A stretch of DNA of 64,000 bases from Thiohalobacter thiocyanaticus. GTDB taxonomy: Bacteria; Pseudomonadota; Gammaproteobacteria; Thiohalobacterales; Thiohalobacteraceae. The notes under the pieces are model-generated. The model searched no databases. It was not told where the DNA came from and saw only the letters and a list, made by a program, of their open reading frames with translations. The position numbers and the translations under genes were made by a program. Shown piece by piece: positions 1 to 64,000 of this stretch. Numbering within the stretch: the first letter of the stretch is position 1; every line of letters begins with the position of its first letter. The stretch covers positions 1,178,001 through 1,242,000 of the forward strand of contig NZ_AP018052.1 of NCBI RefSeq assembly GCF_002356355.1. The letters are read 5' to 3'.

Positions 1-2367
1 ATAGGTCGGCTCGATCGACTGCCCCACGCCGCAGATGTTGGAGATGGTCGCCGTCGGGGCGATGGCCATGGTATTGGAGTTGCGCATGCCCACGCGACGG
101 ACGCGTTCGCGCAGGCTGTCCCAGTCCAGCGTGTACTCGCGGTCCACATCCAGATAGCCGTCGCGTCCCTCCTCCAGCAGGGCGAGGGAGTCGATGGGCA
201 GTATGCCCCGGCTCCACAGCGAGCCGTCGAAGCTCGGGTAGCGGCCGCGCTCTTCGGCCAGGTCGGTCGAGGCCTTGATGGCATGAAAGGACACCGCTTC
301 CATGGAGCGGTCGGCAAACTCCACCGCCTCCATCGAGGCATAGGGGATGTCGAGCTGATACAGGGCATCCTGAAACCCCATCAGGCCGAGCCCGACCGGG
401 CGGTGGCGCAGATTGGCGCGTCGCGCCTGCGGGACCGAGTAGTAGTTGTAGTCGATGACGTTGTCGAGCATGCGCATGGCGGTGCCGATGGTGCGTTCGA
501 GCTTGTCCGGATCCAGGCCGTCGGCGCCGACGTGGCGCGCGAGGTTGATGGAGCCGAGATTGCATACCGCGATCTCGTCATCCGAGGTGTTCAGTGTGAT
601 CTCGGTGCACAGGTTGGAGGAATGCACGACGCCGACATGCTGCTGCGGCGAGCGCAGGTTGCAGGGGTCCTTGAAGGTCATCCACGGATGACCGGTCTCG
701 AACAGCATGGACAGCATCTTGCGCCACAATTCCACAGCTTGGACCCGGCGCGAGACACGGATCTCGCCGCGCGCGGCCTTCGCTTCGTATTCCGTGTAGC
801 GCTGTTCGAATTCCCGGCCGGTGAGATCGTGCAGATCGGTCACCTCGTCGGGTGAGAAAAGCGTCCACTCGGCCGCCTCGGCCACCCGTTTCATGAACAG
901 GTCGGGGATCCAGTTGGCGGTATTCATGTCATGGGTGCGGCGGCGCTCGTCGCCGGTGTTCTTGCGCAGTTCCAGGAAATCCTCGATGTCGATGTGCCAG
1001 GTCTCCAGATAGGCGCATACGGCCCCCTTGCGCTTGCCGCCCTGGTTGACCGCCACCGCGGTGTCGTTGGCGACTTTCAGGAATGGCACCACGCCCTGGC
1101 TCTTGCCGTTGGTGCCCTTGATGTGGGCATCCATGCCGCGCACCCGCGTCCAGTCGTTGCCCAGACCGCCGGCGAACTTGGACAGCAGTGCATTGTCGCG
1201 GATGCCGGAATAGATACCGTCGAGGTTGTCGGGAAGGGTGGTGAGATAGCAGGAGGAGAGCTGCGGGCGCAGGGTGCCGGAGTTGAACAGGGTCGGGGTG
1301 CTGCTCATGAAGTCGAAGCTGGAAAGCAGATCATAGAACTCGATCGCCCGCGCCTCGCGCTCGATCTCGTTGCTGGCCAGGCCCATGGCCACACGCATGA
1401 AAAACGCCTGCGGCAGTTCGAAGCGGGTCTTGTCATGGTGTATGAAGTAGCGGTCATAGAGGGTCTGCAGACCCAGATATGTGAACTGCAGATCGCGCTC
1501 GGGCTTGAGCGCGGCGCCGAGCCGATCCAGGTCGAAGCGGGTCAGTTCGCTGTCGAGCAGTTCCAGTTCCGCCCCGCGGTGGATGCAGGCCTTGAAGTAG
1601 TCGGGATAGCGCGTGGCCATTTCCGCCTGGGTGACCCGGGCGCTGCCGCCGCCTACAAAGCCCAGTGCCTCACGCCGCAGGTTGTCGAGCAGCAGGCGGG
1701 CGGCGACGTGGCTGTAGTCGGCTTCGCGATCGATCATCATGCGCCCGGCCATGACCAGTGCCTGGCCGACATCCCGCTCATGCATGCCGTCGAAGAGGTT
1801 GCGCCGGGCTTCCTGCAACACCGCGGCCGCGTCCACGTCCGTGAGCCCGGCGGTCGCCTCCTCGATCAGGGTTTCGATGTGGGCCAGGTCGAGCGGCCGG
1901 GTGCTGCCGTCATCGAGCGTAACCGTGAGTACGGCCTCGTCCTCGGCCGGCCGGCCCGCGCTCGCTGCGCGCCCGGCGGCGCGTCTTTCGGCCTGCTGAT
2001 GGCGGTACAGGACATAGGCACGGGCGGTCTTGTGCTCGCTGGCGCGCATCAGCGCCAGTTCGACCTGATCCTGGATGTCCTCGATGTGGACGGTGCCGCT
2101 GCCCGGCACGCGTCCGAACAGCGCGTCGATGACCTGGTCGGTCAGTTGCTCGACGGTCTCGTGGACCCGGCTGGAGGCCGCGGCGGTGCCGCCTTCCACG
2201 GCCAGGAAGGCCTTGGTCATGGCAATGGCGATCTTGCTGCGGTCGAAGGCGGTGACCTTGCCATTGCGGCGGATGACGCGGTAGCCGGTTGGCGTCGGCG
2301 GTTCCGGTTCCGGCCGCCGGGCGGCCGCCGGCGTCGGCGATTCGGTTGCGGTGGTGGTTGTCAGCAT
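1..2367 (-). CDS. nrdA: Ribonucleoside-diphosphate reductase large subunit, class I (partial, runs off left edge)
   Basis: Catalytic subunit of aerobic class I ribonucleotide reductase, which makes dNTP precursors from NDPs together with a small radical-carrying subunit. The 789 visible codons stay open to the window edge, so the C-terminus is missing. Residues about 20-125 form an ATP-cone. The thiyl-radical cysteine is Cys587 in an NLCTE motif. Cys373 in QLSSCYL matches the first redox cysteine, and the spacing of 214 residues equals that between C439 and C225 in E. coli NrdA. The partner motif VCNLGSIN is also present. The ATG follows a purine-rich GAGAGGGGGAGAGC. A cobalamin riboswitch lies in the leader, so expression is probably reduced when B12 is abundant. 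The small subunit would be to the left, outside the window. Confidence 0.95.
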   Translation of the reverse strand, partial: MLTTTTATESPTPAAARRPEPEPPTPTGYRVIRRNGKVTAFDRSKIAIAMTKAFLAVEGGTAAASSRVHETVEQLTDQVIDALFGRVPGSGTVHIEDIQDQVELALMRASEHKTARAYVLYRHQQAERRAAGRAASAGRPAEDEAVLTVTLDDGSTRPLDLAHIETLIEEATAGLTDVDAAAVLQEARRNLFDGMHERDVGQALVMAGRMMIDREADYSHVAARLLLDNLRREALGFVGGGSARVTQAEMATRYPDYFKACIHRGAELELLDSELTRFDLDRLGAALKPERDLQFTYLGLQTLYDRYFIHHDKTRFELPQAFFMRVAMGLASNEIEREARAIEFYDLLSSFDFMSSTPTLFNSGTLRPQLSSCYLTTLPDNLDGIYSGIRDNALLSKFAGGLGNDWTRVRGMDAHIKGTNGKSQGVVPFLKVANDTAVAVNQGGKRKGAVCAYLETWHIDIEDFLELRKNTGDERRRTHDMNTANWIPDLFMKRVAEAAEWTLFSPDEVTDLHDLTGREFEQRYTEYEAKAARGEIRVSRRVQAVELWRKMLSMLFETGHPWMTFKDPCNLRSPQQHVGVVHSSNLCTEITLNTSDDEIAVCNLGSINLARHVGADGLDPDKLERTIGTAMRMLDNVIDYNYYSVPQARRANLRHRPVGLGLMGFQDALYQLDIPYASMEAVEFADRSMEAVSFHAIKASTDLAEERGRYPSFDGSLWSRGILPIDSLALLEEGRDGYLDVDREYTLDWDSLRERVRRVGMRNSNTMAIAPTATISNICGVGQSIEPTY

Positions 2368-2484
2368 GCTCTCCCCCTCTCTGCGTGGTGGCAGTGTGTC
2401 GATGACAGCGGGAGACGCGCGGGCGAGGCTGGCGGGCCGGGATCGGGAAATCTGGCGGCTCTGCCACCCTGAGGCCTTGGCGCG

Positions 2485-2705
2485 AGACCCGGGTGCATGG
2501 ATTCGTGTGGAATCCACTCCGGCAGGTATTCGGGCTCGGGGGCTCGAACGGCGGTTGCCGTTCACCTGTGCCACGGCTTCCCATCCCGAAGGACAGTGCC
2601 TGTGCGTGCTGCACCTGTGGCGTCGTTCCCCCATACCGCTGCGCGACAGCCCCGGATTCTCACCGGGTTCCCTGTTGCCGCAACCACAATATCTAGTGGT
2701 CGCAC
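2485..2705 (-). promoter_or_regulatory. Cobalamin (B12) riboswitch in the nrdA leader
   Basis: Read on the minus strand, the leader contains the conserved AdoCbl aptamer blocks in order: ACAGGGAA, then CCGGTGAGAATCCGGGGCTG with its GTCGCGC extension, then GGGAAGCCG, and finally the B12 box GAGCCCGAATACCTGCC (about 2521-2537). It ends about 120 nt before the nrdA ATG. No obvious terminator with a U-run is visible, so a translational or antisense expression platform is possible. Control of a B12-independent reductase by B12 is a known regulatory logic and suggests a B12-dependent class II enzyme elsewhere. Confidence 0.9.
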
Positions 2706-2760
2706 CGGAGGTGAAGCCCAATATAGGAGATAATCGGGCGGGGTTCAAGCGGGTGGCGAT

Positions 2761-3651
2761 CTATCTTTCGGCCGCCGTCGCCAGGGCGATGAAGTCTGCC
2801 AGCCAGGGTAGTTCGGCCTCGGTGGTCCGCACGGCCGCGTACATGCGCCCGCCCATGCCTTGCGGGCCCAGCGGCCGGGCCGCCAGGCGATCGGCTTCCA
2901 GAGCCGGGCGCAGGACCCAGTCGGGCAGCGCAGCCAGGCCGCGGCGGCTGGCCACCAACTGCAACAGGACGGCGGTCAGTTCGCATTGGCGGACCTGCGC
3001 CGGCGTCACACCGGCCGGATCGAGGAAGTGGGTGAAGATATCCAGCCGCTGCTGCGGGACGGGGTAGGTGATGAGTGCCTGGTCGGCCAGGTCCTGCGGG
3101 CGGATCCAGTCGCGTTCAACCAGCGGATGGTCGGTCGGCATGGCCAGGAGGGCGCGATAGTCGAACAACGGCTGGAACTCCAGCCTCGGCCGCTCGATGG
3201 GGTCGGAGGTGATGACCAGGTCGATGTCGCCATCGATCAGTGCGGGCAGGGCATCGAAGTGGTCCGGCGTGCGGATGTCGATCTCGACTTCCGGCCAGCG
3301 CTGGCGGAAGTCCTCCAGCAGTGGCAGCAGCCAGTCGAAGCAGGCATGGCATTCGATGGTGACATAGAGGCGGCCGACTCGGCCGGCAGCGATTCCCAGC
3401 AGACTGTGTTCGACCTGCTCCAGCGCCGGCAGGACTTCCTGCGCGAGCGCGAGCACACGTTCGCCGGCCGGAGTGAGGCGGATCGGCCGACTGCCGCGAT
3501 GGAGCAGCGTCACCCCGTAGTGATCCTCCAGGGTGCGAAGCTGGTGAGACAGTGCCGACTGGGTCAGATGCACTCGCTCCGCCGCCTGCGCCAGGCTGCC
3601 GCTGGCCGCGAGGGCGGCGAGGGTGCGGAGGTGCCGGATCTCGATCGTCAT
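2761..3651 (-). CDS. metR: LysR-family regulator of methionine synthesis, MetR
   Basis: 296-aa LysR regulator. An N-terminal winged helix-turn-helix (about residues 3-62, with SLAQAAERVHLTQSALSHQL) is followed by the periplasmic-binding-protein-like effector domain. The segment IECHACFDWLLP near residues 99-110 is characteristic of MetR, whose coinducer is homocysteine. It is divergent from metE, the classical arrangement. The start overlaps a MetR box, consistent with autorepression. There is no clear Shine-Dalgarno before the ATG in the AT-rich leader, so the start or a leaderless transcript is uncertain. It reads towards the riboswitch and nrdA but is separated from them by about 390 nt. 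Confidence 0.93.
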   Translation of the reverse strand: MTIEIRHLRTLAALAASGSLAQAAERVHLTQSALSHQLRTLEDHYGVTLLHRGSRPIRLTPAGERVLALAQEVLPALEQVEHSLLGIAAGRVGRLYVTIECHACFDWLLPLLEDFRQRWPEVEIDIRTPDHFDALPALIDGDIDLVITSDPIERPRLEFQPLFDYRALLAMPTDHPLVERDWIRPQDLADQALITYPVPQQRLDIFTHFLDPAGVTPAQVRQCELTAVLLQLVASRRGLAALPDWVLRPALEADRLAARPLGPQGMGGRMYAAVRTTEAELPWLADFIALATAAER

Positions 3652-3663
3652 GAATAAAATTCA
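3651..3663. promoter_or_regulatory. MetR box in the metR-metE intergenic region
   Basis: TGAATAAAATTCA is a perfect match to the MetR consensus TGAA-N5-TTCA. It abuts the metR start codon and lies about 90 nt upstream of the metE ATG in an AT-rich patch (about 3651-3700) that should hold both promoters. A second, imperfect half-site begins at 3673. Confidence 0.8.
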
Positions 3664-3752
3664 ATTAAATAATGAAAATATTGAGATTGATTCATTTAAG
3701 TGTCGGGCACCATACTCCGCGGCCTCATTCAGAACAAGAGGCAGAAGACACC

Positions 3753-6059
3753 ATGACCACGACGCATAATCTCGGTTTTCCCCGTATCGGCCATCGGCGC
3801 GAACTGAAATTCGCCACCGAACAGTACTGGCGCGGCGAGATCGATCGCGACACTCTGCTCAGGACCGGGCGCGAACTGCGCGAGCGGCACTGGAAGCTCC
3901 AGCAGGCGGCCGGTCTGGACCTCATTCCCGTGGGCGACTTCTCGCTCTATGACCAGGTCCTGGACCATGCCGTGATGTTCGGCGTCGTGCCGCGCCGCTT
4001 CGGGCATGCGGGCGGTCCGGTCGATCTGGATACGATGTTTCGCATGGCCCGGGGCCGCGCCCCGACCGGCACACCGGCCGCGGCCTGCGAAATGACCAAG
4101 TGGTTCGACACCAACTATCACTACCTGGTCCCGGAATTCGAGACCGATACGCGTTTCGCCCTGTCCTCGGAGCACCTGTTCGAACAGGTCGAGGAGGCCG
4201 GGGCATTGGGCATCCCCGTCAAGCCGGTGCTGCTGGGGCCCCTGAGTTTTCTGTGGCTGGGGAAGTCGCGGGACACCCGCGCGGCGCCCCTGGCGCTGCT
4301 CGAGCAGTTGCTGCCCGTCTACGGTGAGGTGCTGGAGCGGCTGGCCGGGCTCGGCGCCGACTGGGTGCAGATCGACGAGCCGATCCTGACCCTGGACCTG
4401 CCCGCCGCCTGGCACAAGGCCTTCGAATCGACCTATCATCGATTGCAGAGCGCTCCGGTGAAGCTGCTGCTCACCACCTATTTCGGTGCATTGCAGGACA
4501 ACCTGTGTCTGGCTGCCAACCTGCCCGTCGCCGGCCTGCACATCGACGCCGTGCGCGCCCCGGAACAGGTCGCTGCCGTGGCCGACTGGCTGGCGCCGCA
4601 CAAGGTGCTCTCCGTGGGCAGCGTCGACGGCCGCAACATCTGGCGCACCGATCTCAGCGCCGCGCTCGATCGCCTCGAGCCGCTGCGGGAGGCATTGGGC
4701 GAGCGTCTGTGGATCGCGCCTTCATGCTCGCTGCTGCACGTGCCGGTGGACCTGGGGCAGGAAGACAGGCTGGATGCCGAACTGCGGTCCTGGCTGGCCT
4801 TCGCCACGCAGAAGGTCGAGGAGGTCAGCGCGCTCAAACAGGCCCTGGACCGTGGTCGCGAGGCCGCCGTGGCCGCCCTGCAGGCCAGCGATGCGGCGGT
4901 CCACTCCCGGGCGCGGTCGCAGCGACTGCACCGGCCCGAGGTGCGCGAGCGGATGGCGCGCGTCGACGCTCGCATGTCTCAGCGCCAGCACCCCTACAGC
5001 GAACGCGCCAGGGTGCAGCATCAGCGACTTAACCTGCCGGCCTTTCCGACCACGACCATTGGTTCCTTCCCGCAAACGGACGAGATCCGCGCCGCACGGC
5101 GCGATTTCAAGGCCGGGCGTATCACCGCGCAGGCCTACGACGACAAGATGCGCGAGCAGATCGCCTATGCGGTCAGACAGCAGGAGGACTATGGCCTGGA
5201 TGTCCTGGTGCATGGCGAGGCCGAGCGCAACGACATGGTCGAGTACTTCGGTGAGCAACTCGAAGGCTATGCCTTCACCCGCTATGGCTGGGTGCAGTCC
5301 TATGGCTCACGCTGCGTGAAGCCGCCGATCCTGTTCGGCGACGTGGTGCGCCCTCACCCCATGACCGTGGAGTGGGCGCGCTACGCCCAGGCGCTGACCG
5401 ACAAGCCCATGAAGGGGATGCTGACCGGGCCGGTGACCATGTTGCAATGGGCCTTCGTGCGTGATGATCAGCCGCGCGAGGAGACCTGCCTGCAGGTCGC
5501 ACTGGCGCTGCGTGACGAGGTCACCGATCTCGAAGCCGCGGGCATCGGCGTCATCCAGATCGACGAGCCGGCTCTGCGCGAAGGTCTGCCGCTGCGCCGC
5601 GATGACTGGACGGGCTACCTGGCCTGGGCGGCCCGCTGCTTCCGCATCGCCGCCAGCGGCGTGCGGGACGAAACCCAGATCCATACCCATATGTGCTATT
5701 CGGAGTTCAACGACATCATCGAGGCCATCGCGGATCTGGATGCTGACGTGATCACCATCGAGACGGCGCGCTCCGATATGGAACTGCTGGATGCCTTCCA
5801 CGACTTCGATTACCCGAACGAGATCGGCCCCGGGGTCTACGATATCCATTCTCCGAACCGTCCGGAGGTGACGCAGATGGTCGAGTTGATGCGCAAGGCG
5901 GCGCAGCGCATCCCCGCCGCACGTCTGTGGGTGAACCCCGACTGTGGGCTCAAGACGCGCGGCTGGCCCGAGGTGGAGGATTCGCTGCGCAACATGGTCA
6001 CGGCCGCCAGGCAACTCAGGCGGATGCAGGGACAGGATATCCGGACGACCGGGTCCTGA
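3753..6059 (+). CDS. metE: Cobalamin-independent methionine synthase
   Basis: Transfers a methyl group from 5-methyltetrahydropteroyltri-L-glutamate to homocysteine without B12. The 768 residues match the family length of about 750-770. The catalytic zinc ligands are visible with exact family spacing: His646 and Cys648 in HTHMCYSEF, a glutamate near 670 in ITIETARS, and Cys731 in NPDCGLKTR. The N-terminal signature [14 protein letters not shown] starts at residue 5. The ATG at 3753 is chosen over the upstream in-frame ATG at 3672 because homology begins there. It is divergent from metR with a MetR box between. Confidence 0.97.
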
Positions 6060-6235
6060 TCGGGTGCATGCCGGCGTTGCTGCGGTCAGTGCCGGGAGCG
6101 GCAGTTGCCATCAGTTCAGGTGGCTCCTGCTGCATCTCGGCAGAGCTGTACCTTGTGGCGCTCCAGCCAGGCCTTCAGCACGGCCATGTGACGGGTGGGG
6201 CGGCTGCCGTCCTGCTGCCCGCTCTTTCTACTAAC

Positions 6236-6254
6236 AATAACGATTATCATTTAG
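6236..6254. promoter_or_regulatory. Fur box / iron-regulated promoter of fecI
   Basis: The 19-mer AATAACGATTATCATTTAG agrees with the Fur consensus (GATAATGATAATCATTATC) over a core of GATTATCATT and lies 59 nt upstream of fecI. A possible -10 (TATAGT, 6268-6273) lies 17 nt past a weak -35 inside the box, so bound Fur would block the polymerase. The rest of 6060-6312 shows no gene. Confidence 0.7.
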
Positions 6255-6312
6255 ATTATTTTTATTGTATAGTCTGCTGGGAATGTCATAGGCAACACCT
6301 GATACCAGCGCC

Positions 6313-6825
6313 ATGTCATGGACTTACGAACAGCATCTGGCGGACTTCTACCGTCAGCATCACAGTTGGCTGCAGCAGCTGTTGCGTCGGCGAGCAGGCT
6401 GCTCCGAGACCGCGGCTGACCTGGCGCAGGATACCTTCCTGCGGCTGCTCAGCCGCGACGAGGACCTGAGCCGGATCGATTCGCCGCGGGCCTATCTGAC
6501 CCGCATCGCCCAGGGGCTGCTGGCCAACCACTGGCGCCGGCGTGACATCGAACAGGCCTATCTCGACGCCCTGAGCCGGCAGCCGGAAGCGCTCGCGCCC
6601 TCGCCGGAGGTGCATCACCTCATTGTGGAGACCCTGTATCGCCTGGATGCCGCCCTGCGGGACCTGCCGGAGCAGGTCCGCCAGGCCTTTCTGTTGTCCC
6701 GGCTGGAGGGCGTGCGCTATGCCGACATCGCCGCCGAGTTCGGGGTCAGTGAGCGTATGGTCAAGAAGTACATAGCCCGGGCCATGCTGCAATGCCTGCA
6801 GGCGGATCTGGATCTGGCGGCATGA
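6313..6825 (+). CDS. fecI: ECF sigma factor, FecI type
   Basis: 170-aa extracytoplasmic-function sigma factor. Region 2 is seen in the first 75 residues (HHSWLQQLLRRRAGC, then DLAQDTFLRLL) and region 4 in residues about 110-165 (LPEQVRQAFLLSRLEGVRYADIAAEFGVS). It sits behind a Fur box. Its stop overlaps the start of fecR, and a TonB-dependent receptor with an N-terminal signalling domain follows. This is the standard cell-surface signalling module, in which ligand binding at the receptor releases the sigma factor through FecR. Confidence 0.92.
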   Translation: MSWTYEQHLADFYRQHHSWLQQLLRRRAGCSETAADLAQDTFLRLLSRDEDLSRIDSPRAYLTRIAQGLLANHWRRRDIEQAYLDALSRQPEALAPSPEVHHLIVETLYRLDAALRDLPEQVRQAFLLSRLEGVRYADIAAEFGVSERMVKKYIARAMLQCLQADLDLAA

Positions 6826-7778
6826 CACAACGCCATGCAGGCAGCAGCGTGGACCCGATGGACGCCCTGGAGCAGGCCGCCGAATGGTTTGCCTGTCTGC
6901 AGGGCGAGGAAGTCAGCGCCACTGAACGCGAGCGCTGGCGGCAGTGGCTGCAGGCGAGTGCGGCGCATCGCCAGGCCTGGGCGCGGGTGGAGCGCATCGA
7001 CCACCAGTTCCGCAGCCTGCCCGCGCAGCCGGCGCGTCAGGCGCTGCAAGCGGCCGGTCGCAGTCGGCGCCGCTTCCTCAAGGGGGTGGTCGGGCTGGGC
7101 CTGGTGGCACCGGTGGGCTGGCTGGCCTGGCGGCAGATGGCGCCGACGGCGGGACTGACCCGGCTGCACACCGCCACCGGCGAGATCCGCGAAATCGAAC
7201 TCCCCGATGGCAGCCGGCTCTGGCTCAACACCGACACGGCCGTGCATCTGGATTACACCCCGGCGCTACGCCGGCTGGAACTGCTGGCCGGCGAGGTCCA
7301 TCTCGCGACCGCCGCCGATCCGCGGCCGCTGCGCATCGACACACCGTACGGCCCAGCGTCGCCCCTGGGCACCCGCTTCAGCGTGCGGCTGGAGGAACAC
7401 CGGGCCCGGGTCGCGGTGAGCGCCGGACGGGTCGCGGTCACACCCCGGCAGGGCGCCGGGACCAGTGAGATCGCGGCCGGCCGGGTGCGGACCTTCACCC
7501 GCCGGCAGGTGTCGGCGAGCACGCCGCTGACATCGCAGGACGCGGCCTGGCCCCGCGGCATGCTGGTGGCGGATAACCTGGCGCTGGGCGCGTTTCTCGC
7601 CGAACTGGAGCGCTATCGGGTGGGCGTGATCCGCTGCGATGCCGGGGTTGCCGACCTGAAACTGGTCGGCGCCTATCCACTGGAGGATACCGACCGCGTT
7701 CTCGCGGCCCTGGAGGCCAGCCTGCCGGTCCGGGTGACGCGCATCACCCCCTGGTGGGTCAGCGTACAGGCGCGCTGA
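6822..7778 (+). CDS. fecR: FecR-type anti-sigma / transmembrane signal transducer
   Basis: 318-aa inner-membrane regulator. A cytoplasmic N-terminal domain (DUF4880-like; WFACLQGEEVSATERERWRQW) precedes one membrane segment at about residues 73-90 (GVVGLGLVAPVGWLAW), the periplasmic FecR domain (TATGEIREIELPDGSRLWLN) and a C-terminal STN-like region expected to contact the receptor. The ATG at 6822 overlaps the fecI stop in an ATGA junction. The upstream ATG at 6792 lies inside fecI and is less likely. A repeat-A hairpin separates it from the receptor gene. Confidence 0.9.
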   Translation: MTQRHAGSSVDPMDALEQAAEWFACLQGEEVSATERERWRQWLQASAAHRQAWARVERIDHQFRSLPAQPARQALQAAGRSRRRFLKGVVGLGLVAPVGWLAWRQMAPTAGLTRLHTATGEIREIELPDGSRLWLNTDTAVHLDYTPALRRLELLAGEVHLATAADPRPLRIDTPYGPASPLGTRFSVRLEEHRARVAVSAGRVAVTPRQGAGTSEIAAGRVRTFTRRQVSASTPLTSQDAAWPRGMLVADNLALGAFLAELERYRVGVIRCDAGVADLKLVGAYPLEDTDRVLAALEASLPVRVTRITPWWVSVQAR

Positions 7779-7850
7779 GACAGTTCAATGCGCGTGCAAT
7801 GCCTACTCAAGAAAAAATCACGATCCGGTTCGGATGGCGCTTGCTCAGCT

Positions 7851-7934
7851 GTCATTGCGAGCGAAGCGTGGCAATCTCATACCGCAAAATCAGCCGGTCA
7901 GAGATTGCCGCGTCACTTCGTTCCTCGCAATGAC
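7851..7934. repeat. Dispersed palindromic repeat, family A (copy 1)
   Basis: An imperfect inverted repeat runs from GTCATTGCGAGCGAAGCGTG to TTCCTCGCAATGAC, with GGCAATCTC/GAGATTGCC inner arms. Related copies are at 17024-17107, 59339-59367 and 60517-60544. It lies between fecR and the receptor gene and has no coding potential. Confidence 0.85.
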
Positions 7935-8035
7935 CTTAAGCATGTGTCATTGCGATGCGGTTCCCCTTTTTCCGGCTCGCGGGGCAGAGAGGAAAACCAC
8001 CCTCTCAGAACGCAATTCGAATCAAGGAGTCCCGC

Positions 8036-10435
8036 ATGCAAACGCTCAACCGCCGCAGCCGCCCGCTGGCCCTGGCCGTCAGCCTTGCCCTGATCCCGCT
8101 GTCCCCGGCCGTCCTGGCCGCGTCGCCCGACGCAGCCGGTGCCCAGTATCAGGCCACCCAGCGCTACGCTATCCCGGCCGGCCCGCTGGGCACGGCACTG
8201 AGCCGCTTCGCCGCCGAGGCCGGGCTGCTGCTGTCCAGCGATGCCAGCCTGACCGCCGGCAAGCGCAGCCCCGGGCTGCACGGTGAATACAGCCGTGAGC
8301 AGGCCCTGCGCCAGCTGCTGGCCGGCAGCGGCCTGGAGTTCCGCTTTACCGATGCCGATACGGTGATGCTGCAGCCGGCATCCGGCGCGGGCGCGATGCA
8401 ACTGTCCACCATTGCGGTGACCGCCACCCGCGGCAACAGTGTCAAGGGGGAGACGCCGCAGAAGATCACCGTCATCGGCCGCGAGCAGATCGAGGAGCAG
8501 TTGCAGCACAGCACCAATCGCGGCCAGATCCTCAGCAACCTGATCCCCGGCTATACCCCGGGGCGGCAGAAGCTGACCAATTCCGGCGAGACCTTCCGCG
8601 GCCGCGATGCCCTGATCCTGATCGACGGCGTGCCCCAGTCCAATCCGCTGCGCGACAGCGCCCGCGACGGCTACACCATCGATCTCAGCATGGTCGAGCG
8701 CATCGAGGTGATCCACGGTGCCAGCGCCGAGCATGGCCTGGGCGCGACCGGCGGCATCATCAACTATGTGACCAAGCGGGCCGAGGCCGGTGAGCTCAAC
8801 CAGCACGCCGCCGTACGCATGACCGCCGACAACGAGTTCCACTCCGAGGGCCTGGGCTACAAGCTGGACTACCAGGTCAGCGGCCTGCGCGGCGACTGGG
8901 ACTATCTGGCCGCGGCCTCGGTGCAGGAGCGCGGCATCTTCTACGACGGCGAGGACCGCACCGTCGGCATCGACGAGATCTCGGGCGAGATCCAGGACTC
9001 CACCAGCTTTGATCTGTTCGGCAAGGTCGGCTACTGGCTGGACGACAACCAGAATCTGGAATTCTCCCTCAACCGCTTCGAACTGGAGAGCAATCACGAC
9101 TATATCGCCGTGGCCGGCGACCGCACCCGGGGCATCCCCACCACCTCGCGCGAGGCCACCCCGCCGAACGACGCCCCCTTCAACGAGGCAACCACGGCAA
9201 ACCTTTCCTACAAGCACCTAGACTGGCGCGACAACCAGCTCAAGGCGCAGCTCTACTATCAGCGCTTTCGCGCCCAGTTCGGCACCCACCCGACGGCCTT
9301 CCCCTACACGGATGCCATGGGCAACAGCCAACTCGACCAGACCCGCACCGAGTCGGACAAGCTGGGCGGCAAGTTCACCCTGACCCGCGCCGGCCTGTTC
9401 GATGACCGTCTCAAGCTCACCACCGGCATCGACCTGCTCCAGGACACCACCAAACAGGTGCTGGCGCAGACCGGGCGCACCTATGTGCCCGAATCGGTCC
9501 TGCACAACGCCGCCGCCTTCGTGCAGGGCAATATCCGGGTCATGGACGGGTTGTCACTGCACACGGGAGCCCGCTACGAATACGCGAAACTCGATGTCGA
9601 CGATTACAGCACCATCGACCGCAGCAACGTCACCCAGGACCTGGTCCAGGTCGATGGCGGCAGTCCCGACTTCAAGGAGCCGCTGTACAACCTCGGCGTG
9701 GTGTATCAGGCGACGGACAGGATCCAGCTGTTCGCCAATTATTCCGAAGGCTTCGGCATCCCGGATGTCGGCCGGGCGCTGCGCGGCATCAGCACGCCGG
9801 GTCAGGACGTGGATACCCTGGTGAAGCTGCAGCCGATCGTGACCGACAACCGCGAGATCGGCACCCGTCTGAGCGGCGAGCGCTTCGATCTGGAGATCAG
9901 CTACTACGAATCGGACTCCGATTTCGGCGAGCGCCTGACCCAGGTGGGCACGACCTTCGTTGGCAAGCGCGAGAAGGTGGAGATCCAGGGCGTCGACGTC
10001 AGCGGCAGCCTGCGGGTCAACGAGGCCCACAGCCTGGATTTGATCTACAGCTATAACGAAGGCAAATCCGACACCGACGGCGATGGCGAGGTCGACACCG
10101 ACCTGACCGGGTTCAATGTCGCGCCCGAGCGTCTTACGCTCAAGTGGCGCGCGGACTGGAACGACCGCATGTCCAGCCACGTGCAGCTCAGCCATTACTT
10201 CGACAATACCTTCAGCGACCAGACCAACGCCAACCTGCGCGAGTTCAACGGCTATGACCTGGTCGACGCCTCGCTCAGCTACCGCCTGCCGGTAGGCCGG
10301 GCCAGCCTGGGCATCGAGAATCTGCTGAACGAGGAGTACATCTCCTATTACTCGCAGACCGCACGCGACGGCGACAACCAGTACTTCGCCGGCCGCGGGC
10401 GCACCTTCACCCTGAGCTACGAGCTCGATTTCTGA
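8036..10435 (+). CDS. TonB-dependent siderophore receptor with STN signalling domain
   Basis: 799-aa outer-membrane receptor. A signal peptide (residues about 1-29, ending VLAAS) is followed by an STN domain (about 40-115, QRYAIPAGPLGTALSRFAAEAG), a plug domain (about 130-260, with ALILIDGVPQSNPL and VERIEVIHGASAEHGLGATGG) and a 22-strand barrel ending in a terminal Phe (YELDF). The ATG at 8036 has AAGGAG nine bases upstream. The STN domain together with fecI-fecR makes this the ligand-sensing receptor of the module, probably for a ferric siderophore. The exact ligand cannot be read from the sequence. Confidence 0.92.
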   Translation: MQTLNRRSRPLALAVSLALIPLSPAVLAASPDAAGAQYQATQRYAIPAGPLGTALSRFAAEAGLLLSSDASLTAGKRSPGLHGEYSREQALRQLLAGSGLEFRFTDADTVMLQPASGAGAMQLSTIAVTATRGNSVKGETPQKITVIGREQIEEQLQHSTNRGQILSNLIPGYTPGRQKLTNSGETFRGRDALILIDGVPQSNPLRDSARDGYTIDLSMVERIEVIHGASAEHGLGATGGIINYVTKRAEAGELNQHAAVRMTADNEFHSEGLGYKLDYQVSGLRGDWDYLAAASVQERGIFYDGEDRTVGIDEISGEIQDSTSFDLFGKVGYWLDDNQNLEFSLNRFELESNHDYIAVAGDRTRGIPTTSREATPPNDAPFNEATTANLSYKHLDWRDNQLKAQLYYQRFRAQFGTHPTAFPYTDAMGNSQLDQTRTESDKLGGKFTLTRAGLFDDRLKLTTGIDLLQDTTKQVLAQTGRTYVPESVLHNAAAFVQGNIRVMDGLSLHTGARYEYAKLDVDDYSTIDRSNVTQDLVQVDGGSPDFKEPLYNLGVVYQATDRIQLFANYSEGFGIPDVGRALRGISTPGQDVDTLVKLQPIVTDNREIGTRLSGERFDLEISYYESDSDFGERLTQVGTTFVGKREKVEIQGVDVSGSLRVNEAHSLDLIYSYNEGKSDTDGDGEVDTDLTGFNVAPERLTLKWRADWNDRMSSHVQLSHYFDNTFSDQTNANLREFNGYDLVDASLSYRLPVGRASLGIENLLNEEYISYYSQTARDGDNQYFAGRGRTFTLSYELDF

Positions 10436-10529
10436 ACGCGGCTGGCAGCATCAGGACAGCGAGGCAGGGAATTGGCCCAGGGAGTCTTGATGCGACCTCG
10501 CTGTCGGACGGAATCCGGGCGGTCAACCC

Positions 10530-10560
10530 TCCTGGATCCCGGCCTGCGCCGGGATGACGG
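10530..10560. repeat. Dispersed palindromic repeat, family D (half copy)
   Basis: This is a single arm of the family-D element: TCCTGGATCCCGGCCTGCGC followed by CGGGATGACGG. Full copies occur at 39948-40028 and 58434-58506. Confidence 0.75.
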
Positions 10561-10592
10561 CATGGAAAACCATCGGATGCTACACAGTGCGC

Positions 10593-10877
10593 ATGAACCG
10601 CAGAATGAAACAGGGTCTCGTCTTCGCCCAGCAGATCGGCCTTGCACTTGCCGGCGGCTACGGCCTGAGCGTGCTGCTCACCATGCTGCTGGCCCGGGCG
10701 CTCAGCGGCCTGCTGGCGCGCAGCGAGGCTGTGGTGCTGTCGGCCATGCTGGGGTTTGTCGTCTACCTGCTGGTCCTGCTCTGGGCCTTCGCCGAGCGCC
10801 GGCTGCCCAGGTTGTGGCTGGTGCTGGGGGGCGGCGGCATCGCGGCCCTGGTCATGGTGCTGCTGCATTCCGCCTGA
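10593..10877 (+). CDS. DUF3649-like small inner-membrane protein of the iron-uptake locus
   Basis: 94-aa protein with three predicted membrane helices (roughly residues 12-33, 43-63 and 70-92) and basic ends. Its position directly before a PepSY-TM protein and a DUF3325-like protein, downstream of a siderophore receptor, is the usual context of DUF3649 proteins, and size and topology fit. The function is unknown, perhaps in reduction or handling of imported iron. Start choice among ATGs at 10554, 10593 and 10605 is uncertain because no strong ribosome site is visible. Confidence 0.65.
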   Translation: MNRRMKQGLVFAQQIGLALAGGYGLSVLLTMLLARALSGLLARSEAVVLSAMLGFVVYLLVLLWAFAERRLPRLWLVLGGGGIAALVMVLLHSA

Positions 10878-10881
10878 TTGA

Positions 10882-12432
10882 ATGATGCACCGTTCCTTCC
10901 GCGAATCCATGCGCTGGCTGCACACCTGGGCCGGCCTGGTGCTGGGTGCCCTGCTGCTGGCTATCTTCTGGACCGGCACGTTGAGTGTGTTCGACAAGGA
11001 GATCGACCGCTGGATGATGCCGGCCACCCGGCTGGCGCCCGCCGATACTGTCGCGCTGGAGCCGGCCCTGGCCACGGCCCGGCGCATCGCGCCTGACGCG
11101 CCCAACTTGCGCTTCATGCTGCCGTCCGAACGGGCGGCACAGCTGCGCCTGTTCTATACCGATGCCGCCGGTGAGCTGGTATTCCGCGATCTGGATCCCC
11201 GCACCGGCCGGCCCCTGGCCACACTGGACACGCTGGCCGGTTCCGGCTTCTTCTTTCCCTTTCATTACTCGCTGCACCTGAAATGGAACGATCTCGGCTA
11301 CTGGCTGGTGGGTCTGGCCGGCATGGCGATGCTGGCGCTGCTGGTCAGCGGTGTGGTGATCCACCGTAAGCTGATCGGCGAGTTCTTCGTATTCCGCCCG
11401 CGCAAGCGGCTGCAGCGCGCCAACCTCGATCTGCACAATCTCACAGGCGTGCTGGCGCTGCCGTTTCACTTCGTGGTGACCCTGTCGGGCCTGATCATCT
11501 TCTTCAATATCTATTTCCCACAGGCCGCGACCCTGGCCTACAGCGAGGCAAGCGCGCCCAACGCCACCTTCGTCGAAGAGGGCTTCGGCCGCTACCGACG
11601 GCCGGCCAGTGGCGAATCGGCCGAGCTGGCGCCACTGGGACCCATGCTGGCGCGCGCACGGGCGGCCTGGGGGGGCGACGGTCCGGGCCAGCTGCGCATC
11701 TGGCACCCGGGGGATGCCAATGCCTATGTCGAGCTGCGCCGCAGCACGTCGCGGATGGTGCGCATGAATCGCGATCAGTTGTACTTCGACGGTGTCAGCG
11801 GCGAGCTGTTGCACCGGTTCGAGGCTGCGCCCCTGATGCGGGCCCAGCGCTTCATCGCCGGAATGCATTTCATTCAGTTCGATCACTGGCCGCTGCGCTG
11901 GCTGTATTTTCTCGGTGGCCTGTCCGGCTGCGTAATGATCGCCACCGGCTTCATCTTCTGGCTGGAGGCCCGGCGCCGTCGCCATGCCCGGCAGGGACGC
12001 AGCGGGGTGCGTCTGGTCGAGGGGCTGACCATCGGGTCGGTGACCGGCATTATGATCGCCACCCTGGCCTTCTTTGTTGCCAACCGGCTGCTGCCGAGCG
12101 AAGCGACCGTGGCCGGCGTCGAGCGCGCCGCCCTGGAGGTATGGGTATTCCTGCTGGCCTGGCTGGCCGCCCTGATACAGGCCGCATGGCGCGGCGGCCG
12201 CGCCTGGCGTGAGCAGAGCCTGGCCATTGCCGGCCTGGCCCTGCTGGCCGTGGCCCTGAATGCCGTCACTACCGGGGATCATCTGCTTCGCACCCTGGCC
12301 GCGGGTGACGGGGCCGTCGCGGGTATCGACCTGATGCTGCTGACAGCCGCGGCGCTGGCGGCCTGGATGACCCGGCGGTTGCGACCGGGCAGGCGGGTCA
12401 CGACGGCGGGTCGGGAGCAGCGGCGTGGCTGA
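10882..12432 (+). CDS. PepSY-associated transmembrane protein (siderophore-iron reductase-like)
   Basis: 516-aa inner-membrane protein with an N-terminal helix (RWLHTWAGLVLGALLLAIFW), a large periplasmic PepSY region, and further membrane segments with conserved histidines (NLHNLTG-like DLHNLTG; HFIQFDHWPLRWLYFLGG). This is the PepSY_TM/PiuB-FoxB family; members have been linked to reductive release of iron from siderophores. The stop of the DUF3649-like gene is 5 nt upstream, and the gene overlaps the next one by 8 nt, so the three are probably co-translated. Two adjacent ATGs (10882 and 10885) make the exact start ambiguous. Confidence 0.87.
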   Translation: MMHRSFRESMRWLHTWAGLVLGALLLAIFWTGTLSVFDKEIDRWMMPATRLAPADTVALEPALATARRIAPDAPNLRFMLPSERAAQLRLFYTDAAGELVFRDLDPRTGRPLATLDTLAGSGFFFPFHYSLHLKWNDLGYWLVGLAGMAMLALLVSGVVIHRKLIGEFFVFRPRKRLQRANLDLHNLTGVLALPFHFVVTLSGLIIFFNIYFPQAATLAYSEASAPNATFVEEGFGRYRRPASGESAELAPLGPMLARARAAWGGDGPGQLRIWHPGDANAYVELRRSTSRMVRMNRDQLYFDGVSGELLHRFEAAPLMRAQRFIAGMHFIQFDHWPLRWLYFLGGLSGCVMIATGFIFWLEARRRRHARQGRSGVRLVEGLTIGSVTGIMIATLAFFVANRLLPSEATVAGVERAALEVWVFLLAWLAALIQAAWRGGRAWREQSLAIAGLALLAVALNAVTTGDHLLRTLAAGDGAVAGIDLMLLTAAALAAWMTRRLRPGRRVTTAGREQRRG

Positions 12433-12736
12433 ACCGGTGTTGCTGGCGACGCTACTCGGCGCCAGTTGGCTTGGCTGGGCCTGGCTGGCGCTGAGCCAGG
12501 CCCGGCATTGGCGGCAGGCGGTCGGCCTGAGACTGCCCGGATGCCGGCAGATGCTGTGGCTGCGCGCTGCAGGCGCGGCGCTGCTTGGCACCGCCCTGGT
12601 GCTTGCGCTGCTGCGCGACGGCCCGGCCTTCGGTGCCCTGCTGTGGGCCATCGCGATCAGTTTCACCGCCATGGCCGTGGTGTTCATCCTTGCCTGGCAG
12701 CCCGGCTGGCTGCGGTGGCTCGCCCCCTTTCGCTAA
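12425..12736 (+). CDS. DUF3325-like small membrane protein
   Basis: 103-aa hydrophobic protein starting at GTG 12425 inside the end of the PepSY gene (8-nt overlap). It has about three helices with the motif LALSQARHWRQ after the first helix, typical of DUF3325 proteins that follow PepSY iron-reductase genes. The function is unknown. It is the last gene of the iron island and is followed by about 290 nt without a gene. Confidence 0.65.
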   Translation: MAEPVLLATLLGASWLGWAWLALSQARHWRQAVGLRLPGCRQMLWLRAAGAALLGTALVLALLRDGPAFGALLWAIAISFTAMAVVFILAWQPGWLRWLAPFR

Positions 12737-12779
12737 TGGCGCTGCGGTTTGTTGCCCGGACCGGATGCCGGGTATCGCG

Positions 12780-12916
12780 ACGTTCAAACCAGCCTACGCT
12801 CGAGGCCGGGTACGCACACGTCGGTTGGGATGGAGCCGAGGCGTAATTCCGGCAATCTCGGTCTGTCACAGGTCGGCGGGATGCTGGGTTTCGTTCCACT
12901 CAACCCAGCCTACGCG
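12780..12916. repeat. Degenerate palindromic repeat region
   Basis: The stretch contains halves resembling the dispersed hairpin families (GCCTACGCTCGAGGCCGGGT; CTGGGTTTCGTTCCACTCAA followed by CCCAGCCTAC) but no complete pair of arms. No coding potential is apparent. Confidence 0.45.
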
Positions 12917-12942
12917 CTGCGCCATTCCCCGGTTCGATGACT

Positions 12943-12956
12943 TTGATCTATATCAA
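12943..12956. promoter_or_regulatory. FNR/Anr-type binding site upstream of the receptor-cytochrome pair
   Basis: TTGATCTATATCAA is a perfect match to the FNR/Anr consensus TTGAT-N4-ATCAA. It is centred about 80 nt upstream of the GTG start at 13030, at the head of an AT-rich promoter patch (12930-13020) that stands out from the GC-rich surroundings. The same patch contains AATAATAATAATT, weakly similar to a Fur box. Oxygen-dependent control is inferred. Confidence 0.7.
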
Positions 12957-13029
12957 ATACAAATAATCATGCGAATAATAATAATTCGTATAACAATATC
13001 ATCATTCTTCAGCAAAGAGAGATTGTCCT

Positions 13030-15096
13030 GTGTGCAAGCGTTCTGGCATCGAAACCCTGGGCAGTATTCTGTCGATGTTTCCCTTTGTTGCCTTGATGAT
13101 AGCCCCGGTGCTGGCTGAGGAGGGACCCATCGCGTTGGATGCGGTGTCTGTTACCGCCAAGGGTTATGAATCCGGCGTGCTCGACACCCCTGCGTCTATC
13201 ATGATCATCGATCGGGAGGAAATTCGGCGCCGCAATCCCGATAACCTGGGTGAAGCCGTGCGTGGCCGGCCAGGCCTGGCGGCCACCTCCGACAGCGCTC
13301 ACGGTCAGAATCCGGTCATCCGCGGTCTGAAAAAGGAAAGTGTGGTTCTGCTGGTCGACGGCATGCGGCTGAATTCAGCGCAACCGGCCGGGGCGATCGC
13401 CTCGTTCATGTCACTTGATCTGGCCGAGCGTGTAGAAGTGGTCAAGGGCCCGGCCTCGGTGCTCTATGGTACGGGGGCGCTGGGCGAGGCCATCAATGTG
13501 CTGCTGCCTCAGGCCCGCTTCCTGCCCGGCCATGACTTCGCTGCCAGCGCCGCCTATGAAAGCGCTAATCAGGGACTGCGAGGTACCGGCGTGATGAATG
13601 CTTCTCAGGACCATCATGCCGTAATGCTGGGCGTCTCGCTGGCACGCATCGATGATTACGACTCCCCCGGGGGCAGGGTCCCGCGTACCGGCTATGACTC
13701 CGATGCCTATATCGGCCAGTATCGTTACCGCCTGGACGAAGCCCAGCAATTGCGTTTCTCGCTGCAGCAGCAGGAAGACCGGGATATCTGGTTCCCCGGT
13801 TCTAGCAAGCCACACCCGCATCCGCTGATCGACCAGTCGGTCATCCATTCTCCTCAGACCCGCCGGCGGCTGGTCGAGGTGGGCTATGGTTTCGAGGGGG
13901 AGGGTGAGCGACCGCTAAATTTGGATTTACGGCTCTACCGGCAGGAGTTGCAGCGCCGGATCTTCTCCTTTGTCGAGCCGCAGGACTTCAACCTCGCCGA
14001 GACCGAAGTCAGCTTTGATAGCGATGGGCTGGATGTGCGGGCAGACTGGCTGGCTCACCCGGCGCACCTGATCTCCGTCGGAGCAAACGCCTGGCGCATG
14101 GAGGCCTCGCCGGAGCGTGATCTGCGCGACATGACCAATCCACCCGACTTCCCCTTTGCACGCAATGATCCCTTTCAGGATGGGCGCATTGAAGCGCTGG
14201 GCTTTTATGTGCAGGATGACATGCTGTTCGGTGATCTGAATGTCCTCGCTGGCCTGCGTTACGATCAGGTGGAAGGCGATGCCTCGGCGGTGGGTAACCC
14301 GCGGGTGACCACAGGCCTGGACAGTCGCGACAGTGCCATCTCCGGCAACCTGGGCGCGAGCTACCGCGTTTCACCACTGCTGCGCCCCTATGCCAGTCTG
14401 TCGCGCGGCTTCCGTGCCGGGGATATGCGTGAACGCTTCGAGTCCTCTCCCCGGGGCGATGGATTTTTCCATGTCGGCAACCCGCGTATCGAACCGGAAA
14501 TCGCCCACCAGGTCGAGATCGGCGTCAAGGGTGCTGATGGGGCTCTCAGCTATAATCTCTCCGCCTACTATAACCGCATCAATGATTACATCACCGGACA
14601 GCCCACCAACCAGATCATGAGCGGCCGGCCCGTAAAACGTACGGTCAATCTGGGCAGCGTCACTATCACCGGGCTGGAGGCCGAACTGCACTGGCAGGCA
14701 CTGCCGGGCCACTGGCTGTCCCTGGGCTACTCGCGTCTGCGCGGTGAAAACGATGATCTCGACGAGCCCCTGTACCAGATGCCGGCCGACGAAGTCTCGC
14801 TCGGTTGGAATGGCCGCTTGTACGCCGGCTGGACGGCCGATGCCGTTTTGCGCCTGGTGCGCCGTCAGGACCGGGTCGCCACCACTTTCAGCAACGCCAC
14901 CGAGGATCCCACACCCGGGTTCACCACCCTGGACGTTGGTGTCACCTGGGAATATGCGCGGGAGCAGTCGCTGCGTCTGGCGGTGACCAATCTCAATGAC
15001 AAGCGGTATCACGAGCATCTCACCGAGGGCATTTCCGGAGATGAGATCAAGCAGCCGGGCCGTAACTTTCATCTCATCTGGAAAGGGAGTTTCTGA
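13030..15096 (+). CDS. TonB-dependent receptor, substrate unknown
   Basis: 688-aa outer-membrane receptor with a signal peptide (about 1-30, ending VLAEE), a short TonB-box-like DAVSVTA, a plug domain (VIRGLKKESVVLLVDGMRLN, then VEVVKGPASVLYGTGALGEA) and a beta-barrel ending WKGSF with the terminal aromatic residue. It has no STN domain, unlike the receptor at 8036. The start is GTG with AGAGAG upstream; an internal ATG at 13075 is an alternative. Its stop shares one base with the start of a c-type cytochrome gene and it lies behind an FNR-type site. Heme, metal or siderophore uptake are all possible; the sequence does not decide. Confidence 0.9.
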   Translation: MCKRSGIETLGSILSMFPFVALMIAPVLAEEGPIALDAVSVTAKGYESGVLDTPASIMIIDREEIRRRNPDNLGEAVRGRPGLAATSDSAHGQNPVIRGLKKESVVLLVDGMRLNSAQPAGAIASFMSLDLAERVEVVKGPASVLYGTGALGEAINVLLPQARFLPGHDFAASAAYESANQGLRGTGVMNASQDHHAVMLGVSLARIDDYDSPGGRVPRTGYDSDAYIGQYRYRLDEAQQLRFSLQQQEDRDIWFPGSSKPHPHPLIDQSVIHSPQTRRRLVEVGYGFEGEGERPLNLDLRLYRQELQRRIFSFVEPQDFNLAETEVSFDSDGLDVRADWLAHPAHLISVGANAWRMEASPERDLRDMTNPPDFPFARNDPFQDGRIEALGFYVQDDMLFGDLNVLAGLRYDQVEGDASAVGNPRVTTGLDSRDSAISGNLGASYRVSPLLRPYASLSRGFRAGDMRERFESSPRGDGFFHVGNPRIEPEIAHQVEIGVKGADGALSYNLSAYYNRINDYITGQPTNQIMSGRPVKRTVNLGSVTITGLEAELHWQALPGHWLSLGYSRLRGENDDLDEPLYQMPADEVSLGWNGRLYAGWTADAVLRLVRRQDRVATTFSNATEDPTPGFTTLDVGVTWEYAREQSLRLAVTNLNDKRYHEHLTEGISGDEIKQPGRNFHLIWKGSF

Positions 15097-15608
15097 TGAA
15101 CGGCAATCGCAGCTTTGTGCAACGTTTCGGCTGGCCACTGCTCTCCGGTATTCTGGCACTCATGCTCGCGGGCGTCCTGGCGTTGCTGTTGCTGCCAGGC
15201 CGTGTCGCAGAGACCCCCTCGAGCGACGGACGGATGCGACTGCTGCTCGAACCCGCCGAGCGCGATTATGTGTTGGCCGAAATGCGCGACCTTCTTGCCG
15301 CGGTCCAGGTCATCACCGAGGCCGGTCTCGATGGCGACATGGAGCGTGTTGCCGAGCATGCACGCCGCATGGGCATGGGTGGGGTTCGCAACATCCCGCC
15401 GGAGATCCGTGCGGGACTACTGCGCAAGCTGCCTGCGGAGTTCAGGCAGCTGGGCTTTTCCGTACACCAGGGAATGGATGCCATCGCCCTGGATGCCGAG
15501 TCCCTGGGCGACCCTGAGCACAGCCTGCGTCAACTCAGCAACCTGATGAACACGTGCATCGCCTGCCATTCCGGCTATACCGTTATGCCTCCTCCGACCT
15601 CGCCTTGA
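15096..15608 (+). CDS. Membrane-anchored monoheme c-type cytochrome
   Basis: 170-aa protein with one N-terminal membrane helix (about residues 12-34, LLSGILALMLAGVLALLLL) and a helical periplasmic domain. The only heme-binding motif is CIACH at residues 154-158, close to the C-terminus. This layout resembles cytochrome c' / c556 four-helix proteins, in which the CxxCH lies on the last helix, but the family assignment is tentative. The start overlaps the receptor stop (TGATG), so translation is coupled. Its role with an outer-membrane receptor is unknown; redox processing of an imported metal or heme is one idea. Confidence 0.8.
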   Translation: MNGNRSFVQRFGWPLLSGILALMLAGVLALLLLPGRVAETPSSDGRMRLLLEPAERDYVLAEMRDLLAAVQVITEAGLDGDMERVAEHARRMGMGGVRNIPPEIRAGLLRKLPAEFRQLGFSVHQGMDAIALDAESLGDPEHSLRQLSNLMNTCIACHSGYTVMPPPTSP

Positions 15609-15647
15609 ACACATATGGGCCAGCCGGAGGCTGATTTGTTCGGGGCT

Positions 15648-15860
15648 TCAGTCCTTGCGCAGCGGGCACTCCAGCAAGCGCCGGTCCTCGCTGGTAGTGC
15701 GCAATGCGGCCCTGGTGTGGCGGCGATTCAATGCCAGTTCATGAGTTTGCCTGGGCCGGTAACCCTTCAGGCCAGACTTACGTCGTATCTCCCGGCTGAC
15801 CGTGGACTTGTGAACGCCGACGCTGGCGGCGATTTGTGCGAAAACCGCCTGAGACGCGAC
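15648..15860 (-). pseudogene. IS30-family transposase remnant
   Basis: Minus-strand translation (frame ending at a TGA at 15650-15648) gives an IS30-type helix-turn-helix: FAQIAASVGVHKSTVSREIR, then RRKSGLKGYRPRQTHELALN and RRHTRAALRT. This corresponds to the N-terminal DNA-binding part only. There is no upstream start and no DDE catalytic domain, so it is a decayed fragment. It sits between the cytochrome gene and the SoxH-like gene and ends at the stop of the latter. Confidence 0.8.
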
Positions 15861-16958
15861 TCAGAACAGCGCCATCTCCATTTCCAGATAGACGAAATTG
15901 GCATTGCGCCTGTGGTTCTCCTCGTACAGGGGTACGTCAGCCCAGTCCGTGAAATGCGACTGCTCCACCGCCTCGCTGAGGGTGAGGCCGTCGTCGATGG
16001 CGGCGGCCATTTCGTCACGCAGGCGCTGAATGTAGGCGCGGGTCTTTTCGACCATGGGGAAGGGCGGGGTCTGGGCGCTGCCGTGGCCAGGCACCATCAG
16101 GCGGGCGTGCGGGAAGGTTTGCAGCAGCCAGTCCTGCGCCTCGAGGGCCTGGATGCTGTTGCCGTCGCCCATGAAGGTGGTGCGCTGGTTGAAGGCCAGA
16201 TCCGAGATCCACAGAATGTCCTCTCCGCTCTGGTGCACCACCAGATCACCATAGGAGTGGTGTTTGCCGGCATTGTAGATATCGAAGCGTTCATCTCCCA
16301 GTTCGAGTGAATACGGAATGCCCAGTCGGGGTCGGTCGATGAGTACATCGGGCGCAACGCCCTCGAAGCCGCGCATGTCCGCGCCCAGGATGTCACGGCG
16401 GTAATCGGCCGATTCCTGTAGCACCGGTGTGCCGAGGTAGTCGAGGATGCCGGGATGGCCGATGACAGTGACTTCAGCGTCGAGTTCGCGAAAGGCGGCG
16501 GCGCCGTAGGCATGGTCCGGATGGCTGTGGGTGAGGATGAGGTAGCGGATCGGCCGGTCGGTGACACTGCGGATGGTGGCGATCAGGCGATGGCCGAGTT
16601 CCGGCGTGCCCAGGCTGTCGATGACCACTACCCCTTCGGTGGTGACCACGAAGCCGGCGTTGCCGTTGAAGCCACGGTTGCGCTCGTTGACCTGAGCGAT
16701 ATTGCCATAGAGGAAATAGGTGTCGGGCGCCAGCTGGTAATAGGGCAGGGGCCTGTCGTCCGGGGCGTCAGCATCGATGACGATGCGGGGCAGAGTGTCG
16801 GTATCGATGGCATTGGGCGGCAGCCGGTTGTCGGGATGGCGCTCGGCAGAACCGGGGTTCTGCAGGCTGCCGTCGGGTTCGGCCAGGGCCGGAGCGGCGA
16901 GTGCGCCGCTCAGAATCAGCGCCTGCGACAAACGCACCAGTACCTGATAGCCGGGCAT
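15861..16958 (-). CDS. Periplasmic metallo-beta-lactamase-fold hydrolase, SoxH-like
   Basis: 365-aa protein with a signal peptide (to about residue 26, APALAEP) and a metallo-beta-lactamase fold. The zinc motif THSHPDHAYG (HxHxDH) and downstream metal histidines (GKHHSYGD and PGHGSAQ) are present. It resembles the quinoprotein-relay / SoxH group of zinc hydrolases found near sox or methanol-oxidation genes, whose substrate is not established. The ATG at 16958 is preferred over 16964 or 16982 because GGAG lies six bases upstream. The soxB terminator and a MITE-like insertion lie between it and soxB, so it is probably transcribed separately. Confidence 0.82.
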   Translation of the reverse strand: MPGYQVLVRLSQALILSGALAAPALAEPDGSLQNPGSAERHPDNRLPPNAIDTDTLPRIVIDADAPDDRPLPYYQLAPDTYFLYGNIAQVNERNRGFNGNAGFVVTTEGVVVIDSLGTPELGHRLIATIRSVTDRPIRYLILTHSHPDHAYGAAAFRELDAEVTVIGHPGILDYLGTPVLQESADYRRDILGADMRGFEGVAPDVLIDRPRLGIPYSLELGDERFDIYNAGKHHSYGDLVVHQSGEDILWISDLAFNQRTTFMGDGNSIQALEAQDWLLQTFPHARLMVPGHGSAQTPPFPMVEKTRAYIQRLRDEMAAAIDDGLTLSEAVEQSHFTDWADVPLYEENHRRNANFVYLEMEMALF

Positions 16959-16981
16959 GTCCATCTCCACATTTACAATCA

Positions 16982-17137
16982 TTGTCTGACCCGAATGGCA
17001 CTTAGTTAACCCGAATCATGCCAGTCATTGCGAGGAACGAAGTGACGTGGCAATCTCCAACCGGTTGATTCTGCAGTACGAGATTGCCACGCTGCGCTCG
17101 CAATGACGGTTATCTAAGTGCCATTCTTGTCTGACCC
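16982..17137. mobile_element. MITE-like insertion with 11-bp direct duplication, containing repeat A (copy 2)
   Basis: TTGTCTGACCC occurs exactly at 16982-16992 and again at 17127-17137. Between them lie 134 bp bounded by terminal inverted repeats: GAATGGCACTTAG on the left starting at 16994, and its reverse complement ending at 17126. The arms extend, with one mismatch, to 19 bp. The interior (17024-17107) is a family-A palindrome. No protein is encoded. The arrangement looks like a non-autonomous insertion with a target-site duplication, placed 24 nt upstream of the SoxH-like start codon. Confidence 0.75.
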
Positions 17138-17201
17138 CGATGATAGCAGCCGTAAAACCGCTTTTCATGCAGGGGCATGTCAGCCTGTCACTGCCGCACA
17201 T

Positions 17202-17229
17202 AAAAAAACGGCCGCGGATGCGGCCGTTT
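17202..17229 (-). terminator. Rho-independent terminator after soxB
   Basis: A 10-bp stem (AAACGGCCGC, GGAT loop, GCGGCCGTTT) followed on the minus strand by a run of T, 26 nt beyond the soxB stop. Confidence 0.85.
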
Positions 17230-17254
17230 GCGGTGCGTGAAGAAGCCCTGCGGC

Positions 17255-19018
17255 TTACTGCTGGAAGGTCTTCGCCAGTCCGGGGTTGCCGGCCACGTTC
17301 TTCAGTTTCGGCGTGTTCAGCTCGGTGACACTGACCGTCTTCTGATTGCGCAGGTAGGTCGCCACCACGTCCCAGATCGGTCGGGTGTCCAGCGGCTCGC
17401 TGACATTGGCCCAGCCGGCCACCGCGTACTCCTTGTCCGGATCGATCGGCTTGCCGTTGAGCTCCATGTCGGAGATGCGGTTGCCGATGGTGGCGGTGGG
17501 GTCGATGCTGTACTTCAGACCGCCGACGCGGACCATGTCGCCGCCCTGCTGATAGTAGGGATCCTTGTTGAAGATGTTGTCGGCCACGTCTTCCAGGATG
17601 ACCTTGATCCGCTCGCCGGTCATGTTGTTGAGCGTGGTCGAGGGATAGGTCAGCGCGGTCTGCGTCATCAGGTCCTCAAAGGTGATGGGCTGGCCGGGCA
17701 GCAGGCTGGTGCCCCAGCGGAAGCCGGGCGAGAAGGCGATCTCCGCGCCCATCTCCTCGATCATGGCGTCGCAGATCAGCTGGTCGAAGGTGCCGTTGAA
17801 GTTACCGCGCCGGTACAGGGTGGTATCGGTGACGGCCAGTTCCTCTGCCAGCTTGTCCTTGTAGGGCGCGCGTACCGCTTCGATATGGGCGCTCATCTCG
17901 GCGTCGGCCTCCAGCAGGTTGGAGAAGACCGGCAGCAGGTGATACTTGAAGTCGCGCACCTTGCCGTTCTTCACATCCAGGTCCAGCACGCCGAGGAACT
18001 TGCTGTTGGAGCCGGCGTTGGTGACCAGGGTCTGGCCGCCGCTGTTGCTGACCACCAGCGGCTGCGGCATGGCGTCGTGGGTGTGGCCGCCCATGATGGC
18101 GTCGATACCGCGCACCTGCGAGGCCATCTTGATGTCCACGTCGGCGCCGTTGTGGGAGAGCACGATCACCACCTGGGCGCCCTCGCCGCGGGCCTGATCC
18201 ACCATCTGCTGCATGCGCTCGTCGCGGATGCCGAAGCTCCAGTCGGGGATCATGTAGCCGGGGTTGGCGATCGGGGTGTAGGGGAAGGCCTGGCCGATGA
18301 TGGCGGTCGGCACGCCGTTGATCTCGCGGATCGAGTAGGGCTTGAAGATGGGGTCGCCCCAGTCGTTGTCCACCACGTTCTGGGCGAGGAATTCGATTCT
18401 GCCCTGGAAATCGTTCTCGATGATCTCCATGACGCGCTCGGCGCCGTAGGTCATTTCCCAGTGCGGGGTCATGATGTCCACGCCGAGCAGCAGCTGGGCG
18501 TCGACCATGTCCTGGGCGTTGGTCCACAGCGAGGTAGCCGAGCCCTGCCAGGTGTCGCCGCCGTCGAGCAGCAGGGAGCCGGGGCGCTGGGCGCGGATGC
18601 GCTTGACCAGGGTGGACAGGTGAGCGAAGCCGCCGACCTTGCCGAAGGTGCGGGCGGCTTCCTCGAAGTTCAGATAGGTGAAGGCATGGGCCTCGGGGGT
18701 CCCGGGCTTGATGCCGTAGTACTCCAGGAATTTCTCGCCCACCAGGTGCGGCGGACGCCCCCGCATGTCACCGATGCCGAGGTTGATGCTGGGTTCGCGG
18801 AAATAGATCGGCAGCAGCTGGGCGTGGCAGTCCGTGTAGTGCATCACCGAGACATTGCCGAAGGCGGGGATGTCGTACAGGTCGCTGGATGCCGCGTTCG
18901 GTTTCACGCCCCCGGGCTGCTTCTGGGTGGACGATCCGGATTCGCAGCCGGACAGATGGATCCCCGACATGCCGGCGATGGCCAGCATCTGCAGGAATTC
19001 GCGGCGTGACAGACTCAT
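17255..19018 (-). CDS. soxB: Thiosulfohydrolase SoxB
   Basis: Dimanganese enzyme of the periplasmic Sox pathway that hydrolyses the terminal sulfonate from SoxY-bound thiosulfate as sulfate. 587 aa, close to family size. The N-terminus MSLSRREFLQ is a twin-arginine signal. Metallophosphatase/5'-nucleotidase motifs follow: HYTDCHAQLLP, DGGDTWQGSA, SHNGADVD and GGHTHDAMPQ, then the 5'-nucleotidase C-terminal domain. GGAGG precedes the ATG. It is the last gene of soxXYZAB, although a terminator-like hairpin lies between soxA and soxB. Confidence 0.97.
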   Translation of the reverse strand: MSLSRREFLQMLAIAGMSGIHLSGCESGSSTQKQPGGVKPNAASSDLYDIPAFGNVSVMHYTDCHAQLLPIYFREPSINLGIGDMRGRPPHLVGEKFLEYYGIKPGTPEAHAFTYLNFEEAARTFGKVGGFAHLSTLVKRIRAQRPGSLLLDGGDTWQGSATSLWTNAQDMVDAQLLLGVDIMTPHWEMTYGAERVMEIIENDFQGRIEFLAQNVVDNDWGDPIFKPYSIREINGVPTAIIGQAFPYTPIANPGYMIPDWSFGIRDERMQQMVDQARGEGAQVVIVLSHNGADVDIKMASQVRGIDAIMGGHTHDAMPQPLVVSNSGGQTLVTNAGSNSKFLGVLDLDVKNGKVRDFKYHLLPVFSNLLEADAEMSAHIEAVRAPYKDKLAEELAVTDTTLYRRGNFNGTFDQLICDAMIEEMGAEIAFSPGFRWGTSLLPGQPITFEDLMTQTALTYPSTTLNNMTGERIKVILEDVADNIFNKDPYYQQGGDMVRVGGLKYSIDPTATIGNRISDMELNGKPIDPDKEYAVAGWANVSEPLDTRPIWDVVATYLRNQKTVSVTELNTPKLKNVAGNPGLAKTFQQ

Positions 19019-19170
19019 CGATAACCTCCAGTGTACAAGGTGGAAAAGGGTAGACCGGCGCGAGGCAGGTACGGTGTCGCAGCCCGCCGTTTCTACAGCT
19101 ACAGGGGGCGTTCCAGAGTGGACGTGCCCGGCCGACGGGTTATTCCATCAGGATGATTCAATTTTAAACA

Positions 19171-19199
19171 AAAAACCCGGTTTGGCGAACCAAACCGGG
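19171..19199 (-). terminator. Terminator or attenuator between soxA and soxB
   Basis: A 10-bp perfect stem (CCCGGTTTGG, CGAA loop, CCAAACCGGG) followed by a T-run on the minus strand, 26 nt past the soxA stop. It should end much of the soxXYZA transcript and so reduce soxB, or soxB may have a promoter in 19019-19170. Confidence 0.8.
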
Positions 19200-19224
19200 C
19201 TGATTGGCTGATCAGGTTATCAGC

Positions 19225-20061
19225 TTACTTGCGGGCACCGGGACCATTGACTTCCAGACCATTGCTCATGTAGGTGTGGAAGTACTCCAGGGCCTTGTAC
19301 TCGTCGCTCTGTGCCGGGAACGGCTTGGCGCGGACCTGCTTGTTGCAGCCGCCGTAGCGACGGTGCAGGGTGCCGAGCTCGCCCCACTTGGAGCGGTACA
19401 CCGGGAAGTGCGTCACATGGCCCAGGGCCGGGCTCAGCAGATCGGCACGGACGTTCCTGCCGGCGTTGTAGACGTGGCAGTCGGCGCAGGCCATGTTGAG
19501 CTGGCCACGCTTGGCATAGAAATGCGCCTTGCCGCGCTCGTAGGCCTCCATGGCGCGTTCGTCATCGGGGATCTCGATGTCGATCTCATTGCCACGCGAG
19601 GTATAGGCCATGTAGGCGGAGATCTGGGCGATCTTGCCCTTTTTCCAGCCCAGCGGTTCCTCGCCGTTCTTCACGCGGCAGGCGTTGATGGCGCCTTCCA
19701 GGGTGACGACCTCACCGCTCTTGGTGTCGAAGTAGGGATAGTTCTGACGGATGCCCTTGCCGTCGTTCTCGAAACAGCTGGCGTAGGTCTTGCCGTTCTT
19801 GAACGGGGTGTTGAACATCTCCTTGCCCGCGGAGATATCGATCTCGTAGGGCGGGAAGTCCTCGATGGCCTCCCACTGTTCCCGCGATGCCTCATCGAGT
19901 GCATAAACGCCGTTGACGTAATCATTCATGGGGACGTCGGGGAACCGCTTTTCAAAATAGGTCCGGAATTCCTTCAGATCTTCCTGCGGAGTGGCGCTGG
20001 CCGGTTGGGGGACCATCGCCACCATGCCTGCTGCGGCAACCGCTGCTAGGATTTTTCTCAT
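19225..20061 (-). CDS. soxA: Sox cytochrome subunit SoxA, monoheme type
   Basis: 278-aa periplasmic subunit of SoxAX, which oxidatively couples thiosulfate to the SoxY carrier cysteine. The signal peptide ends near ASATPQ. There is one heme motif, CADCH (about residues 192-196). At the place of the N-terminal heme of diheme SoxA there is only ASCFENDG, and a second cysteine (INACRVKNG) probably forms a disulfide with it, so this is a monoheme SoxA. The catalytic cysteine ligand is in RRYGGCNKQVRAKPF. GGAGG precedes the ATG. Confidence 0.95.
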   Translation of the reverse strand: MRKILAAVAAAGMVAMVPQPASATPQEDLKEFRTYFEKRFPDVPMNDYVNGVYALDEASREQWEAIEDFPPYEIDISAGKEMFNTPFKNGKTYASCFENDGKGIRQNYPYFDTKSGEVVTLEGAINACRVKNGEEPLGWKKGKIAQISAYMAYTSRGNEIDIEIPDDERAMEAYERGKAHFYAKRGQLNMACADCHVYNAGRNVRADLLSPALGHVTHFPVYRSKWGELGTLHRRYGGCNKQVRAKPFPAQSDEYKALEYFHTYMSNGLEVNGPGARK

Positions 20062-20088
20062 TGATGCTGCCTCCTTCGGTTATCAGCC

Positions 20089-20113
20089 GGGACCGCACCA
20101 GCGGCGCGGTCCC
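20089..20113 (-). other. Intercistronic hairpin between soxZ and soxA
   Basis: GGGACCGC pairs with GCGGTCCC across a 9-nt loop in the 59-nt soxZ-soxA gap. There is no T-run, so it is more likely an mRNA processing or stability element than a terminator. Confidence 0.5.
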
Positions 20114-20120
20114 GTCATCA

Positions 20121-20435
20121 TTATGCGATTTTGGTTTCGATGGAGTCGCTCTCACCCTTGTTGTCAACCCAGCGCAGGGTCAGGGTGTCGCCTTTCTCGG
20201 CGCCCTTGAACCGGAAGGAGAGGTAAGGGTTCTTGGAAATGGCGGGGCCCCACTGCGCAGTCATGACGGTTTCGCCCTTGTGCTCGCAGACGACTTCCTG
20301 GATGTAGTGCGCAGGGATCGTCTTGCCTGTCTTGCTGTCCTTGCGCAGACCGGTTTCCATAATGTGGCTGATCAGGGCCTTCACCGTCGTGGTGTCGCCG
20401 GAAAGCCTGGCGCGAATCTTGATCGTGTTTGCCAT
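20121..20435 (-). CDS. soxZ: Sulfur carrier complex subunit SoxZ
   Basis: 104-aa immunoglobulin-like subunit that pairs with SoxY and presents its swinging arm to SoxAX and SoxB. The sequence begins MANTIKIRARLSGD, contains ISHIMETGLRKD and ends with LRWVDNKGE, all usual for SoxZ. It has no signal peptide and would be exported with SoxY. It lies directly downstream of soxY in the sox operon. Confidence 0.95.
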   Translation of the reverse strand: MANTIKIRARLSGDTTTVKALISHIMETGLRKDSKTGKTIPAHYIQEVVCEHKGETVMTAQWGPAISKNPYLSFRFKGAEKGDTLTLRWVDNKGESDSIETKIA

Positions 20436-20484
20436 TGTACTAAACCTCGTTTCGTAAGAAATATCCGCTGAGTAGGGTCGCTGA

Positions 20485-20958
20485 TCAGCCGCCGCAGCCG
20501 CCGATGGTGACCTTGACTTCCTTGCCGGTGCTGTGGAGGGTGCCGCCGGCCTTGACCACGGCGATGACGCTGGAGGTCTCGCTCATCTTGATGCGGGTGG
20601 CCACGAAGCCTTCCGCGCGGGGACTCATCACATAAGCGGAAGTCAGCGGAGTATTGTTCTTTTCCGCAATGATGCTGATGCTCTCGACTCCGTCAATCGA
20701 TGTTTCGACGGAGATCGGCACCACGGCGCCGTTCTCGGCGATGTCGGGAGCCTTGATCTCGATCTTGTCGCTGCCTTCGAGCTGGCTCTGGCCTACCAGC
20801 GCGTTAAGGGCATCGTCCACTGAGGTGGCCTTGAAGGCATCCTTGGGCCAGGCGGCCAGGACTGTGCGCGGTGCGAGCAGTCCGCTGCCGACGGCAATGC
20901 CCACGGCGCCTGCTGCCAGTGAGCCTTTGAGTAGGGTTCTGCGTTTCATGTTCGTCAC
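20485..20958 (-). CDS. soxY: Sulfur carrier protein SoxY
   Basis: 157-aa carrier whose C-terminal cysteine holds pathway intermediates. The C-terminus IGGCGG is the intact swinging arm. The N-terminus has a twin-arginine type signal (MKRRTLLKGSLAAGAVG). A GTG at 20958 lies seven bases after AGGAG; the ATG at 20949 is an alternative start that gives the usual N-terminus. The gene sits between soxX and soxZ. Confidence 0.95.
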   Translation of the reverse strand: MTNMKRRTLLKGSLAAGAVGIAVGSGLLAPRTVLAAWPKDAFKATSVDDALNALVGQSQLEGSDKIEIKAPDIAENGAVVPISVETSIDGVESISIIAEKNNTPLTSAYVMSPRAEGFVATRIKMSETSSVIAVVKAGGTLHSTGKEVKVTIGGCGG

Positions 20959-20987
20959 GACGTTTCTCCTAACTGGACTGTATCCTG

Positions 20988-21362
20988 TTAAAGCGTGTAG
21001 ATGAATTCAACCACCTTGTCGATCTCGTCCTCGGACAGGATGTCATGGCGTCCGAAGGGAGGCATCATCGAGTTGGGGTTCATCTTGGTGGAATCCCAGA
21101 TCTGGGCGCGCAGCTTGGACTTGTCGGGGAACCGCGCCTTCATGGCAATCAGGGGCGGGCCGATGTTGCCGGCGAGATCGCCGCCTTCGATCTGGTGGCA
21201 GGCAAGACAATTGCCCTTCTTGCGGTCAAAGGCAATCTGCTTGCCTTGTTCGATGACAGAAGCCTCCTCGGCGGATGCGCTTCCGATCGGTGCCAGTGAC
21301 ATACTTCCGAGCAAGATCGCAACGGAAGCGGCGGACGTTATGATGCTTTTGCCTTGCCGCAT
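20988..21362 (-). CDS. soxX: Sox cytochrome subunit SoxX
   Basis: 124-aa monoheme c-type cytochrome partner of SoxA, accepting electrons from thiosulfate coupling. A signal peptide (to about ASAEE) is followed by the heme motif CLACH (about residues 51-55) and the distal methionine region NSMMPPFGRHDILSEDEI. The ATG at 21362 has GAGGAGG seven bases upstream and is preferred to the in-frame start at 21404. It is the first gene of soxXYZAB, about 100 nt downstream of a strong-looking promoter. Confidence 0.94.
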   Translation of the reverse strand: MRQGKSIITSAASVAILLGSMSLAPIGSASAEEASVIEQGKQIAFDRKKGNCLACHQIEGGDLAGNIGPPLIAMKARFPDKSKLRAQIWDSTKMNPNSMMPPFGRHDILSEDEIDKVVEFIYTL

Positions 21363-21449
21363 CTGTGCCTCCTCAGTGGTGTGGGTGTTGTGTGTTGATG
21401 TCATGTAACGTCAGGGTGCCAGCATAACCAAGCCCCTGGGTTGGGGATG

Positions 21450-21498
21450 ATTCGATGCTCCGACAATCGAATATAGACTCATGAAAATACAGAGTCAA
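21450..21498 (-). promoter_or_regulatory. sigma-70 promoter and putative operator of the sox operon
   Basis: On the minus strand, TTGACT (21498-21493), a 17-nt spacer and TATATT (21475-21470) give a near-consensus promoter about 100 nt before the soxX ATG. Overlapping the -10 and the start-site region is an inverted repeat, ATTCGAT-N9-ATCGAAT (21450-21472), a good operator candidate. The remaining part of the soxX-bepA gap (21499-21735) shows no gene or clear signal. Confidence 0.7.
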
Positions 21499-21735
21499 AG
21501 CCGCTGTCGTCAATCGCGTCAATCGGATGTCGCCTGGCACGGACCATCCTCCTGCAGTCTCGTGTCGCGGTATGAAACAACCTGTTTCATCACCGGCGGT
21601 CCGGGTCATCACTTGCGTATGCGTGCGCCTGCGTACCCCTTAGGACGAGACGGCACAGAGAAATATTCCACACCTTTCGTCCCGTGAATACGATTCTGGC
21701 TGCTGCCGCCTGAATGCGGCCTGAACGTGACAGGG

Positions 21736-23187
21736 TCATTCCTGTTCCCGCTCGGCGAGGGCTTCGCGCTTGAGCCGGGCCAGCCGGGCCTCGAGCCGCG
21801 AACTGGAGTAGAAGTCCTGCGGTTTCTGCTGCAGGGCCAGTTCGTACTGCTCGATGGCGGCGTGGGTCTGACCGTTGCGGTAATAGTACTCGCCCATGGC
21901 CTCGTAGGCCTCGGCCGGGCGGTCCAGGCCGCTGGCGGCCTTGGCCAGCAGCCGGTACAGTTCGGGGTCGGTTGCGTCCGGGTGCTGACGCACCTGCCGG
22001 TTGAGCAGGTCGTAGGCCGGCTGGTGCTCCCCGGCATGCACCAGCGCCTCGGCATAGTAATGACTGATGACAGGATTGCCCGGGTACAGCGTAATGGCAG
22101 CCTGGTAGGTGTCGAGCGCGCGACGGGTCTGGCCTTCGCGGCTGTGGGCCTGCGCCAGCGCAATCCGGTAGGCGATACGGTCGGGATCGGCCTCGTGCAG
22201 GGCGCGCAGCAGCGGTATCGCCTTGTCCGCCTGGCCGGCCAGGATATAGGCCTGGGCCAGGCCGTAATCACGGGCGGCCGGCGGGAGGCGGTCGCTGCCG
22301 ATGTCGCTGAAGTAATCGACCGCCGCGCCCGGCTCCAGCGTTGCCGCCCGCAGCTTGGCGCGGATGAGGTAGAAGTTGAGTGACTCCTCCACCGCGCTGC
22401 GCCCCATCTGGTCAATGCGGGCCATGGCGTCGGCAATGCGGTCGCTGGTGACGGGATGGGTGCTGAGAAACGGCGGCGGAGTGCCGTAGTAGCGGCTCTG
22501 CTGCTGCAGCCGGTCGAAGAAACCGGGCATGCCGGCGGGGTCGAAGTCGGCGTCGCGCAGGGTCTGCATGCCGATGCGGTCGGCCTCCTTCTCGTTGCCG
22601 CGGGTGAAGTTGATCTGTTGCTGGATACTGCCGGCCTGCACGCTCATCAGCGCGGCCTGGCCGGCCTCGCTGTTCTGGGTGGCGATCAGGATGGAGGCCA
22701 GGATGGCGGCCGCCGTGGGCAGGTTCATGCGGCTGGCGCTGTCGTAGGCACGGGCGAGATGACGCTGGGTCACGTGAGCGATTTCATGGGCCATGACCGC
22801 GGCCAGTTCGCTTTCGCGCTGGGCGGCCAGGATCAGACCGCTGTGGGCTCCGATATAGCCGCCGGGTGCAGCGAAGGCGTTGATGGAGCTTTCCCTGACA
22901 ATGAAAAAGGTGAAAGCCCGGCCCGGCTCACTGCTGTGCGCGGCCAGGCGGTTGCCCAGGCTGCGCAGGTAATTGACGATCTCGGGATCGTCGACGAACT
23001 GGACCGTCTGACGCAGCCGTCGATAGAAGGCCTCGCCCAGTTCCTGTTCCTTCTGCGGGCTGACCACCTGGCTGGCCGGATCGCCGATCTCGGGCAGCTG
23101 CAGGGGGTCGTCCGCCAGGGCAGGGGTGAGCGCGGTGGTGAGGGCCAGCAGGGGCAGGCCGAGCAGATTTCGCAACATCAACGTCAT
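21736..23187 (-). CDS. bepA: Periplasmic M48 zinc metalloprotease with TPR repeats, BepA/YfgC family
   Basis: 483-aa outer-membrane quality-control protease and chaperone for beta-barrel proteins such as LptD. A signal peptide (about residues 1-25, TPALADDP) precedes the M48 domain with the zinc motif HEIAH and third ligand region NEKEADRIGM. TPR repeats occupy residues about 270-460 (for example YGLAQAYILAGQADKAIPLL). The ATG at 23187 (MTLMLRNLL) is chosen because the longer frame lacks a signal peptide. It is monocistronic, divergent from the rhodanese gene, and unrelated to sox despite the shared strand. Confidence 0.9.
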   Translation of the reverse strand: MTLMLRNLLGLPLLALTTALTPALADDPLQLPEIGDPASQVVSPQKEQELGEAFYRRLRQTVQFVDDPEIVNYLRSLGNRLAAHSSEPGRAFTFFIVRESSINAFAAPGGYIGAHSGLILAAQRESELAAVMAHEIAHVTQRHLARAYDSASRMNLPTAAAILASILIATQNSEAGQAALMSVQAGSIQQQINFTRGNEKEADRIGMQTLRDADFDPAGMPGFFDRLQQQSRYYGTPPPFLSTHPVTSDRIADAMARIDQMGRSAVEESLNFYLIRAKLRAATLEPGAAVDYFSDIGSDRLPPAARDYGLAQAYILAGQADKAIPLLRALHEADPDRIAYRIALAQAHSREGQTRRALDTYQAAITLYPGNPVISHYYAEALVHAGEHQPAYDLLNRQVRQHPDATDPELYRLLAKAASGLDRPAEAYEAMGEYYYRNGQTHAAIEQYELALQQKPQDFYSSSRLEARLARLKREALAEREQE

Positions 23188-23336
23188 GGATCCGGGAATC
23201 GTATCCCTTACTCTGACACCGGAAACGGACAGGCGTTCACGGCAGTGGACGGCGACCAGCTTGCGGCCTGCCGGCAGAGTTGGCAATATATTCAGAATAT
23301 CATTATTAACTAATATATAGAGGAGGTCTGATCCGC

Positions 23337-23690
23337 ATGCTGGGAATCAAGGAGATCGATGCCGCGTCCCTGGCCGAACTGCTGGAGGCCCGGGGGGAAT
23401 CCGTGCGCCTGCTGGATGTGCGTTCGCCCGAGGAAATGGCCCAGGGCATGATCGCCGGCGGCGAGGCACTGCCGCTGCACCTGCTGCCGCTGCAACTGGA
23501 CCAGTTCCGCAATGAGCGCCGCACCCTGGTGTTCTACTGCCGCAGCGGGGCGCGTTCGGCGCAGGCCTGCCAGTTTCTCGCCCGCCAGGGCATCCGCGCA
23601 GAACTGATCAATCTGCGTGGCGGGATCATCGACTGGGTGCGTACAGGGCAGCCGCTGGCGCCGCCGACGCGCCAGGCCGCCTATGCTTGA
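23337..23690 (+). CDS. Single-domain rhodanese sulfurtransferase
   Basis: 117-aa cytoplasmic rhodanese. The active-site cysteine is Cys68 in the loop CRSGARS; the N-terminal LLDVRSPEEMAQGMI is the usual CH2A-type motif. It moves sulfane sulfur as a persulfide. GAGGAGG lies about eleven bases before the ATG, in an AT-rich promoter region (23285-23325). With tusA 210 nt downstream on the same strand it suggests a cytoplasmic sulfur-relay pair, as in the rhd-tusA loci of sulfur oxidisers. Confidence 0.88.
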   Translation: MLGIKEIDAASLAELLEARGESVRLLDVRSPEEMAQGMIAGGEALPLHLLPLQLDQFRNERRTLVFYCRSGARSAQACQFLARQGIRAELINLRGGIIDWVRTGQPLAPPTRQAAYA

Positions 23691-23767
23691 GCCGCTTCAG
23701 ACGGGCTGCTAGGGTGCCGCTAAGTTCCCTGGTCCGCTGCGCCGGCGGCGTCGGGCCGGACTTGCGT

Positions 23768-23789
23768 TTATACGGATCATCCCGTATAA
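23768..23789. promoter_or_regulatory. Inverted repeat upstream of tusA
   Basis: TTATACGG-N6-CCGTATAA is a perfect 8-bp inverted repeat about 112 nt before the tusA start in the rhodanese-tusA gap. It could be an operator. No terminator T-run follows. Confidence 0.5.
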
Positions 23790-23901
23790 GTGCGTACTTC
23801 AAAATTGCTGGATACCCGTCAGTCTGAAGTTCGCGCTGACCGTGATCGTTACCGATTCACCTTCGTTTATACTTGAGTGTAATTCAGAGGAGTACTCATA
23901 C

Positions 23902-24132
23902 ATGGCAAATTTCGACGAGGAACTGGATGCATCCGGCCTGAACTGCCCGCTGCCCATCCTGCGTGCCAAGAAGGCGCTGGCTGGCCTGGGAAGCGGCAAG
24001 GTTCTGCATATCATCGCCACCGATCCGGGTTCGGTTAAGGATTTCGAGGCCTTTGCCAAGCAGACCGGCAACGAGCTGATGGAATCCAAGGAAGATGGCG
24101 GCAAGTACCACTTCCTGATCAAGAAGGCCTGA
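23902..24132 (+). CDS. tusA: TusA-family sulfur carrier protein
   Basis: 76-aa TusA/SirA-like protein. The persulfide-carrying cysteine is Cys15 in the family motif CPLP (GLNCPLPILRAKKAL). The fold-typical LHIIATDPGSVKDFEAF follows. The ATG at 23902 is chosen because GAGGAG lies upstream and homology begins there; the longer frame from 23842 has no family support. It probably receives sulfur from the adjacent rhodanese and passes it to cytoplasmic sulfur oxidation or tRNA thiolation. It is followed by a terminator. Confidence 0.9.
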   Translation: MANFDEELDASGLNCPLPILRAKKALAGLGSGKVLHIIATDPGSVKDFEAFAKQTGNELMESKEDGGKYHFLIKKA

Positions 24133-24174
24133 GCCGGCTCACAGCGGTTCACGTTCTCTGCCGGCAACGGCAGC

Positions 24175-24206
24175 AAAAAAAGCCCCGCATCAGCGGGGCT
24201 TTTTTG
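24175..24206 (+). terminator. Terminator after tusA
   Basis: AGCCCCGC, ATCA loop, GCGGGGCT, then six T; an A-run precedes, so it may act in both directions. Confidence 0.9.
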
Positions 24207-24214
24207 TTGGTGGC

Positions 24215-24296
24215 GTAGGATGGGTGGAGCGTAGCGCAACCCATCGGGTGTCCGGAACGATGGGTTGCGGCGCTTACTCGCCTCCACCCATCCTAC
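24215..24296. repeat. Dispersed palindromic repeat, family B (copy 1)
   Basis: Begins GTAGGATGGGTGGAGCG and ends CTCCACCCATCCTAC, with AACCCATC/GATGGGTT inner arms, so the 82 bp can fold into one long hairpin. It lies between the tusA terminator and the FadL-like gene. Confidence 0.9.
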
Positions 24297-24306
24297 GCTG
24301 ATCGGC

Positions 24307-25698
24307 TCATTGGAAGTTCCACACCAGCTGGGCGCTGAGGATATCCACCGAACTGTCATACTCGCCGGTGATGGTGCCGGCCGTGCTGCTGGTATGGTCG
24401 ATGTCCGTATCCTTGACGAACAGATGGGCGTAACCGACATCCACCCGCATGGTCCGGCTGGGGCTGTAGGAGGCGCCCACGGCCAGCCAGCGGCGGTCAT
24501 TGCCGGGGATGCGCGGGGTGCGGGTCTGGGCGTCCGGGATGGGCTCCTCATCGAAGGCCACGCCGGCGCGCAGGGTCAGGCTGGAACTGTGCCGGTAGTT
24601 CACGCCCAGCGAATAGCGATCGCTGTTCGACCAGTTCTCCGGGGTGACCGAGTCGGGTTGGCTGGAATCGAACTCGATGCGCAGTTCCTCGAAACGCTCC
24701 CAGCGGGTCCAGGTGTAGTCGGCCAGCAGGGTCCAACGGTCGTTGAGCTCGTGCGACAGGCTCAGCGAGACGCTTTCCGGCAGATCCACCCCGGCATTGA
24801 CATCGGTCGGGACGAACAGGTCCTGGCCGGTGAAGAAGGGGTGGGCATTGTTGAAACTGGCATCGCCCTGCAGGTCCTGCTCGACCTTGGAGCGGTAGGC
24901 CAGGCCGATGCGGGTGCCCGGCTGCACCTCGTAGAGAAGCCCGAGGTTGAAGCCGAAGCTCCAGTCATCGCCCTTGACCTCGGCCAGGGCGTCGGCCCCC
25001 TGCGGAGTCAGGCCGAGCGGATCGCAGGTGGCCTGGGCCGCGGCCAGGGCAGCCGCCTGGCTGGCGCCGCCGGCCAGGCTGGCCTGGATCACGCCGCCAT
25101 AGCAGCTGCTGCCCTGGTCGATGGCCTGGGTCAGTTCGGCCTCGATGTACTGGGCGCTCACGCCGGCACCGAGAGACAGTTTCGGCGTGGCCTGCCAGGC
25201 CAGGCTGGGATTGATGTTGATCGTAGTGACCTCGGACTTGATGCCATGGTAGCGGCCCACCCAGTCATCGTCGTACTCGGTGGCCAGGCCGAAGGGCGCG
25301 TTGATGCCCACACCGAACACCAGGTCCTCGCGCAGCGGCATGGCGTAGTAGAGGTTCGGGACCAGGGCCGCGCCACCGGCATCGCCGCCATCGCCGCCTG
25401 TGGCCACCGGATTTCCCAGGGGGTCCGTGGCGGTGCCGGAGAACTCGGTGCTGGGGCGCACGATGTGACCGGCCACCACCAGCTGCCGCCCTTCCAGCCG
25501 GGTCAGGCCGGCGGGGTTGAAGAATACCGTCGAGGCATCCTCGGCACTGGCGCCGGCGCCGGCATAGGCATTGCCCAGGCCGCTGGCACTCTGCTCGATC
25601 AGGGCGAAGCCCGCGGCCTGGGCCGAACTCCAGGCGCCTGTCATCAGGATGGCGCCGATCAGCGGGGTGGCAGACGGTTTTCTGGCGATCCGGTTCAT
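24307..25698 (-). CDS. Outer-membrane transporter, OmpP1/FadL/TodX family (first)
   Basis: 463-aa outer-membrane beta-barrel of the long-chain fatty-acid/hydrocarbon uptake family. A signal peptide (about 1-28, ending AQAAG) is followed by the FadL hallmark FALIEQSASGLGNAYAGAGA and ASTVFFNPAGLTRL. The C-terminus ends with the barrel signal LVWNFQ. The ATG at 25698 follows GGGAGAGAG; the longer frame from 25752 lacks support. It is divergent from a second FadL-like gene. The substrate is probably hydrophobic, but the family is broad. Confidence 0.9.
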   Translation of the reverse strand: MNRIARKPSATPLIGAILMTGAWSSAQAAGFALIEQSASGLGNAYAGAGASAEDASTVFFNPAGLTRLEGRQLVVAGHIVRPSTEFSGTATDPLGNPVATGGDGGDAGGAALVPNLYYAMPLREDLVFGVGINAPFGLATEYDDDWVGRYHGIKSEVTTININPSLAWQATPKLSLGAGVSAQYIEAELTQAIDQGSSCYGGVIQASLAGGASQAAALAAAQATCDPLGLTPQGADALAEVKGDDWSFGFNLGLLYEVQPGTRIGLAYRSKVEQDLQGDASFNNAHPFFTGQDLFVPTDVNAGVDLPESVSLSLSHELNDRWTLLADYTWTRWERFEELRIEFDSSQPDSVTPENWSNSDRYSLGVNYRHSSSLTLRAGVAFDEEPIPDAQTRTPRIPGNDRRWLAVGASYSPSRTMRVDVGYAHLFVKDTDIDHTSSTAGTITGEYDSSVDILSAQLVWNFQ

Positions 25699-25797
25699 CT
25701 TGATTCTCTCTCCCGTGTCATGGTCTGGCATTGAGCCGTGCAGAACTCGCACAGCGGCATAGGTTGCTTGAGTGCGCCGCCTGCCTCGTCCGAATAC

Positions 25798-25817
25798 TTG
25801 TTGCGATTCTGCAACAA
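25798..25817. promoter_or_regulatory. Inverted repeat between the divergent FadL-like genes
   Basis: TTGTTGC-N6-GCAACAA, a perfect 7-bp inverted repeat about 100 nt upstream of the minus-strand gene and 150 nt upstream of the plus-strand one. It could be an operator shared by both. The rest of 25699-25965 is AT-richer than the genes and should contain both promoters. Confidence 0.45.
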
Positions 25818-25965
25818 ACGAATCTTCAGATTAAACAGGCATGTTCCTTGCTTAGTTCATTCCTGTTTGACAATTTTGGCCTAGCTTGACATTCTGTTGC
25901 AATCGCCGCAATAGCTTGTCGCGAGAAAACAACATATCTGGATTCCGCCAGGAGGGAGAATCAAA

Positions 25966-27408
25966 ATGGTACGCACGTTCAAGGCTTCACTCGTCAGCTT
26001 CGCCGTGGCCGCGGCGCTGGCCGCCCCGGCCGCCTACGCCACCAACGGCTACTTCAAGATCGGCTACGGCACCAAGAATCGCGGCATGGCCGGTGCCGGC
26101 ATCGCCTACGCCCAAGACTCCCTGGCCCCGGCCACCAACCCTTCCGGCCTGTCCTTTGTCGGCAACCGGGTGGATTTCGGTGTGGAACTGTTCAGTCCCA
26201 AGCGTGAGGCCCAGCTGGACGCGACCGCAATCGGCGGTACCGATACCGGCAAGGTCGACAGCGGCGCGACCCTGTTCGCCATCCCGCATGCCGGCTTCGC
26301 CATGGATATGGGCAACATCACCGCGGGCCTGAGCATCACTGCCAACGGCGGCATGAACACCCGTTACAATTCCAACCTGTTCACGGATGCATTTGCGCCG
26401 GCGATCGGCTGCAACGGCTCGGCCTTCTGCGGCGGTGTGCCTTCGGGCTTCGCCGGCATGATCGTGGGCATGGGCGGCACGGTGCCGGATGCCGTGCTGC
26501 AGGGGATCGGCATGAACCCCAACCTCAATCCCTCGCTGGGTGTGAACCTGTCCCAGGTCATCATCGCCCCCACCGTCTCGACCAAGCTGAATGAAAACCA
26601 CTCGGTGGGCGGCTCGCTGCTGATCGGCTACCAGCGTTTCCGCGCCTACGGTCTGGGCCTGTTCCAGCCCCTGTCGAGCGATCCCACCAGCGTCACCAAC
26701 AACGGCGACGACGATGCCTGGGGCGCGGGTCTGCGCGTGGGCTGGACCGGCAAGATCAGCGACAGCCTGACCCTGGGTGCCCAGGCCTCGTCCAAGATCT
26801 ACATGCAGAAGTTCAGCGACTATGAAGGCCTGTTCGCCGAGCAGGGCGATTTCGACGTCCCGGCCCAGTTCGGCGTCGGCCTGGCCTTCTCGCCCACCGA
26901 CAAGACCACCATTGCCGTGGACGTGCAGCACATCATGTACGGCGATGTGGATTCCATTGCCAATGACGGCCCGACCGCTGACGAGTTCTTCGGGGCGCTG
27001 AGCCAGGTGCTTCAGACGGGCGCTTACGCCGGTGCCGGTCGCCTGGGCGATGACGACGGCTGGGGCTTCGGCTGGGATGACATCACCGTGATCAAGGTCG
27101 GCGTGAACCACCGCTACAACGAGAAGTGGACCTTCCGCGGCGGCATCAACTACGGCGAGAACCCGATCGACGACGACCAGAACCTGTTCAATATTCTGGC
27201 GCCCGGCGTGGTCCAGACCCATGTCACGGCCGGCTTTACCTACCATCCGAGCCGCTATCAGGAATTGTCGGTCAGCTACATGCACGCCCTCAATACCGAT
27301 CAGGACTACAGGTTCGCCGGCACCGGCGGCTTTGCCGGCTTCAGCTATGACACCGAGATCGGCATGTACCAGAACGCCCTCGAGATCAGCTACGGCATGA
27401 AGTTCTGA
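25966..27408 (+). CDS. Outer-membrane transporter, OmpP1/FadL/TodX family (second)
   Basis: 480-aa outer-membrane protein with signal peptide (about 1-26, AAYATNGYF). FadL-family features are NRGMAGAGIAYAQDSLAPAT and NPSGLSF near the N-terminus and a C-terminal ISYGMKF ending in Phe. Two cysteines in an extracellular-loop region (IGCNGSAFCGG) may form a disulfide. GGAGGG precedes the ATG. It differs clearly in sequence from the divergent neighbour, so the pair is an old duplication or two separate acquisitions. A strong hairpin follows. Confidence 0.9.
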   Translation: MVRTFKASLVSFAVAAALAAPAAYATNGYFKIGYGTKNRGMAGAGIAYAQDSLAPATNPSGLSFVGNRVDFGVELFSPKREAQLDATAIGGTDTGKVDSGATLFAIPHAGFAMDMGNITAGLSITANGGMNTRYNSNLFTDAFAPAIGCNGSAFCGGVPSGFAGMIVGMGGTVPDAVLQGIGMNPNLNPSLGVNLSQVIIAPTVSTKLNENHSVGGSLLIGYQRFRAYGLGLFQPLSSDPTSVTNNGDDDAWGAGLRVGWTGKISDSLTLGAQASSKIYMQKFSDYEGLFAEQGDFDVPAQFGVGLAFSPTDKTTIAVDVQHIMYGDVDSIANDGPTADEFFGALSQVLQTGAYAGAGRLGDDDGWGFGWDDITVIKVGVNHRYNEKWTFRGGINYGENPIDDDQNLFNILAPGVVQTHVTAGFTYHPSRYQELSVSYMHALNTDQDYRFAGTGGFAGFSYDTEIGMYQNALEISYGMKF

Positions 27409-27456
27409 GCCAGCCGGATCGAAACAGGAGAGGGATGGCGTAGGGAACACGCCGGC

Positions 27457-27484
27457 ACAGGGGCCATGGTGACATGGCCCCTGT
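27457..27484 (+). terminator. Terminator-like hairpin after the second FadL gene
   Basis: A perfect 12-bp stem (ACAGGGGCCATG, GTGA loop, CATGGCCCCTGT) 49 nt past the stop, followed by only a few T. Confidence 0.6.
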
Positions 27485-27530
27485 TGCGTTCAGGTCCTGT
27501 TAAGGGCTAAATAACTAACGTTTTACAACA

Positions 27531-27549
27531 GTCTGCCGACAAGGCAGAC
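27531..27549 (+). other. Leader hairpin or operator upstream of the DUF302-like gene
   Basis: GTCTGCC, GACAA loop, GGCAGAC: a 7-bp inverted repeat 33 nt before the ATG at 27583, probably in the 5' untranslated region. Confidence 0.4.
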
Positions 27550-27582
27550 AACCACCTTGGGAATGAGGGACAGGAGGCAATA

Positions 27583-28494
27583 ATGAGAATGTTCAACTAT
27601 CTGAAGCAGGGGCTGCTGATTGCGGTCTGCGCCCTGCTGCCGTTTGCCGCCAGTGTGCAGGCGGCGGACAAGTTCAAGCCCTTCGTGCTGGCCGAACGTG
27701 GACCGGGCGACATGGAGGAGAAGGTCGCCGAGGTCAAGGAATCGCTGCGTGACGCCGGCTTCGAGGTCGTCGGTGACTATGTGCCATTCGAGGATTCGCA
27801 TGTCATCATATTTACCAGCGATGCCATCAAGAGCGTGGCTGTGTTGACCGAGTACGGTGGTTTCGCCATGGCGCAGCGCGCTGCTGTGGTCAAGGTCGGC
27901 AACGAACTGCAGGTGTCCTACGTCAACCCCGTGTACATGGCCCACGCCTACCGCCTGCGCAGCGATTTCTCCAATACCTCCGAGGCGCTGGCGCAGGCGC
28001 TGGGTCGGATTCAGGAGTTCGGCTCGGAAGACGGCCTGAGCGAGCGCAAGCTGCGCAAGTACCACTACACCTTCGGCATGGAATATTTCCCGGATGTGTA
28101 TGAACTCGCCGAGCACAGTTCCCACCGGGCCGCCGTGGCTGCCGTGGAGAAGAATCTGCAGAAGGATGACGGCGTCGAGCCGCTGTATCGCATCGACATG
28201 CCCGGCAAGGATGTCACCATTATCGGCGTCTCCATGGCGGCCGGAGAGGACGGCGACAAGTACATGGATGACGCCTTCCAGATGTCGGTGGTCGACTTCG
28301 GCGAACTGAAGAACTCCGCCTATCTGCCCTACGAGATCATGATTACGGGCAACAAGGTCGTCGCGCTGCACATGCGCTTCCGCATGGCGGTGCATTTCCC
28401 GGATCTGAAGATGATGGGCTCCAACAGCTTCATGAAACTGATGCCCAGCCCGGCGGCCATCGAGAAGGCCCTGAAGGATGCCGTGAACGAATAG
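27583..28494 (+). CDS. Exported protein with DUF302-like repeats, function unknown
   Basis: 303-aa protein with a signal peptide (to about residue 28, SVQAADK). The mature part has two related alpha/beta halves of the DUF302 type: one begins MEEKVAEVKESLRDAGFEVV, and the second region carries the PYEIMITGNKVVALHMRFRM segment. Predicted periplasmic. AGGAGG precedes the ATG, and a terminator follows, so it is a single-gene unit. It lies between a FadL porin and chemoreceptors. No enzyme motif was recognised; DUF302 proteins have been seen with sulfur or heavy-metal genes, which is context only. Confidence 0.65.
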   Translation: MRMFNYLKQGLLIAVCALLPFAASVQAADKFKPFVLAERGPGDMEEKVAEVKESLRDAGFEVVGDYVPFEDSHVIIFTSDAIKSVAVLTEYGGFAMAQRAAVVKVGNELQVSYVNPVYMAHAYRLRSDFSNTSEALAQALGRIQEFGSEDGLSERKLRKYHYTFGMEYFPDVYELAEHSSHRAAVAAVEKNLQKDDGVEPLYRIDMPGKDVTIIGVSMAAGEDGDKYMDDAFQMSVVDFGELKNSAYLPYEIMITGNKVVALHMRFRMAVHFPDLKMMGSNSFMKLMPSPAAIEKALKDAVNE

Positions 28495-28522
28495 GCCGGT
28501 ATCCGGAGCCGGATTCAGCTCG

Positions 28523-28550
28523 AAAGCCCCGCGACAGCGGGGCTTTTTTT
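28523..28550 (+). terminator. Terminator after the DUF302-like gene
   Basis: AAAGCCCCGC, GACA loop, GCGGGGCTTT, then further T. The stem nearly duplicates that after tusA. Confidence 0.9.
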
Positions 28551-28694
28551 GTGTCCGTGTCCCGTATTGGGGGACTTGCCATTGACTTTTCCCGGGTAAA
28601 GTTTTAAAGCGCCGGGACGCTACAGGGGTAACGCGTCGAGCGGGACAGGCCCGACGTGAATGAGGGGGAATCAATCAAGAGGGACGCAACGGTC

Positions 28695-29810
28695 ATGGTC
28701 AAGACCTGGATAGAGAAGTTGAAAGGTGCCGCAGTCTGGCTCCCCGCCGGGGTGCTGATGGTGGCAGGGGTGCTGGATGCACTCGCGCTCGGCGGTTCCG
28801 GCGGCTGGTACCTGGCGATCGGGGCGCTGGCCGCTCTGCCGCCGCTGCTGGTGCTGCGCGCCGGCAGGCGGCGTGATCAGGCCTGGGGACAGGCGCTGGC
28901 GGCCCTGGCCGGCGGCGAGGCGGCCCGGCTGAGCCCGGCCATGCAGCGTGATGCCGCCATGGTCGAGGCCTTCAACCGGGTCGATGCCCGGATCGCCGAA
29001 CGTGAAGCTGCGCTGGAACATGTGGCGGCGAGCCTGCAGGGCGCCATGGGGCAGCTGCAGGGCTTGATCACGACGGTCAGCAGTTGCGGCAATGACAGCG
29101 GCCAGCACGAGGCCAGCGTGGCGGTCGACGAACTGGTGCAGGCCGTCGATGAGATCGCCCGCAATGCCGCCTCGGCGGCCGAGTCCACGCATCAGGCCCT
29201 GAACGAATCCGAGACCGGCAAGGTCACCATGACCAATGCGCTGGGTTCCATGTCCAGCCTGACCGATCAGATCGGCAAGGCCGGCGAGGCGGTGGAACGC
29301 CTGAGCCAGGAGAGCGTGAACATCGGTGCGGTGCTCGACGTGATCCGCGGCATCGCCGAACAGACCAACCTGCTGGCCCTCAATGCGGCAATCGAGGCGG
29401 CAAGGGCCGGCGAGCAGGGGCGGGGTTTTGCCGTGGTGGCCGACGAGGTGCGTCACCTGGCCAGCCGCACCCAGTCCTCCACCCAGGAAATCCAGGACAT
29501 GATCGAGGCCCTGCAGGGCCGCGCCAATGAAGCCGTCAAGGTCATGGGCGAGGGCACCAGTCAGGCCGGCGTGGTGGAGGAGATGCTGGAAAACGCCACC
29601 ATGTCGCTGGCCGAGATCGGCGGTTATGTCCAGACCATCGATGGCATGAATACCACCATCGCCAGTGCCGCGGAGCAGCAGAGCGTCGCAGTGCAGTCCA
29701 TTCGCGAGGTGGTGCGCAATAACCAGAACCAGGCCGACAATGCCCAGCTGGTCGAAAGCGAACTGCAGGCGGTGATCGGACAGATTGAGCAGATCCAGAC
29801 CGCGCTTTGA
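28695..29810 (+). CDS. Methyl-accepting chemotaxis protein without periplasmic sensor (first)
   Basis: 371-aa chemoreceptor. Two N-terminal membrane helices (about residues 12-30 and 36-56) with almost no loop are followed by a coiled-coil signalling domain. The hairpin tip [20 protein letters not shown] and [18 protein letters not shown] is complete, so it can bind CheA and CheW. There is no clear HAMP domain. The ATG at 28695 has GAGGGA upstream; the longer frame starts with GTG at 28656. The tip region is nearly identical to that of the next gene, so they are tandem paralogues. With no ligand domain it may sense energy state or membrane conditions. Confidence 0.85.
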
Positions 29811-29993
29811 GTCGGCCGCCGGGCTGGGAATCGACCCGCAAGTGAAGCGGGCGCCTGAAAATGGCCTGGATGTTGCTAATTATTCCGTGGGTAGGACGTT
29901 CAGGGTGGAAGAGGGGGGTCCCTGCGGCGGAACTTCTGCAATGCCGCCGGGGATAATGACCTGGATTCAGAGACGATTGATGGATGGTACGTT

Positions 29994-31172
29994 ATGAAAC
30001 CGAGCATTTTGCGTAATCTGCTCATCGCCTGCGTAGGCTTCGGCATCCTCATGGGGGCTGCCTTCCCGGTCTTCGCCCAGTTCTTCGTGGACTGGAAGGA
30101 CGGCATGTTCACCTGGTTCGTGGCCGGCTGCCTGACGGCCGGTGTGGTACTGGGGGTGGTGAACTACTGGCTGGTCAATACCATCCTGCTCAGCAAGCTG
30201 CGGCGCATCTCCGAAGTGGCCAATGCCATTGCCCAGAACGATGTCTCGCACACCTGCACCATGGAAAGTCATGATCTGATCGGCGAGATCATTACCAGCT
30301 TCAATCAGATGGCGGACAACCTGCGCAGCGTGATCGGTGAGATCAGCGGCGCGACCGCCCAACTCGCCTCGGCGGCCGAGGAGATGTCGGCCGTGACCGA
30401 TGAGGCCAGCCGTGGTGTGCAGCAGCAGCAGTCCGAAATCGAACATGTGGCCTCGGCCATGAACGAGATGACCACCACCGTGGGTGATGTGGCCCAGAAC
30501 GCGGCCAATGCGGCCCAGCACGCCCAGCAGGCCGATGCCGATGCCAAGGGCGGCGCCCTCGTGGCCACCGAGGCCCTGGGCGGGATCGACAACCTGGTCA
30601 ACGAAATGGAGCGCGCCGGCGGCGTGATCCACAAGCTGGAGACCGAATCCGAGAACATCGGCATGGTGCTGGACGTGATCCGCGGCATTGCCGAGCAGAC
30701 CAATCTGCTGGCGCTCAATGCCGCCATCGAGGCCGCACGCGCCGGCGAGCAGGGACGGGGTTTCGCCGTGGTGGCCGACGAGGTGCGCCACCTGGCCAGC
30801 CGTACCCAGCAGTCCACCCAGGAAATCCAGGAGATGATCGAGCGTCTGCAGGTGGGGGCGACCGATGCGGTGAAGGTCATGCAGGAAGCTCAGAACATGG
30901 CCCGTGAGAGTGCCGAGCAGGTGGAGAAGGCGGCCGAGTCGCTGGGTGGCATTGCCGCGGCCGTTTCCCAGATCAATGACATGAATACCCAGATCGCCAG
31001 TGCCGCCGAGGAACAGAGCGCGGTGGCCGGCGAGATCAACGCCAATGTGGGTAATATCCGGGATGTGGCCGACAAGACGGCCGCCGGGGCCCAGCAGACG
31101 GCCTCGGCCTCCGAGGAACTGGCGCGGCTGTCCGCCACCCTGCAGGGTCTGATGGGGCGCTTCCGGATGTGA
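29994..31172 (+). CDS. Methyl-accepting chemotaxis protein with HAMP domain (second)
   Basis: 392-aa chemoreceptor with membrane helices at about 8-28 and 38-62 joined by a short loop, then HAMP (about 63-115, [20 protein letters not shown]) and the MCP signalling domain with the conserved tip [20 protein letters not shown]. It lacks a periplasmic ligand domain. It lies 183 nt after its paralogue, with no hairpin between, and is followed by a terminator. The ribosome site is weak (GGATGG). Confidence 0.88.
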
Positions 31173-31208
31173 ACTGATCCACGTCAAACCCGGTACGATT
31201 CTCCGACG

Positions 31209-31236
31209 ACCCGCCTTAAGGCGGGTTTGTCGTTTT
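31209..31236 (+). terminator. Terminator after the chemoreceptor pair
   Basis: ACCCGCC, TTAA loop, GGCGGGT, then TTGTCGTTTT, 37 nt past the stop. Confidence 0.75.
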
Positions 31237-31265
31237 CAGGACACACAGGTAAATTAGTGATACAT

Positions 31266-31343
31266 GTAGGTCGGGTTAGCGCAGCGTAACCCGACAAGTA
31301 GCGGCATGTTGGGTTACGGTACTACGCACCTAACCCAACCTAC
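31266..31343. repeat. Dispersed palindromic repeat, family C (copy 1)
   Basis: Runs from GTAGGTCGGGTTAGCGC to TAACCCAACCTAC with inner arms around CGTAACCCGAC/TTGGGTTACG. It ends 26 nt before the RND adaptor start, so it forms most of that gene's upstream region. Other copies are at 38348-38433 and 58516-58595. Confidence 0.88.
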
Positions 31344-31368
31344 CTGGTGGGTGATGGAGAAGCAGCGA

Positions 31369-32406
31369 ATGAGAGTAATGTTCATACTGGCTCTGGGCGT
31401 ATTCGCACAGGCAGCGCTGGCGCAATTGCCCACCGCGCCGGTGGAGCGCAGCACAGTCCCCTACCGGCAGTGGTTCGACGGTGCGATCGAGGCGGTGCAC
31501 CAGGCGACGGTGTCGGCCGAGACCAGCGGGCGCATCACGGCGATCCATTTCGATGTCGACGACTATGTCGAGCGCGGCGCCGTCATCGTGGAACTGCGCG
31601 ATACCGAGCAGCAGGCCCGCCTGCGCCAGGCCGAGGCAGCCGTGGAGGAGGCCCGGGCCCGATTTTCCGAGGCCCGTGACGAATACAATCGCATCAAGGA
31701 GATCTACGCCCGCAAGCTGGTCGCCAAGGCCGCGATGGACCGCGCGACCTCCGAGTTCAATTCGGCCCGGGCCCGGCTGGAAAGTGCGCGCGCCGCGCTG
31801 GAGGCGGCGCAGGAACAAGTCGGCTATACCCGCATCCGCGCGCCCTATGACGGCATCGTGGTCGAACGCCATGCCGAGGTCGGCGAGATGGCCAGCCAGG
31901 GCATGCCCCTGATGACCGGCATCTCGCTGGAGCAGCTGCGCGCGCTGGTCAGCGTGCCGCAGCGTTATGTGCATGAGGTGCGGGCGCTCGCGCAGGCGCA
32001 GATCCGATGGGGGCTGGAGGAAAGCGAGCAGGTCGCCAGCGACAGTATCACGGTCTATCCCTACGCCGACGGTGCCAGCCATGGTTTCCGGGTGCGTGTC
32101 GACCTGCCTTCGGCCAACGGCTACGGCCTCTACCCCGGCATGCTGGTCAAGGTCGGCTTCGTGGTCGGGGAGCAGGAACTGCTGACCATCCCCGCTGCGG
32201 CGGTGGTCCACCGCAGTGAACTGACCGGCGTCTATGTGCTGGACAGGCAGGACCGTATCAGTCTGCGCCAGATCCGCACCGGGCATCCCTACGAGGGCGA
32301 TCGTATCGGCATCAGTGCCGGGCTCAGCGAGGGGGAACGGGTGATCACCGATCCGGTCCAGGCCGTGGTCGAACTCAAGCGTCGCCAGACGGAGGCGGGC
32401 CAGTGA
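31369..32406 (+). CDS. RND efflux periplasmic adaptor subunit (membrane-fusion protein)
   Basis: 345-aa adaptor linking an RND pump to the outer membrane. A signal peptide (about 1-18, ALAQLP) precedes the lipoyl/barrel-sandwich halves (SAETSGRITAIHFDVDDYVE and GYTRIRAPYDGIVVERHAEV), which flank an alpha-helical hairpin of about 90 residues, then beta-barrel domains. The ATG at 31369 has GGAG upstream; the longer frame starts inside a palindromic repeat. Its stop overlaps the GTG of the permease gene. Confidence 0.9.
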   Translation: MRVMFILALGVFAQAALAQLPTAPVERSTVPYRQWFDGAIEAVHQATVSAETSGRITAIHFDVDDYVERGAVIVELRDTEQQARLRQAEAAVEEARARFSEARDEYNRIKEIYARKLVAKAAMDRATSEFNSARARLESARAALEAAQEQVGYTRIRAPYDGIVVERHAEVGEMASQGMPLMTGISLEQLRALVSVPQRYVHEVRALAQAQIRWGLEESEQVASDSITVYPYADGASHGFRVRVDLPSANGYGLYPGMLVKVGFVVGEQELLTIPAAAVVHRSELTGVYVLDRQDRISLRQIRTGHPYEGDRIGISAGLSEGERVITDPVQAVVELKRRQTEAGQ

Positions 32407-35400
32407 GCGAACGGCTCGGCTTCTCCGGACGGGTTGCCCGGACCTTTCTCGATACCCAGATCACCCCCCTGCTGGCCCTGCTGGGCTTCCTGCTCGGGGT
32501 GCTGGCGGTGCTGGTCACGCCGCGCGAGGAAGAGCCCCAGATCAATGTCACCTTCGCCAATGTCTTCATTCCCTTTCCCGGGGCGACCGCGCGCGAGGTC
32601 GAGCAGCTGGTCACCACCCCGGCCGAGCAGGTGCTGTCCGAGATCGAGGGGGTCAAGCACATCTATTCCGTCTCCCGCCCCAACCAGGCGGTGCTGACGG
32701 TCGAGTACGAGGTCGGCGAGGAACGCACCCAGGCTATCGTGCGCCTGTACAACGCCATCTTCTCCAATCAGGACTGGCTGCCGCCGAATCTCGGCACCCT
32801 GCAGCCCATCATCAAGCCCAAGGGCATCGACGATGTCCCCATCGTCACCGCGACCCTGTGGACGAAGAATCGCAACCGCGGCGCCTACGAGCTGCAGCGG
32901 GTGGCGCATGCCCTGGAGGCCGAACTCAAGCGGGTGCCCGGCACCCGCGAGATCGCCACCATCGGCGGCGCCGACCGGGTGGTGCATGTGCTGCTGGACC
33001 TGCCGAAGCTGGCCGGTTATGACATCGATGTCGCTCAGCTGCGCCGTGCCCTGACCGCGGCCAATCATTCCAGCGACAGCGGCATGCTGGTCGGTGGCAA
33101 CCGCGAGATCCCGGTCCGGGCCGGCGATTTTCTCAGCCACCCCGAGCAGGTCGCCGAATTGGTGGTCGGCATGCACCAAGGCCAGCCGGTATACCTGCGC
33201 GACGTGGCCGAGGTGCGCTACGGGCCGGATCAGCCGGAGCAGTACGTGCGTTTCGGCACCGGCGTCGCGGCCGCGGACAAGGGCATCGAGGCCGCAGGCG
33301 AATTCCCCGCCGTGACCCTGGCCATCGGCAAGAAGCCGGGCACCAATGCGGTGGATATCGCCAACGCCGTGATCCAGCGCTTCGAGCAACTGCGCGGCAC
33401 CTTCATCCCGGATGATATCGAGGTGACCTTCACCCGCGACTACGGCAAGACCGCCAACGACAAGGCGCAGACCCTGATCAAGAAGCTGGCCTTCGCCACT
33501 GCGCTGGTGGTCGGCCTGGTGCTGATCGCGCTCGGCTGGCGCGAAGCGGTGATTGTCGGCCTGGCCGTGATCATCACCCTGGCCATCACCCTGTTCGCCT
33601 CCTGGGCCTGGGGCTTCACCCTGAACCGGGTCTCGTTGTTTGCGCTGATCTTCTCCATCGGCATCCTGGTCGACGACGCCATCGTGGTGGTGGAGAACAT
33701 CCACCGCCACATGAGCATGGGCGGACGCTCGCTCAAGGAGGCCATCCCGCTGGCGGTGGACGAGGTGGGCGGTCCGACCATCCTCGCCACCCTGACCGTC
33801 ATCGCCGCACTGCTGCCCATGGCCTTTGTCACCGGCCTGATGGGGCCCTACATGAGCCCGATCCCGATCAATGCCAGCATCGGCATGCTGATCTCGCTGG
33901 CCGTGGCCTTCGTGGTCACGCCCTGGCTGGGCTACAAGCTGGTCGGCAGCCATGGCGCGGGCGAGGGCGGCGAAGGCGTGCCGGCCGGGTTGTACGCCTT
34001 CTTCAGTCGATTCGTCGGCCCCTTCCTGCGCGGTCGTCAGGGCCGCATGAAGCGCCTGCTGCTGGGCATCATCACCCTGGTGCTGATCGTGCTGTCGCTG
34101 GCCATGGCGGTGAACCAGTGGGTGGTACTGAAGATGCTGCCCTTCGACAACAAGTCCGAGTTCCAGGTCGTGCTGGACATGCCGGAGGGTACCACACTGG
34201 AGCAGACCACCCGGGTGCTGGACGAGATGGGTGCGGCGCTCTCACAGGTGCCCGAGGTCACCGACTACCAGATCTATGCCGGCACCGCTTCGCCCATCAA
34301 TTTCAATGGTCTGGTGCGTCAGTATTATCTGCGCAGCGAAGCGCACCAGGGCGATATTCAGGTCAATCTCCGGGACAAGGCCGAGCGCAGCCGCAAGAGC
34401 CACGACATTGCCCTGGCGGTGCGCCCCATGCTCGCGGCCATCGCCGAGCGCTACCAGGGCAGTGTCAAGGTGGTGGAGATGCCGGCCGGACCGCCGGTGC
34501 TGTCGCCGCTGGTAGCCGAGATCTATGGCCTGAGCTATGCAGGCCAGATCGAACTGGCCGGCGAACTGAAGCAGGTCTTCGCCGACACGCCGCATGTGGT
34601 CGATATCGACGACAGCGTCGAGGCCGCCGCCCCCCAGTTCTATGTGGCCGTCGACCGCAGCCGGGCGGCGCGCTTCGGCCTGGCGCAGTCCGGCGTGGTA
34701 CAGGCCATGACCGCCGCGCTGTCGGGCGAGGACGTCACCTACCTGCACACCGGACACGACAAGTATCCGGTTCCGGTGCGGCTGGAACTGCCGGTGCAGG
34801 ACAAGGACCGGCTGGAACGGCTGCTGGCCATGGAGCTGATCGGCGAGGGGGGGCGCAGCGTGCGTCTGGCCGACATCGTCGAGGTGCGCGAGGGGCTGCG
34901 CGAGCGCGCCATCCAGCACAAGGATCTGCTGCCGGTGGTCTATGTCACCGCTGATGTGGCCGGCGGCGTGGACAGTCCGCTGTACGGCATGTTCGACATC
35001 GTCGGCCAGTTGCAGGACAACACCCTGGGCCGGCCCGAGCCGATCGAGCAGCATTTCATCGACCAGCCGGAGAATCCTTATAGATACAGCCTGAAGTGGG
35101 ATGGCGAGTGGCAGATCACCTACGAGACCTTCCGCGATATGGGCATCGCCTATTCGGTCGGGCTGCTGCTGATCTACCTGCTGATCGTGGCCCAGTTCCG
35201 CTCCTACCTGGTGCCGCTGATCATCATGGCGCCGATCCCGCTGACCGTGATCGGGGTGATGCCGGGCCACGCCCTGCTGGGCGCGCCCTTCACCGCCACC
35301 TCCATGATCGGTATGATCGCGCTGGCGGGCATCATCGTGCGCAATTCCATCCTGCTGGTGGATTTCATCAACCACGAGGTCGGGCGCGGGGTGGCCTTCG

Positions 35401-35618
35401 AAGAGGCGGTACTGCGCTCGGGAGCAGTGCGGGCCAAGCCCATCGTCCTGACCGGTCTGGCGGCGATGCTGGGGGCCTTTTTCATCCTCGACGACCCCAT
35501 CTTCAGCGGCCTGGCTATCTCGCTGATATTCGGCGTGTTTGTCTCCACTCTGTTGACCCTGGTGGTGATCCCCGTGCTCTACTATGCCGCCCGCTGGCGC
35601 CGCCATGCCGCGCCCTGA
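32403..35618 (+). CDS. RND efflux permease, AcrB/HAE family
   Basis: 1071-aa inner-membrane pump using proton motive force. It has the 12-helix layout with two large periplasmic loops. In the fourth helix the proton-relay aspartates are seen in FSIGILVDDAIVVVENIHRH, and the matching second-half motif is GIIVRNSILLVDFI. The start is GTG overlapping the adaptor stop by three bases. No outer-membrane TolC-type gene is adjacent. Substrate unknown; the sequence is nearer to the broad drug/hydrophobic exporter branch than to metal-specific CusA types. Confidence 0.93.
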   Translation: MSERLGFSGRVARTFLDTQITPLLALLGFLLGVLAVLVTPREEEPQINVTFANVFIPFPGATAREVEQLVTTPAEQVLSEIEGVKHIYSVSRPNQAVLTVEYEVGEERTQAIVRLYNAIFSNQDWLPPNLGTLQPIIKPKGIDDVPIVTATLWTKNRNRGAYELQRVAHALEAELKRVPGTREIATIGGADRVVHVLLDLPKLAGYDIDVAQLRRALTAANHSSDSGMLVGGNREIPVRAGDFLSHPEQVAELVVGMHQGQPVYLRDVAEVRYGPDQPEQYVRFGTGVAAADKGIEAAGEFPAVTLAIGKKPGTNAVDIANAVIQRFEQLRGTFIPDDIEVTFTRDYGKTANDKAQTLIKKLAFATALVVGLVLIALGWREAVIVGLAVIITLAITLFASWAWGFTLNRVSLFALIFSIGILVDDAIVVVENIHRHMSMGGRSLKEAIPLAVDEVGGPTILATLTVIAALLPMAFVTGLMGPYMSPIPINASIGMLISLAVAFVVTPWLGYKLVGSHGAGEGGEGVPAGLYAFFSRFVGPFLRGRQGRMKRLLLGIITLVLIVLSLAMAVNQWVVLKMLPFDNKSEFQVVLDMPEGTTLEQTTRVLDEMGAALSQVPEVTDYQIYAGTASPINFNGLVRQYYLRSEAHQGDIQVNLRDKAERSRKSHDIALAVRPMLAAIAERYQGSVKVVEMPAGPPVLSPLVAEIYGLSYAGQIELAGELKQVFADTPHVVDIDDSVEAAAPQFYVAVDRSRAARFGLAQSGVVQAMTAALSGEDVTYLHTGHDKYPVPVRLELPVQDKDRLERLLAMELIGEGGRSVRLADIVEVREGLRERAIQHKDLLPVVYVTADVAGGVDSPLYGMFDIVGQLQDNTLGRPEPIEQHFIDQPENPYRYSLKWDGEWQITYETFRDMGIAYSVGLLLIYLLIVAQFRSYLVPLIIMAPIPLTVIGVMPGHALLGAPFTATSMIGMIALAGIIVRNSILLVDFINHEVGRGVAFEEAVLRSGAVRAKPIVLTGLAAMLGAFFILDDPIFSGLAISLIFGVFVSTLLTLVVIPVLYYAARWRRHAAP

Positions 35619-35821
35619 GCGGATAGCCACATTAATATATTTTATATTCTCTCGTTTGCTGCTAGGATTGGCACCCGCCTGAAAATGGCAGATGCTTCAA
35701 AAACAATTGCATAGCGCGGGAAGGATGGGGTGCGCGGCGCAGCCTGCCATTCGCACCGAGGGGCGGTTTCCCCGTCACTTCCTGCAGCTTCAACCCCGGA
35801 TAAGGCAGTACAGAGAGAGTC

Positions 35822-36733
35822 ATGGCTGATCGCAGATTGCAGGTCTTTCACACAGTGGCGCGTCTGCTGAGTTTCACCAAGGCGGCGGAGACGCTGCACA
35901 TGACCCAGCCGGCCGTGACCTTCCAGGTCCGCCAGCTGGAGGAACATTTCAACACCCGCCTGTTCGACCGCACCCACAACCGTATCAGTCTGACCGAAGC
36001 CGGCCGCCGGGTGTTCGAATACTCCGATCGTATCTTCGATCTGTACAACGACATGGAAAACGCCGTTCGCGAGATGACCGGCGATATCAGCGGCGTGGTC
36101 ATGATCGGCGCCAGTACCACCATTGCCGAGTACATGCTGCCCGCGCTGCTGGGGGATTTCCGCAACAAGTACCCGGACGTGAATGTGCAGCTGCGCGTAT
36201 CCAACACCGATGGCATCGTCTCCATGGTGGAGAACAACATCATCGATCTGGGTGTGGTCGAGGCCCCGGTGACCAACAAGAACCTGGTGGTGGAAATCTG
36301 CCGCATGGACGAACTGGTGGCGATCGTGCCGCCCAGTCACCCGCTGGCAAAGAACAAGGTGGTCAAGATCGAGGACATGCTGAAGTACCCCTACATCTGC
36401 CGCGAGGAAGGCTCCGGCACGCGCGAGGTGATCAGCGAGTACCTGGGCCAGGCCGGGGTGAATATGACCGATATCAGCGTCTGCATGGAGCTGGGCAGCC
36501 CCGAGGCGGTCAAGGGCGCAGTGGAGGCGGCGATGGGCGTGTCCATCGTCTCCCGCGCGACCATTCAGAAGGAACTGAAGCTCCAGACCCTGGTTGCCCT
36601 GCAGCTCGAGCCCAGACTGGAGCGGCCTTTCTCCTTCGTGCACCAGAAGCAGAAGTTCCGGCACCTGGCCATGGACGAGCTGCTGGAATTCGCCCGCCAT
36701 TACTGCAAGACGCATCAGGACGACTGGGAGTGA
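35822..36733 (+). CDS. LysR-family regulator, CysL/CbbR-like
   Basis: 303-aa LysR regulator with an N-terminal helix-turn-helix (SFTKAAETLHMTQPAVTFQV) and a substrate-binding domain with GASTTIAEYMLPALLGDF and CREEGSGTREV, as in the CysL/CbbR branch, whose members control sulfur assimilation or carbon fixation. The effector and targets are unknown. It lies 203 nt after the RND operon and has its own AT-rich upstream region (35620-35660). A family-B repeat follows. Confidence 0.85.
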   Translation: MADRRLQVFHTVARLLSFTKAAETLHMTQPAVTFQVRQLEEHFNTRLFDRTHNRISLTEAGRRVFEYSDRIFDLYNDMENAVREMTGDISGVVMIGASTTIAEYMLPALLGDFRNKYPDVNVQLRVSNTDGIVSMVENNIIDLGVVEAPVTNKNLVVEICRMDELVAIVPPSHPLAKNKVVKIEDMLKYPYICREEGSGTREVISEYLGQAGVNMTDISVCMELGSPEAVKGAVEAAMGVSIVSRATIQKELKLQTLVALQLEPRLERPFSFVHQKQKFRHLAMDELLEFARHYCKTHQDDWE

Positions 36734-36740
36734 TCGGGCT

Positions 36741-36825
36741 GTAGAATGGGTGGCGCGAAGCGCAACCCATCATGGCGCGGCATGTGCTGATGGGTTGCGG
36801 CGCGGCGCGCCTTCACCCATCCTAC
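36741..36825. repeat. Dispersed palindromic repeat, family B (copy 2)
   Basis: GTAGAATGGGTGGCGCGAAG to CCTTCACCCATCCTAC with the same inner arms as copy 1; the left arm has a single-base difference. Intergenic. Confidence 0.88.
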
Positions 36826-36853
36826 AGGTTCTGGAAGCTGCTTAAGAGAGAAC

Positions 36854-37234
36854 ATGTCTGCAGATGAAGCCAGGTTGACGGAACTGTTCCGGGAACTGGG
36901 CGAGGCCGACCGCCACGCCCTGATCCGTTACGCCGAGTTCCTCGCGGGCCAGCCGGCGACCCGACCCGCGCTGCCCGTGGCGACCGAGCCGGCCGAACCG
37001 CTGTCGCCCGAGACCCCGAAACCGATCCCGCGGCCGGAGTCCGAATCCGTCATCAAGGCGGTCAAGCGTCTGTCCGAAAGCTATTACATGCTGGACAAGA
37101 ACAAGCTGCTCAACGAGACCTCGCCGCTGGTGACCGAGCATGTTATGTACGGCAAGGCGGCCGAGGAGGTGATCGACCGGCTGGAGACCGTATTCGAGGA
37201 GCACTACCAGGCCTATCTCGAGCGCTGGTCCTGA
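36854..37234 (+). CDS. Conserved-looking small cytoplasmic protein, function unknown
   Basis: 126-aa protein that I do not recognise. It has a helical N-terminal part (ELFRELGEADRHALIRYAEF), a proline-rich linker (residues about 38-65) and a helical C-terminal part (LDKNKLLNETSPLVTEHVMY). There is no signal peptide or membrane segment. GAGAGA lies before the ATG. The AI-2E family permease gene starts 10 nt after the stop, so the two are probably one transcript and the protein may act with it. Confidence 0.75.
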   Translation: MSADEARLTELFRELGEADRHALIRYAEFLAGQPATRPALPVATEPAEPLSPETPKPIPRPESESVIKAVKRLSESYYMLDKNKLLNETSPLVTEHVMYGKAAEEVIDRLETVFEEHYQAYLERWS

Positions 37235-37244
37235 ATCCCCGCCC

Positions 37245-38321
37245 ATGGACATCATCCGCAACTGGTTCCGGCGCTATTTCTCCGACCCGCAGGTCGTCAT
37301 CCTCGCGCTGTTTCTGATTGTCGGCTTCGCCGTGGTGCTGACCATGGGGCGGATGCTGGCTCCGGTACTGGCCGGCGTGGTGATCGCTTATCTGCTGGAC
37401 GGCCTGGTCATGCCGCTGGAACGGCATATCGGTCGAACCTGGGCCGTGCTGGCGGTGTTCATCGCCTTCATGCTGTTCCTGCTGTTCGCCTTTTTCGGCA
37501 TCATCCCGCGACTCTCCTTCCAGCTCACCCAGCTGGTGCAACAGCTGCCAGACATGGTCAGTCGCGGCCAGGCGATGCTGCTCAAGCTTCCCGAGCGTTA
37601 TCCCAACTTCGTCACCGACGAGCAGATCCGCGAATTCATGGCGGCGATCCGAACCGAACTGGGCAGCATGGGTCAGCAGGTGCTGTCGCTGTCGGTGGCC
37701 TCGCTGGTCAGCCTGATCTATCTGCTGGTGTATCTGATCCTGGTGCCGGTGCTGGTGTTCTTCTTTCTCAAGGACAAGGCCCGCATCATCGGCTGGCTGG
37801 CCTCCTACCTGCCGCGCGAGCGGCATCTGTCCACCGCCGTCTGGCACGATGTCAATGCCCAGATCGGCAACTACATTCGCGGCAAGATCTGGGAGATCTT
37901 CATCGTCGGCGGCGTCACCTATGCCACCTTCACCCTGATGGGTCTGCAGTATGCCGTGCTGCTCAGTACCCTGGTCGGTCTGTCGGTGATCATCCCCTAC
38001 ATCGGCGCGGCCGTGGTGACGGTGCCGATTGCGCTGATCGCCTACTTCCAGTGGGGGTGGGGGAGTGAGTTCTTCTACGTGCTGGCGGCCTATGCCGTGA
38101 TCCAGGCCCTGGACGGCAATGTGCTGGTGCCGCTGCTGTTTTCCGAGGTGGTGGACCTGCATCCGGTGGCGATCATCGTCGCGGTGCTGGTATTCGGCGG
38201 CATCTGGGGCTTCTGGGGCATATTCTTCGCCATTCCGCTGGCCACCCTGGTGCAGGCCGTGCTTAAGGCCTGGCCGCGCAGGGAATCCGAGCCCGAGGCG
38301 GTTGGCAGTGGCGGTGAGTAA
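37245..38321 (+). CDS. AI-2E family (PerM/YdiK-type) membrane transporter
   Basis: 358-aa inner-membrane protein with seven or eight helices arranged as in the AI-2E/PerM family: an N-terminal pair (VILALFLIVGFAVVL; VLAGVVIAYLLDGLV), a periplasmic/cytosolic helical middle, and a C-terminal block with LVGLSVIIPYIGAAVVTVPI, IQALDGNVLVPLLFSEVVDL and FGGIWGFWGIFFAIPLATLV. Members include autoinducer-2 exporters and sodium/proton antiporters; the substrate here is unknown. It is 10 nt downstream of the unknown gene. Confidence 0.88.
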   Translation: MDIIRNWFRRYFSDPQVVILALFLIVGFAVVLTMGRMLAPVLAGVVIAYLLDGLVMPLERHIGRTWAVLAVFIAFMLFLLFAFFGIIPRLSFQLTQLVQQLPDMVSRGQAMLLKLPERYPNFVTDEQIREFMAAIRTELGSMGQQVLSLSVASLVSLIYLLVYLILVPVLVFFFLKDKARIIGWLASYLPRERHLSTAVWHDVNAQIGNYIRGKIWEIFIVGGVTYATFTLMGLQYAVLLSTLVGLSVIIPYIGAAVVTVPIALIAYFQWGWGSEFFYVLAAYAVIQALDGNVLVPLLFSEVVDLHPVAIIVAVLVFGGIWGFWGIFFAIPLATLVQAVLKAWPRRESEPEAVGSGGE

Positions 38322-38347
38322 CGCAGAGGAAACGAAAAAATCATCAG

Positions 38348-38433
38348 GTAGGTTGGGTTAGTCGCAATCGCGACGTAACCCAACACAGGCCGCGCATTGT
38401 TGGGTTACGCCCTAACGGGCTAACCCAACCTAC
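38348..38433. repeat. Dispersed palindromic repeat, family C (copy 2)
   Basis: GTAGGTTGGGTTAGTCGC to CTAACCCAACCTAC, with CGTAACCCAAC/GTTGGGTTACG inner arms. It is in the gap between convergent genes. It is followed by the phrase CTGCGCCTCCGTGTCTCTGT, of a kind seen again near 49435. Confidence 0.88.
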
Positions 38434-38499
38434 AATCTACGTTATTTATATCTCTGCGCCTCCGTGTCTCTGTGCCCTCTGCGTTCATGCCGCAGAAGA

Positions 38500-39903
38500 T
38501 CAGAGATTCTCCGAGGCGTAATCCGCCAGCCGTGAACGCTCGCCCTGGCGCAGGGTGACGTGCCCGCCGTAACCCCAGCCCTTGAACCGGTCGACCACGT
38601 AGGTCAGGCCGGAGGTGGTCTCGGTCAGGTAGGGGGTATCGATCTGGGCCACGTTGCCCAGGCACACCACCTTGGTGCCGGGGCCGGCGCGGGTGATCAG
38701 TGTCTTCATCTGCTTGGAGGTCAGGTTCTGAGCCTCGTCGATGATGAGGAACTTGTTCAGAAAGGTGCGTCCGCGCATGAAGTTCAGGGAATGGATCCTG
38801 ATGCGCCGGTGCAGCAGATCGTTGGTCGCGGCCCGCCCCCATTCGCCGGCGGCATCCGACTGAGTCAGCACTTCCAGGTTGTCCATCAGCGCGCCCATCC
38901 AGGGCGTCATCTTCTCCTCCTCGGTGCCGGGCAGAAAGCCGATGTCCTCGCCCACCGGGACCGTCACCCGGGTCATGATGATCTCGCTGAAATGCTTTTC
39001 GTCCAGCGTCAGGGTGAGCGCAGCGGCCAGGGTCAGCAGGGTCTTGCCGCTGCCGGCCTGTCCCACCAGGGTGACGAAATCGATATCCGGGTCCATCAGC
39101 AGGTTGAGCGCGAAGTTCTGTTCCCGGTTGCGGGCGGTGATGCCCCAGACCGAGTGATTGGGTTTGCGGTAGTCGCGCAGTACCTCGACGACGGCGCTGT
39201 CCGTGTCGCGTTCGCGCACCATGGCCTCGAACTCGTTATCGCCCGGCAGGTAGACGCCCTGGTTCAGGTGCCAGTCCTGTGTCATCGCGTCATTGATGCG
39301 ATACAGACTGCGGCCGTTGTCCTGCCAGGAATCCATCCGATCGCCGATTCTGTCCCAGAAATCGCCCGGCAGCTCGGCCATACCCTTGTAGAGCAGATTG
39401 ACGTCATCCAGCACCTGGTCGTTGTAGTAGTCCTCGGCATGAATGCCGAGGATGGCCGCCTTGATGCGCAGGTTGATGTCCTTGGATACCAACGTAACCC
39501 GTGCATCGGACTGCTCCTGCTGCAGGGCCAGGGCGGTGCCGAGAATGTTGTTGTCCGGGACATTGCCGGGCAGAGCGGCAGGCAGTTCGAAGGGAAGGCT
39601 GCGGGTCTGCAGGTACAGAACGCCGGAGGCGTCCAGGCCGTGGCCATTGGTGTCGAACGGGCGCTGTGACAGTTGCAGTCCGCGCTCGATGTCTTCATGT
39701 GCCGCATCGCAGGTCAGTTCATCGAGGAAGCGGTTGACCTGGCGCACGTTGCGGGCCACTTCGGTGACCCCTTTCTTGCCGGCATCGAGCTCTTCCAGTA
39801 CCACCATGGGCAGGAAGATGTCGTGTTCCTGAAACCGGAACAGTGCGGTCGGGTCGTGCATGAGGACGTTGGTGTCGAGCACGAACAGGCGTTTATCTGG
39901 CAT
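38500..39903 (-). CDS. phoH: PIN-PhoH fusion ATPase (PhoH2 type)
   Basis: 467-aa protein. The N-terminal PIN ribonuclease domain (residues about 5-135) has the first acidic motif in VLDTNVLMHDP and later acidic residues in VVLEELDAGKKG. The C-terminal PhoH P-loop domain has Walker A GQAGSGKTLL and Walker B FLIIDEAQN. PhoH2 proteins combine helicase and RNase activities and are linked to RNA turnover. The gene stands alone on the minus strand between repeats. Confidence 0.9.
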   Translation of the reverse strand: MPDKRLFVLDTNVLMHDPTALFRFQEHDIFLPMVVLEELDAGKKGVTEVARNVRQVNRFLDELTCDAAHEDIERGLQLSQRPFDTNGHGLDASGVLYLQTRSLPFELPAALPGNVPDNNILGTALALQQEQSDARVTLVSKDINLRIKAAILGIHAEDYYNDQVLDDVNLLYKGMAELPGDFWDRIGDRMDSWQDNGRSLYRINDAMTQDWHLNQGVYLPGDNEFEAMVRERDTDSAVVEVLRDYRKPNHSVWGITARNREQNFALNLLMDPDIDFVTLVGQAGSGKTLLTLAAALTLTLDEKHFSEIIMTRVTVPVGEDIGFLPGTEEEKMTPWMGALMDNLEVLTQSDAAGEWGRAATNDLLHRRIRIHSLNFMRGRTFLNKFLIIDEAQNLTSKQMKTLITRAGPGTKVVCLGNVAQIDTPYLTETTSGLTYVVDRFKGWGYGGHVTLRQGERSRLADYASENL

Positions 39904-39947
39904 AGGAAAGAGGCTTCGGTTTTATCAGTGGTGACAGGTGTGATTGT

Positions 39948-40028
39948 CCGTCATCCCGGCGCAGGCCGGGATCCAGCAACCGCACACGCGGATCATCCTT
40001 CTGGATTCCGGCCTGCGCCGGAATGACG
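39948..40028. repeat. Dispersed palindromic repeat, family D (copy 2)
   Basis: CCGTCATCCCGGCGCAGGCC with GGGATCCAG on the left pairs with CTGGATTCCGGCCTGCGCCG and GAATGACG on the right. It lies between phoH and bcp. Confidence 0.88.
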
Positions 40029-40076
40029 TATTCAGGCCTGAGCGTTGTGGTGTTCAATGTGGACAATCAACTCCTG

Positions 40077-40541
40077 TCAAAGGTCTTTCACCGCTTCCAG
40101 GACTTCATCGACATGGCCCTTGACCCTGACCTTGCGCCACTCCTGCCGGAGTACCCCCTGCTCGTCGATGAGAAAGGTGCTGCGTTCGATGCCCATCACC
40201 TTTTTGCCGTACATGTTCTTTTCCCTGATCACGTCGAACTGGTTGCAGGCCTTTTCCTCGGTGTCGGACAGCAGTTCGAAGGGGAACTCGTGCTTGTCCT
40301 TGAAGTTATCGTGGCTTTTCAGGCTGTCGCGCGAGATGCCGAAGATCAGGGTTTTCTGGCGTTTGAATTTGCTGTAACTGTCGCGAAAGTCCTGACCCTC
40401 GGTGGTGCAGCCCGGTGTGCTGTCCTTGGGGTAGAAATACAACACCACGTTCTTTCCCCTGCAATCGGAGAGTTTGAAGGTCTGGTCGCCCGTCATGGGC
40501 AGGGTGAAGTCACGGACCTTCTTGCCGACGGTGACGCTCAT
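40077..40541 (-). CDS. bcp: Thiol peroxidase / peroxiredoxin, Bcp (PrxQ) type
   Basis: 154-aa cytoplasmic peroxiredoxin reducing hydroperoxides. The peroxidatic cysteine is in YPKDSTPGCTTEGQDF, and Arg in GIERSTFLID completes the active site. The resolving Cys of the PrxQ type (CTxxxC) is absent here (CTTEGQ), so it may work as a 1-Cys enzyme or use another cysteine such as that in EKACNQF. GGAGG precedes the ATG. It is the last gene of the galT-like - gcvR - bcp unit. Confidence 0.92.
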   Translation of the reverse strand: MSVTVGKKVRDFTLPMTGDQTFKLSDCRGKNVVLYFYPKDSTPGCTTEGQDFRDSYSKFKRQKTLIFGISRDSLKSHDNFKDKHEFPFELLSDTEEKACNQFDVIREKNMYGKKVMGIERSTFLIDEQGVLRQEWRKVRVKGHVDEVLEAVKDL

Positions 40542-40551
40542 GCTGCCTCCT

Positions 40552-41082
40552 TCAGCCCTTGGCCGGTTCGATGATGGCGTCCAGGTTCAGCTGGTCGCAG
40601 AAATCCATGAATTCCTCCCGCAGGCTGGAGATGTGCTGCTTGGCCGGGATCTGCACCGTCATATGCACGGCAAACATGGGCGTGCCGGTGTGGGGAGCGG
40701 CATAGCTACTGGTGTTCAGGTCCTGGATATTGATGTTGCGGGCAGAGAAGAAGTGGGCCAGGTTGTGCACGATGCCGGGATTGTCCATGGCGACCACCTC
40801 GACCACATAGGGCAGGGTGTCGCGACTGTACTGGCGCTCCTCCGTGCGGCGCAGGCTCACGGTCAGGCCGAGCTTCTCGCCCAGCTGCGGCAGCTGGTCC
40901 TCGAGCTTGGCAATGGAATTCCAGTTTCCGGTCACCAGCAGCATCACGGCAAAATCCCCGCCCAGCACGGTCATGCGGCTGTCGGCGACACTGCCGCCGT
41001 AATCGTAGATGCAACGGGTCAGTTCGTCGACGATGCCGGGCTGGTCGGCGCCCAGGGCGGAGATGACGAGATGGGTGCTCAT
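40552..41082 (-). CDS. gcvR: ACT-domain regulator, GcvR (glycine cleavage system repressor family)
   Basis: 176-aa protein with two ACT domains (about residues 4-80 and 92-170; ISALGADQPGIVDELTRCIY and VVAMDNPGIVHNLAHFFSAR). In E. coli GcvR antagonises GcvA and represses glycine cleavage. The bcp-gcvR order facing dapA-bamC is the gammaproteobacterial arrangement. The start overlaps the stop of the GalT-like gene by four bases (ATGA), and bcp begins 10 nt downstream. Confidence 0.88.
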   Translation of the reverse strand: MSTHLVISALGADQPGIVDELTRCIYDYGGSVADSRMTVLGGDFAVMLLVTGNWNSIAKLEDQLPQLGEKLGLTVSLRRTEERQYSRDTLPYVVEVVAMDNPGIVHNLAHFFSARNINIQDLNTSSYAAPHTGTPMFAVHMTVQIPAKQHISSLREEFMDFCDQLNLDAIIEPAKG

Positions 41083-42164
41083 GATTCCAGGGTGACCTCA
41101 CGTAGCTGTTGGGCGGCGTCTTCCGGGCTGATGGTATTGACGAACAGCCCCGAGCCGAGTTCGAAGCCGGTCGGGATGCTGGTCCGCGGGCAGATCTCCA
41201 GGTGCCAGTGGAAACCGGACTGGCAGTCGGCATAGGCCTCGCTGCGCGGCAGCGAGTGCAGGAAGTAATTGTACTGCACGCCGCCGACCACCGCATCGAG
41301 CCGCGCCATGGTGCGGCGCATCACCCGTGCCAGATCGGCCCGTTGAGCGTCCGTGATATTGAGGAAGTCGCTGTCGTGCTGCAGCGGCAGGATATGCACC
41401 TCCCATTCGTAGCGGCTGGCGAAGGGCTTGATGGCGATGAAATGCTCGCCGCGTTCGACCACGTACTGGCCGACGTTGATCTTGCGCCGGATCTCGCCCG
41501 AGACGCGGTCGTAGATGGTGGCCTCGAAGGTCAGCGCCTCATCGATCAGCGAACAGAAGATGCACTGGTGGTATTTCCGGTGATGCGCGCGGCTGTTGAG
41601 CAGCTCGTTGTGCAGGTTCTCGGGCACAACCGGCATGGCGATGATCTGGCTGTGGGTGTGGGCGATGCTCGCGCCGGCCGCCGGGCCGAAGTTCTTGAAG
41701 GCGAGCACGTAGCGGATGCGCGCATCGGAGGCGTAGAGCTGGGCCATGCGGTCGCGGTAGACACCGAACAGCAGGGCCAGGTGTTCTTCGGTCATTTCGT
41801 GGATGGCGATGCCGTGGACGGCGTTGTCGATGATCACCTCGTGGCGGCCATAGCCGTCGATGGCCTGCTGCAGGCCGAAGGTGAGTCCGCCGCCGGCGGT
41901 CTCGCCCAGCACCGGGTACAGGTTTTCCACCATGCGGATCTGCCAGTTCTCCTCGCTGGGCACCGCCATGATGGTCGGCGGGGTCATGGCCTCGTTGCCC
42001 TGACAGAAGGGACAGCGCTCGACGTGACGGCGGGTGTCGCGCGGGGCCGGTTCCTCGTCCTTGCGCGGGCGCATGGCGCGGGCGGTGGCCACCAGAACGG
42101 ACTCACTCGGAACGATGGGGTTGATGCGGATTTCGCGCAGGGGGGCTTGCTCTTCTTCGCTCAT
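41079..42164 (-). CDS. GalT-like nucleotidyltransferase (HIT/GalT superfamily)
   Basis: 361-aa protein with a Cys pair CPFC at 51-54 and the catalytic triad motif HTHSQ at 169-173, where the middle His forms the nucleotidyl intermediate; [10 protein letters not shown] follows in the C-terminal half. It may be galactose-1-phosphate uridylyltransferase. However, no other Leloir gene is near, and in thiosulfate oxidisers a GalT-related enzyme, adenylylsulfate:phosphate adenylyltransferase, releases sulfate and ADP from APS. Sequence alone does not separate these. It overlaps gcvR by four bases. Confidence 0.8.
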
Positions 42165-42319
42165 ATTCTCTCACCTTTTCGGCCAAGAATACTTTAGAGC
42201 CGGCGTGCATTGCCACTACGGCGTCGTCGCCTTGTCAGCACCGGGGCGGACCAGTAGTATGTGGCGGTTTCAGGGGTATCCCGACCCGGGTCCCGACACA
42301 GGCTTGCGGAGTGAGTTGC

Positions 42320-43198
42320 ATGTTCCATGGCAGCATGGTCGCGCTGGTGACCCCGATGCACGAGGACGGGGCGGTCGACTACACCAGCCTGGCGAAACTG
42401 GTTGAATTTCATATCGAACATGGCACCGACGGCATCGTGGCCGTGGGTACGACCGGGGAGTCCGCCACCCTCGACGAGGACGAGCACTGCGAGGTGATCC
42501 GCCGCACCGTGGAACTGGCGGCCGGGCGCATCCCGATCATTGCCGGTACCGGCGCCAACTCCACCACCGAGGCCATCAGCCTGACCCGATGCGCCCTGCA
42601 GGCCGGGGCCGATGCCTGCCTCCTGGTCACCCCCTATTACAACAAGCCCACCCAGGAGGGGCTGTACCTGCACCACAAGGCCATCGCCGAGGCCGTGCCG
42701 ATCCCGCAGATCCTTTATAATGTCCCCGGACGTACCGCCTGCGACATGCTGCCCGACACGGTCGAGCGGCTGTCGCACATCTCCAACATCGTCGGTCTGA
42801 AGGATGCCACCGGCGATCTGGACCGGCTGCGGGACCTGCGTGAACGCTGCGGTGACCGCATCGACCTGTATAGCGGCGACGACCCCACCGGCATGGAATT
42901 CATGCTGCAGGGCGGGCAGGGCGTGATCTCGGTCACCGCCAATGTGGCGCCGGCGGACATGCATGCCATGTGCGTGGCCGCCCGTGGCGGTGACCGGGAC
43001 GCGGCCACGCGCATCAACGACCGGCTGGACGGGCTGCATCATGCCCTGTTCCTGGAGGCCAATCCCATCCCGGTCAAATGGGCACTGTACAGGATGGGCC
43101 TGATCCCGGCCGGCATCCGGCTGCCGCTCACGCCGCTGTCCGAACCCTACCGCGAGCAGGTGACCGAAGCCCTGCGCCGGGCCGGCGTTGTGGACTGA
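42320..43198 (+). CDS. dapA: 4-Hydroxy-tetrahydrodipicolinate synthase
   Basis: First committed enzyme of lysine/diaminopimelate synthesis, condensing pyruvate with aspartate semialdehyde. 292 aa, matching the family. Motifs: GTTGESATL, the catalytic tyrosine in [21 protein letters not shown], and the Schiff-base lysine in GLKDATGD. The ATG at 42320 ([13 protein letters not shown]) follows CGGAG; the ORF also opens at GTG 42311. It is co-oriented with bamC, 33 nt upstream of it. Confidence 0.97.
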
Positions 43199-43231
43199 AG
43201 CATGACTTATCATTCAACTCGGGTTGCTTAC

Positions 43232-44359
43232 ATGAAACTGTCTCTTGCCTCGCGTAGCCTGGCCGCTGTAACGGCCGCCCTGATGCTGACCGCCTGCAGC
43301 ACGGTCCGGGAATACATGCCGGGGGAAAAAGCCGATTACAAACAGAGCCGCCAGGAGCCCACCCTGGAACTGCCCCCGGACCTGCGCTCCAGCGAGATCG
43401 AGGACAGCCTGGTGATCCCCTCGGCGACCCTGTCCGAGTACGAGACCGAGGCCCGCACCACCCGGCCGTCCGAGGCCGGGGTGCTGCCCCGGTCGGAGAA
43501 TATCGAGGTGCGCCAGGATGGCGAGCAGCGCTGGCTGGTGGTGCAGGCCCCGGCCGAACAGGTCTGGCCGCGGGTACGCGATTTCTGGGTTCAGAATGGT
43601 TTCCTGCTGACGGTGGAGGATCCGCGTGTGGGCATCCTGGAGACCGAATGGGCCGAGAATCGCGCCGACATTCCGCAGGGACCGATTCGCCGTACCCTGG
43701 GCAAGGTCATGGATTTCGCCTATTCGGCGTCGACCCGCGACAAGTTCCGGGTGCGTCTCGAGCGCGGCAGCGAACCCGGCGTCACCGAGGTCTATCTGAC
43801 CCACCAGGGGGTGGAAGAGGTGATCGAGGGCACACCGGACCAGGACGGCAACACTGTCTGGAAGCCGCGTCCGAGCGATCCGGCGCTGGAGGCCGAAATG
43901 CTGCAGCGGCTGATGGTCTACATGGGCGTGGAAGAAGAACGCGCCAGGACCCGCATGGCGCAGCAGTCGCAGGAAACCCCGGCGGTGCGCGCCCAGTTGA
44001 TCCGTACCAACACCGGTGAGGTCGAACTGCGGCTGGCCGACGACTTCTCCCGCGCCTGGCGCCGTACCGGCCTGGCGCTGGACCGGGTCGGGTTCACTGT
44101 CGAGGACCGCAACCGTTCCGAGGGCATCTATTACGTGCGCTACAATGATCCGCTCAAGCAGCAGGAGGGCGAGGGTCTGCTCTCGCGGCTGGCCTTCTGG
44201 AGCGATGACGAGCCGATTGACCGCGAGGCCCAGTACCAGATCCAGCTGCTCGCAAGCGGGGCGCAGACCAACGTGATCGTGCGCGACCTGGAAGGCAGGC
44301 GCGACAATTCGCAGACCGCGGCCCGCATCCTGACGCTGCTGGAAGAACAGCTCAAGTAG
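43232..44359 (+). CDS. bamC: Outer-membrane assembly lipoprotein BamC
   Basis: 375-aa lipoprotein of the BAM complex that inserts outer-membrane barrels. A lipoprotein signal ends at LTAC, so the mature N-terminal Cys follows residue 18-20. The unstructured N-terminal region with YKQSRQEPTLELPPDL, which binds BamD, is clear, followed by two helix-grip domains. The ATG at 43232 gives the proper lipoprotein signal; an in-frame ATG at 43202 would add ten residues. The dapA-bamC order is conserved in Gammaproteobacteria. Confidence 0.92.
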   Translation: MKLSLASRSLAAVTAALMLTACSTVREYMPGEKADYKQSRQEPTLELPPDLRSSEIEDSLVIPSATLSEYETEARTTRPSEAGVLPRSENIEVRQDGEQRWLVVQAPAEQVWPRVRDFWVQNGFLLTVEDPRVGILETEWAENRADIPQGPIRRTLGKVMDFAYSASTRDKFRVRLERGSEPGVTEVYLTHQGVEEVIEGTPDQDGNTVWKPRPSDPALEAEMLQRLMVYMGVEEERARTRMAQQSQETPAVRAQLIRTNTGEVELRLADDFSRAWRRTGLALDRVGFTVEDRNRSEGIYYVRYNDPLKQQEGEGLLSRLAFWSDDEPIDREAQYQIQLLASGAQTNVIVRDLEGRRDNSQTAARILTLLEEQLK

Positions 44360-44381
44360 GGGAGGGGAGCCGGTTCCGGTC

Positions 44382-45137
44382 ATGCGTTTCGCGTCCCTGG
44401 GCAGCGGCAGCCGCGGCAACGCCATGCTGGTCGAGGCCGGCTCGACCTGCCTCATGGTCGACTGCGGGTTCTCCATCACCGAGACAGAGAAGCGTCTGAC
44501 GCGGCTGGGTCGCAGCCCGGAAGAACTCTCGGCCATCCTGGTCACGCATGAACACAGTGACCACATCCGCGGCGTGCTGCCCTTCGCCCGCCGCCACGCC
44601 ATCCCGGTCTGGATGACGCACGGCACCGCCGCCGCCCTGCCTGAGGGTGATCTGCCGCCGCTGCATGCGATCGCCGGTTACACCGATTTTCATGTGGGCG
44701 ATATCCAGGTCCAGCCCTATCCGGTCCCGCATGATGCCCGCGAACCCTGCCAGTTCCTGTTCCACAGCGGCCGTCACCGACTCGGTCTGCTCACCGACTG
44801 CGGCAGCCTGACGCCGCACATCGTTTCCACCCTCCAGGGCTGTGACGCCCTGGTGCTCGAGTTCAACCACGATCCGGAGATGCTCGCCCGGGGCAGCTAC
44901 CCGCCCGCCCTCAAGCGCCGGGTCGGTGGCGACTATGGCCACCTCAACAATCACCAGGCCCGGCGACTGCTGGAACAGATCGAACTGGGCCCGCTGCAAC
45001 ACCTGGTGGCCGCGCACCTGAGCGAGAAGAACAACGCCCCCGAGCGGGTGCGCGAACAGCTGGACGCCTTCGACGGCAGGCTCGACTACAGCCTGGCCTG
45101 CCAGGACGGCGGGTTCGACTGGCGCACGCTGGAGTGA
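44382..45137 (+). CDS. Metallo-beta-lactamase-fold hydrolase, YycJ/WalJ-like
   Basis: 251-aa cytoplasmic protein. The fold opens with [17 protein letters not shown], then the zinc motif [10 protein letters not shown]; further ligands are in LLTDCGSL and AHLSEKNN. This pattern is that of the YycJ/WalJ subgroup, predicted 5'-3' nucleases. It begins 22 nt after bamC, so it is probably the third gene of dapA-bamC. A family-B repeat follows. Confidence 0.85.
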
Positions 45138-45153
45138 TCCCCCACCGGGCGGC

Positions 45154-45241
45154 GTAGGATGGGTGGAGGCGCCTCGTGGCGCCGTAACCCATCACGGACC
45201 ACCTACCAATGATGGGTTGCGCTTTGCTCCACCCATCCTAC
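45154..45241. repeat. Dispersed palindromic repeat, family B (copy 3)
   Basis: GTAGGATGGGTGGAGGCGCC to GCTCCACCCATCCTAC with GTAACCCATCA/TGATGGGTTGC inner arms. It lies between the MBL gene and purL. Confidence 0.9.
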
Positions 45242-45327
45242 CCTTCTCCGCACCAGCCTCACTGGCCCCGGAGCAGCTGTTTCAGTATCATTTGCCGCTT
45301 CCCGAACCCGCAGATCCAGAGGCCTCC

Positions 45328-48300
45328 ATGCTGCACCTGCCCGGCGCCCCGGCACTTTCCGCCTTCCGTACCGACAAGCTGCTGGAGCGCGCCCGGGAGG
45401 CGGGCATCGCACTGGAGGTCCTGCACACCCGCTACCAGCATTTCGTCGATCTGGAACAGCACCTGGACGCGTCCGAGCAGCGTCGGCTGGAACGGCTGCT
45501 GGAGTACGGCCCGCGCGCGCCGGCCGTGCCCGCCGGCGCCCAGTTGTTTCTGGTGGTCCCGCGTCTGGGCACCATCTCGCCCTGGGCCTCCAAGGCCACC
45601 GACATCGCCCACAACTGCGGCCTGGACCGGGTTCACCGCATCGAGCGCGGCATCTCTTACCAGGTGCTCACCCCCGGTGACCGGCCGCTGGAGGGTGAGC
45701 CGCGCCGGCGCTTCCTGGAACTGATTCACGACCGCATGACCGAGTCGGTGCTGGAGAGCTTCGAAGAGGCCGAGGGCCTGTTCCGCAGCGCCGACCCGCG
45801 TTCCTTCGAGCGTGTCGACATCCTCGGCGGCGGCCGGCCCGCGCTGGAGACCGCCAATCGTGAACTCGGCCTGGCCCTGTCGGAAGACGAGATCGACTAC
45901 CTGGTCGAGAGCTTCAATGCGCTCAACCGCAATCCCAGCGACGTCGAGCTGATGATGTTCGCCCAGGCCAATTCCGAGCATTGCCGGCACAAGATCTTCA
46001 ACGCCAACTGGGTGATCGACGGCAAGGCGCGCGAGGAATCCCTGTTCGACATGATCCGCGAGACCCACCGGGCCAGCCCCGACGGGGTGCTGTCGGCCTA
46101 TCACGACAACTCGGCCGTGATCGAGGGCTGGGAAGGGCGGCGGCTGTATCCGGATGCCGACGGCCGCTACAGCGAGCACACCGGGCCGGCGCACATCCTG
46201 ATGAAGGTCGAGACCCACAATCATCCCACCGCCATCTCGCCCTTTCCGGGGGCGGCGACCGGCGCCGGGGGCGAGATCCGCGACGAGGGCGCGACCGGCC
46301 GCGGCGGCAAGCCCAAGGCCGGGCTGTGCGGTTTCTCCGTGTCCAACCTGCGCATTCCCGGCTTCGAACAGCCCTGGGAGACCGATCACGGCCGTCCCGG
46401 GCGCATCGTCTCGGCGCTGGACATCATGATCGAGGGGCCGCTGGGCGCGGCGGCCTTCAACAACGAGTTCGGCCGGCCCAACCTGTGCGGCTACTTCCGC
46501 AGCTTCGAGGAGAAGGTGCCGGGTCCGGACGGCGAGGAAATCCGCGGTTACCACAAGCCCATCATGCTGGCCGGCGGCTACGGCAACATCCGCCCCGAGC
46601 ATATCGACAAGCAGGATATCCCGCCCGGCGCCCAGATCATTGTGCTGGGCGGACCGGCCATGCTCATCGGCCTGGGCGGCGGCGCGGCCTCCAGCATGGA
46701 CAGTGGTGTGAGCGCCGAGGATCTGGACTTCGCCTCGGTGCAGCGCGGCAACCCCGAGATGCAGCGTCGGGCCCAGGAGGTGATCGACCGCTGCTGGGCC
46801 ATGGGCGCGGACAATCCCATCCTGTCCATCCACGACGTCGGCGCCGGCGGCGTGTCCAATGCCCTGCCGGAACTGGTCAACGACAGCGGCCGCGGCGGGC
46901 GATTCGAGCTGCGCAACTTCCCGGTCGACGAACCCGGCATGACGCCCATGCAGATCTGGTGCAACGAGTCGCAGGAGCGTTATGTACTGGCCGTCGCGCC
47001 GGAGCACCTGGAGGCCTTCCAGGCCCTGTGCGAGCGCGAACGCTGCCCCTATGCCGTGGTGGGCGAGGCCACCGAGGACCAGGACCTGATCGTCGGCGAC
47101 GGCGAGTTCGACAATGCTCCCGTGGAGGTGCCGCTGGGGCTGATCCTGGGCAAGCCGCCGCGGATGCTGCGGGACGTGCATCATCGCACCTTCCGCAAGC
47201 CCGACTTCGACCCCGTCGGGATCGATCCGCTGGAAGCCGCCCTGCGGGTGCTGCGCCTGCCCACCGTGGCGAGCAAGGCCTTTCTCATCACCATCGGCGA
47301 TCGCACCGTCACCGGCCTGGTCGCGCGCGACCAGATGGTCGGGCCCTGGCAGGTGCCGGTGGCCGACGCCGCTGTCACCACCACCGATCACTACGCCTTC
47401 ACCGGCGAGGCCGTGGCCATGGGCGAGCGTACCCCGGTGGCCCTGGTCGATGGCCCGGCCTCCGGGCGCATGGCGGTGGGCGAGGCCATCACCAACCTCG
47501 CCGGCGCGGCCATCGGCGAACTGTCGCAGCTGCGCCTGTCGGCCAACTGGATGGCCCCGGCCGGGCACCCGGGTGAGGATGCCAATCTGTTCAACACCGT
47601 CGAGGCGGTGGGCCGGGAACTGTGCCCGCGGCTGGGCATCGCCATTCCGGTGGGCAAGGATTCGCTGTCCATGAAGACGGTCTGGGAGCAGGACGGGCAA
47701 CCACACAGCGTGACCGCGCCGCTGTCACTGATCGTCTCCGCCTTCGCGCCGGTCGAGGATGCGCGCCGCACCCTGACCCCGCAGCTGCGCACCGATCAGG
47801 GCGCGACCGAACTCATCCTCATCGACCTGGGCAAGGGCCGCAATCGCCTGGCCGGTTCGGCGCTGGCCCAGGTTTACAAACAGGTCGGCCACCATGCCCC
47901 GGACCTGGACGATCCGGACGCGCTCAAGGCCTTCTTCGGCGCGATCCAGACACTGAACCGGGAGGGCCGGCTGCTGGCCTACCACGATCGTTCCGACGGC
48001 GGCCTGCTGACCACCCTGTGCGAGATGGCCTTCGCCGGCCGCACCGGTCTGGCCATCGAGTTGGATGCCGTGGGCACCGAGCCGCTGGCAGCATTGTTCA
48101 ATGAGGAACTGGGCGCCGTGATCCAGGTGCGGCAGGCGGATGCAGCCGCGGTGCGTGAACTGCTGCATCAGCAGGGCTTGGGGCGCTACAGCCATCGCAT
48201 CGGTACCCTGGAGGCGAATGATCGCCTGGTGGTGCATCACGGCGGCCGTGAACTGCTGAACGCCTCCCGGGTGGAACTGCAGAGGGCCTGGGCCGAGACC

Positions 48301-49224
48301 AGCTACCGCATCCAGGCGCTGCGCGACAATCCGGAAACGGCCCGGCAGGAATTCGATGCCCTGCTGGATCTCGGCAACCCGGGCCTGCACGCCGAGCTCA
48401 GCTTCGATCCGGCCGAGGATGTGGCCGCGCCCTGGATCAACCGGGGCGTGCGTCCGGCCATGGCCATCCTGCGCGAGCAGGGCGTGAACGGCCAGATCGA
48501 AATGGCGGCGGCCTTCCATCGCGCCGGCTTCGACTGCGTCGATGTACATATGAGCGATGTCATCGCCGGGCGGGTGTCGCTGGCCGGCTTCGGCGGGCTG
48601 GTGGCCTGCGGCGGCTTCTCCTACGGCGACGTGCTCGGCGCCGGCCTGGGCTGGGCCAAGTCGATCCTGTTCAATCCGCGTGCGCGCGACGCGTTCAGCG
48701 CCTTCTTCGCGCGCAGCGACAGCTTCGCCCTGGGGGTATGCAACGGCTGCCAGATGCTGGCCGGGCTGAAGGAACTCATCCCCGGCAGCGAGCACTGGCC
48801 GCGCTTCGTGCGCAACACCAGTGAGCAGTTCGAGGCCCGGCTGTCGCTGGTCGAGGTGAGCGACTCGCCCTCCATCCTGCTGCGCGGCATGGCCGGTTCG
48901 CGCATGCCGGTGGCCGTGGCCCACGGCGAGGGCCGGGCCGAGTTCGATCGTGCCGGCGACCGTGAGCGGCTGCTGGAGCAGGGTGGCATGGCGCTGCGCT
49001 ATGTGGATCATTACGGCCGCGCCACCGAGACCTATCCCTTCAATCCCAACGGTTCGCCCCATGGCATCACCGGCGTGACCAGCCGCGACGGCCGCGTGAC
49101 CCTCATGATGCCTCACCCCGAGCGGGTGTTCCGCACCGTGCAGCATTCCTGGCACCCCGATGACTGGGGCGAGGACGCGCCCTGGCTGCGTCTGTTCCGC
49201 AACGCCCGGGTGTGGGTGGACTGA
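45328..49224 (+). CDS. purL: Phosphoribosylformylglycinamidine synthase
   Basis: Fourth step of purine synthesis: converts FGAR, glutamine and ATP into FGAM. At 1298 aa it is the large single-chain form of Gammaproteobacteria. An N-terminal PurS-like region is followed by the ATPase core ([48 protein letters not shown]) and a C-terminal glutaminase domain with the nucleophile Cys in GVCNGCQML and GEGRAEF. The ATG at 45328 ([14 protein letters not shown]) is chosen over the open frame from 45163, which runs through a palindromic repeat. Confidence 0.97.
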
Positions 49225-49254
49225 AAACACTGTCCTCGTATGTTATTGACTGCC

Positions 49255-49337
49255 GTAGGATGGGTGAAGGCGCTGTAGCGCCGTAACCCATCAGGTTCCG
49301 GTCAATGATGGGTTCCGCTTCGCTTCACCCATCCTGC
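49255..49337. repeat. Dispersed palindromic repeat, family B (copy 4)
   Basis: GTAGGATGGGTGAAGGCGCT to GCTTCACCCATCCTGC, 30 nt after purL; the last arm has a T-A to T-G change. Downstream, about 49430-49460 holds CTCTGCGTCTCCGCGCCCTC, a low-complexity phrase similar to one near 38455. No gene was seen in 49225-49504. Confidence 0.88.
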
Positions 49338-49504
49338 GTAAGTGAACTTTATCCGCGGCTCGGTGACAAATAACAAAGCAGGCTGTCCGCTATGCCATGG
49401 CATCTGCGGACAATGGTCTGAAATATCAATTCTCTGCGTCTCCGCGCCCTCTGCGTTGACCATCACCAGGGCCTGGCGCCTGCGACACCCGAGGGAATAC
49501 CGCC

Positions 49505-50436
<932 letters not shown>

Positions 50437-50437
<1 letters not shown>

Positions 50438-50661
50438 TGCGGCAGGCAGGCATTGAATACCGATCCACCCTGACCTGTCCCGAATGCGGGCATCGGGAAA
50501 CGCTCACCATGCCCGACAATTACTGCCTGTGGTATCACGAGTGTTCCGGCTGCGCCGCGCTGCTGCGGCCGCGCCCGGGCGACTGCTGCCTGTTCTGCTC
50601 CTATGGCACGGTCCCCTGTCCGCCCATCCAGGCCGGCGATGGTTGCTGTAGCGGGGGCTAG
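50437..50661 (+). CDS. Cysteine-rich GDCCxxC-type small protein between msrP and msrQ
   Basis: 74-aa protein with 11 cysteines: CPEC at 14-17, C30, CSGC at 36-39, the GDCCLFC motif at 48-54, C61 and a CC pair at 70-71. The CxxC pairs look like a zinc ribbon. The motif belongs to the small GDCCVxC proteins, some of which are selenoproteins with Sec at the last position; here it is a TGC cysteine codon. Its ATG shares a base with the msrP stop, and its end overlaps the msrQ start, so translation is coupled. No signal peptide. The function is unknown. Confidence 0.75.
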
Positions 50662-51280
50662 TCCCCGGGGCGGTATTCCCGTGTTCTGGCAGCGCGTCAT
50701 CACGTTTCTGCTCTGCCTGCTGCCGCTGGCCTGGCTGATCCTGCAGGCCGTCACCGACCGTCTCAGCGCCAACCCCATCGAGGACATCACCGCTGCCACC
50801 GGCAGCTGGACCCTGCGCCTGCTGCTCATCACCCTCGCCATGACCCCGCTGCGGCGGCTCACCGGCTGGAAGTGGCCGCTGCGGCTGCGGCGCATGCTGG
50901 GGCTGTTCGCCTTCTTCTACGCCAGCCTGCATCTCATGACCTATCTCTGGTTCGACCAGTTCTTTCTCTGGTCCGAGATCCTGGCCGACATCCTGGAGCG
51001 GCCTTTCATCACGCTTGGCATGACGGCATACGCCCTGCTGCTGCCGCTGGCCCTGACCTCCAATCAGGTCAGCCAGCGTCTGCTGCGCCGCAACTGGAAG
51101 CGGCTGCACCGGCTGGTCTATCCCATCGCGCTGCTCGGCGTGGTGCATTACTACTGGCTGGTCAAGGCCGATGTGCGCGAGCCGCTGCTCTACGGCGCCG
51201 TCTGGTTGGGACTGATGATGCTGCGGCTGCCCGCATCGACAAACAGAATGAATCGTCAGGGCGAAAATAAATCGCTTTAA
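50639..51280 (+). CDS. msrQ: Heme b membrane subunit MsrQ
   Basis: 213-aa inner-membrane protein with six helices that passes electrons from the quinone/flavin pool to MsrP. The b-heme histidines are visible in YASLHLMTYLWF and in RLHRLVYPIALLGVVHYYWL. The motif GLFAFFYASLH and ERPFITLGM are typical. Start is uncertain: ATG 50639 overlaps the cysteine-rich gene by 23 nt; GTG 50681 and ATG 50603 are alternatives. Confidence 0.93.
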   Translation: MVAVAGASPRGGIPVFWQRVITFLLCLLPLAWLILQAVTDRLSANPIEDITAATGSWTLRLLLITLAMTPLRRLTGWKWPLRLRRMLGLFAFFYASLHLMTYLWFDQFFLWSEILADILERPFITLGMTAYALLLPLALTSNQVSQRLLRRNWKRLHRLVYPIALLGVVHYYWLVKADVREPLLYGAVWLGLMMLRLPASTNRMNRQGENKSL

Positions 51281-51354
51281 TTTTCTTCCGTCCGGCCTTA
51301 GATAGCATCGCAAATTCCCCGCCGTTGCGGGGCGCCGAAACCGAGGGCAATGCG

Positions 51355-51531
51355 ATGCAGAATCTGGATCTCGAGGACATCTTCAATCAGCTCGACAGCG
51401 AGGAAGGCGGGCTGGACAGCCAGGCCGGGGCCGGCGGCGGCCGCGGCGTGGACCTGAAGCGGCGCCGCCGCATCGAGGACATGCAGGAGGAGCGCCGCCT
51501 GCGGCAGATGCTGGAAGATCCCTGGGGCTGA
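51355..51531 (+). CDS. Small acidic/basic protein, function unknown
   Basis: 58-aa protein with an acidic N-terminal half (LEDIFNQLDSEEGG), a Gly-rich linker and a charged C-terminal helix (RRRRIEDMQEERRLRQMLED). The C-terminal part resembles the short conserved proteins of the PA3496 type, but the match is by eye only. GAGGG precedes the ATG at 51355. It lies between msrQ and a convergent LysR gene. No membrane segment. Confidence 0.6.
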   Translation: MQNLDLEDIFNQLDSEEGGLDSQAGAGGGRGVDLKRRRRIEDMQEERRLRQMLEDPWG

Positions 51532-51542
51532 GGCTGTCCTCC

Positions 51543-52391
51543 TCAGCCCGGTGTCGGGAAATTTTCGATGGCCGTGTCCAGCAGGGGCTGACGTGCGGTG
51601 CCCTCGCGCCAGAGGGCGTACCAGGACCGTTCCAGTACCGGGGCGTCGGCGACCACATGCAGCCGCCCGGCGCAACGCGGATCCGTCTCCAGCCACTGGC
51701 GCGGCAGGTAGGCCGCGCCGGGCCGGCGCAGCAGCAGGTCGCGCGCCAGCAGCCCCTGGCCCAGGTGTACCGCCGGCGCCGGCAGATCGGGGAAGTGGTG
51801 GGCATGGCTCAGCGCAAAGGCCGTGCCCCAGTCAACCAGGATGTAGTTCTCTGCCATCGCTTCGGCAGCGCTCAGGTCGGTTCCGGTCGCGACCAGTACC
51901 AGTTCCATCACGCCCAACGACCGTACCGTGAACTCCGATACCTGCGGCGGATCATAGACGCAGGCGATATCCAGTGCGCCGTTCAGCAGCCGGTGGACGA
52001 GTTCATCCCCGGCGCCGGCCTCGCCCCGCAGGGCGATGTCGGGCAGCGCCTGCTGCAGACGCACCAGCCAGTTCTCCAGCGCCGTCGGCCACAGGTCGGC
52101 CAGCCCGCCGATGGCCAGTGCGTCACGGAAGGCTTCACCCAGCCCGGTTTCCTGCCGGGCACGCTCCCACTGGTTGATGATGGCGGCGGCGTGCTGCTTC
52201 AGCCGGCGTCCCGCCGGGGTGAGCTGAATGTCATTGCGCTTGCGGGTGAACAGCTCCACGCCCAGTAGTTCCTCCAGCTGGCGGATGCGGGCGCTGACCG
52301 CCGACTGGGTGATGTACAGCCGCTCCGATGCGCGGCCGAAGTGGCGCACCCGTTCGACTTCCAGAAAGGTCTTGAGCAGGTCGATGTCCAT
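51543..52391 (-). CDS. LysR-family regulator, HdfR-like
   Basis: 282-aa LysR regulator with the N-terminal helix-turn-helix (HFGRASERLYITQSAVSARI and RQLEELLGVELFTRKR) and an effector-binding domain. The N-terminus (MDIDLLKTFLEVERVRHFGRA) is close to HdfR-type proteins. Target unknown. It points towards the small gene at 51355 with 11 nt between stops. Its upstream side is a 400-nt region filled by two palindromic repeats. Confidence 0.85.
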   Translation of the reverse strand: MDIDLLKTFLEVERVRHFGRASERLYITQSAVSARIRQLEELLGVELFTRKRNDIQLTPAGRRLKQHAAAIINQWERARQETGLGEAFRDALAIGGLADLWPTALENWLVRLQQALPDIALRGEAGAGDELVHRLLNGALDIACVYDPPQVSEFTVRSLGVMELVLVATGTDLSAAEAMAENYILVDWGTAFALSHAHHFPDLPAPAVHLGQGLLARDLLLRRPGAAYLPRQWLETDPRCAGRLHVVADAPVLERSWYALWREGTARQPLLDTAIENFPTPG

Positions 52392-52492
52392 CGACAGGGA
52401 TCATCACAGATCGGTGGAGGGGCGGCAAGGTTCGGCGATACAAACGCCCTCTGCATTAACAGCGCAAAGGCATCGAACATCACGCCAGCAAG

Positions 52493-52579
52493 GTAGGATG
52501 GGTGGAGCGAAGCGTAACCCATCATTGTACGAGACGCCCCTGATGGGTTACGGCGCCGCAGCGCCTTCACCCATCCTAC
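52493..52579. repeat. Dispersed palindromic repeat, family B (copy 5)
   Basis: GTAGGATGGGTGGAGCGAAG to CCTTCACCCATCCTAC. It is preceded by CAGCAAG and followed by GGCAGCCGCGAA, flanks that recur around copy 6. Confidence 0.9.
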
Positions 52580-52641
52580 GGCAGCCGCGAAACGATGGTT
52601 CTGGCTTGTTCGCGCCTGTGCGTTACCAGCGCAACAGCAAG

Positions 52642-52724
52642 GTAGGATGGGTGAAGCGAAGCGTAACCCATCATTGGCCGATACCCGATGGGTTACGGCG
52701 CTGTGGCGCCTCCACCCATCCTAC
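52642..52724. repeat. Dispersed palindromic repeat, family B (copy 6)
   Basis: GTAGGATGGGTGAAGCGAAG to CTCCACCCATCCTAC, flanked like copy 5 by CAGCAAG and GGCAGCC. After it, 52735-52775 carries GATCCGTGTTTATCCGCGTT, a phrase found dispersed in many proteobacterial genomes. The rest of 52392-52795 shows no gene. Confidence 0.9.
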
Positions 52725-52795
52725 GGCAGCCACTATTTGATCCGTGTTTATCCGCGTTCATCCGTGGCTCAAAGGCCACCCGGGCATGAAGCCCC

Positions 52796-54460
<1,665 letters not shown>

Positions 54461-54536
54461 GATGAGTGCTTCGATCTGGTGGCTGGAAAGCCGCTTATTA
54501 TAGGGGCTTGGTGTGGGGCTCTGAAAGAGGGTGGAA

Positions 54537-54998
54537 ATGAAGCTGCTGTGCGATGCAATGCTCAAGGGTCTGGCGCGCTGGCTGCGTGCGGCCGGCTATG
54601 ACACCGAACTGCCGCGCCCGGACGAAAGCGACCGCGACATCATCGAGCGAGCCCGGCATGAGGGCCGTTGGCTGGTTACGCGGGATCGCAAACTGCTCGA
54701 ATTCCGTCATGCCGACGAGACAGTGAGACATCTGCAGGCCAATTCCCTTGATGACTGTGTGGTAGAATTGTCAGCCCGGCTGTCTATCGATTGGCAGTAC
54801 CGCCCCTTCAGCCGCTGTCTGCTCTGCAACCGGCCGCTGGAGCCGGTCCCGGAGGCCCGGCGCGAGGCGGTGCCGGTCGATGTTCGCGACCAGGCCCTGT
54901 GGCAGTGCCCGGCCTGCGGCCGGCTCTACTGGGAAGGCAGCCATGTCCGCAGGATGCGTCACCGGCTGGAGGATTTTACCCGCAAAATCAGGGGGTGA
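54537..54998 (+). CDS. Mut7-C RNase-fold protein with zinc-ribbon
   Basis: 153-aa cytoplasmic protein of the Mut7-C family. The PIN-like N-terminal half has conserved acidic residues in KLLCDAMLKGLARWLRAAGY and WLVTRDRKLLEF. The C-terminal half holds a zinc ribbon, CLLC and CPAC, about 46 residues apart, followed by YWEGSHVRRM. Predicted ribonuclease, physiological substrate unknown. The ATG at 54537 follows AGAGGG; a GTG at 54531 is also in frame. It is divergent from ettA. Confidence 0.88.
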   Translation: MKLLCDAMLKGLARWLRAAGYDTELPRPDESDRDIIERARHEGRWLVTRDRKLLEFRHADETVRHLQANSLDDCVVELSARLSIDWQYRPFSRCLLCNRPLEPVPEARREAVPVDVRDQALWQCPACGRLYWEGSHVRRMRHRLEDFTRKIRG

Positions 54999-55048
54999 GA
55001 CGGTCGCCCGGAGCGGAAACCGACGCCGAATCCTGTTATCATGGGCGG

Positions 55049-55311
55049 CAGTCCCTAATCCCCGGCAAAGCCACATTCAGCGTGGCTGTGTATCTGTCCA
55101 GCAAGGCGCCGGACTGCCGCTGTAGCATTTCTACAGCAAGGGACGGCAACGCAGCCTGGACAGATACACAGCCGCGCCCGTCGGGAGCCTCGCATGGCCT
55201 GCCCTGCAGCGTTGCATCCGCTTGGCATAGATGGCTATGCCGGCGCGAATACGCCTTGCATCCCAGGCCATGCGAGGCTCTGAAAGCGGCTTTGCCGGGG
55301 ATTAGGGACTG
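55049..55311. repeat. Nested fold-back element with three perfect long inverted repeats
   Basis: The outer arms are a perfect 24-bp inverted repeat (55049-55072 with 55288-55311; begins CAGTCCCTAATCCCC). Inside are two separate arms. The first has a perfect 18-bp stem (55084-55101 with 55156-55173; GGCTGTGTATCTGTCCAG) enclosing a 5-bp stem (TGCCG/CGGCA) and a 7-bp hairpin (GCTGTAG, CATTT, CTACAGC). The second has a perfect 17-bp stem (55185-55201 with 55264-55280; GAGCCTCGCATGGCCTG) enclosing GGCATAG, ATGG, CTATGCC. The whole folds as a two-armed Y on an outer stem. No protein is encoded. It differs from families A to D and ends 81 nt before glyA. Confidence 0.85.
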
Positions 55312-55392
55312 AGTACCCGCCCGCCCGGCATCTCGACCGGGCCGAACAACCGCACGCGCGGGCCCCGATTTTCAGCAACTCAGAGGTAAGCG

Positions 55393-56649
<1,257 letters not shown>

Positions 56650-56652
56650 ATT

Positions 56653-56708
56653 CAAGATGCAGGATGCAAGAGGCAAGTCGCTTGCTCATGCTTGCATCCT
56701 GCATCTTG
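56653..56708. repeat. Inverted repeat between glyA and nrdR
   Basis: CAAGATGCAGGATGCAAG (56653-56670) pairs perfectly with 56691-56708 across 20 nt. An overlapping second pair, AGGCAAGTCGC with GCGACTTGTGCCT, has one extra base. There is no T-run, so it is not a typical terminator; it resembles dispersed tandem-heptamer repeats. Confidence 0.7.
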
Positions 56709-56727
56709 CGACTTGTGCCTGACGAAC

Positions 56728-57231
56728 ATGCACTGCCCTTTCTGCGGAGCCATTGAAACCAAGGTCATCGACTCGCGCCTGGCCAACGAGGGCGCGCAGG
56801 TGCGGCGTCGGCGCGAGTGCCTGAGCTGCGGCGAACGCTTCACCACCTTCGAGCAGGCGGTGCTGGTGATGCCGCGCATCGTCAAGCGCGATGGCACCCG
56901 TGAGCCGTTCAATGAGGACAAGCTGCGCGCCGGCATCCTGCGGGCACTGGAAAAACGGCCGGTGGCCACCGAGCAGGTGGAGGCGGCCATCGAGCGCATC
57001 CAGAAGCACATCAGTGCCTCCGGTGAGCGTGAGCTGGACGCGCGCCAGGTCGGCGAGTGGATCATGCTGGAGCTGCGCGCCCTGGACCAGGTCGCCTATG
57101 TGCGCTTTGCCTCGGTGTATCGCAGCTTCCAGGACGTCAAGGCCTTCCGCGAGGAGATCGACCGACTGGAGAACGAACCCTCGCCGGAGGAGAAGCGCGA
57201 CCAGATCCCCTTGCTGCCGGATGAGAAGTAG
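56728..57231 (+). CDS. nrdR: Transcriptional repressor NrdR
   Basis: 167-aa zinc-ribbon/ATP-cone repressor of ribonucleotide reductase genes. The ribbon has CPFC (3-6) and CLSC (about 31-34), and the ATP-cone spans about 49-139 ([20 protein letters not shown]). It is expected to regulate nrdA elsewhere in the window, together with the riboswitch. The ATG at 56728 (MHCPFCG) is the family start. It is followed 4 nt later by ribD. Confidence 0.96.
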
Positions 57232-57235
57232 GGTT

Positions 57236-58354
57236 GTGACGTACTCAGCGCAGGTGGCGGACGCCGACGACATCCGTTACATGAGCCGCGCCCTGCAGCT
57301 GGCGCGCCGGGGGCTGTATACCACTGATCCCAATCCCCGCGTCGGCTGTGTGTTGGTGAAGGACGGCGAAATCGTCGGCGAAGGCTGGCATGAACGTGCC
57401 GGCCAGCCCCATGCCGAGGTGCATGCCCTGCGGGCGGCCGGCGCGCGCGCCCGGGGAGCGACGGCCTATGTCACGCTGGAGCCCTGCAGTCATCACGGCC
57501 GCACGCCGCCCTGCAGCGAGGCGCTGATCGGGGCCGGTGTCGACCGGGTGGTGGCGGCGATGCAGGACCCGAACCCGCAGGTGGCGGGCGAGGGCCTGGC
57601 CCGGCTCGAGGCCGCCGGCATTGTCACCGAATCCGGGGTGCTGGCGAGTGAAAGCGCCGCGCTCAATCCGGGGTTCATTCAGCGCATGCGCAACGGCCGG
57701 CCCTGGGTACGCTGCAAGCTGGCCATGAGCCTGGACGGGCGCACAGCGCTGGCCTCGGGCGAGAGTCAGTGGATCACCGGGCCGGCGGCCCGGGCCGATG
57801 TGCACCGGCTGCGCGCGCGCAGTTCGGCCATCCTCACGGGCAGCGGTACCGTGCTGGCGGACGACCCCTCGCTCACGGCACGACCGGATGGGATGGATGA
57901 CTCCGAACTGCTGCAGCCGCTGCGGGTGGTACTGGACACGCGGCTCACCCTGGCGCCCACGGCGAAGCTGCTCAGTCAGCCTGGTCAGACTCTGGTGCTG
58001 ACCGCCAGCGACGATGCCGCACGGCGCCAGGCGCTGGAGGCCGCCGGCGCCGAGGTGGCGGTGCTGCCGGTGCGCGATGATCGACTGGATCTGCCCGCCG
58101 CGTTGAGGCTGCTCGGTGAGCGTGAGCTCAATGAGGTCATGGTCGAGGCCGGTCCGACCCTGGCCGGGGCGATGCTGCAGGCCGGGCTGGTGGATGAGCT
58201 GATAATCTATATGGCCCCGCAACTGCTGGGCGATGCAGCCCGGGGACTGTTTCATCTGCCGGGTCTGGCCACCATGGCGGACCGCGTGGCACTGACGATC
58301 GAGGATATCCGCGCGGTGGGACCGGACTGGCGCATTCGCGCCCGGTTGAAGTGA
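57236..58354 (+). CDS. ribD: Riboflavin biosynthesis deaminase/reductase RibD
   Basis: 372-aa bifunctional enzyme for the second and third steps of riboflavin synthesis. The N-terminal deaminase has zinc motifs HAEVHAL and PCSHHGRTPPC. The C-terminal reductase has KLAMSLDGRTALASGESQWI and VEAGPTLAGAMLQAGLVDEL. The best start is GTG 57236, four bases after the nrdR stop; ATG 57221 would overlap nrdR by 11 nt. A 319-nt repeat-filled gap separates it from ribE. Confidence 0.94.
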   Translation: MTYSAQVADADDIRYMSRALQLARRGLYTTDPNPRVGCVLVKDGEIVGEGWHERAGQPHAEVHALRAAGARARGATAYVTLEPCSHHGRTPPCSEALIGAGVDRVVAAMQDPNPQVAGEGLARLEAAGIVTESGVLASESAALNPGFIQRMRNGRPWVRCKLAMSLDGRTALASGESQWITGPAARADVHRLRARSSAILTGSGTVLADDPSLTARPDGMDDSELLQPLRVVLDTRLTLAPTAKLLSQPGQTLVLTASDDAARRQALEAAGAEVAVLPVRDDRLDLPAALRLLGERELNEVMVEAGPTLAGAMLQAGLVDELIIYMAPQLLGDAARGLFHLPGLATMADRVALTIEDIRAVGPDWRIRARLK

Positions 58355-58433
58355 TTTGGGAATGGCCACGGACTACACGGAAAGCACGGACGAATCAAAA
58401 TTCTTGAGACCTTGCAAATGCCTGGAAGGTTGC

Positions 58434-58506
58434 CCGTCATCCCGGCGAATGCCGGGATCCAGGAACCACAGCGGATAATGGATTCCCGCCTTCGCGGGAA
58501 TGACGG
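58434..58506. repeat. Dispersed palindromic repeat, family D (copy 3)
   Basis: CCGTCATCCCGGCGAATGCC to CCTTCGCGGGAATGACGG; lies inside the 31-bp inverted repeat. Confidence 0.88.
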
Positions 58507-58515
58507 TTTAGCCAT

Positions 58516-58595
58516 GTAGGTCGGGTTTGCGCAGCGTAACCCGACATATACGGCGGCAACGTCGGGTTACGCCCATTCGGGCTAACCCGACCTAC
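58516..58595. repeat. Dispersed palindromic repeat, family C (copy 3)
   Basis: GTAGGTCGGGTTTGCGCAGC to GGGCTAACCCGACCTAC, with GTAACCCGAC/GTCGGGTTAC inner arms; lies inside the 31-bp inverted repeat. Confidence 0.88.
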
Positions 58596-58673
58596 GATGC
58601 CATGAAATTTTGGTTTGTCCGTGCTTTCCGTGTAGTCCGTGGCCATTTGAGAATTTGAAGAGAGAACCGACCC

Positions 58674-59330
58674 ATGTTCACAGGCATCATCCAGGCCATC
58701 GGCGAGATTGCCGCGCTGCAGCCGGGCGGCGAGGATACCCGTGTTCGCGTCCGCACCGGTAAGCTGGCGCTCGATGACGTCTCACCCGGCGACAGTATTG
58801 CCGTCAACGGCGTGTGCCTGACGGTGGTGGAACTGCCCGGCGACGGTTTCTGGGCCGATGTTTCCGGCGAGACCCTGGCGCGTACCGGCTTTCGCGACCT
58901 TACGGTCGGGAGCCGGGTGAACCTGGAACAGGCCCTGACCCCGACCACTCGGCTGGGCGGTCACCTGGTCAGCGGCCACGTGGACGGCGTCGGTACGGTG
59001 CTCGAGCGCCGCTCCGAGGGCCGTTCGGAGCGTTTTCGCATACAGGCGCCCGCGGGTCTGGCAAAATATATCGCCGAAAAGGGCTCGATCTGCGTCGACG
59101 GAGTGAGTCTCACGGTCAATGCGGTCGAGGGCGCGGCCTTCGATCTCAACATCGTGCCGCACACCCTGCAGGAGACCACCATCGGCGGGTACCGCAGCGG
59201 TACCCGGGTGAACCTGGAGGTGGACATCATCGCCCGCTATCTGGAGCGGCTGTTGCTGGGCGAGCGGGCGGCCGAGCCGGGCAGCGGGATCAGCGCTGCC
59301 TTTCTGGCCGAGCATGGATTTATCAAATGA
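58674..59330 (+). CDS. ribE: Riboflavin synthase alpha subunit
   Basis: 218-aa enzyme that dismutates two 6,7-dimethyl-8-ribityllumazine molecules into riboflavin. Two lumazine-binding barrels are seen: MFTGIIQAIGEI with SIAVNGVCLTVV in the first, and GHLVSGHVDGVG with GSICVDGVSLTVN in the second. The C-terminus continues with IIARYLERLL. GAAGAGAGAA precedes the ATG. It follows the repeat-filled gap after ribD. Confidence 0.95.
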   Translation: MFTGIIQAIGEIAALQPGGEDTRVRVRTGKLALDDVSPGDSIAVNGVCLTVVELPGDGFWADVSGETLARTGFRDLTVGSRVNLEQALTPTTRLGGHLVSGHVDGVGTVLERRSEGRSERFRIQAPAGLAKYIAEKGSICVDGVSLTVNAVEGAAFDLNIVPHTLQETTIGGYRSGTRVNLEVDIIARYLERLLLGERAAEPGSGISAAFLAEHGFIK

Positions 59331-59338
59331 CTTTTTCC

Positions 59339-59367
59339 GTCATTGCCGCGCTGAGCATCGCAATGAC
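59339..59367. repeat. Short family-A palindrome between ribE and ribB
   Basis: GTCATTGCCGCGCTGAGCAT with CGCAATGAC: a contracted copy in the 50-nt intercistronic gap. Confidence 0.6.
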
Positions 59368-59380
59368 AGGTAAGGACTGA

Positions 59381-60508
59381 ATGCAGGTGGACACCACAAC
59401 CAATATGTCCCTGAACACCACACAGGAACTCATCGACGATCTCAGGCAGGGCCGGATGATCATCCTGATGGATGACGAGGACCGCGAGAACGAGGGCGAC
59501 CTGCTGATGCTGGCCGACCGGGTGCGTCCGGAGGATATCAATTTCATGGCCAGATACGGCCGCGGCCTGATCTGCCTGACCCTGACCCGCGAACGCTGCG
59601 AGCAGCTGGCGCTGCCTCTGATGGTGCGCGACAACACTGCCCAGCACGGCACCGCCTTCACCCTGTCCATCGAGGCCGCCGAGGGCGTGACCACCGGCAT
59701 CTCCGCCCACGACCGCGCCCGTACCGTGCAGGCGGCGGTGGCGCCGGAGGCGAAACCCGCCGACATCGTCCAGCCGGGGCATGTCTTCCCCCTCATGGCC
59801 CAGCCGGGCGGTGTGCTGACCCGCGCCGGCCATACCGAGGCCGGCTGCGACCTGGCCCGGCTGGCCGGGGCCGAACCGGCCGCCGTGATTGTCGAGATCC
59901 TCAACGAGGACGGCAGTATGGCGCGGCGGCCGGATCTGGAGAAGTTCGCCGCCGAGCATGACCTGAAGATGGGCACTATCGCCGATCTCATTCACTACCG
60001 GATCGAGAACGAGACGACGGTGGAGCGCGCGGCCGAATGCATGCTGCCGACCGAATTCGGCGAGTTCCGGCTGATCGCCTACGAAGACTGCATCGACGGC
60101 GATACGCACCTGGCACTGGTCTGCGGCGAACCGGACTACAATCAGCCGGTACTGGTGCGGGTACACGTCCAGGGTGCCCTGTGCGACCTGCTGAGTGCGA
60201 CCACTTCCGACTGCGGCTGGCCGCTGCGCCGGGCACTGCAGCGGGTGGCCGACGAGGGCAGCGGCGTGGTGGTCGTGTTGGGCAAACCGGACGACCCGCA
60301 GGCGCTGATCCACCGCATCCGCGCCTATGCCGAGGGCGGCCTGGGTGAGCCGCGCCGCCAGCGCGAGGAGTTGCGCACCTACGGCATCGGCGCCCAGATC
60401 CTGGCTGACCTGGGCGTGACCCGCATGCGGGTGCTCAGCGCGCCCAAGAAGATGCATGGCATTGCCGGCTTCGGCCTGGACGTGGTCGAATACGTGGAGC
60501 CGGATTGA
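59381..60508 (+). CDS. ribB: 3,4-Dihydroxy-2-butanone-4-phosphate synthase with degenerate GTP cyclohydrolase II-like domain
   Basis: 375-aa fusion. The N-terminal RibB domain (about 12-210) is intact, with DDEDRENEGDLLMLAD, GLICLTLT, TTGISAHDR and RAGHTEAGCDLARLAG. The C-terminal part has the RibA fold, but two of the three zinc cysteines are gone: SECLTGD is replaced by VQGALCD and RCDCG by TSDCG. The GRNIGL loop is also lost (LGKPDDPQAL). GTP cyclohydrolase II activity is therefore unlikely, and a separate ribA is expected elsewhere. This RibB-RibA-like arrangement is known in other gammaproteobacteria. Confidence 0.93.
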   Translation: MQVDTTTNMSLNTTQELIDDLRQGRMIILMDDEDRENEGDLLMLADRVRPEDINFMARYGRGLICLTLTRERCEQLALPLMVRDNTAQHGTAFTLSIEAAEGVTTGISAHDRARTVQAAVAPEAKPADIVQPGHVFPLMAQPGGVLTRAGHTEAGCDLARLAGAEPAAVIVEILNEDGSMARRPDLEKFAAEHDLKMGTIADLIHYRIENETTVERAAECMLPTEFGEFRLIAYEDCIDGDTHLALVCGEPDYNQPVLVRVHVQGALCDLLSATTSDCGWPLRRALQRVADEGSGVVVVLGKPDDPQALIHRIRAYAEGGLGEPRRQREELRTYGIGAQILADLGVTRMRVLSAPKKMHGIAGFGLDVVEYVEPD

Positions 60509-60516
60509 ATTGTTCC

Positions 60517-60544
60517 GTCATTGCCACGCTTCGCTCGCAATGAC
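60517..60544. repeat. Short family-A palindrome between ribB and ribH
   Basis: GTCATTGCCACGCTTCGCTC with GCAATGAC: a small hairpin in the 64-nt gap. Confidence 0.65.
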
Positions 60545-60572
60545 GAATGTATAACCGAAGGATAAGTGGAAC

Positions 60573-61049
<477 letters not shown>

Positions 61050-61050
61050 G

Positions 61051-61551
61051 ATGGCCGCACGCCCGGCGACCGGCAGGTCTCATCCCAACGCCGCCCGCAG
61101 CCGGGCCCGGCGGCTGGCCATGCAGGCCCTGTATCAATGGCAGTTCACGGCCATGGATGCCCATGACATCCTGGCCCAGTTCGAACAGGACGAGGCCGAG
61201 TTGCGCAATGCCGACCGTGGCTACTTCCGCGAGCTGGTCGAACGCGTCATCGCCCGGGCCACGGAACTGGACGCCTGCTATGCGCCGGCCCTGAATCGCC
61301 CGCTTGAGGAGGTCAATCCGGTCGAGCGCGCCATCCTGCGTATTGCCACCTATGAACTCATGCATCGCATCGACATCCCCTACAAGGTGGTGATCAACGA
61401 GGCCGTCGCCCTGACGCGCAAGTTCGGCGCCGAGCAGGGCCATTCCTTCGTCAACGGTGTGCTCGATCAGGTCGCGCGGCAGCTGCGCGGGGTCGAGCAT
61501 CCCCGGGGTGAATCCGGGGGCGGCCTGCCGGGGACGGGCGGCGGCGCCTGA
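61051..61551 (+). CDS. nusB: Transcription antitermination factor NusB
   Basis: 166-aa helical protein that with NusE binds boxA RNA in rRNA antitermination. Typical stretches are SRARRLAMQALYQWQFT, NRPLEEVNPVERAILRIATY and VVINEAVALTRKFGAEQGHS. It has a longer than usual Gly-rich C-terminal tail (ESGGGLPGTGGGA). It follows ribH immediately; thiL begins 7 nt downstream. Confidence 0.95.
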   Translation: MAARPATGRSHPNAARSRARRLAMQALYQWQFTAMDAHDILAQFEQDEAELRNADRGYFRELVERVIARATELDACYAPALNRPLEEVNPVERAILRIATYELMHRIDIPYKVVINEAVALTRKFGAEQGHSFVNGVLDQVARQLRGVEHPRGESGGGLPGTGGGA

Positions 61552-61558
61552 GACCGCC

Positions 61559-62536
61559 ATGCCGATCGGCGAATTCGATCTCATCGCACAGTATTTCGCC
61601 GGGCTGACCCCGGACCGCGACGACATCCGACTGGGTATCGGCGACGATGCCGCGGTGGTCAGTGTCCCGCCCGGGCAGGAACTGGTCATCGCGGTCGATA
61701 CCCTGGTCGCCGGCGTGCACTTCCCTGCCGGCACCGATCCCCGGGCCATCGGCCACAAGGCACTGGCGGTCAACCTCAGCGATCTGGCCGCCATGGGTGC
61801 CGAGCCGGCCTGGGCGCTGCTGGCCCTGACCCTGCCCGAGGCCGATGAGGCCTGGCTCGCGGCCTTCGCCGCGGGCTTCGGCCGACTGGCGCGTGACTCG
61901 GAAATCGCATTGATCGGCGGTGACACCACCCGCGGCCCGCTGAGCGTGACGGTGACGGTGCATGGTCGGGTGCCGGAAGGCCAGGCGCTGACGCGCAGCG
62001 GTGCCAGGCCCGGCGATGCGATCTATATCAGTGGCGGCCTCGGCGCGGCCGCGGCCGCGCTCGCATCGTCCGACAGCCCGGCAGACTCTGAGGCAAGGCA
62101 GGCATGCCGGGCCCGGCTGGATTATCCGGAACCGCGACTCGCTCTGGGGCAGGCACTGTGCGGACTGGCCAGCGCGGCCATCGACATCTCCGATGGCCTG
62201 TTGGCCGATCTCGGCCACCTGTGCCGGTCCAGCAGTGCGGGTGCCGAAATCGACGTGGATGCCGTGCCCCGACATCCGGCGCTGACGCAACTGGTGACGG
62301 GCGATGACGTGGCCTGGTACGACTGGCCCCTGGCCGGCGGCGATGACTACGAACTCTGTTTCACTGTGTCCGGGGAAAAGGAGCCAAAAATCAACATGTT
62401 GACGGAGACTCTGGGCATCGCCCTGACCCGGATTGGCCGGATCACCGCGGGAGAAGGTCTGGTGCTGCAGCATGCCGATGGCGGCGGCTATCAGGCGCAT
62501 GGAAAAGGCTATCAGCATTTTGCGCCGCAATCGTAG
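61559..62536 (+). CDS. thiL: Thiamine-monophosphate kinase
   Basis: 325-aa kinase forming thiamine diphosphate, a member of the PurM/AIR-synthase superfamily. Motifs: EFDLIAQYF, LGIGDDAAVV, AVDTLVAGVHFP, AVNLSDLAAMGAEP, GGDTTRGPLSVTVTV and DISDGLLADLGHLC. The ATG at 61559 (MPIGEFDLI) is the family start; the frame is open from 61457 inside nusB. A family-B repeat begins at its stop. Confidence 0.95.
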   Translation: MPIGEFDLIAQYFAGLTPDRDDIRLGIGDDAAVVSVPPGQELVIAVDTLVAGVHFPAGTDPRAIGHKALAVNLSDLAAMGAEPAWALLALTLPEADEAWLAAFAAGFGRLARDSEIALIGGDTTRGPLSVTVTVHGRVPEGQALTRSGARPGDAIYISGGLGAAAAALASSDSPADSEARQACRARLDYPEPRLALGQALCGLASAAIDISDGLLADLGHLCRSSSAGAEIDVDAVPRHPALTQLVTGDDVAWYDWPLAGGDDYELCFTVSGEKEPKINMLTETLGIALTRIGRITAGEGLVLQHADGGGYQAHGKGYQHFAPQS

Positions 62537-62615
62537 GATGGGTGAAGCGCAGCGCAACCCATCGTGGTACGACCTGTTGATGGGTTGCGGCACACGGTGC
62601 CTCCACCCATCCTAC
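62533..62615. repeat. Dispersed palindromic repeat, family B (copy 7)
   Basis: GTAGGATGGGTGAAGCGCAG to CTCCACCCATCCTAC. Its first base pairs overlap the thiL stop codon (TAG), so the insertion defines the last codon of thiL. Confidence 0.9.
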
Positions 62616-62664
62616 TGCGTGTCTGCCACAGGGGCGCGCCCGGCATGTCGCTGATGAGAAAGAA

Positions 62665-63180
62665 ATGAAACAACCCACCCTCCACTGGTTGAAGGACCCC
62701 CGCCATCTGCTGGCGCTGGGCTTCGGCAGCGGCCTGGCGCCGGTTGCCCCCGGCACCTTCGGGACCCTGGCCGGTGCCATTCTCTACCCGCTCATCGCCG
62801 GGCTGGGGCTGCCTCTCTATCTGCTGGTTGTGATACTGGCCTTTCTGCTCGGGGTCTGGGTCTGCGGATATACCGCCCGGGCGCTCGGAGTGCATGACCA
62901 TTCCGCCATCGTCTGGGACGAGGTGGTGGGGCTGTGGATCACCCTGGCCGCCGTGGCGCCGAGCTGGCCGGCCCTGCTTATCGGCTTCGTCCTGTTCCGC
63001 CTGTTCGACATCCTCAAACCCTGGCCGATCCGCTGGCTCGACCGGCATGTGCAGGGCGGGCTGGGCATCATGATCGACGATGTGCTGGCAGGTGTGTTCG
63101 CCGGCCTCTGCCTGTGGCTTGCGGCCGCCGTCGGCTGGCTGCCGGCCTCAGGAAATGCCGTCGGCCTGCCGATACTGTAG
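62665..63180 (+). CDS. pgpA: Phosphatidylglycerophosphatase A
   Basis: 171-aa inner-membrane phosphatase that makes phosphatidylglycerol. Typical stretches: GFGSGLAPVAPGTFGTLAGA near residues 18-37, DHSAIVWDEVVGLWI with metal-binding acids, FRLFDILKPWPIRWLDR, and a final GIMIDDVLAGVFAGL. It has four predicted helices. It lies at the end of the rib-nusB-thiL block, separated by a palindromic repeat. Weak ribosome site (AGAAAGAA). Confidence 0.95.
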   Translation: MKQPTLHWLKDPRHLLALGFGSGLAPVAPGTFGTLAGAILYPLIAGLGLPLYLLVVILAFLLGVWVCGYTARALGVHDHSAIVWDEVVGLWITLAAVAPSWPALLIGFVLFRLFDILKPWPIRWLDRHVQGGLGIMIDDVLAGVFAGLCLWLAAAVGWLPASGNAVGLPIL

Positions 63181-63238
63181 TGATATTGCCCGACGGGAGG
63201 CCCCATGGGCGGGCGGGCAGGGCAAAGGACAGTCGTTC

Positions 63239-63925
63239 ATGGCAAAGGCGGAAGCAGATCAGGTCGTGGATCTCAAGCTCGGCGTCGGCGATGTGCTGCA
63301 GGTGCAGTTCGTCAGCCAGGAGCAGCGCAAGTACGCTGCCAAGGTAATCGGCTACCTGCCCAATGCCAGTCTGGTGATCACCACCCCGCGCATCGACGGC
63401 AAGGTGATGCTGGTGCGCGAGGGCCAGCCGCTGGTGGTGCGCATGCTCTCCGGCAACACCTGCTACGGTTTCAACAGCCGCATCATCCACAACAGCATGC
63501 GCCCCTATCCGCATCTGCACCTGGCCTACCCGGATGAACTGGAGCGCATTGTGGTGCGCAAGGCCGTGCGGGTACAGACGCAGCTGCCGGTTATAGTCTC
63601 CCATCCTTCACCCGAGGACCCCACCCAGAGCCTGGACAGCCGGGGTACGATTCTGGACATCAGCACGGCCGGCGCCTTTGTGGCCAGCGATAGTCCGCTG
63701 GGCGGAGCCGGCGACCTGATCAGCATGACCGCCCGCGTACCCATCGCCGGTACCGAGAAATATCTGAAGATGCCTGCGATTATCCGCTCCGCGAAAGCCG
63801 CGGAGACGGCAGAAGGCTCAGGGCGTTATCAGTACGGAGTCGAATTCCAGCTTATCGAGCATATGGATACCATCCTGCTGCATGGCTACGTGTTCGAGCA
63901 GATGCAGAATCAGGACATGCAGTGA
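63239..63925 (+). CDS. PilZ-domain cyclic-di-GMP binding protein, YcgR-like
   Basis: 228-aa cytoplasmic protein. The N-terminal YcgR/PilZN domain (about 8-105, LKLGVGDVLQVQFVSQEQRK) is followed by a PilZ domain (about 108-220) with the c-di-GMP motifs RKAVR (RxxxR) and DISTAGA (DxSxxG). Such proteins act as flagellar brakes, which fits the chemoreceptors in the window. The ATG at 63239 is the first with a ribosome-like AAAGGA. The last 75 nt of the window show no feature. Confidence 0.9.
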   Translation: MAKAEADQVVDLKLGVGDVLQVQFVSQEQRKYAAKVIGYLPNASLVITTPRIDGKVMLVREGQPLVVRMLSGNTCYGFNSRIIHNSMRPYPHLHLAYPDELERIVVRKAVRVQTQLPVIVSHPSPEDPTQSLDSRGTILDISTAGAFVASDSPLGGAGDLISMTARVPIAGTEKYLKMPAIIRSAKAAETAEGSGRYQYGVEFQLIEHMDTILLHGYVFEQMQNQDMQ

Positions 63926-64000
63926 TTGCGAAGATCCATGCCCGCAACGGGCATGCTGAGGTTAAGAGGCTGGGATTCAGGGCAGCTGATGCTTCGCTGC

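Follow-up and report, generated by a model that had tools for sequence, protein, structure and literature searches.

The window, a 64,000-nucleotide stretch of the Thiohalobacter thiocyanaticus genome, carries a gene for a TonB-dependent outer-membrane receptor that runs into a gene for a membrane-anchored c-type cytochrome, and the same arrangement is kept in four other gammaproteobacterial genomes. Judged from the DNA sequence, the two genes most likely form one translationally coupled operon. Our reading, held with somewhat less than even confidence, is that the pair serves to take up a metal complex, most likely an iron complex of the heme or ferric-chelate type, that it includes a dedicated periplasmic redox protein and that it is switched on as oxygen and iron both become limiting. 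Receptors paired with a redox protein are already known; what is new here is that a c-type cytochrome takes this place, and that an oxygen-sensor site lies in most promoters of the receptor clade. The pair is not described in the available parts of the literature linking FNR, Fur and TonB, and within the available parts of the literature searched no TonB receptor is assigned a c-type cytochrome as its specific reductase. To our knowledge, both the way in which denitrifiers source the extra iron and copper for their respiratory enzymes and the periplasmic reduction of imported metal complexes are poorly known. A conserved operon of receptor and electron carrier, apparently governed by oxygen and metal together, provides a compact and testable means of studying both, and places c-type cytochromes among the candidate periplasmic metal reductases.

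A coupled and conserved gene pair

The pair comprises the following features.

13030 to 15096, + strand: TonB-dependent receptor of the outer membrane, 688 aa, starting at GTG; closest to the curated TonB-hemin family, whose cut-off it does not reach
15083 to 15098, + strand: conserved translational junction, a ribosome-binding sequence in the final receptor codons followed by the TTCTGATG stop/start overlap
15096 to 15608, + strand: c-type cytochrome with a single heme and a membrane anchor, 170 aa, predicted to fold as a four-helix bundle of the b562/c556 type

The original prediction that the receptor stop overlaps the cytochrome start is borne out, with the receptor TGA overlapping the cytochrome ATG (TTCTGATG at 15096). 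The same TGATG junction (TTCTGATG), again with a ribosome-binding sequence, is found at four further loci (L005, L006, L046 and L047), where the receptors are 62-67% and the cytochromes 62-70% identical to those of the window. Both the pair and its overlap are thus kept in five genomes. The five pair receptors form one clade with support of 100/100, and the five pair cytochromes likewise form one clade among 42 relatives, also with support of 100/100. The closest receptors that lack a cytochrome partner (L084, L088, L094 and L095) are approximately 45% identical to that of the window and constitute a sister clade.

The receptor-cytochrome pair is rare. With strict thresholds, receptor matches were obtained in 5/274 genomes of the class, two of which hold such a pair (the window's genome and G134), and in 3/398 genomes of the phylum; a close receptor was not found on any plasmid searched. 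At two of the loci a DUF2325 gene lies upstream of the pair (L005, 4505-5755; L047, 12254-13498), and this gene is absent from the window's genome.

Control sites in the receptor promoters

Two candidate control elements precede the receptor gene.

12943 to 12956, no strand assigned: FNR-type box TTGATCTATATCAA, 87 bp 5' of the receptor start codon
12965 to 12992, no strand assigned: stretch resembling a Fur box, with 12-13/19 matches to GATAATGATAATCATTATC that overlap at offsets of 3 and 6 bases

The perfect FNR site claimed ahead of the receptor gene is present, 87 bp before its GTG, and is the only perfect TTGAT-N4-ATCAA match in the window (TTGATCTATATCAA at 12943-12956), the next best carrying one mismatch. 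Seven perfect sites occur genome-wide, whereas the reversed pattern, used as a control, gives 0; one of the seven lies 5' of fnr itself (L045, 8532; gene at 8673). The FNR protein is encoded in the same genome (NF008365, 299 bits, cut-off 228). When a box was allowed at most 1 mismatch and sought within 300 bp, with control genes taken from the same loci, FNR-like boxes were found in 6/9 receptor promoters across both clades versus 4/169 control genes (Fisher p = 4e-7). A chance origin of the FNR match is rejected by this comparison at the level of the clade, not promoter by promoter. The six receptors are those of the window, L005 and all of the sister loci (L084, L088, L094 and L095); no such box was found within 300 bp of the L006, L046 and L047 receptors at up to one mismatch. 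Conservation of the site, which the original prediction had proposed as a check, therefore holds for most receptors of the clade, but for only 2/5 cytochrome pairs (window and L005).

The window promoter probably also bears a Fur (iron) box just 3' of the FNR box. This stretch (12965-12992), which was missing from the earlier account, is AT-rich and has a local shuffle p of 0.035. Fur-like matches of at least 13/19 occur in 5/9 receptor promoters versus 8.9% of controls (p = 0.001), and mostly sit just downstream of the FNR-like box. They are weak in L005, L006 and L047, and in L084 the FNR match overlaps Fur-like sequence and is readable as either site. The Fur-type iron box is a candidate control element as important as the FNR box. 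Were FNR to act from its usual position at -41.5, transcription would start at approximately 12991 and the Fur-like stretch would lie over the promoter. FNR would activate and Fur would repress the operon, which would then be expressed under a joint scarcity of oxygen and iron, as in denitrification. The oxygen control originally proposed is accordingly retained in part: it is favoured by the encoded FNR protein, the clade-enriched boxes and denitrification genes in 7/7 genomes (below), and qualified by the presence of the box at 2/5 pairs and by the overlooked Fur element. The intergenic region ahead of the receptor also contains two copies of a repeat, CAA(C/A)CCAGCCTACG, at window positions 12785-12797 and 12901-12913.

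The receptor, its surroundings and the nature of its substrate

The receptor has Plug (PF07715) and barrel (PF00593) domains, both above their gathering scores. Its best curated family is TonB-hemin TIGR01785, at 264.5 bits for the window receptor and 269-295 bits for its relatives, all under the curated cut-off of 316.85 bits. PhuR and ShuA are the closest solved structures, across almost the full length of the receptor, and OprC is also among the closest. In ShuA and PhuR, heme is bound by a plug His plus a loop His or Tyr. By alignment, neither the plug nor the loop ligand positions are conserved in these receptors, which thus differ from the TonB heme receptors that are their best-scoring family and structures. 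The suggested comparison with known substrate classes hence gives TonB-hemin as the nearest class, while neither the family cut-off nor the heme ligands support full membership. A receptor model built from a three-sequence alignment has a pLDDT of 27. Two loops, a plug loop NSAQPxG and a DxDVWYPGS loop, are conserved in both receptor clades, so the ligands of the two clades may be alike.

Genes for iron acquisition stand directly upstream of the pair on the same strand.

6313 to 12736, + strand: iron-type operon of a FecI sigma factor, FecR, a TonB siderophore-type receptor, a small membrane protein, PepSY_TM and DUF3325

Strong overlapping Fur-like sites (window 6230-6260) lie ahead of this FecI/FecR siderophore operon. 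On the other side, 3' of the pair and on the - strand (15861-21404), are soxBAZYX, read by eye, and then a SoxH-like metallo-hydrolase that scores under its family cut-offs. Iron or heme genes adjoin the pair at three loci: that of the window, L006 (HutW, HutX and HmuQ) and L046 (FTR1, bacterioferritin-associated ferredoxin and bacterioferritin). HutX was not found in the seven genomes searched (the window's genome and six others), and the L006 heme-use cluster is therefore no general feature.

These observations bear on another explanation, that the gene encodes a plain Fur-controlled heme receptor, with a coincidental FNR box and an incidental cytochrome. TonB-hemin as the best family, the position of the L006 pair within a heme-use cluster and the 3/5 pairs lacking an FNR-like box are all in keeping with this. 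The enrichment of FNR-like boxes across the clade, the loss of the heme ligand positions and the absence of HutX from the window's genome and the six others searched nevertheless make it very improbable.

Copper is a more serious rival to iron. Genes of the cd1-domain (nitrite reductase) family are present in 7/7 of the receptor genomes searched versus 54/274 in the class, and genes of the nosZ family in 7/7 versus 4/8 other genomes tested, the latter being a small, hand-picked control set. The window's genome holds both cd1-domain genes and nosZ, and in G443 the receptor lies approximately 14 kb from nosZ on the same contig. The presence of nosZ in all 7 searched receptor genomes fits a role in copper supply, whereby the receptor would bring in chelated copper for nitrous oxide reductase and other denitrification copper enzymes, and the cytochrome would reduce Cu(II) to Cu(I). 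NosA provides a precedent for a copper receptor, and the window receptor is, like NosA and OprC, a TonB-type protein tied to nosZ-carrying denitrifiers; OprC is, moreover, among its closest solved structures. The CrtA copper receptors, which have a conserved site of Y130, W265, E337, Q356, H358 and R395, are a further precedent (PMC12914433). 

The sister clade also contributes to this case. An NMT1-type substrate-binding protein and NnrS are encoded nearby in 4/4 sister loci, ABC permease/ATPase genes were seen in three of them (L084, L094 and L095), and in L094 and L095 the cluster adjoins anaerobic ribonucleotide reductase genes. NnrS, which the sister receptors adjoin, is a heme/copper protein. 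In its own right, this cluster of TonB receptor, NMT1/ABC genes, NnrS and FNR-like boxes resembles an undescribed uptake system of denitrifiers. 

Against copper stand the Fur-like boxes and the iron and heme neighbours around the pair, the limited nosZ control set, and two features of the receptor that set it apart from NosA and OprC: a score of 149.2 bits to TonB-copper TIGR01778 (OprC/NosA), well under the cut-off of 472.45, and a conserved NSAQPxG plug loop without Cys or Met. The Fur-like promoter sites are likewise a difference from NosA/OprC. We consider import of a copper chelate somewhat unlikely; iron is the likelier metal, with copper for N2O reductase a serious rival.

The cytochrome and the proposed redox step

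Two features of the cytochrome gene mark its predicted heme site.

15282 to 15284, + strand: codon for Met63, which is conserved without exception in 42 family members and predicted to supply the sixth (axial) ligand of the heme
15555 to 15569, + strand: CIACH heme c attachment motif, residues 154-158

The membrane anchor of the original prediction is upheld by an N-terminal hydrophobic helix, with hydropathy up to 2.8 and residues 5-31 helical in the model, and the 170-aa protein has a single CIACH, located C-terminally. Its description as c'-like is more approximate. The protein scores 15.8 bits to Pfam Cytochrom_C_2 (PF01322), under the gathering cut-off of 26.5, and a family relative in L063 scores 27.4 against the same cut-off. 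An AlphaFold2 model (five sequences, mean pLDDT 80) consists of a four-helix bundle behind the membrane helix, for which Foldseek ranks cytochrome cb562 and cytochrome c' highest (E = 0.02, probability 1.0). VIA-align places residues 57-162 onto residues 1-106 of b562 with a Z of about 10, which is modest for a helical bundle, in a match list full of receptors with an engineered b562 insert. Met63 and His158 fall at Met7 and His102 in this alignment, and these two residues are the heme ligands of b562. No meaningful match emerged when the cytochrome sequence was compared with those of solved structures, and the assignment of the fold draws on the Foldseek matches, the position of the CXXCH and the register of the ligands taken together.

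Across the family Met63, Cys154, Cys157 and His158 are invariant. An invariant Met63 in the register of b562 Met7 points to electron transfer rather than to an open heme site, and the model suggests a six-coordinate (Met/His) cytochrome that is b562/c556-like rather than an open-site cytochrome c'. The c'-like label therefore survives for the C-terminal CXXCH and the predicted four-helix bundle, and gives way at the weak PF01322 score and the predicted coordination. With class II cytochromes (the c556, c' and b562 fold) the protein shares its C-terminal CXXCH, predicted antiparallel four-helix bundle and first-helix Met; it differs in its N-terminal membrane anchor, its score under the PF01322 cut-off and its apparent co-translation with a TonB receptor.

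The known precedents for such a partner belong to a different protein family. In FoxB, HiuB and CrtA/CrpH a TonB receptor lies beside a membrane heme reductase of the PepSY_TM type (PMC13038864, PMC12914433). FoxA/FoxB, HiuA/HiuB and CrtA/CrpH resemble the window pair in that the gene for a metal-complex receptor is accompanied by one for a heme protein anchored in the membrane and presumed to act on periplasmic metal. The window protein differs in having a single-helix anchor, covalent heme and a c-type four-helix fold, as opposed to the multi-helix PepSY_TM proteins, and in the FNR box of its operon. By analogy, the receptor would carry a metal complex into the periplasm, where the inner-membrane-anchored Met/His cytochrome would pass electrons from the respiratory chain to the complex or to a partner, and the metal would thereby be freed as a reduced ion. 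In this role the cytochrome would be the c-type equivalent of the PepSY_TM reductases that lie beside other TonB receptors. In its full form this makes the pair a reductive uptake module of denitrifiers, in which a complex of iron or copper enters through the receptor, electrons from the co-translated cytochrome free the metal, and low oxygen (through FNR) together with metal starvation turns the operon on, a proposal that we regard as possible if doubtful. CrpH of Bordetella, the closest functional precedent, was found to be independent of the complex imported by CrtA (PMC13038864), which counsels caution in reading the cytochrome as a reductase.

The wider distribution of the cytochrome would also fit a different role. 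Members of the family are mostly stand-alone, with no adjoining TonB gene, and the cytochrome therefore need not act on an imported substrate. It may instead be a general anaerobic electron carrier or an NO-related protein captured 3' of the receptor, with the coupling serving joint expression only. The window's genome contains a stand-alone paralogue, 47% identical (L038, 9675-10145; G000:C1, approximately 495.7 kb), in an island with nor-type genes (read by eye), nnrS and a UbiU-like gene. Two other stand-alone relatives have a perfect FNR box just 5' (L055, near 10130; L064, 8876-9442; 0.02 expected), and that of L064 adjoins a nirS/nirE cluster. This explanation is nonetheless unlikely in our estimation, since the same junction is held in five pairs despite widely differing genomes, and the pair cytochromes form a clade of their own, distinguished by a 4-residue insertion near residue 103 and by loss of the Tyr-Arg motif after the heme site. 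Elsewhere in the family, cytochrome genes lie directly ahead of those for a membrane-fusion protein and an AcrB-type pump (L007, 6932-12689; L063, 9619-14558), and in L007 two family cytochromes stand in tandem.

Follow-up and report, generated by a model that had tools for sequence, protein, structure and literature searches.

The window analysed here, a 64,000-nt stretch (G000:C1:1178001-1242000) of the 3.23-Mb Thiohalobacter thiocyanaticus genome, contains a gene-free element of 263 bp (55049-55311, no strand assigned) between a Mut7-C RNase-domain gene (54531-54998, plus strand; Pfam PF01927, E = 4.9e-39) and the serine hydroxymethyltransferase gene glyA (55393-56649, plus strand; Pfam PF00464, E = 9.7e-181), both of which lie outside it. 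The element stands 82 bp upstream of the glyA start and has the outline of a Y, with an outer stem enclosing two arms. The outer repeat is perfect over 24 bp (55049-55072 and 55288-55311) and, extended by its inner part, reaches 32 bp at 94% identity, with two mismatches and TTCAG/CTGAA at its end; the repeat finder placed the left terminal inverted repeat (CAGTCCCTAATCCCCGGC...TTCAG) at 55049-55080 on the plus strand and the right one at 55280-55311 on the minus strand. The stem of arm 1 is perfect over 18 bp inside 55080-55101 and 55156-55177, that of arm 2 over 17 bp (55185-55201 and 55264-55280), and each tip is a 7-bp hairpin (GCTGTAG/CTACAGC and GGCATAG/CTATGCC). Folded as DNA, 55049-55311 reached -108.9 kcal/mol, compared with -57.2 (sd 3.8) for shuffled versions (z = -13.7; none of 200 shuffles as good). 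The Y-shaped fold-back described in the initial annotation is confirmed in all its parts.

The arms are diverged copies of a single module of about 82 nt, placed in opposite orientation and matching at about 72% in reverse complement; the element therefore consists of two facing halves, in each of which a hairpin adjoins a terminal repeat. The three inverted repeats had been taken as independent of one another, and while their perfect lengths of 24, 18 and 17 bp hold, the independence does not, the two arms being reverse-complement copies of the same module. Model R1 (97 nt, built from 19 arms) scored arm 1 (55080-55176, plus strand) at 81.0 bits (E = 4.6e-22) and arm 2 (55185-55280, sense on the minus strand) at 71.6 bits (E = 3.4e-19), both arms belonging to its training set. 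The invariant core reads CAAGGC...CAAG...AACGCNG. The module alignment places its parts in arm 1 on the plus strand at 55102-55107 (CAAGGC, the 5' side of internal loop 1), 55137-55140 (CAAG, the 3' side of internal loop 2) and 55148-55154 (AACGCNG, the 3' side of internal loop 1 plus the closing G), and comparison of the arms places CAAGGC, CAAG and AACGC of arm 2 on the minus strand at 55253-55258, 55221-55224 and 55209-55213. Since the arms oppose each other, there is exactly one sense module on each DNA strand and in any transcript of the element, whichever way it runs.

Comparison with related genomes revealed both empty sites and many further copies. In a Thiohalobacter relative (G001), the region upstream of glyA aligns on both flanks and about ten unrelated bases stand in place of the element, and the glyA upstream regions of the other relatives read (G002, G003, G004, G006 and G010) also lack it. 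Copies elsewhere are complete Y elements of the same geometry with different terminal repeats, the outer repeats measuring 31-35 bp in most copies examined. Genome G006 holds 21 near-identical copies of 262-263 bp, ending in CTAAGACAAACGATAACAAAGCC and set in unrelated flanks, nearly all with TA on both sides (three lack TA at one end), and many copies ending in TTAACCCGGCAACC follow a like pattern of unrelated flanks and TA. The closest relative of the window copy (L011, in G001; ends CAGTCTCTAAACC..GGTTTGGAGACTG) has TA on both sides. At a site between two genes which we take, from their sequence by eye, to be purF and cvpA, G002, a genome of the same genus, reads CTC-TA-element-TA-AAAC and the genome of the window (G000) reads CTC-TA-GAAC, a clean duplication of TA. 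Set against its nearest relative, the window element has 7 of 22 pairs in arm 1, 5 of 17 in arm 2 and 6 of 17 in the outer stem that changed on both sides and still pair.

Terminal inverted repeats, target-site duplication, dispersed copies with empty sites and the lack of a transposase gene of its own are the characters of a MITE. The stretch 55049-55311 is a copy of a dispersed, non-autonomous, TA-inserting, MITE-like element inserted between the Mut7-C RNase gene and glyA; this reading, taken as a whole with the single-stranded role of the module considered below, is judged probable. A non-autonomous mobile element had been among the possibilities first raised for this locus, and the copies, the empty sites and the TA duplication at sister copies bear it out. 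No target duplication had been visible at that stage because the duplication at the window copy, which is an old insertion, is not clean.

A second early proposal, a structured RNA belonging to the glyA leader, here considered as a regulator of glyA, suits the position of the element just upstream of that gene; it is scarcely credible given that the matching region of the close relative G001 lacks the element, as do those of the five other relatives, and that copies sit at unrelated genes. A conserved glyA leader is refuted, and an influence on glyA expression peculiar to this one insertion is possible.

The orthologue of L011 in the genome of the window (L002) has lost arm 1 and has a broken arm-2 tip; inserted copies therefore decay. 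The same genome carries a second full Y element (L414:1460-1780; G000:C1 about 1666000-1666230) with other ends (TTCGCCCTATTTTGC), immediately upstream of an apparent tRNA gene. A 40-bp perfect palindrome in G006 (TATTAACCCGGCAACGGTATATACCGTTGCCGGGTTAATA, L070:278-317) consists of two terminal repeats without anything between them, and is a minimal derivative of the family.

The search for a helper transposase or a larger parent element covered the complete genome G006, in which no gene was found inside matching ends and almost every close match to the 19-bp end belonged to an element of about 267 bp, and 0.8 Mb of Oscillibacter 1-3, in which no gene was enclosed by a pair of ends. The TA duplication fits an autonomous insertion sequence of the IS630/Tc1 or IS5 type without proving one, and no partner of this kind with matching ends was found in these two sets. 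Several candidates for a larger autonomous transposon with the module at its ends were set aside: two ends in G006 that lie 1.4 kb from each other proved to mark a MITE with an insertion sequence inside it, a span of 2.5 kb in Oscillibacter was two separate MITEs flanking a host gene, and long-range plus/minus pairs in L160 and L121 enclose ordinary host genes. A phage or plasmid origin was also rejected: the viral collection yielded five stretches, and records of phages and plasmids gave no match. Locus L066 (G006:C1:2438900-2441300) contains this insertion sequence, with a 388-aa transposase-like gene and ends ACTAGTGTCCGGAA, which we take from its protein to be IS4-like, nested inside a MITE ending in TTAACCCGGC. 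In L160, from an uncultured Chromatiaceae, ORFs resembling glycine-cleavage genes lie between two one-armed elements whose ends are AGGGCTCGCG and AGGGCCGCGG, which, together with the glyA gene beside the window copy, may be a coincidence; a long near-perfect palindrome without the module (L160:6110-6203) adjoins a one-armed element.

The module consists of a stem P1, an internal loop (AAGGC/AACGCN), a stem P2, a second internal loop (CGCN/AAG) and a hairpin P3, and conservation is highest in the internal loops close to the tips rather than in the perfect stems. When 62 diverse modules were aligned, three helices emerged in which 25 of 27 pairs had changes on both sides; a closing C-G pair and one G-C pair were invariant. 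In this alignment 88.3% of cells were paired, compared with 54.1% (sd 1.0) after shuffling and 36-48% when slid, and the covariation score was 0.856 against 0.222 for shuffled data; the set had been picked partly by P1 complementarity, which was required to be mostly present, with no such demand on P2 or P3. Homologues and compensatory variation, two of the points on which the initial annotation proposed a check, are both abundant. Both internal loops have CAAG on one strand facing CGCNG on the other, and on our reading of the alignment P2 appears to be flanked by two similar internal loops in opposite orientation.

A search against Rfam gave no match above the gathering threshold, only sub-threshold plant microRNA hairpins and one isrB. 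Elsewhere in the window, a cobalamin riboswitch lies at 2504-2724 on the minus strand (97.4 bits). Some letters of the module resemble the twister-sister ribozyme. A related self-cleaving ribozyme borne by a MITE would suit the recurrence of GCAAGG, GCCG and GCAAG with invariant internal-loop nucleotides; it is nevertheless very unlikely, with no match to the Rfam model even at E <= 5 and no counterpart of the C-A cleavage step or the conserved L1/SL4 residues (PMC5660989), the 3' loop strand here being AACGCN.

The module extends well beyond Thiohalobacter. R1 gave hits in 113 of the 369 genomes that were sampled from the class, and a second model (R2) detected the module in 126 of 398 Pseudomonadota genomes and in 30 of 291 genomes of the class of Oscillibacter, counts that are lower bounds, as the searches were filtered. 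The pattern of invariant letters (CAAGGC-N8-GCCG-N16..18-CAAG-N7-AACGC) matched at least 118 stretches in named genomes, among them Microbulbifer, Marinobacter, Delftia, Aquitalea, Faecalibacterium, Oscillibacter and Ruminococcus, and nearly all of the 80 matches listed had a variable complementary stem outside the pattern, which the pattern does not demand. The module is common to elements ending in TTAACCCGGCAAC, CTAAGACAAACG, CTAATGAGAACG, GTGTCCTGT or CAGTCTCT, and is carried by elements of Ruminococcus with ends GAACCTGTCCACA and apparent TAA/TTA repeats, of Oscillibacter with ends GGCCTTGTTTGA and TA, and of Faecalibacterium with ends GGTGTATCTGAGAA. It occurs across several phyla inside miniature elements with unrelated ends, with two arms in most of the gammaproteobacterial elements examined and one arm in the Clostridial elements examined. 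Oscillibacter 1-3 (L330-L389) contains 214 end sequences TAGGCCTTGTTTGA genome-wide, equivalent to roughly a hundred copies, mostly one-armed elements of 160 bp with a few end-only forms of 70-90 bp. No earlier description of the module was found in the literature searched, which covered subscription journals thinly, and this absence is not proof of novelty.

A transition in a stem gives a G.T or an A.C mismatch depending only on the strand that is read, and a bias between the two therefore reveals the strand selected to fold. In deduplicated Y elements, each arm read on its own strand, G.T exceeded A.C by 29:6 in arm 1 and by 21:3 in arm 2, which lies on the opposite strand, giving 50:9 together; over all modules, P2 had a ratio of 49:6. 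The outer stem, serving as an internal control, was unbiased (11:15; arms versus outer stem, Fisher p = 1.5e-4). The bias in P1 was confined mostly to about 8 bp from the loop, where the 3' strand favours GG opposite C or T, with a ratio of 9:5 farther out; part of it may reflect one feature, the GG conserved in the 3' strand of a few columns. The excess of G.T in the arms on their own strands and the unbiased outer stem indicate that the arms are selected as single strands and that the outer stem is merely a terminal repeat. Selection of the inner module of the arms as a folded single strand, RNA or single-stranded DNA, forms part of the joint reading given above as probable. A cruciform acting as such, the remaining early proposal, is not upheld, in that signs of single-strand selection are confined to the two arms, on the strand proper to each, and are lacking in the outer stem.

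The same mismatches bear on a rival account, that of an ordinary MITE. Template switching in replication (quasi-palindrome correction) would keep its palindromes perfect, the shared core would be a remnant of ancestral transposon ends that were bound in double-stranded form, and the fold would be functionless. Such correction predicts what is seen in the outer stem and distal P1, where both sides change without strand bias, and the complementarity of these parts may be kept by it or by turnover of the terminal repeats. Correction is strand-blind, yet P2 and inner P1 are strongly biased, and on opposite strands in the two arms; the core, moreover, is conserved although the ends are unrelated. 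This account is considered unlikely.

Selection on the folded strand may operate on the spread of the element. Among 30 recent Oscillibacter copies from one genome, private changes in the inner stems comprised 11 G.T and 8 A.C (n = 19), which differs from the 49:6 between families (p = 0.006). Single insertions thus appear to drift while lineages that are still multiplying retain the fold, and the absence of bias among recent copies supports, though the numbers are small, a role of the module in spread and not in the host. As to the form that folds, RNA is slightly favoured over single-stranded DNA because G.T (G.U in RNA) far outnumbers other mismatches in inner P1 (101, versus 11 G.A and 9 G.G), a contrast that is weaker in P2 (40, versus 23 G.A and 10 G.G). 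The orientation of one-armed copies relative to genes and strand composition, used as a test between RNA and single-stranded DNA, gave a weak signal, a slight preference for the direction of the next gene (32:17).

On the preferred reading, that of a MITE-like element whose module is under selection as a folded strand, a trans-acting DDE transposase would presumably cut and join the element, and the module would fold as a single strand, either in a transcript or as single-stranded DNA. In our view the folded module would be read by a broadly conserved partner, and it most likely acts in cis for the spread or tolerance of the element itself, not for the host. We tentatively propose, as possible rather than probable, a new class of structured nucleic acid kept as a spread aid by unrelated miniature transposons of Pseudomonadota, Clostridia and other phyla, being either a non-coding RNA, perhaps catalytic or bound by a universally conserved protein, or a folded single-stranded DNA site. 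Bacterial MITEs are usually viewed as bare ends moved by the transposase of another element. That one strongly covarying, strand-specific folded module, its core invariant, recurs in MITEs whose ends are unrelated implies that these elements share a cis function, for spreading or for being tolerated, which current MITE models lack. About a third of the Pseudomonadota genomes sampled contain the module, and many unexplained repeats would be annotated by its covariance model.

Among known systems, the TA-inserting bacterial MITEs RUP of pneumococcus and Correia/NEMIS of Neisseria are alike in being small, non-coding and dispersed, with terminal inverted repeats, TA ends, no transposase of their own and presumed mobilisation in trans (reviewed in PMC2229807). 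RUP and Correia are, however, confined to one genus and have no shared folded core, whereas the element described here carries an invariant covarying module, often as an inverted pair, across phyla and between unrelated ends. The Caulobacter CIR repeats (PMC2229807) also have two long inverted repeats and two arms joined by a linker, but are built around GANTC methylation sites; the present element has no such invariant site and its arms are enclosed by an outer stem.

REPINs are likewise mobile inverted hairpin pairs with a single-strand fold and compensatory changes, and have been proposed to fold as a single-stranded DNA clover (PMC3116915). A relative of REPINs, in which a Y1 (RAYT-type) transposase mobilises the element in single-stranded form and the terminal repeats are secondary, would account for the inverted hairpin pair, the strand-specific fold and the dispersed intergenic copies. 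It is nonetheless quite unlikely, as the TA duplication and the terminal repeats of 31-33 bp do not fit, one-armed copies are many and the module alignment contains no invariant GTAG-type tetranucleotide at the hairpin foot, a character of REPIN and REP units. Integron attC sites have the folded-strand boxes RYYYAAC/GTTRRRY at the site ends; these were rejected as a match, the invariant letters of the module being CAAGGC, CAAG and AACGCNG and its sites lying in TA-flanked elements, not in cassette arrays. Twister-sister (PMC5660989) shares with the module the succession of stem, internal loop and stem and the GCAAGG-like loop letters, and the module differs from it in having no covariance-model match, no cleavage-site strand and a second conserved loop of different topology.
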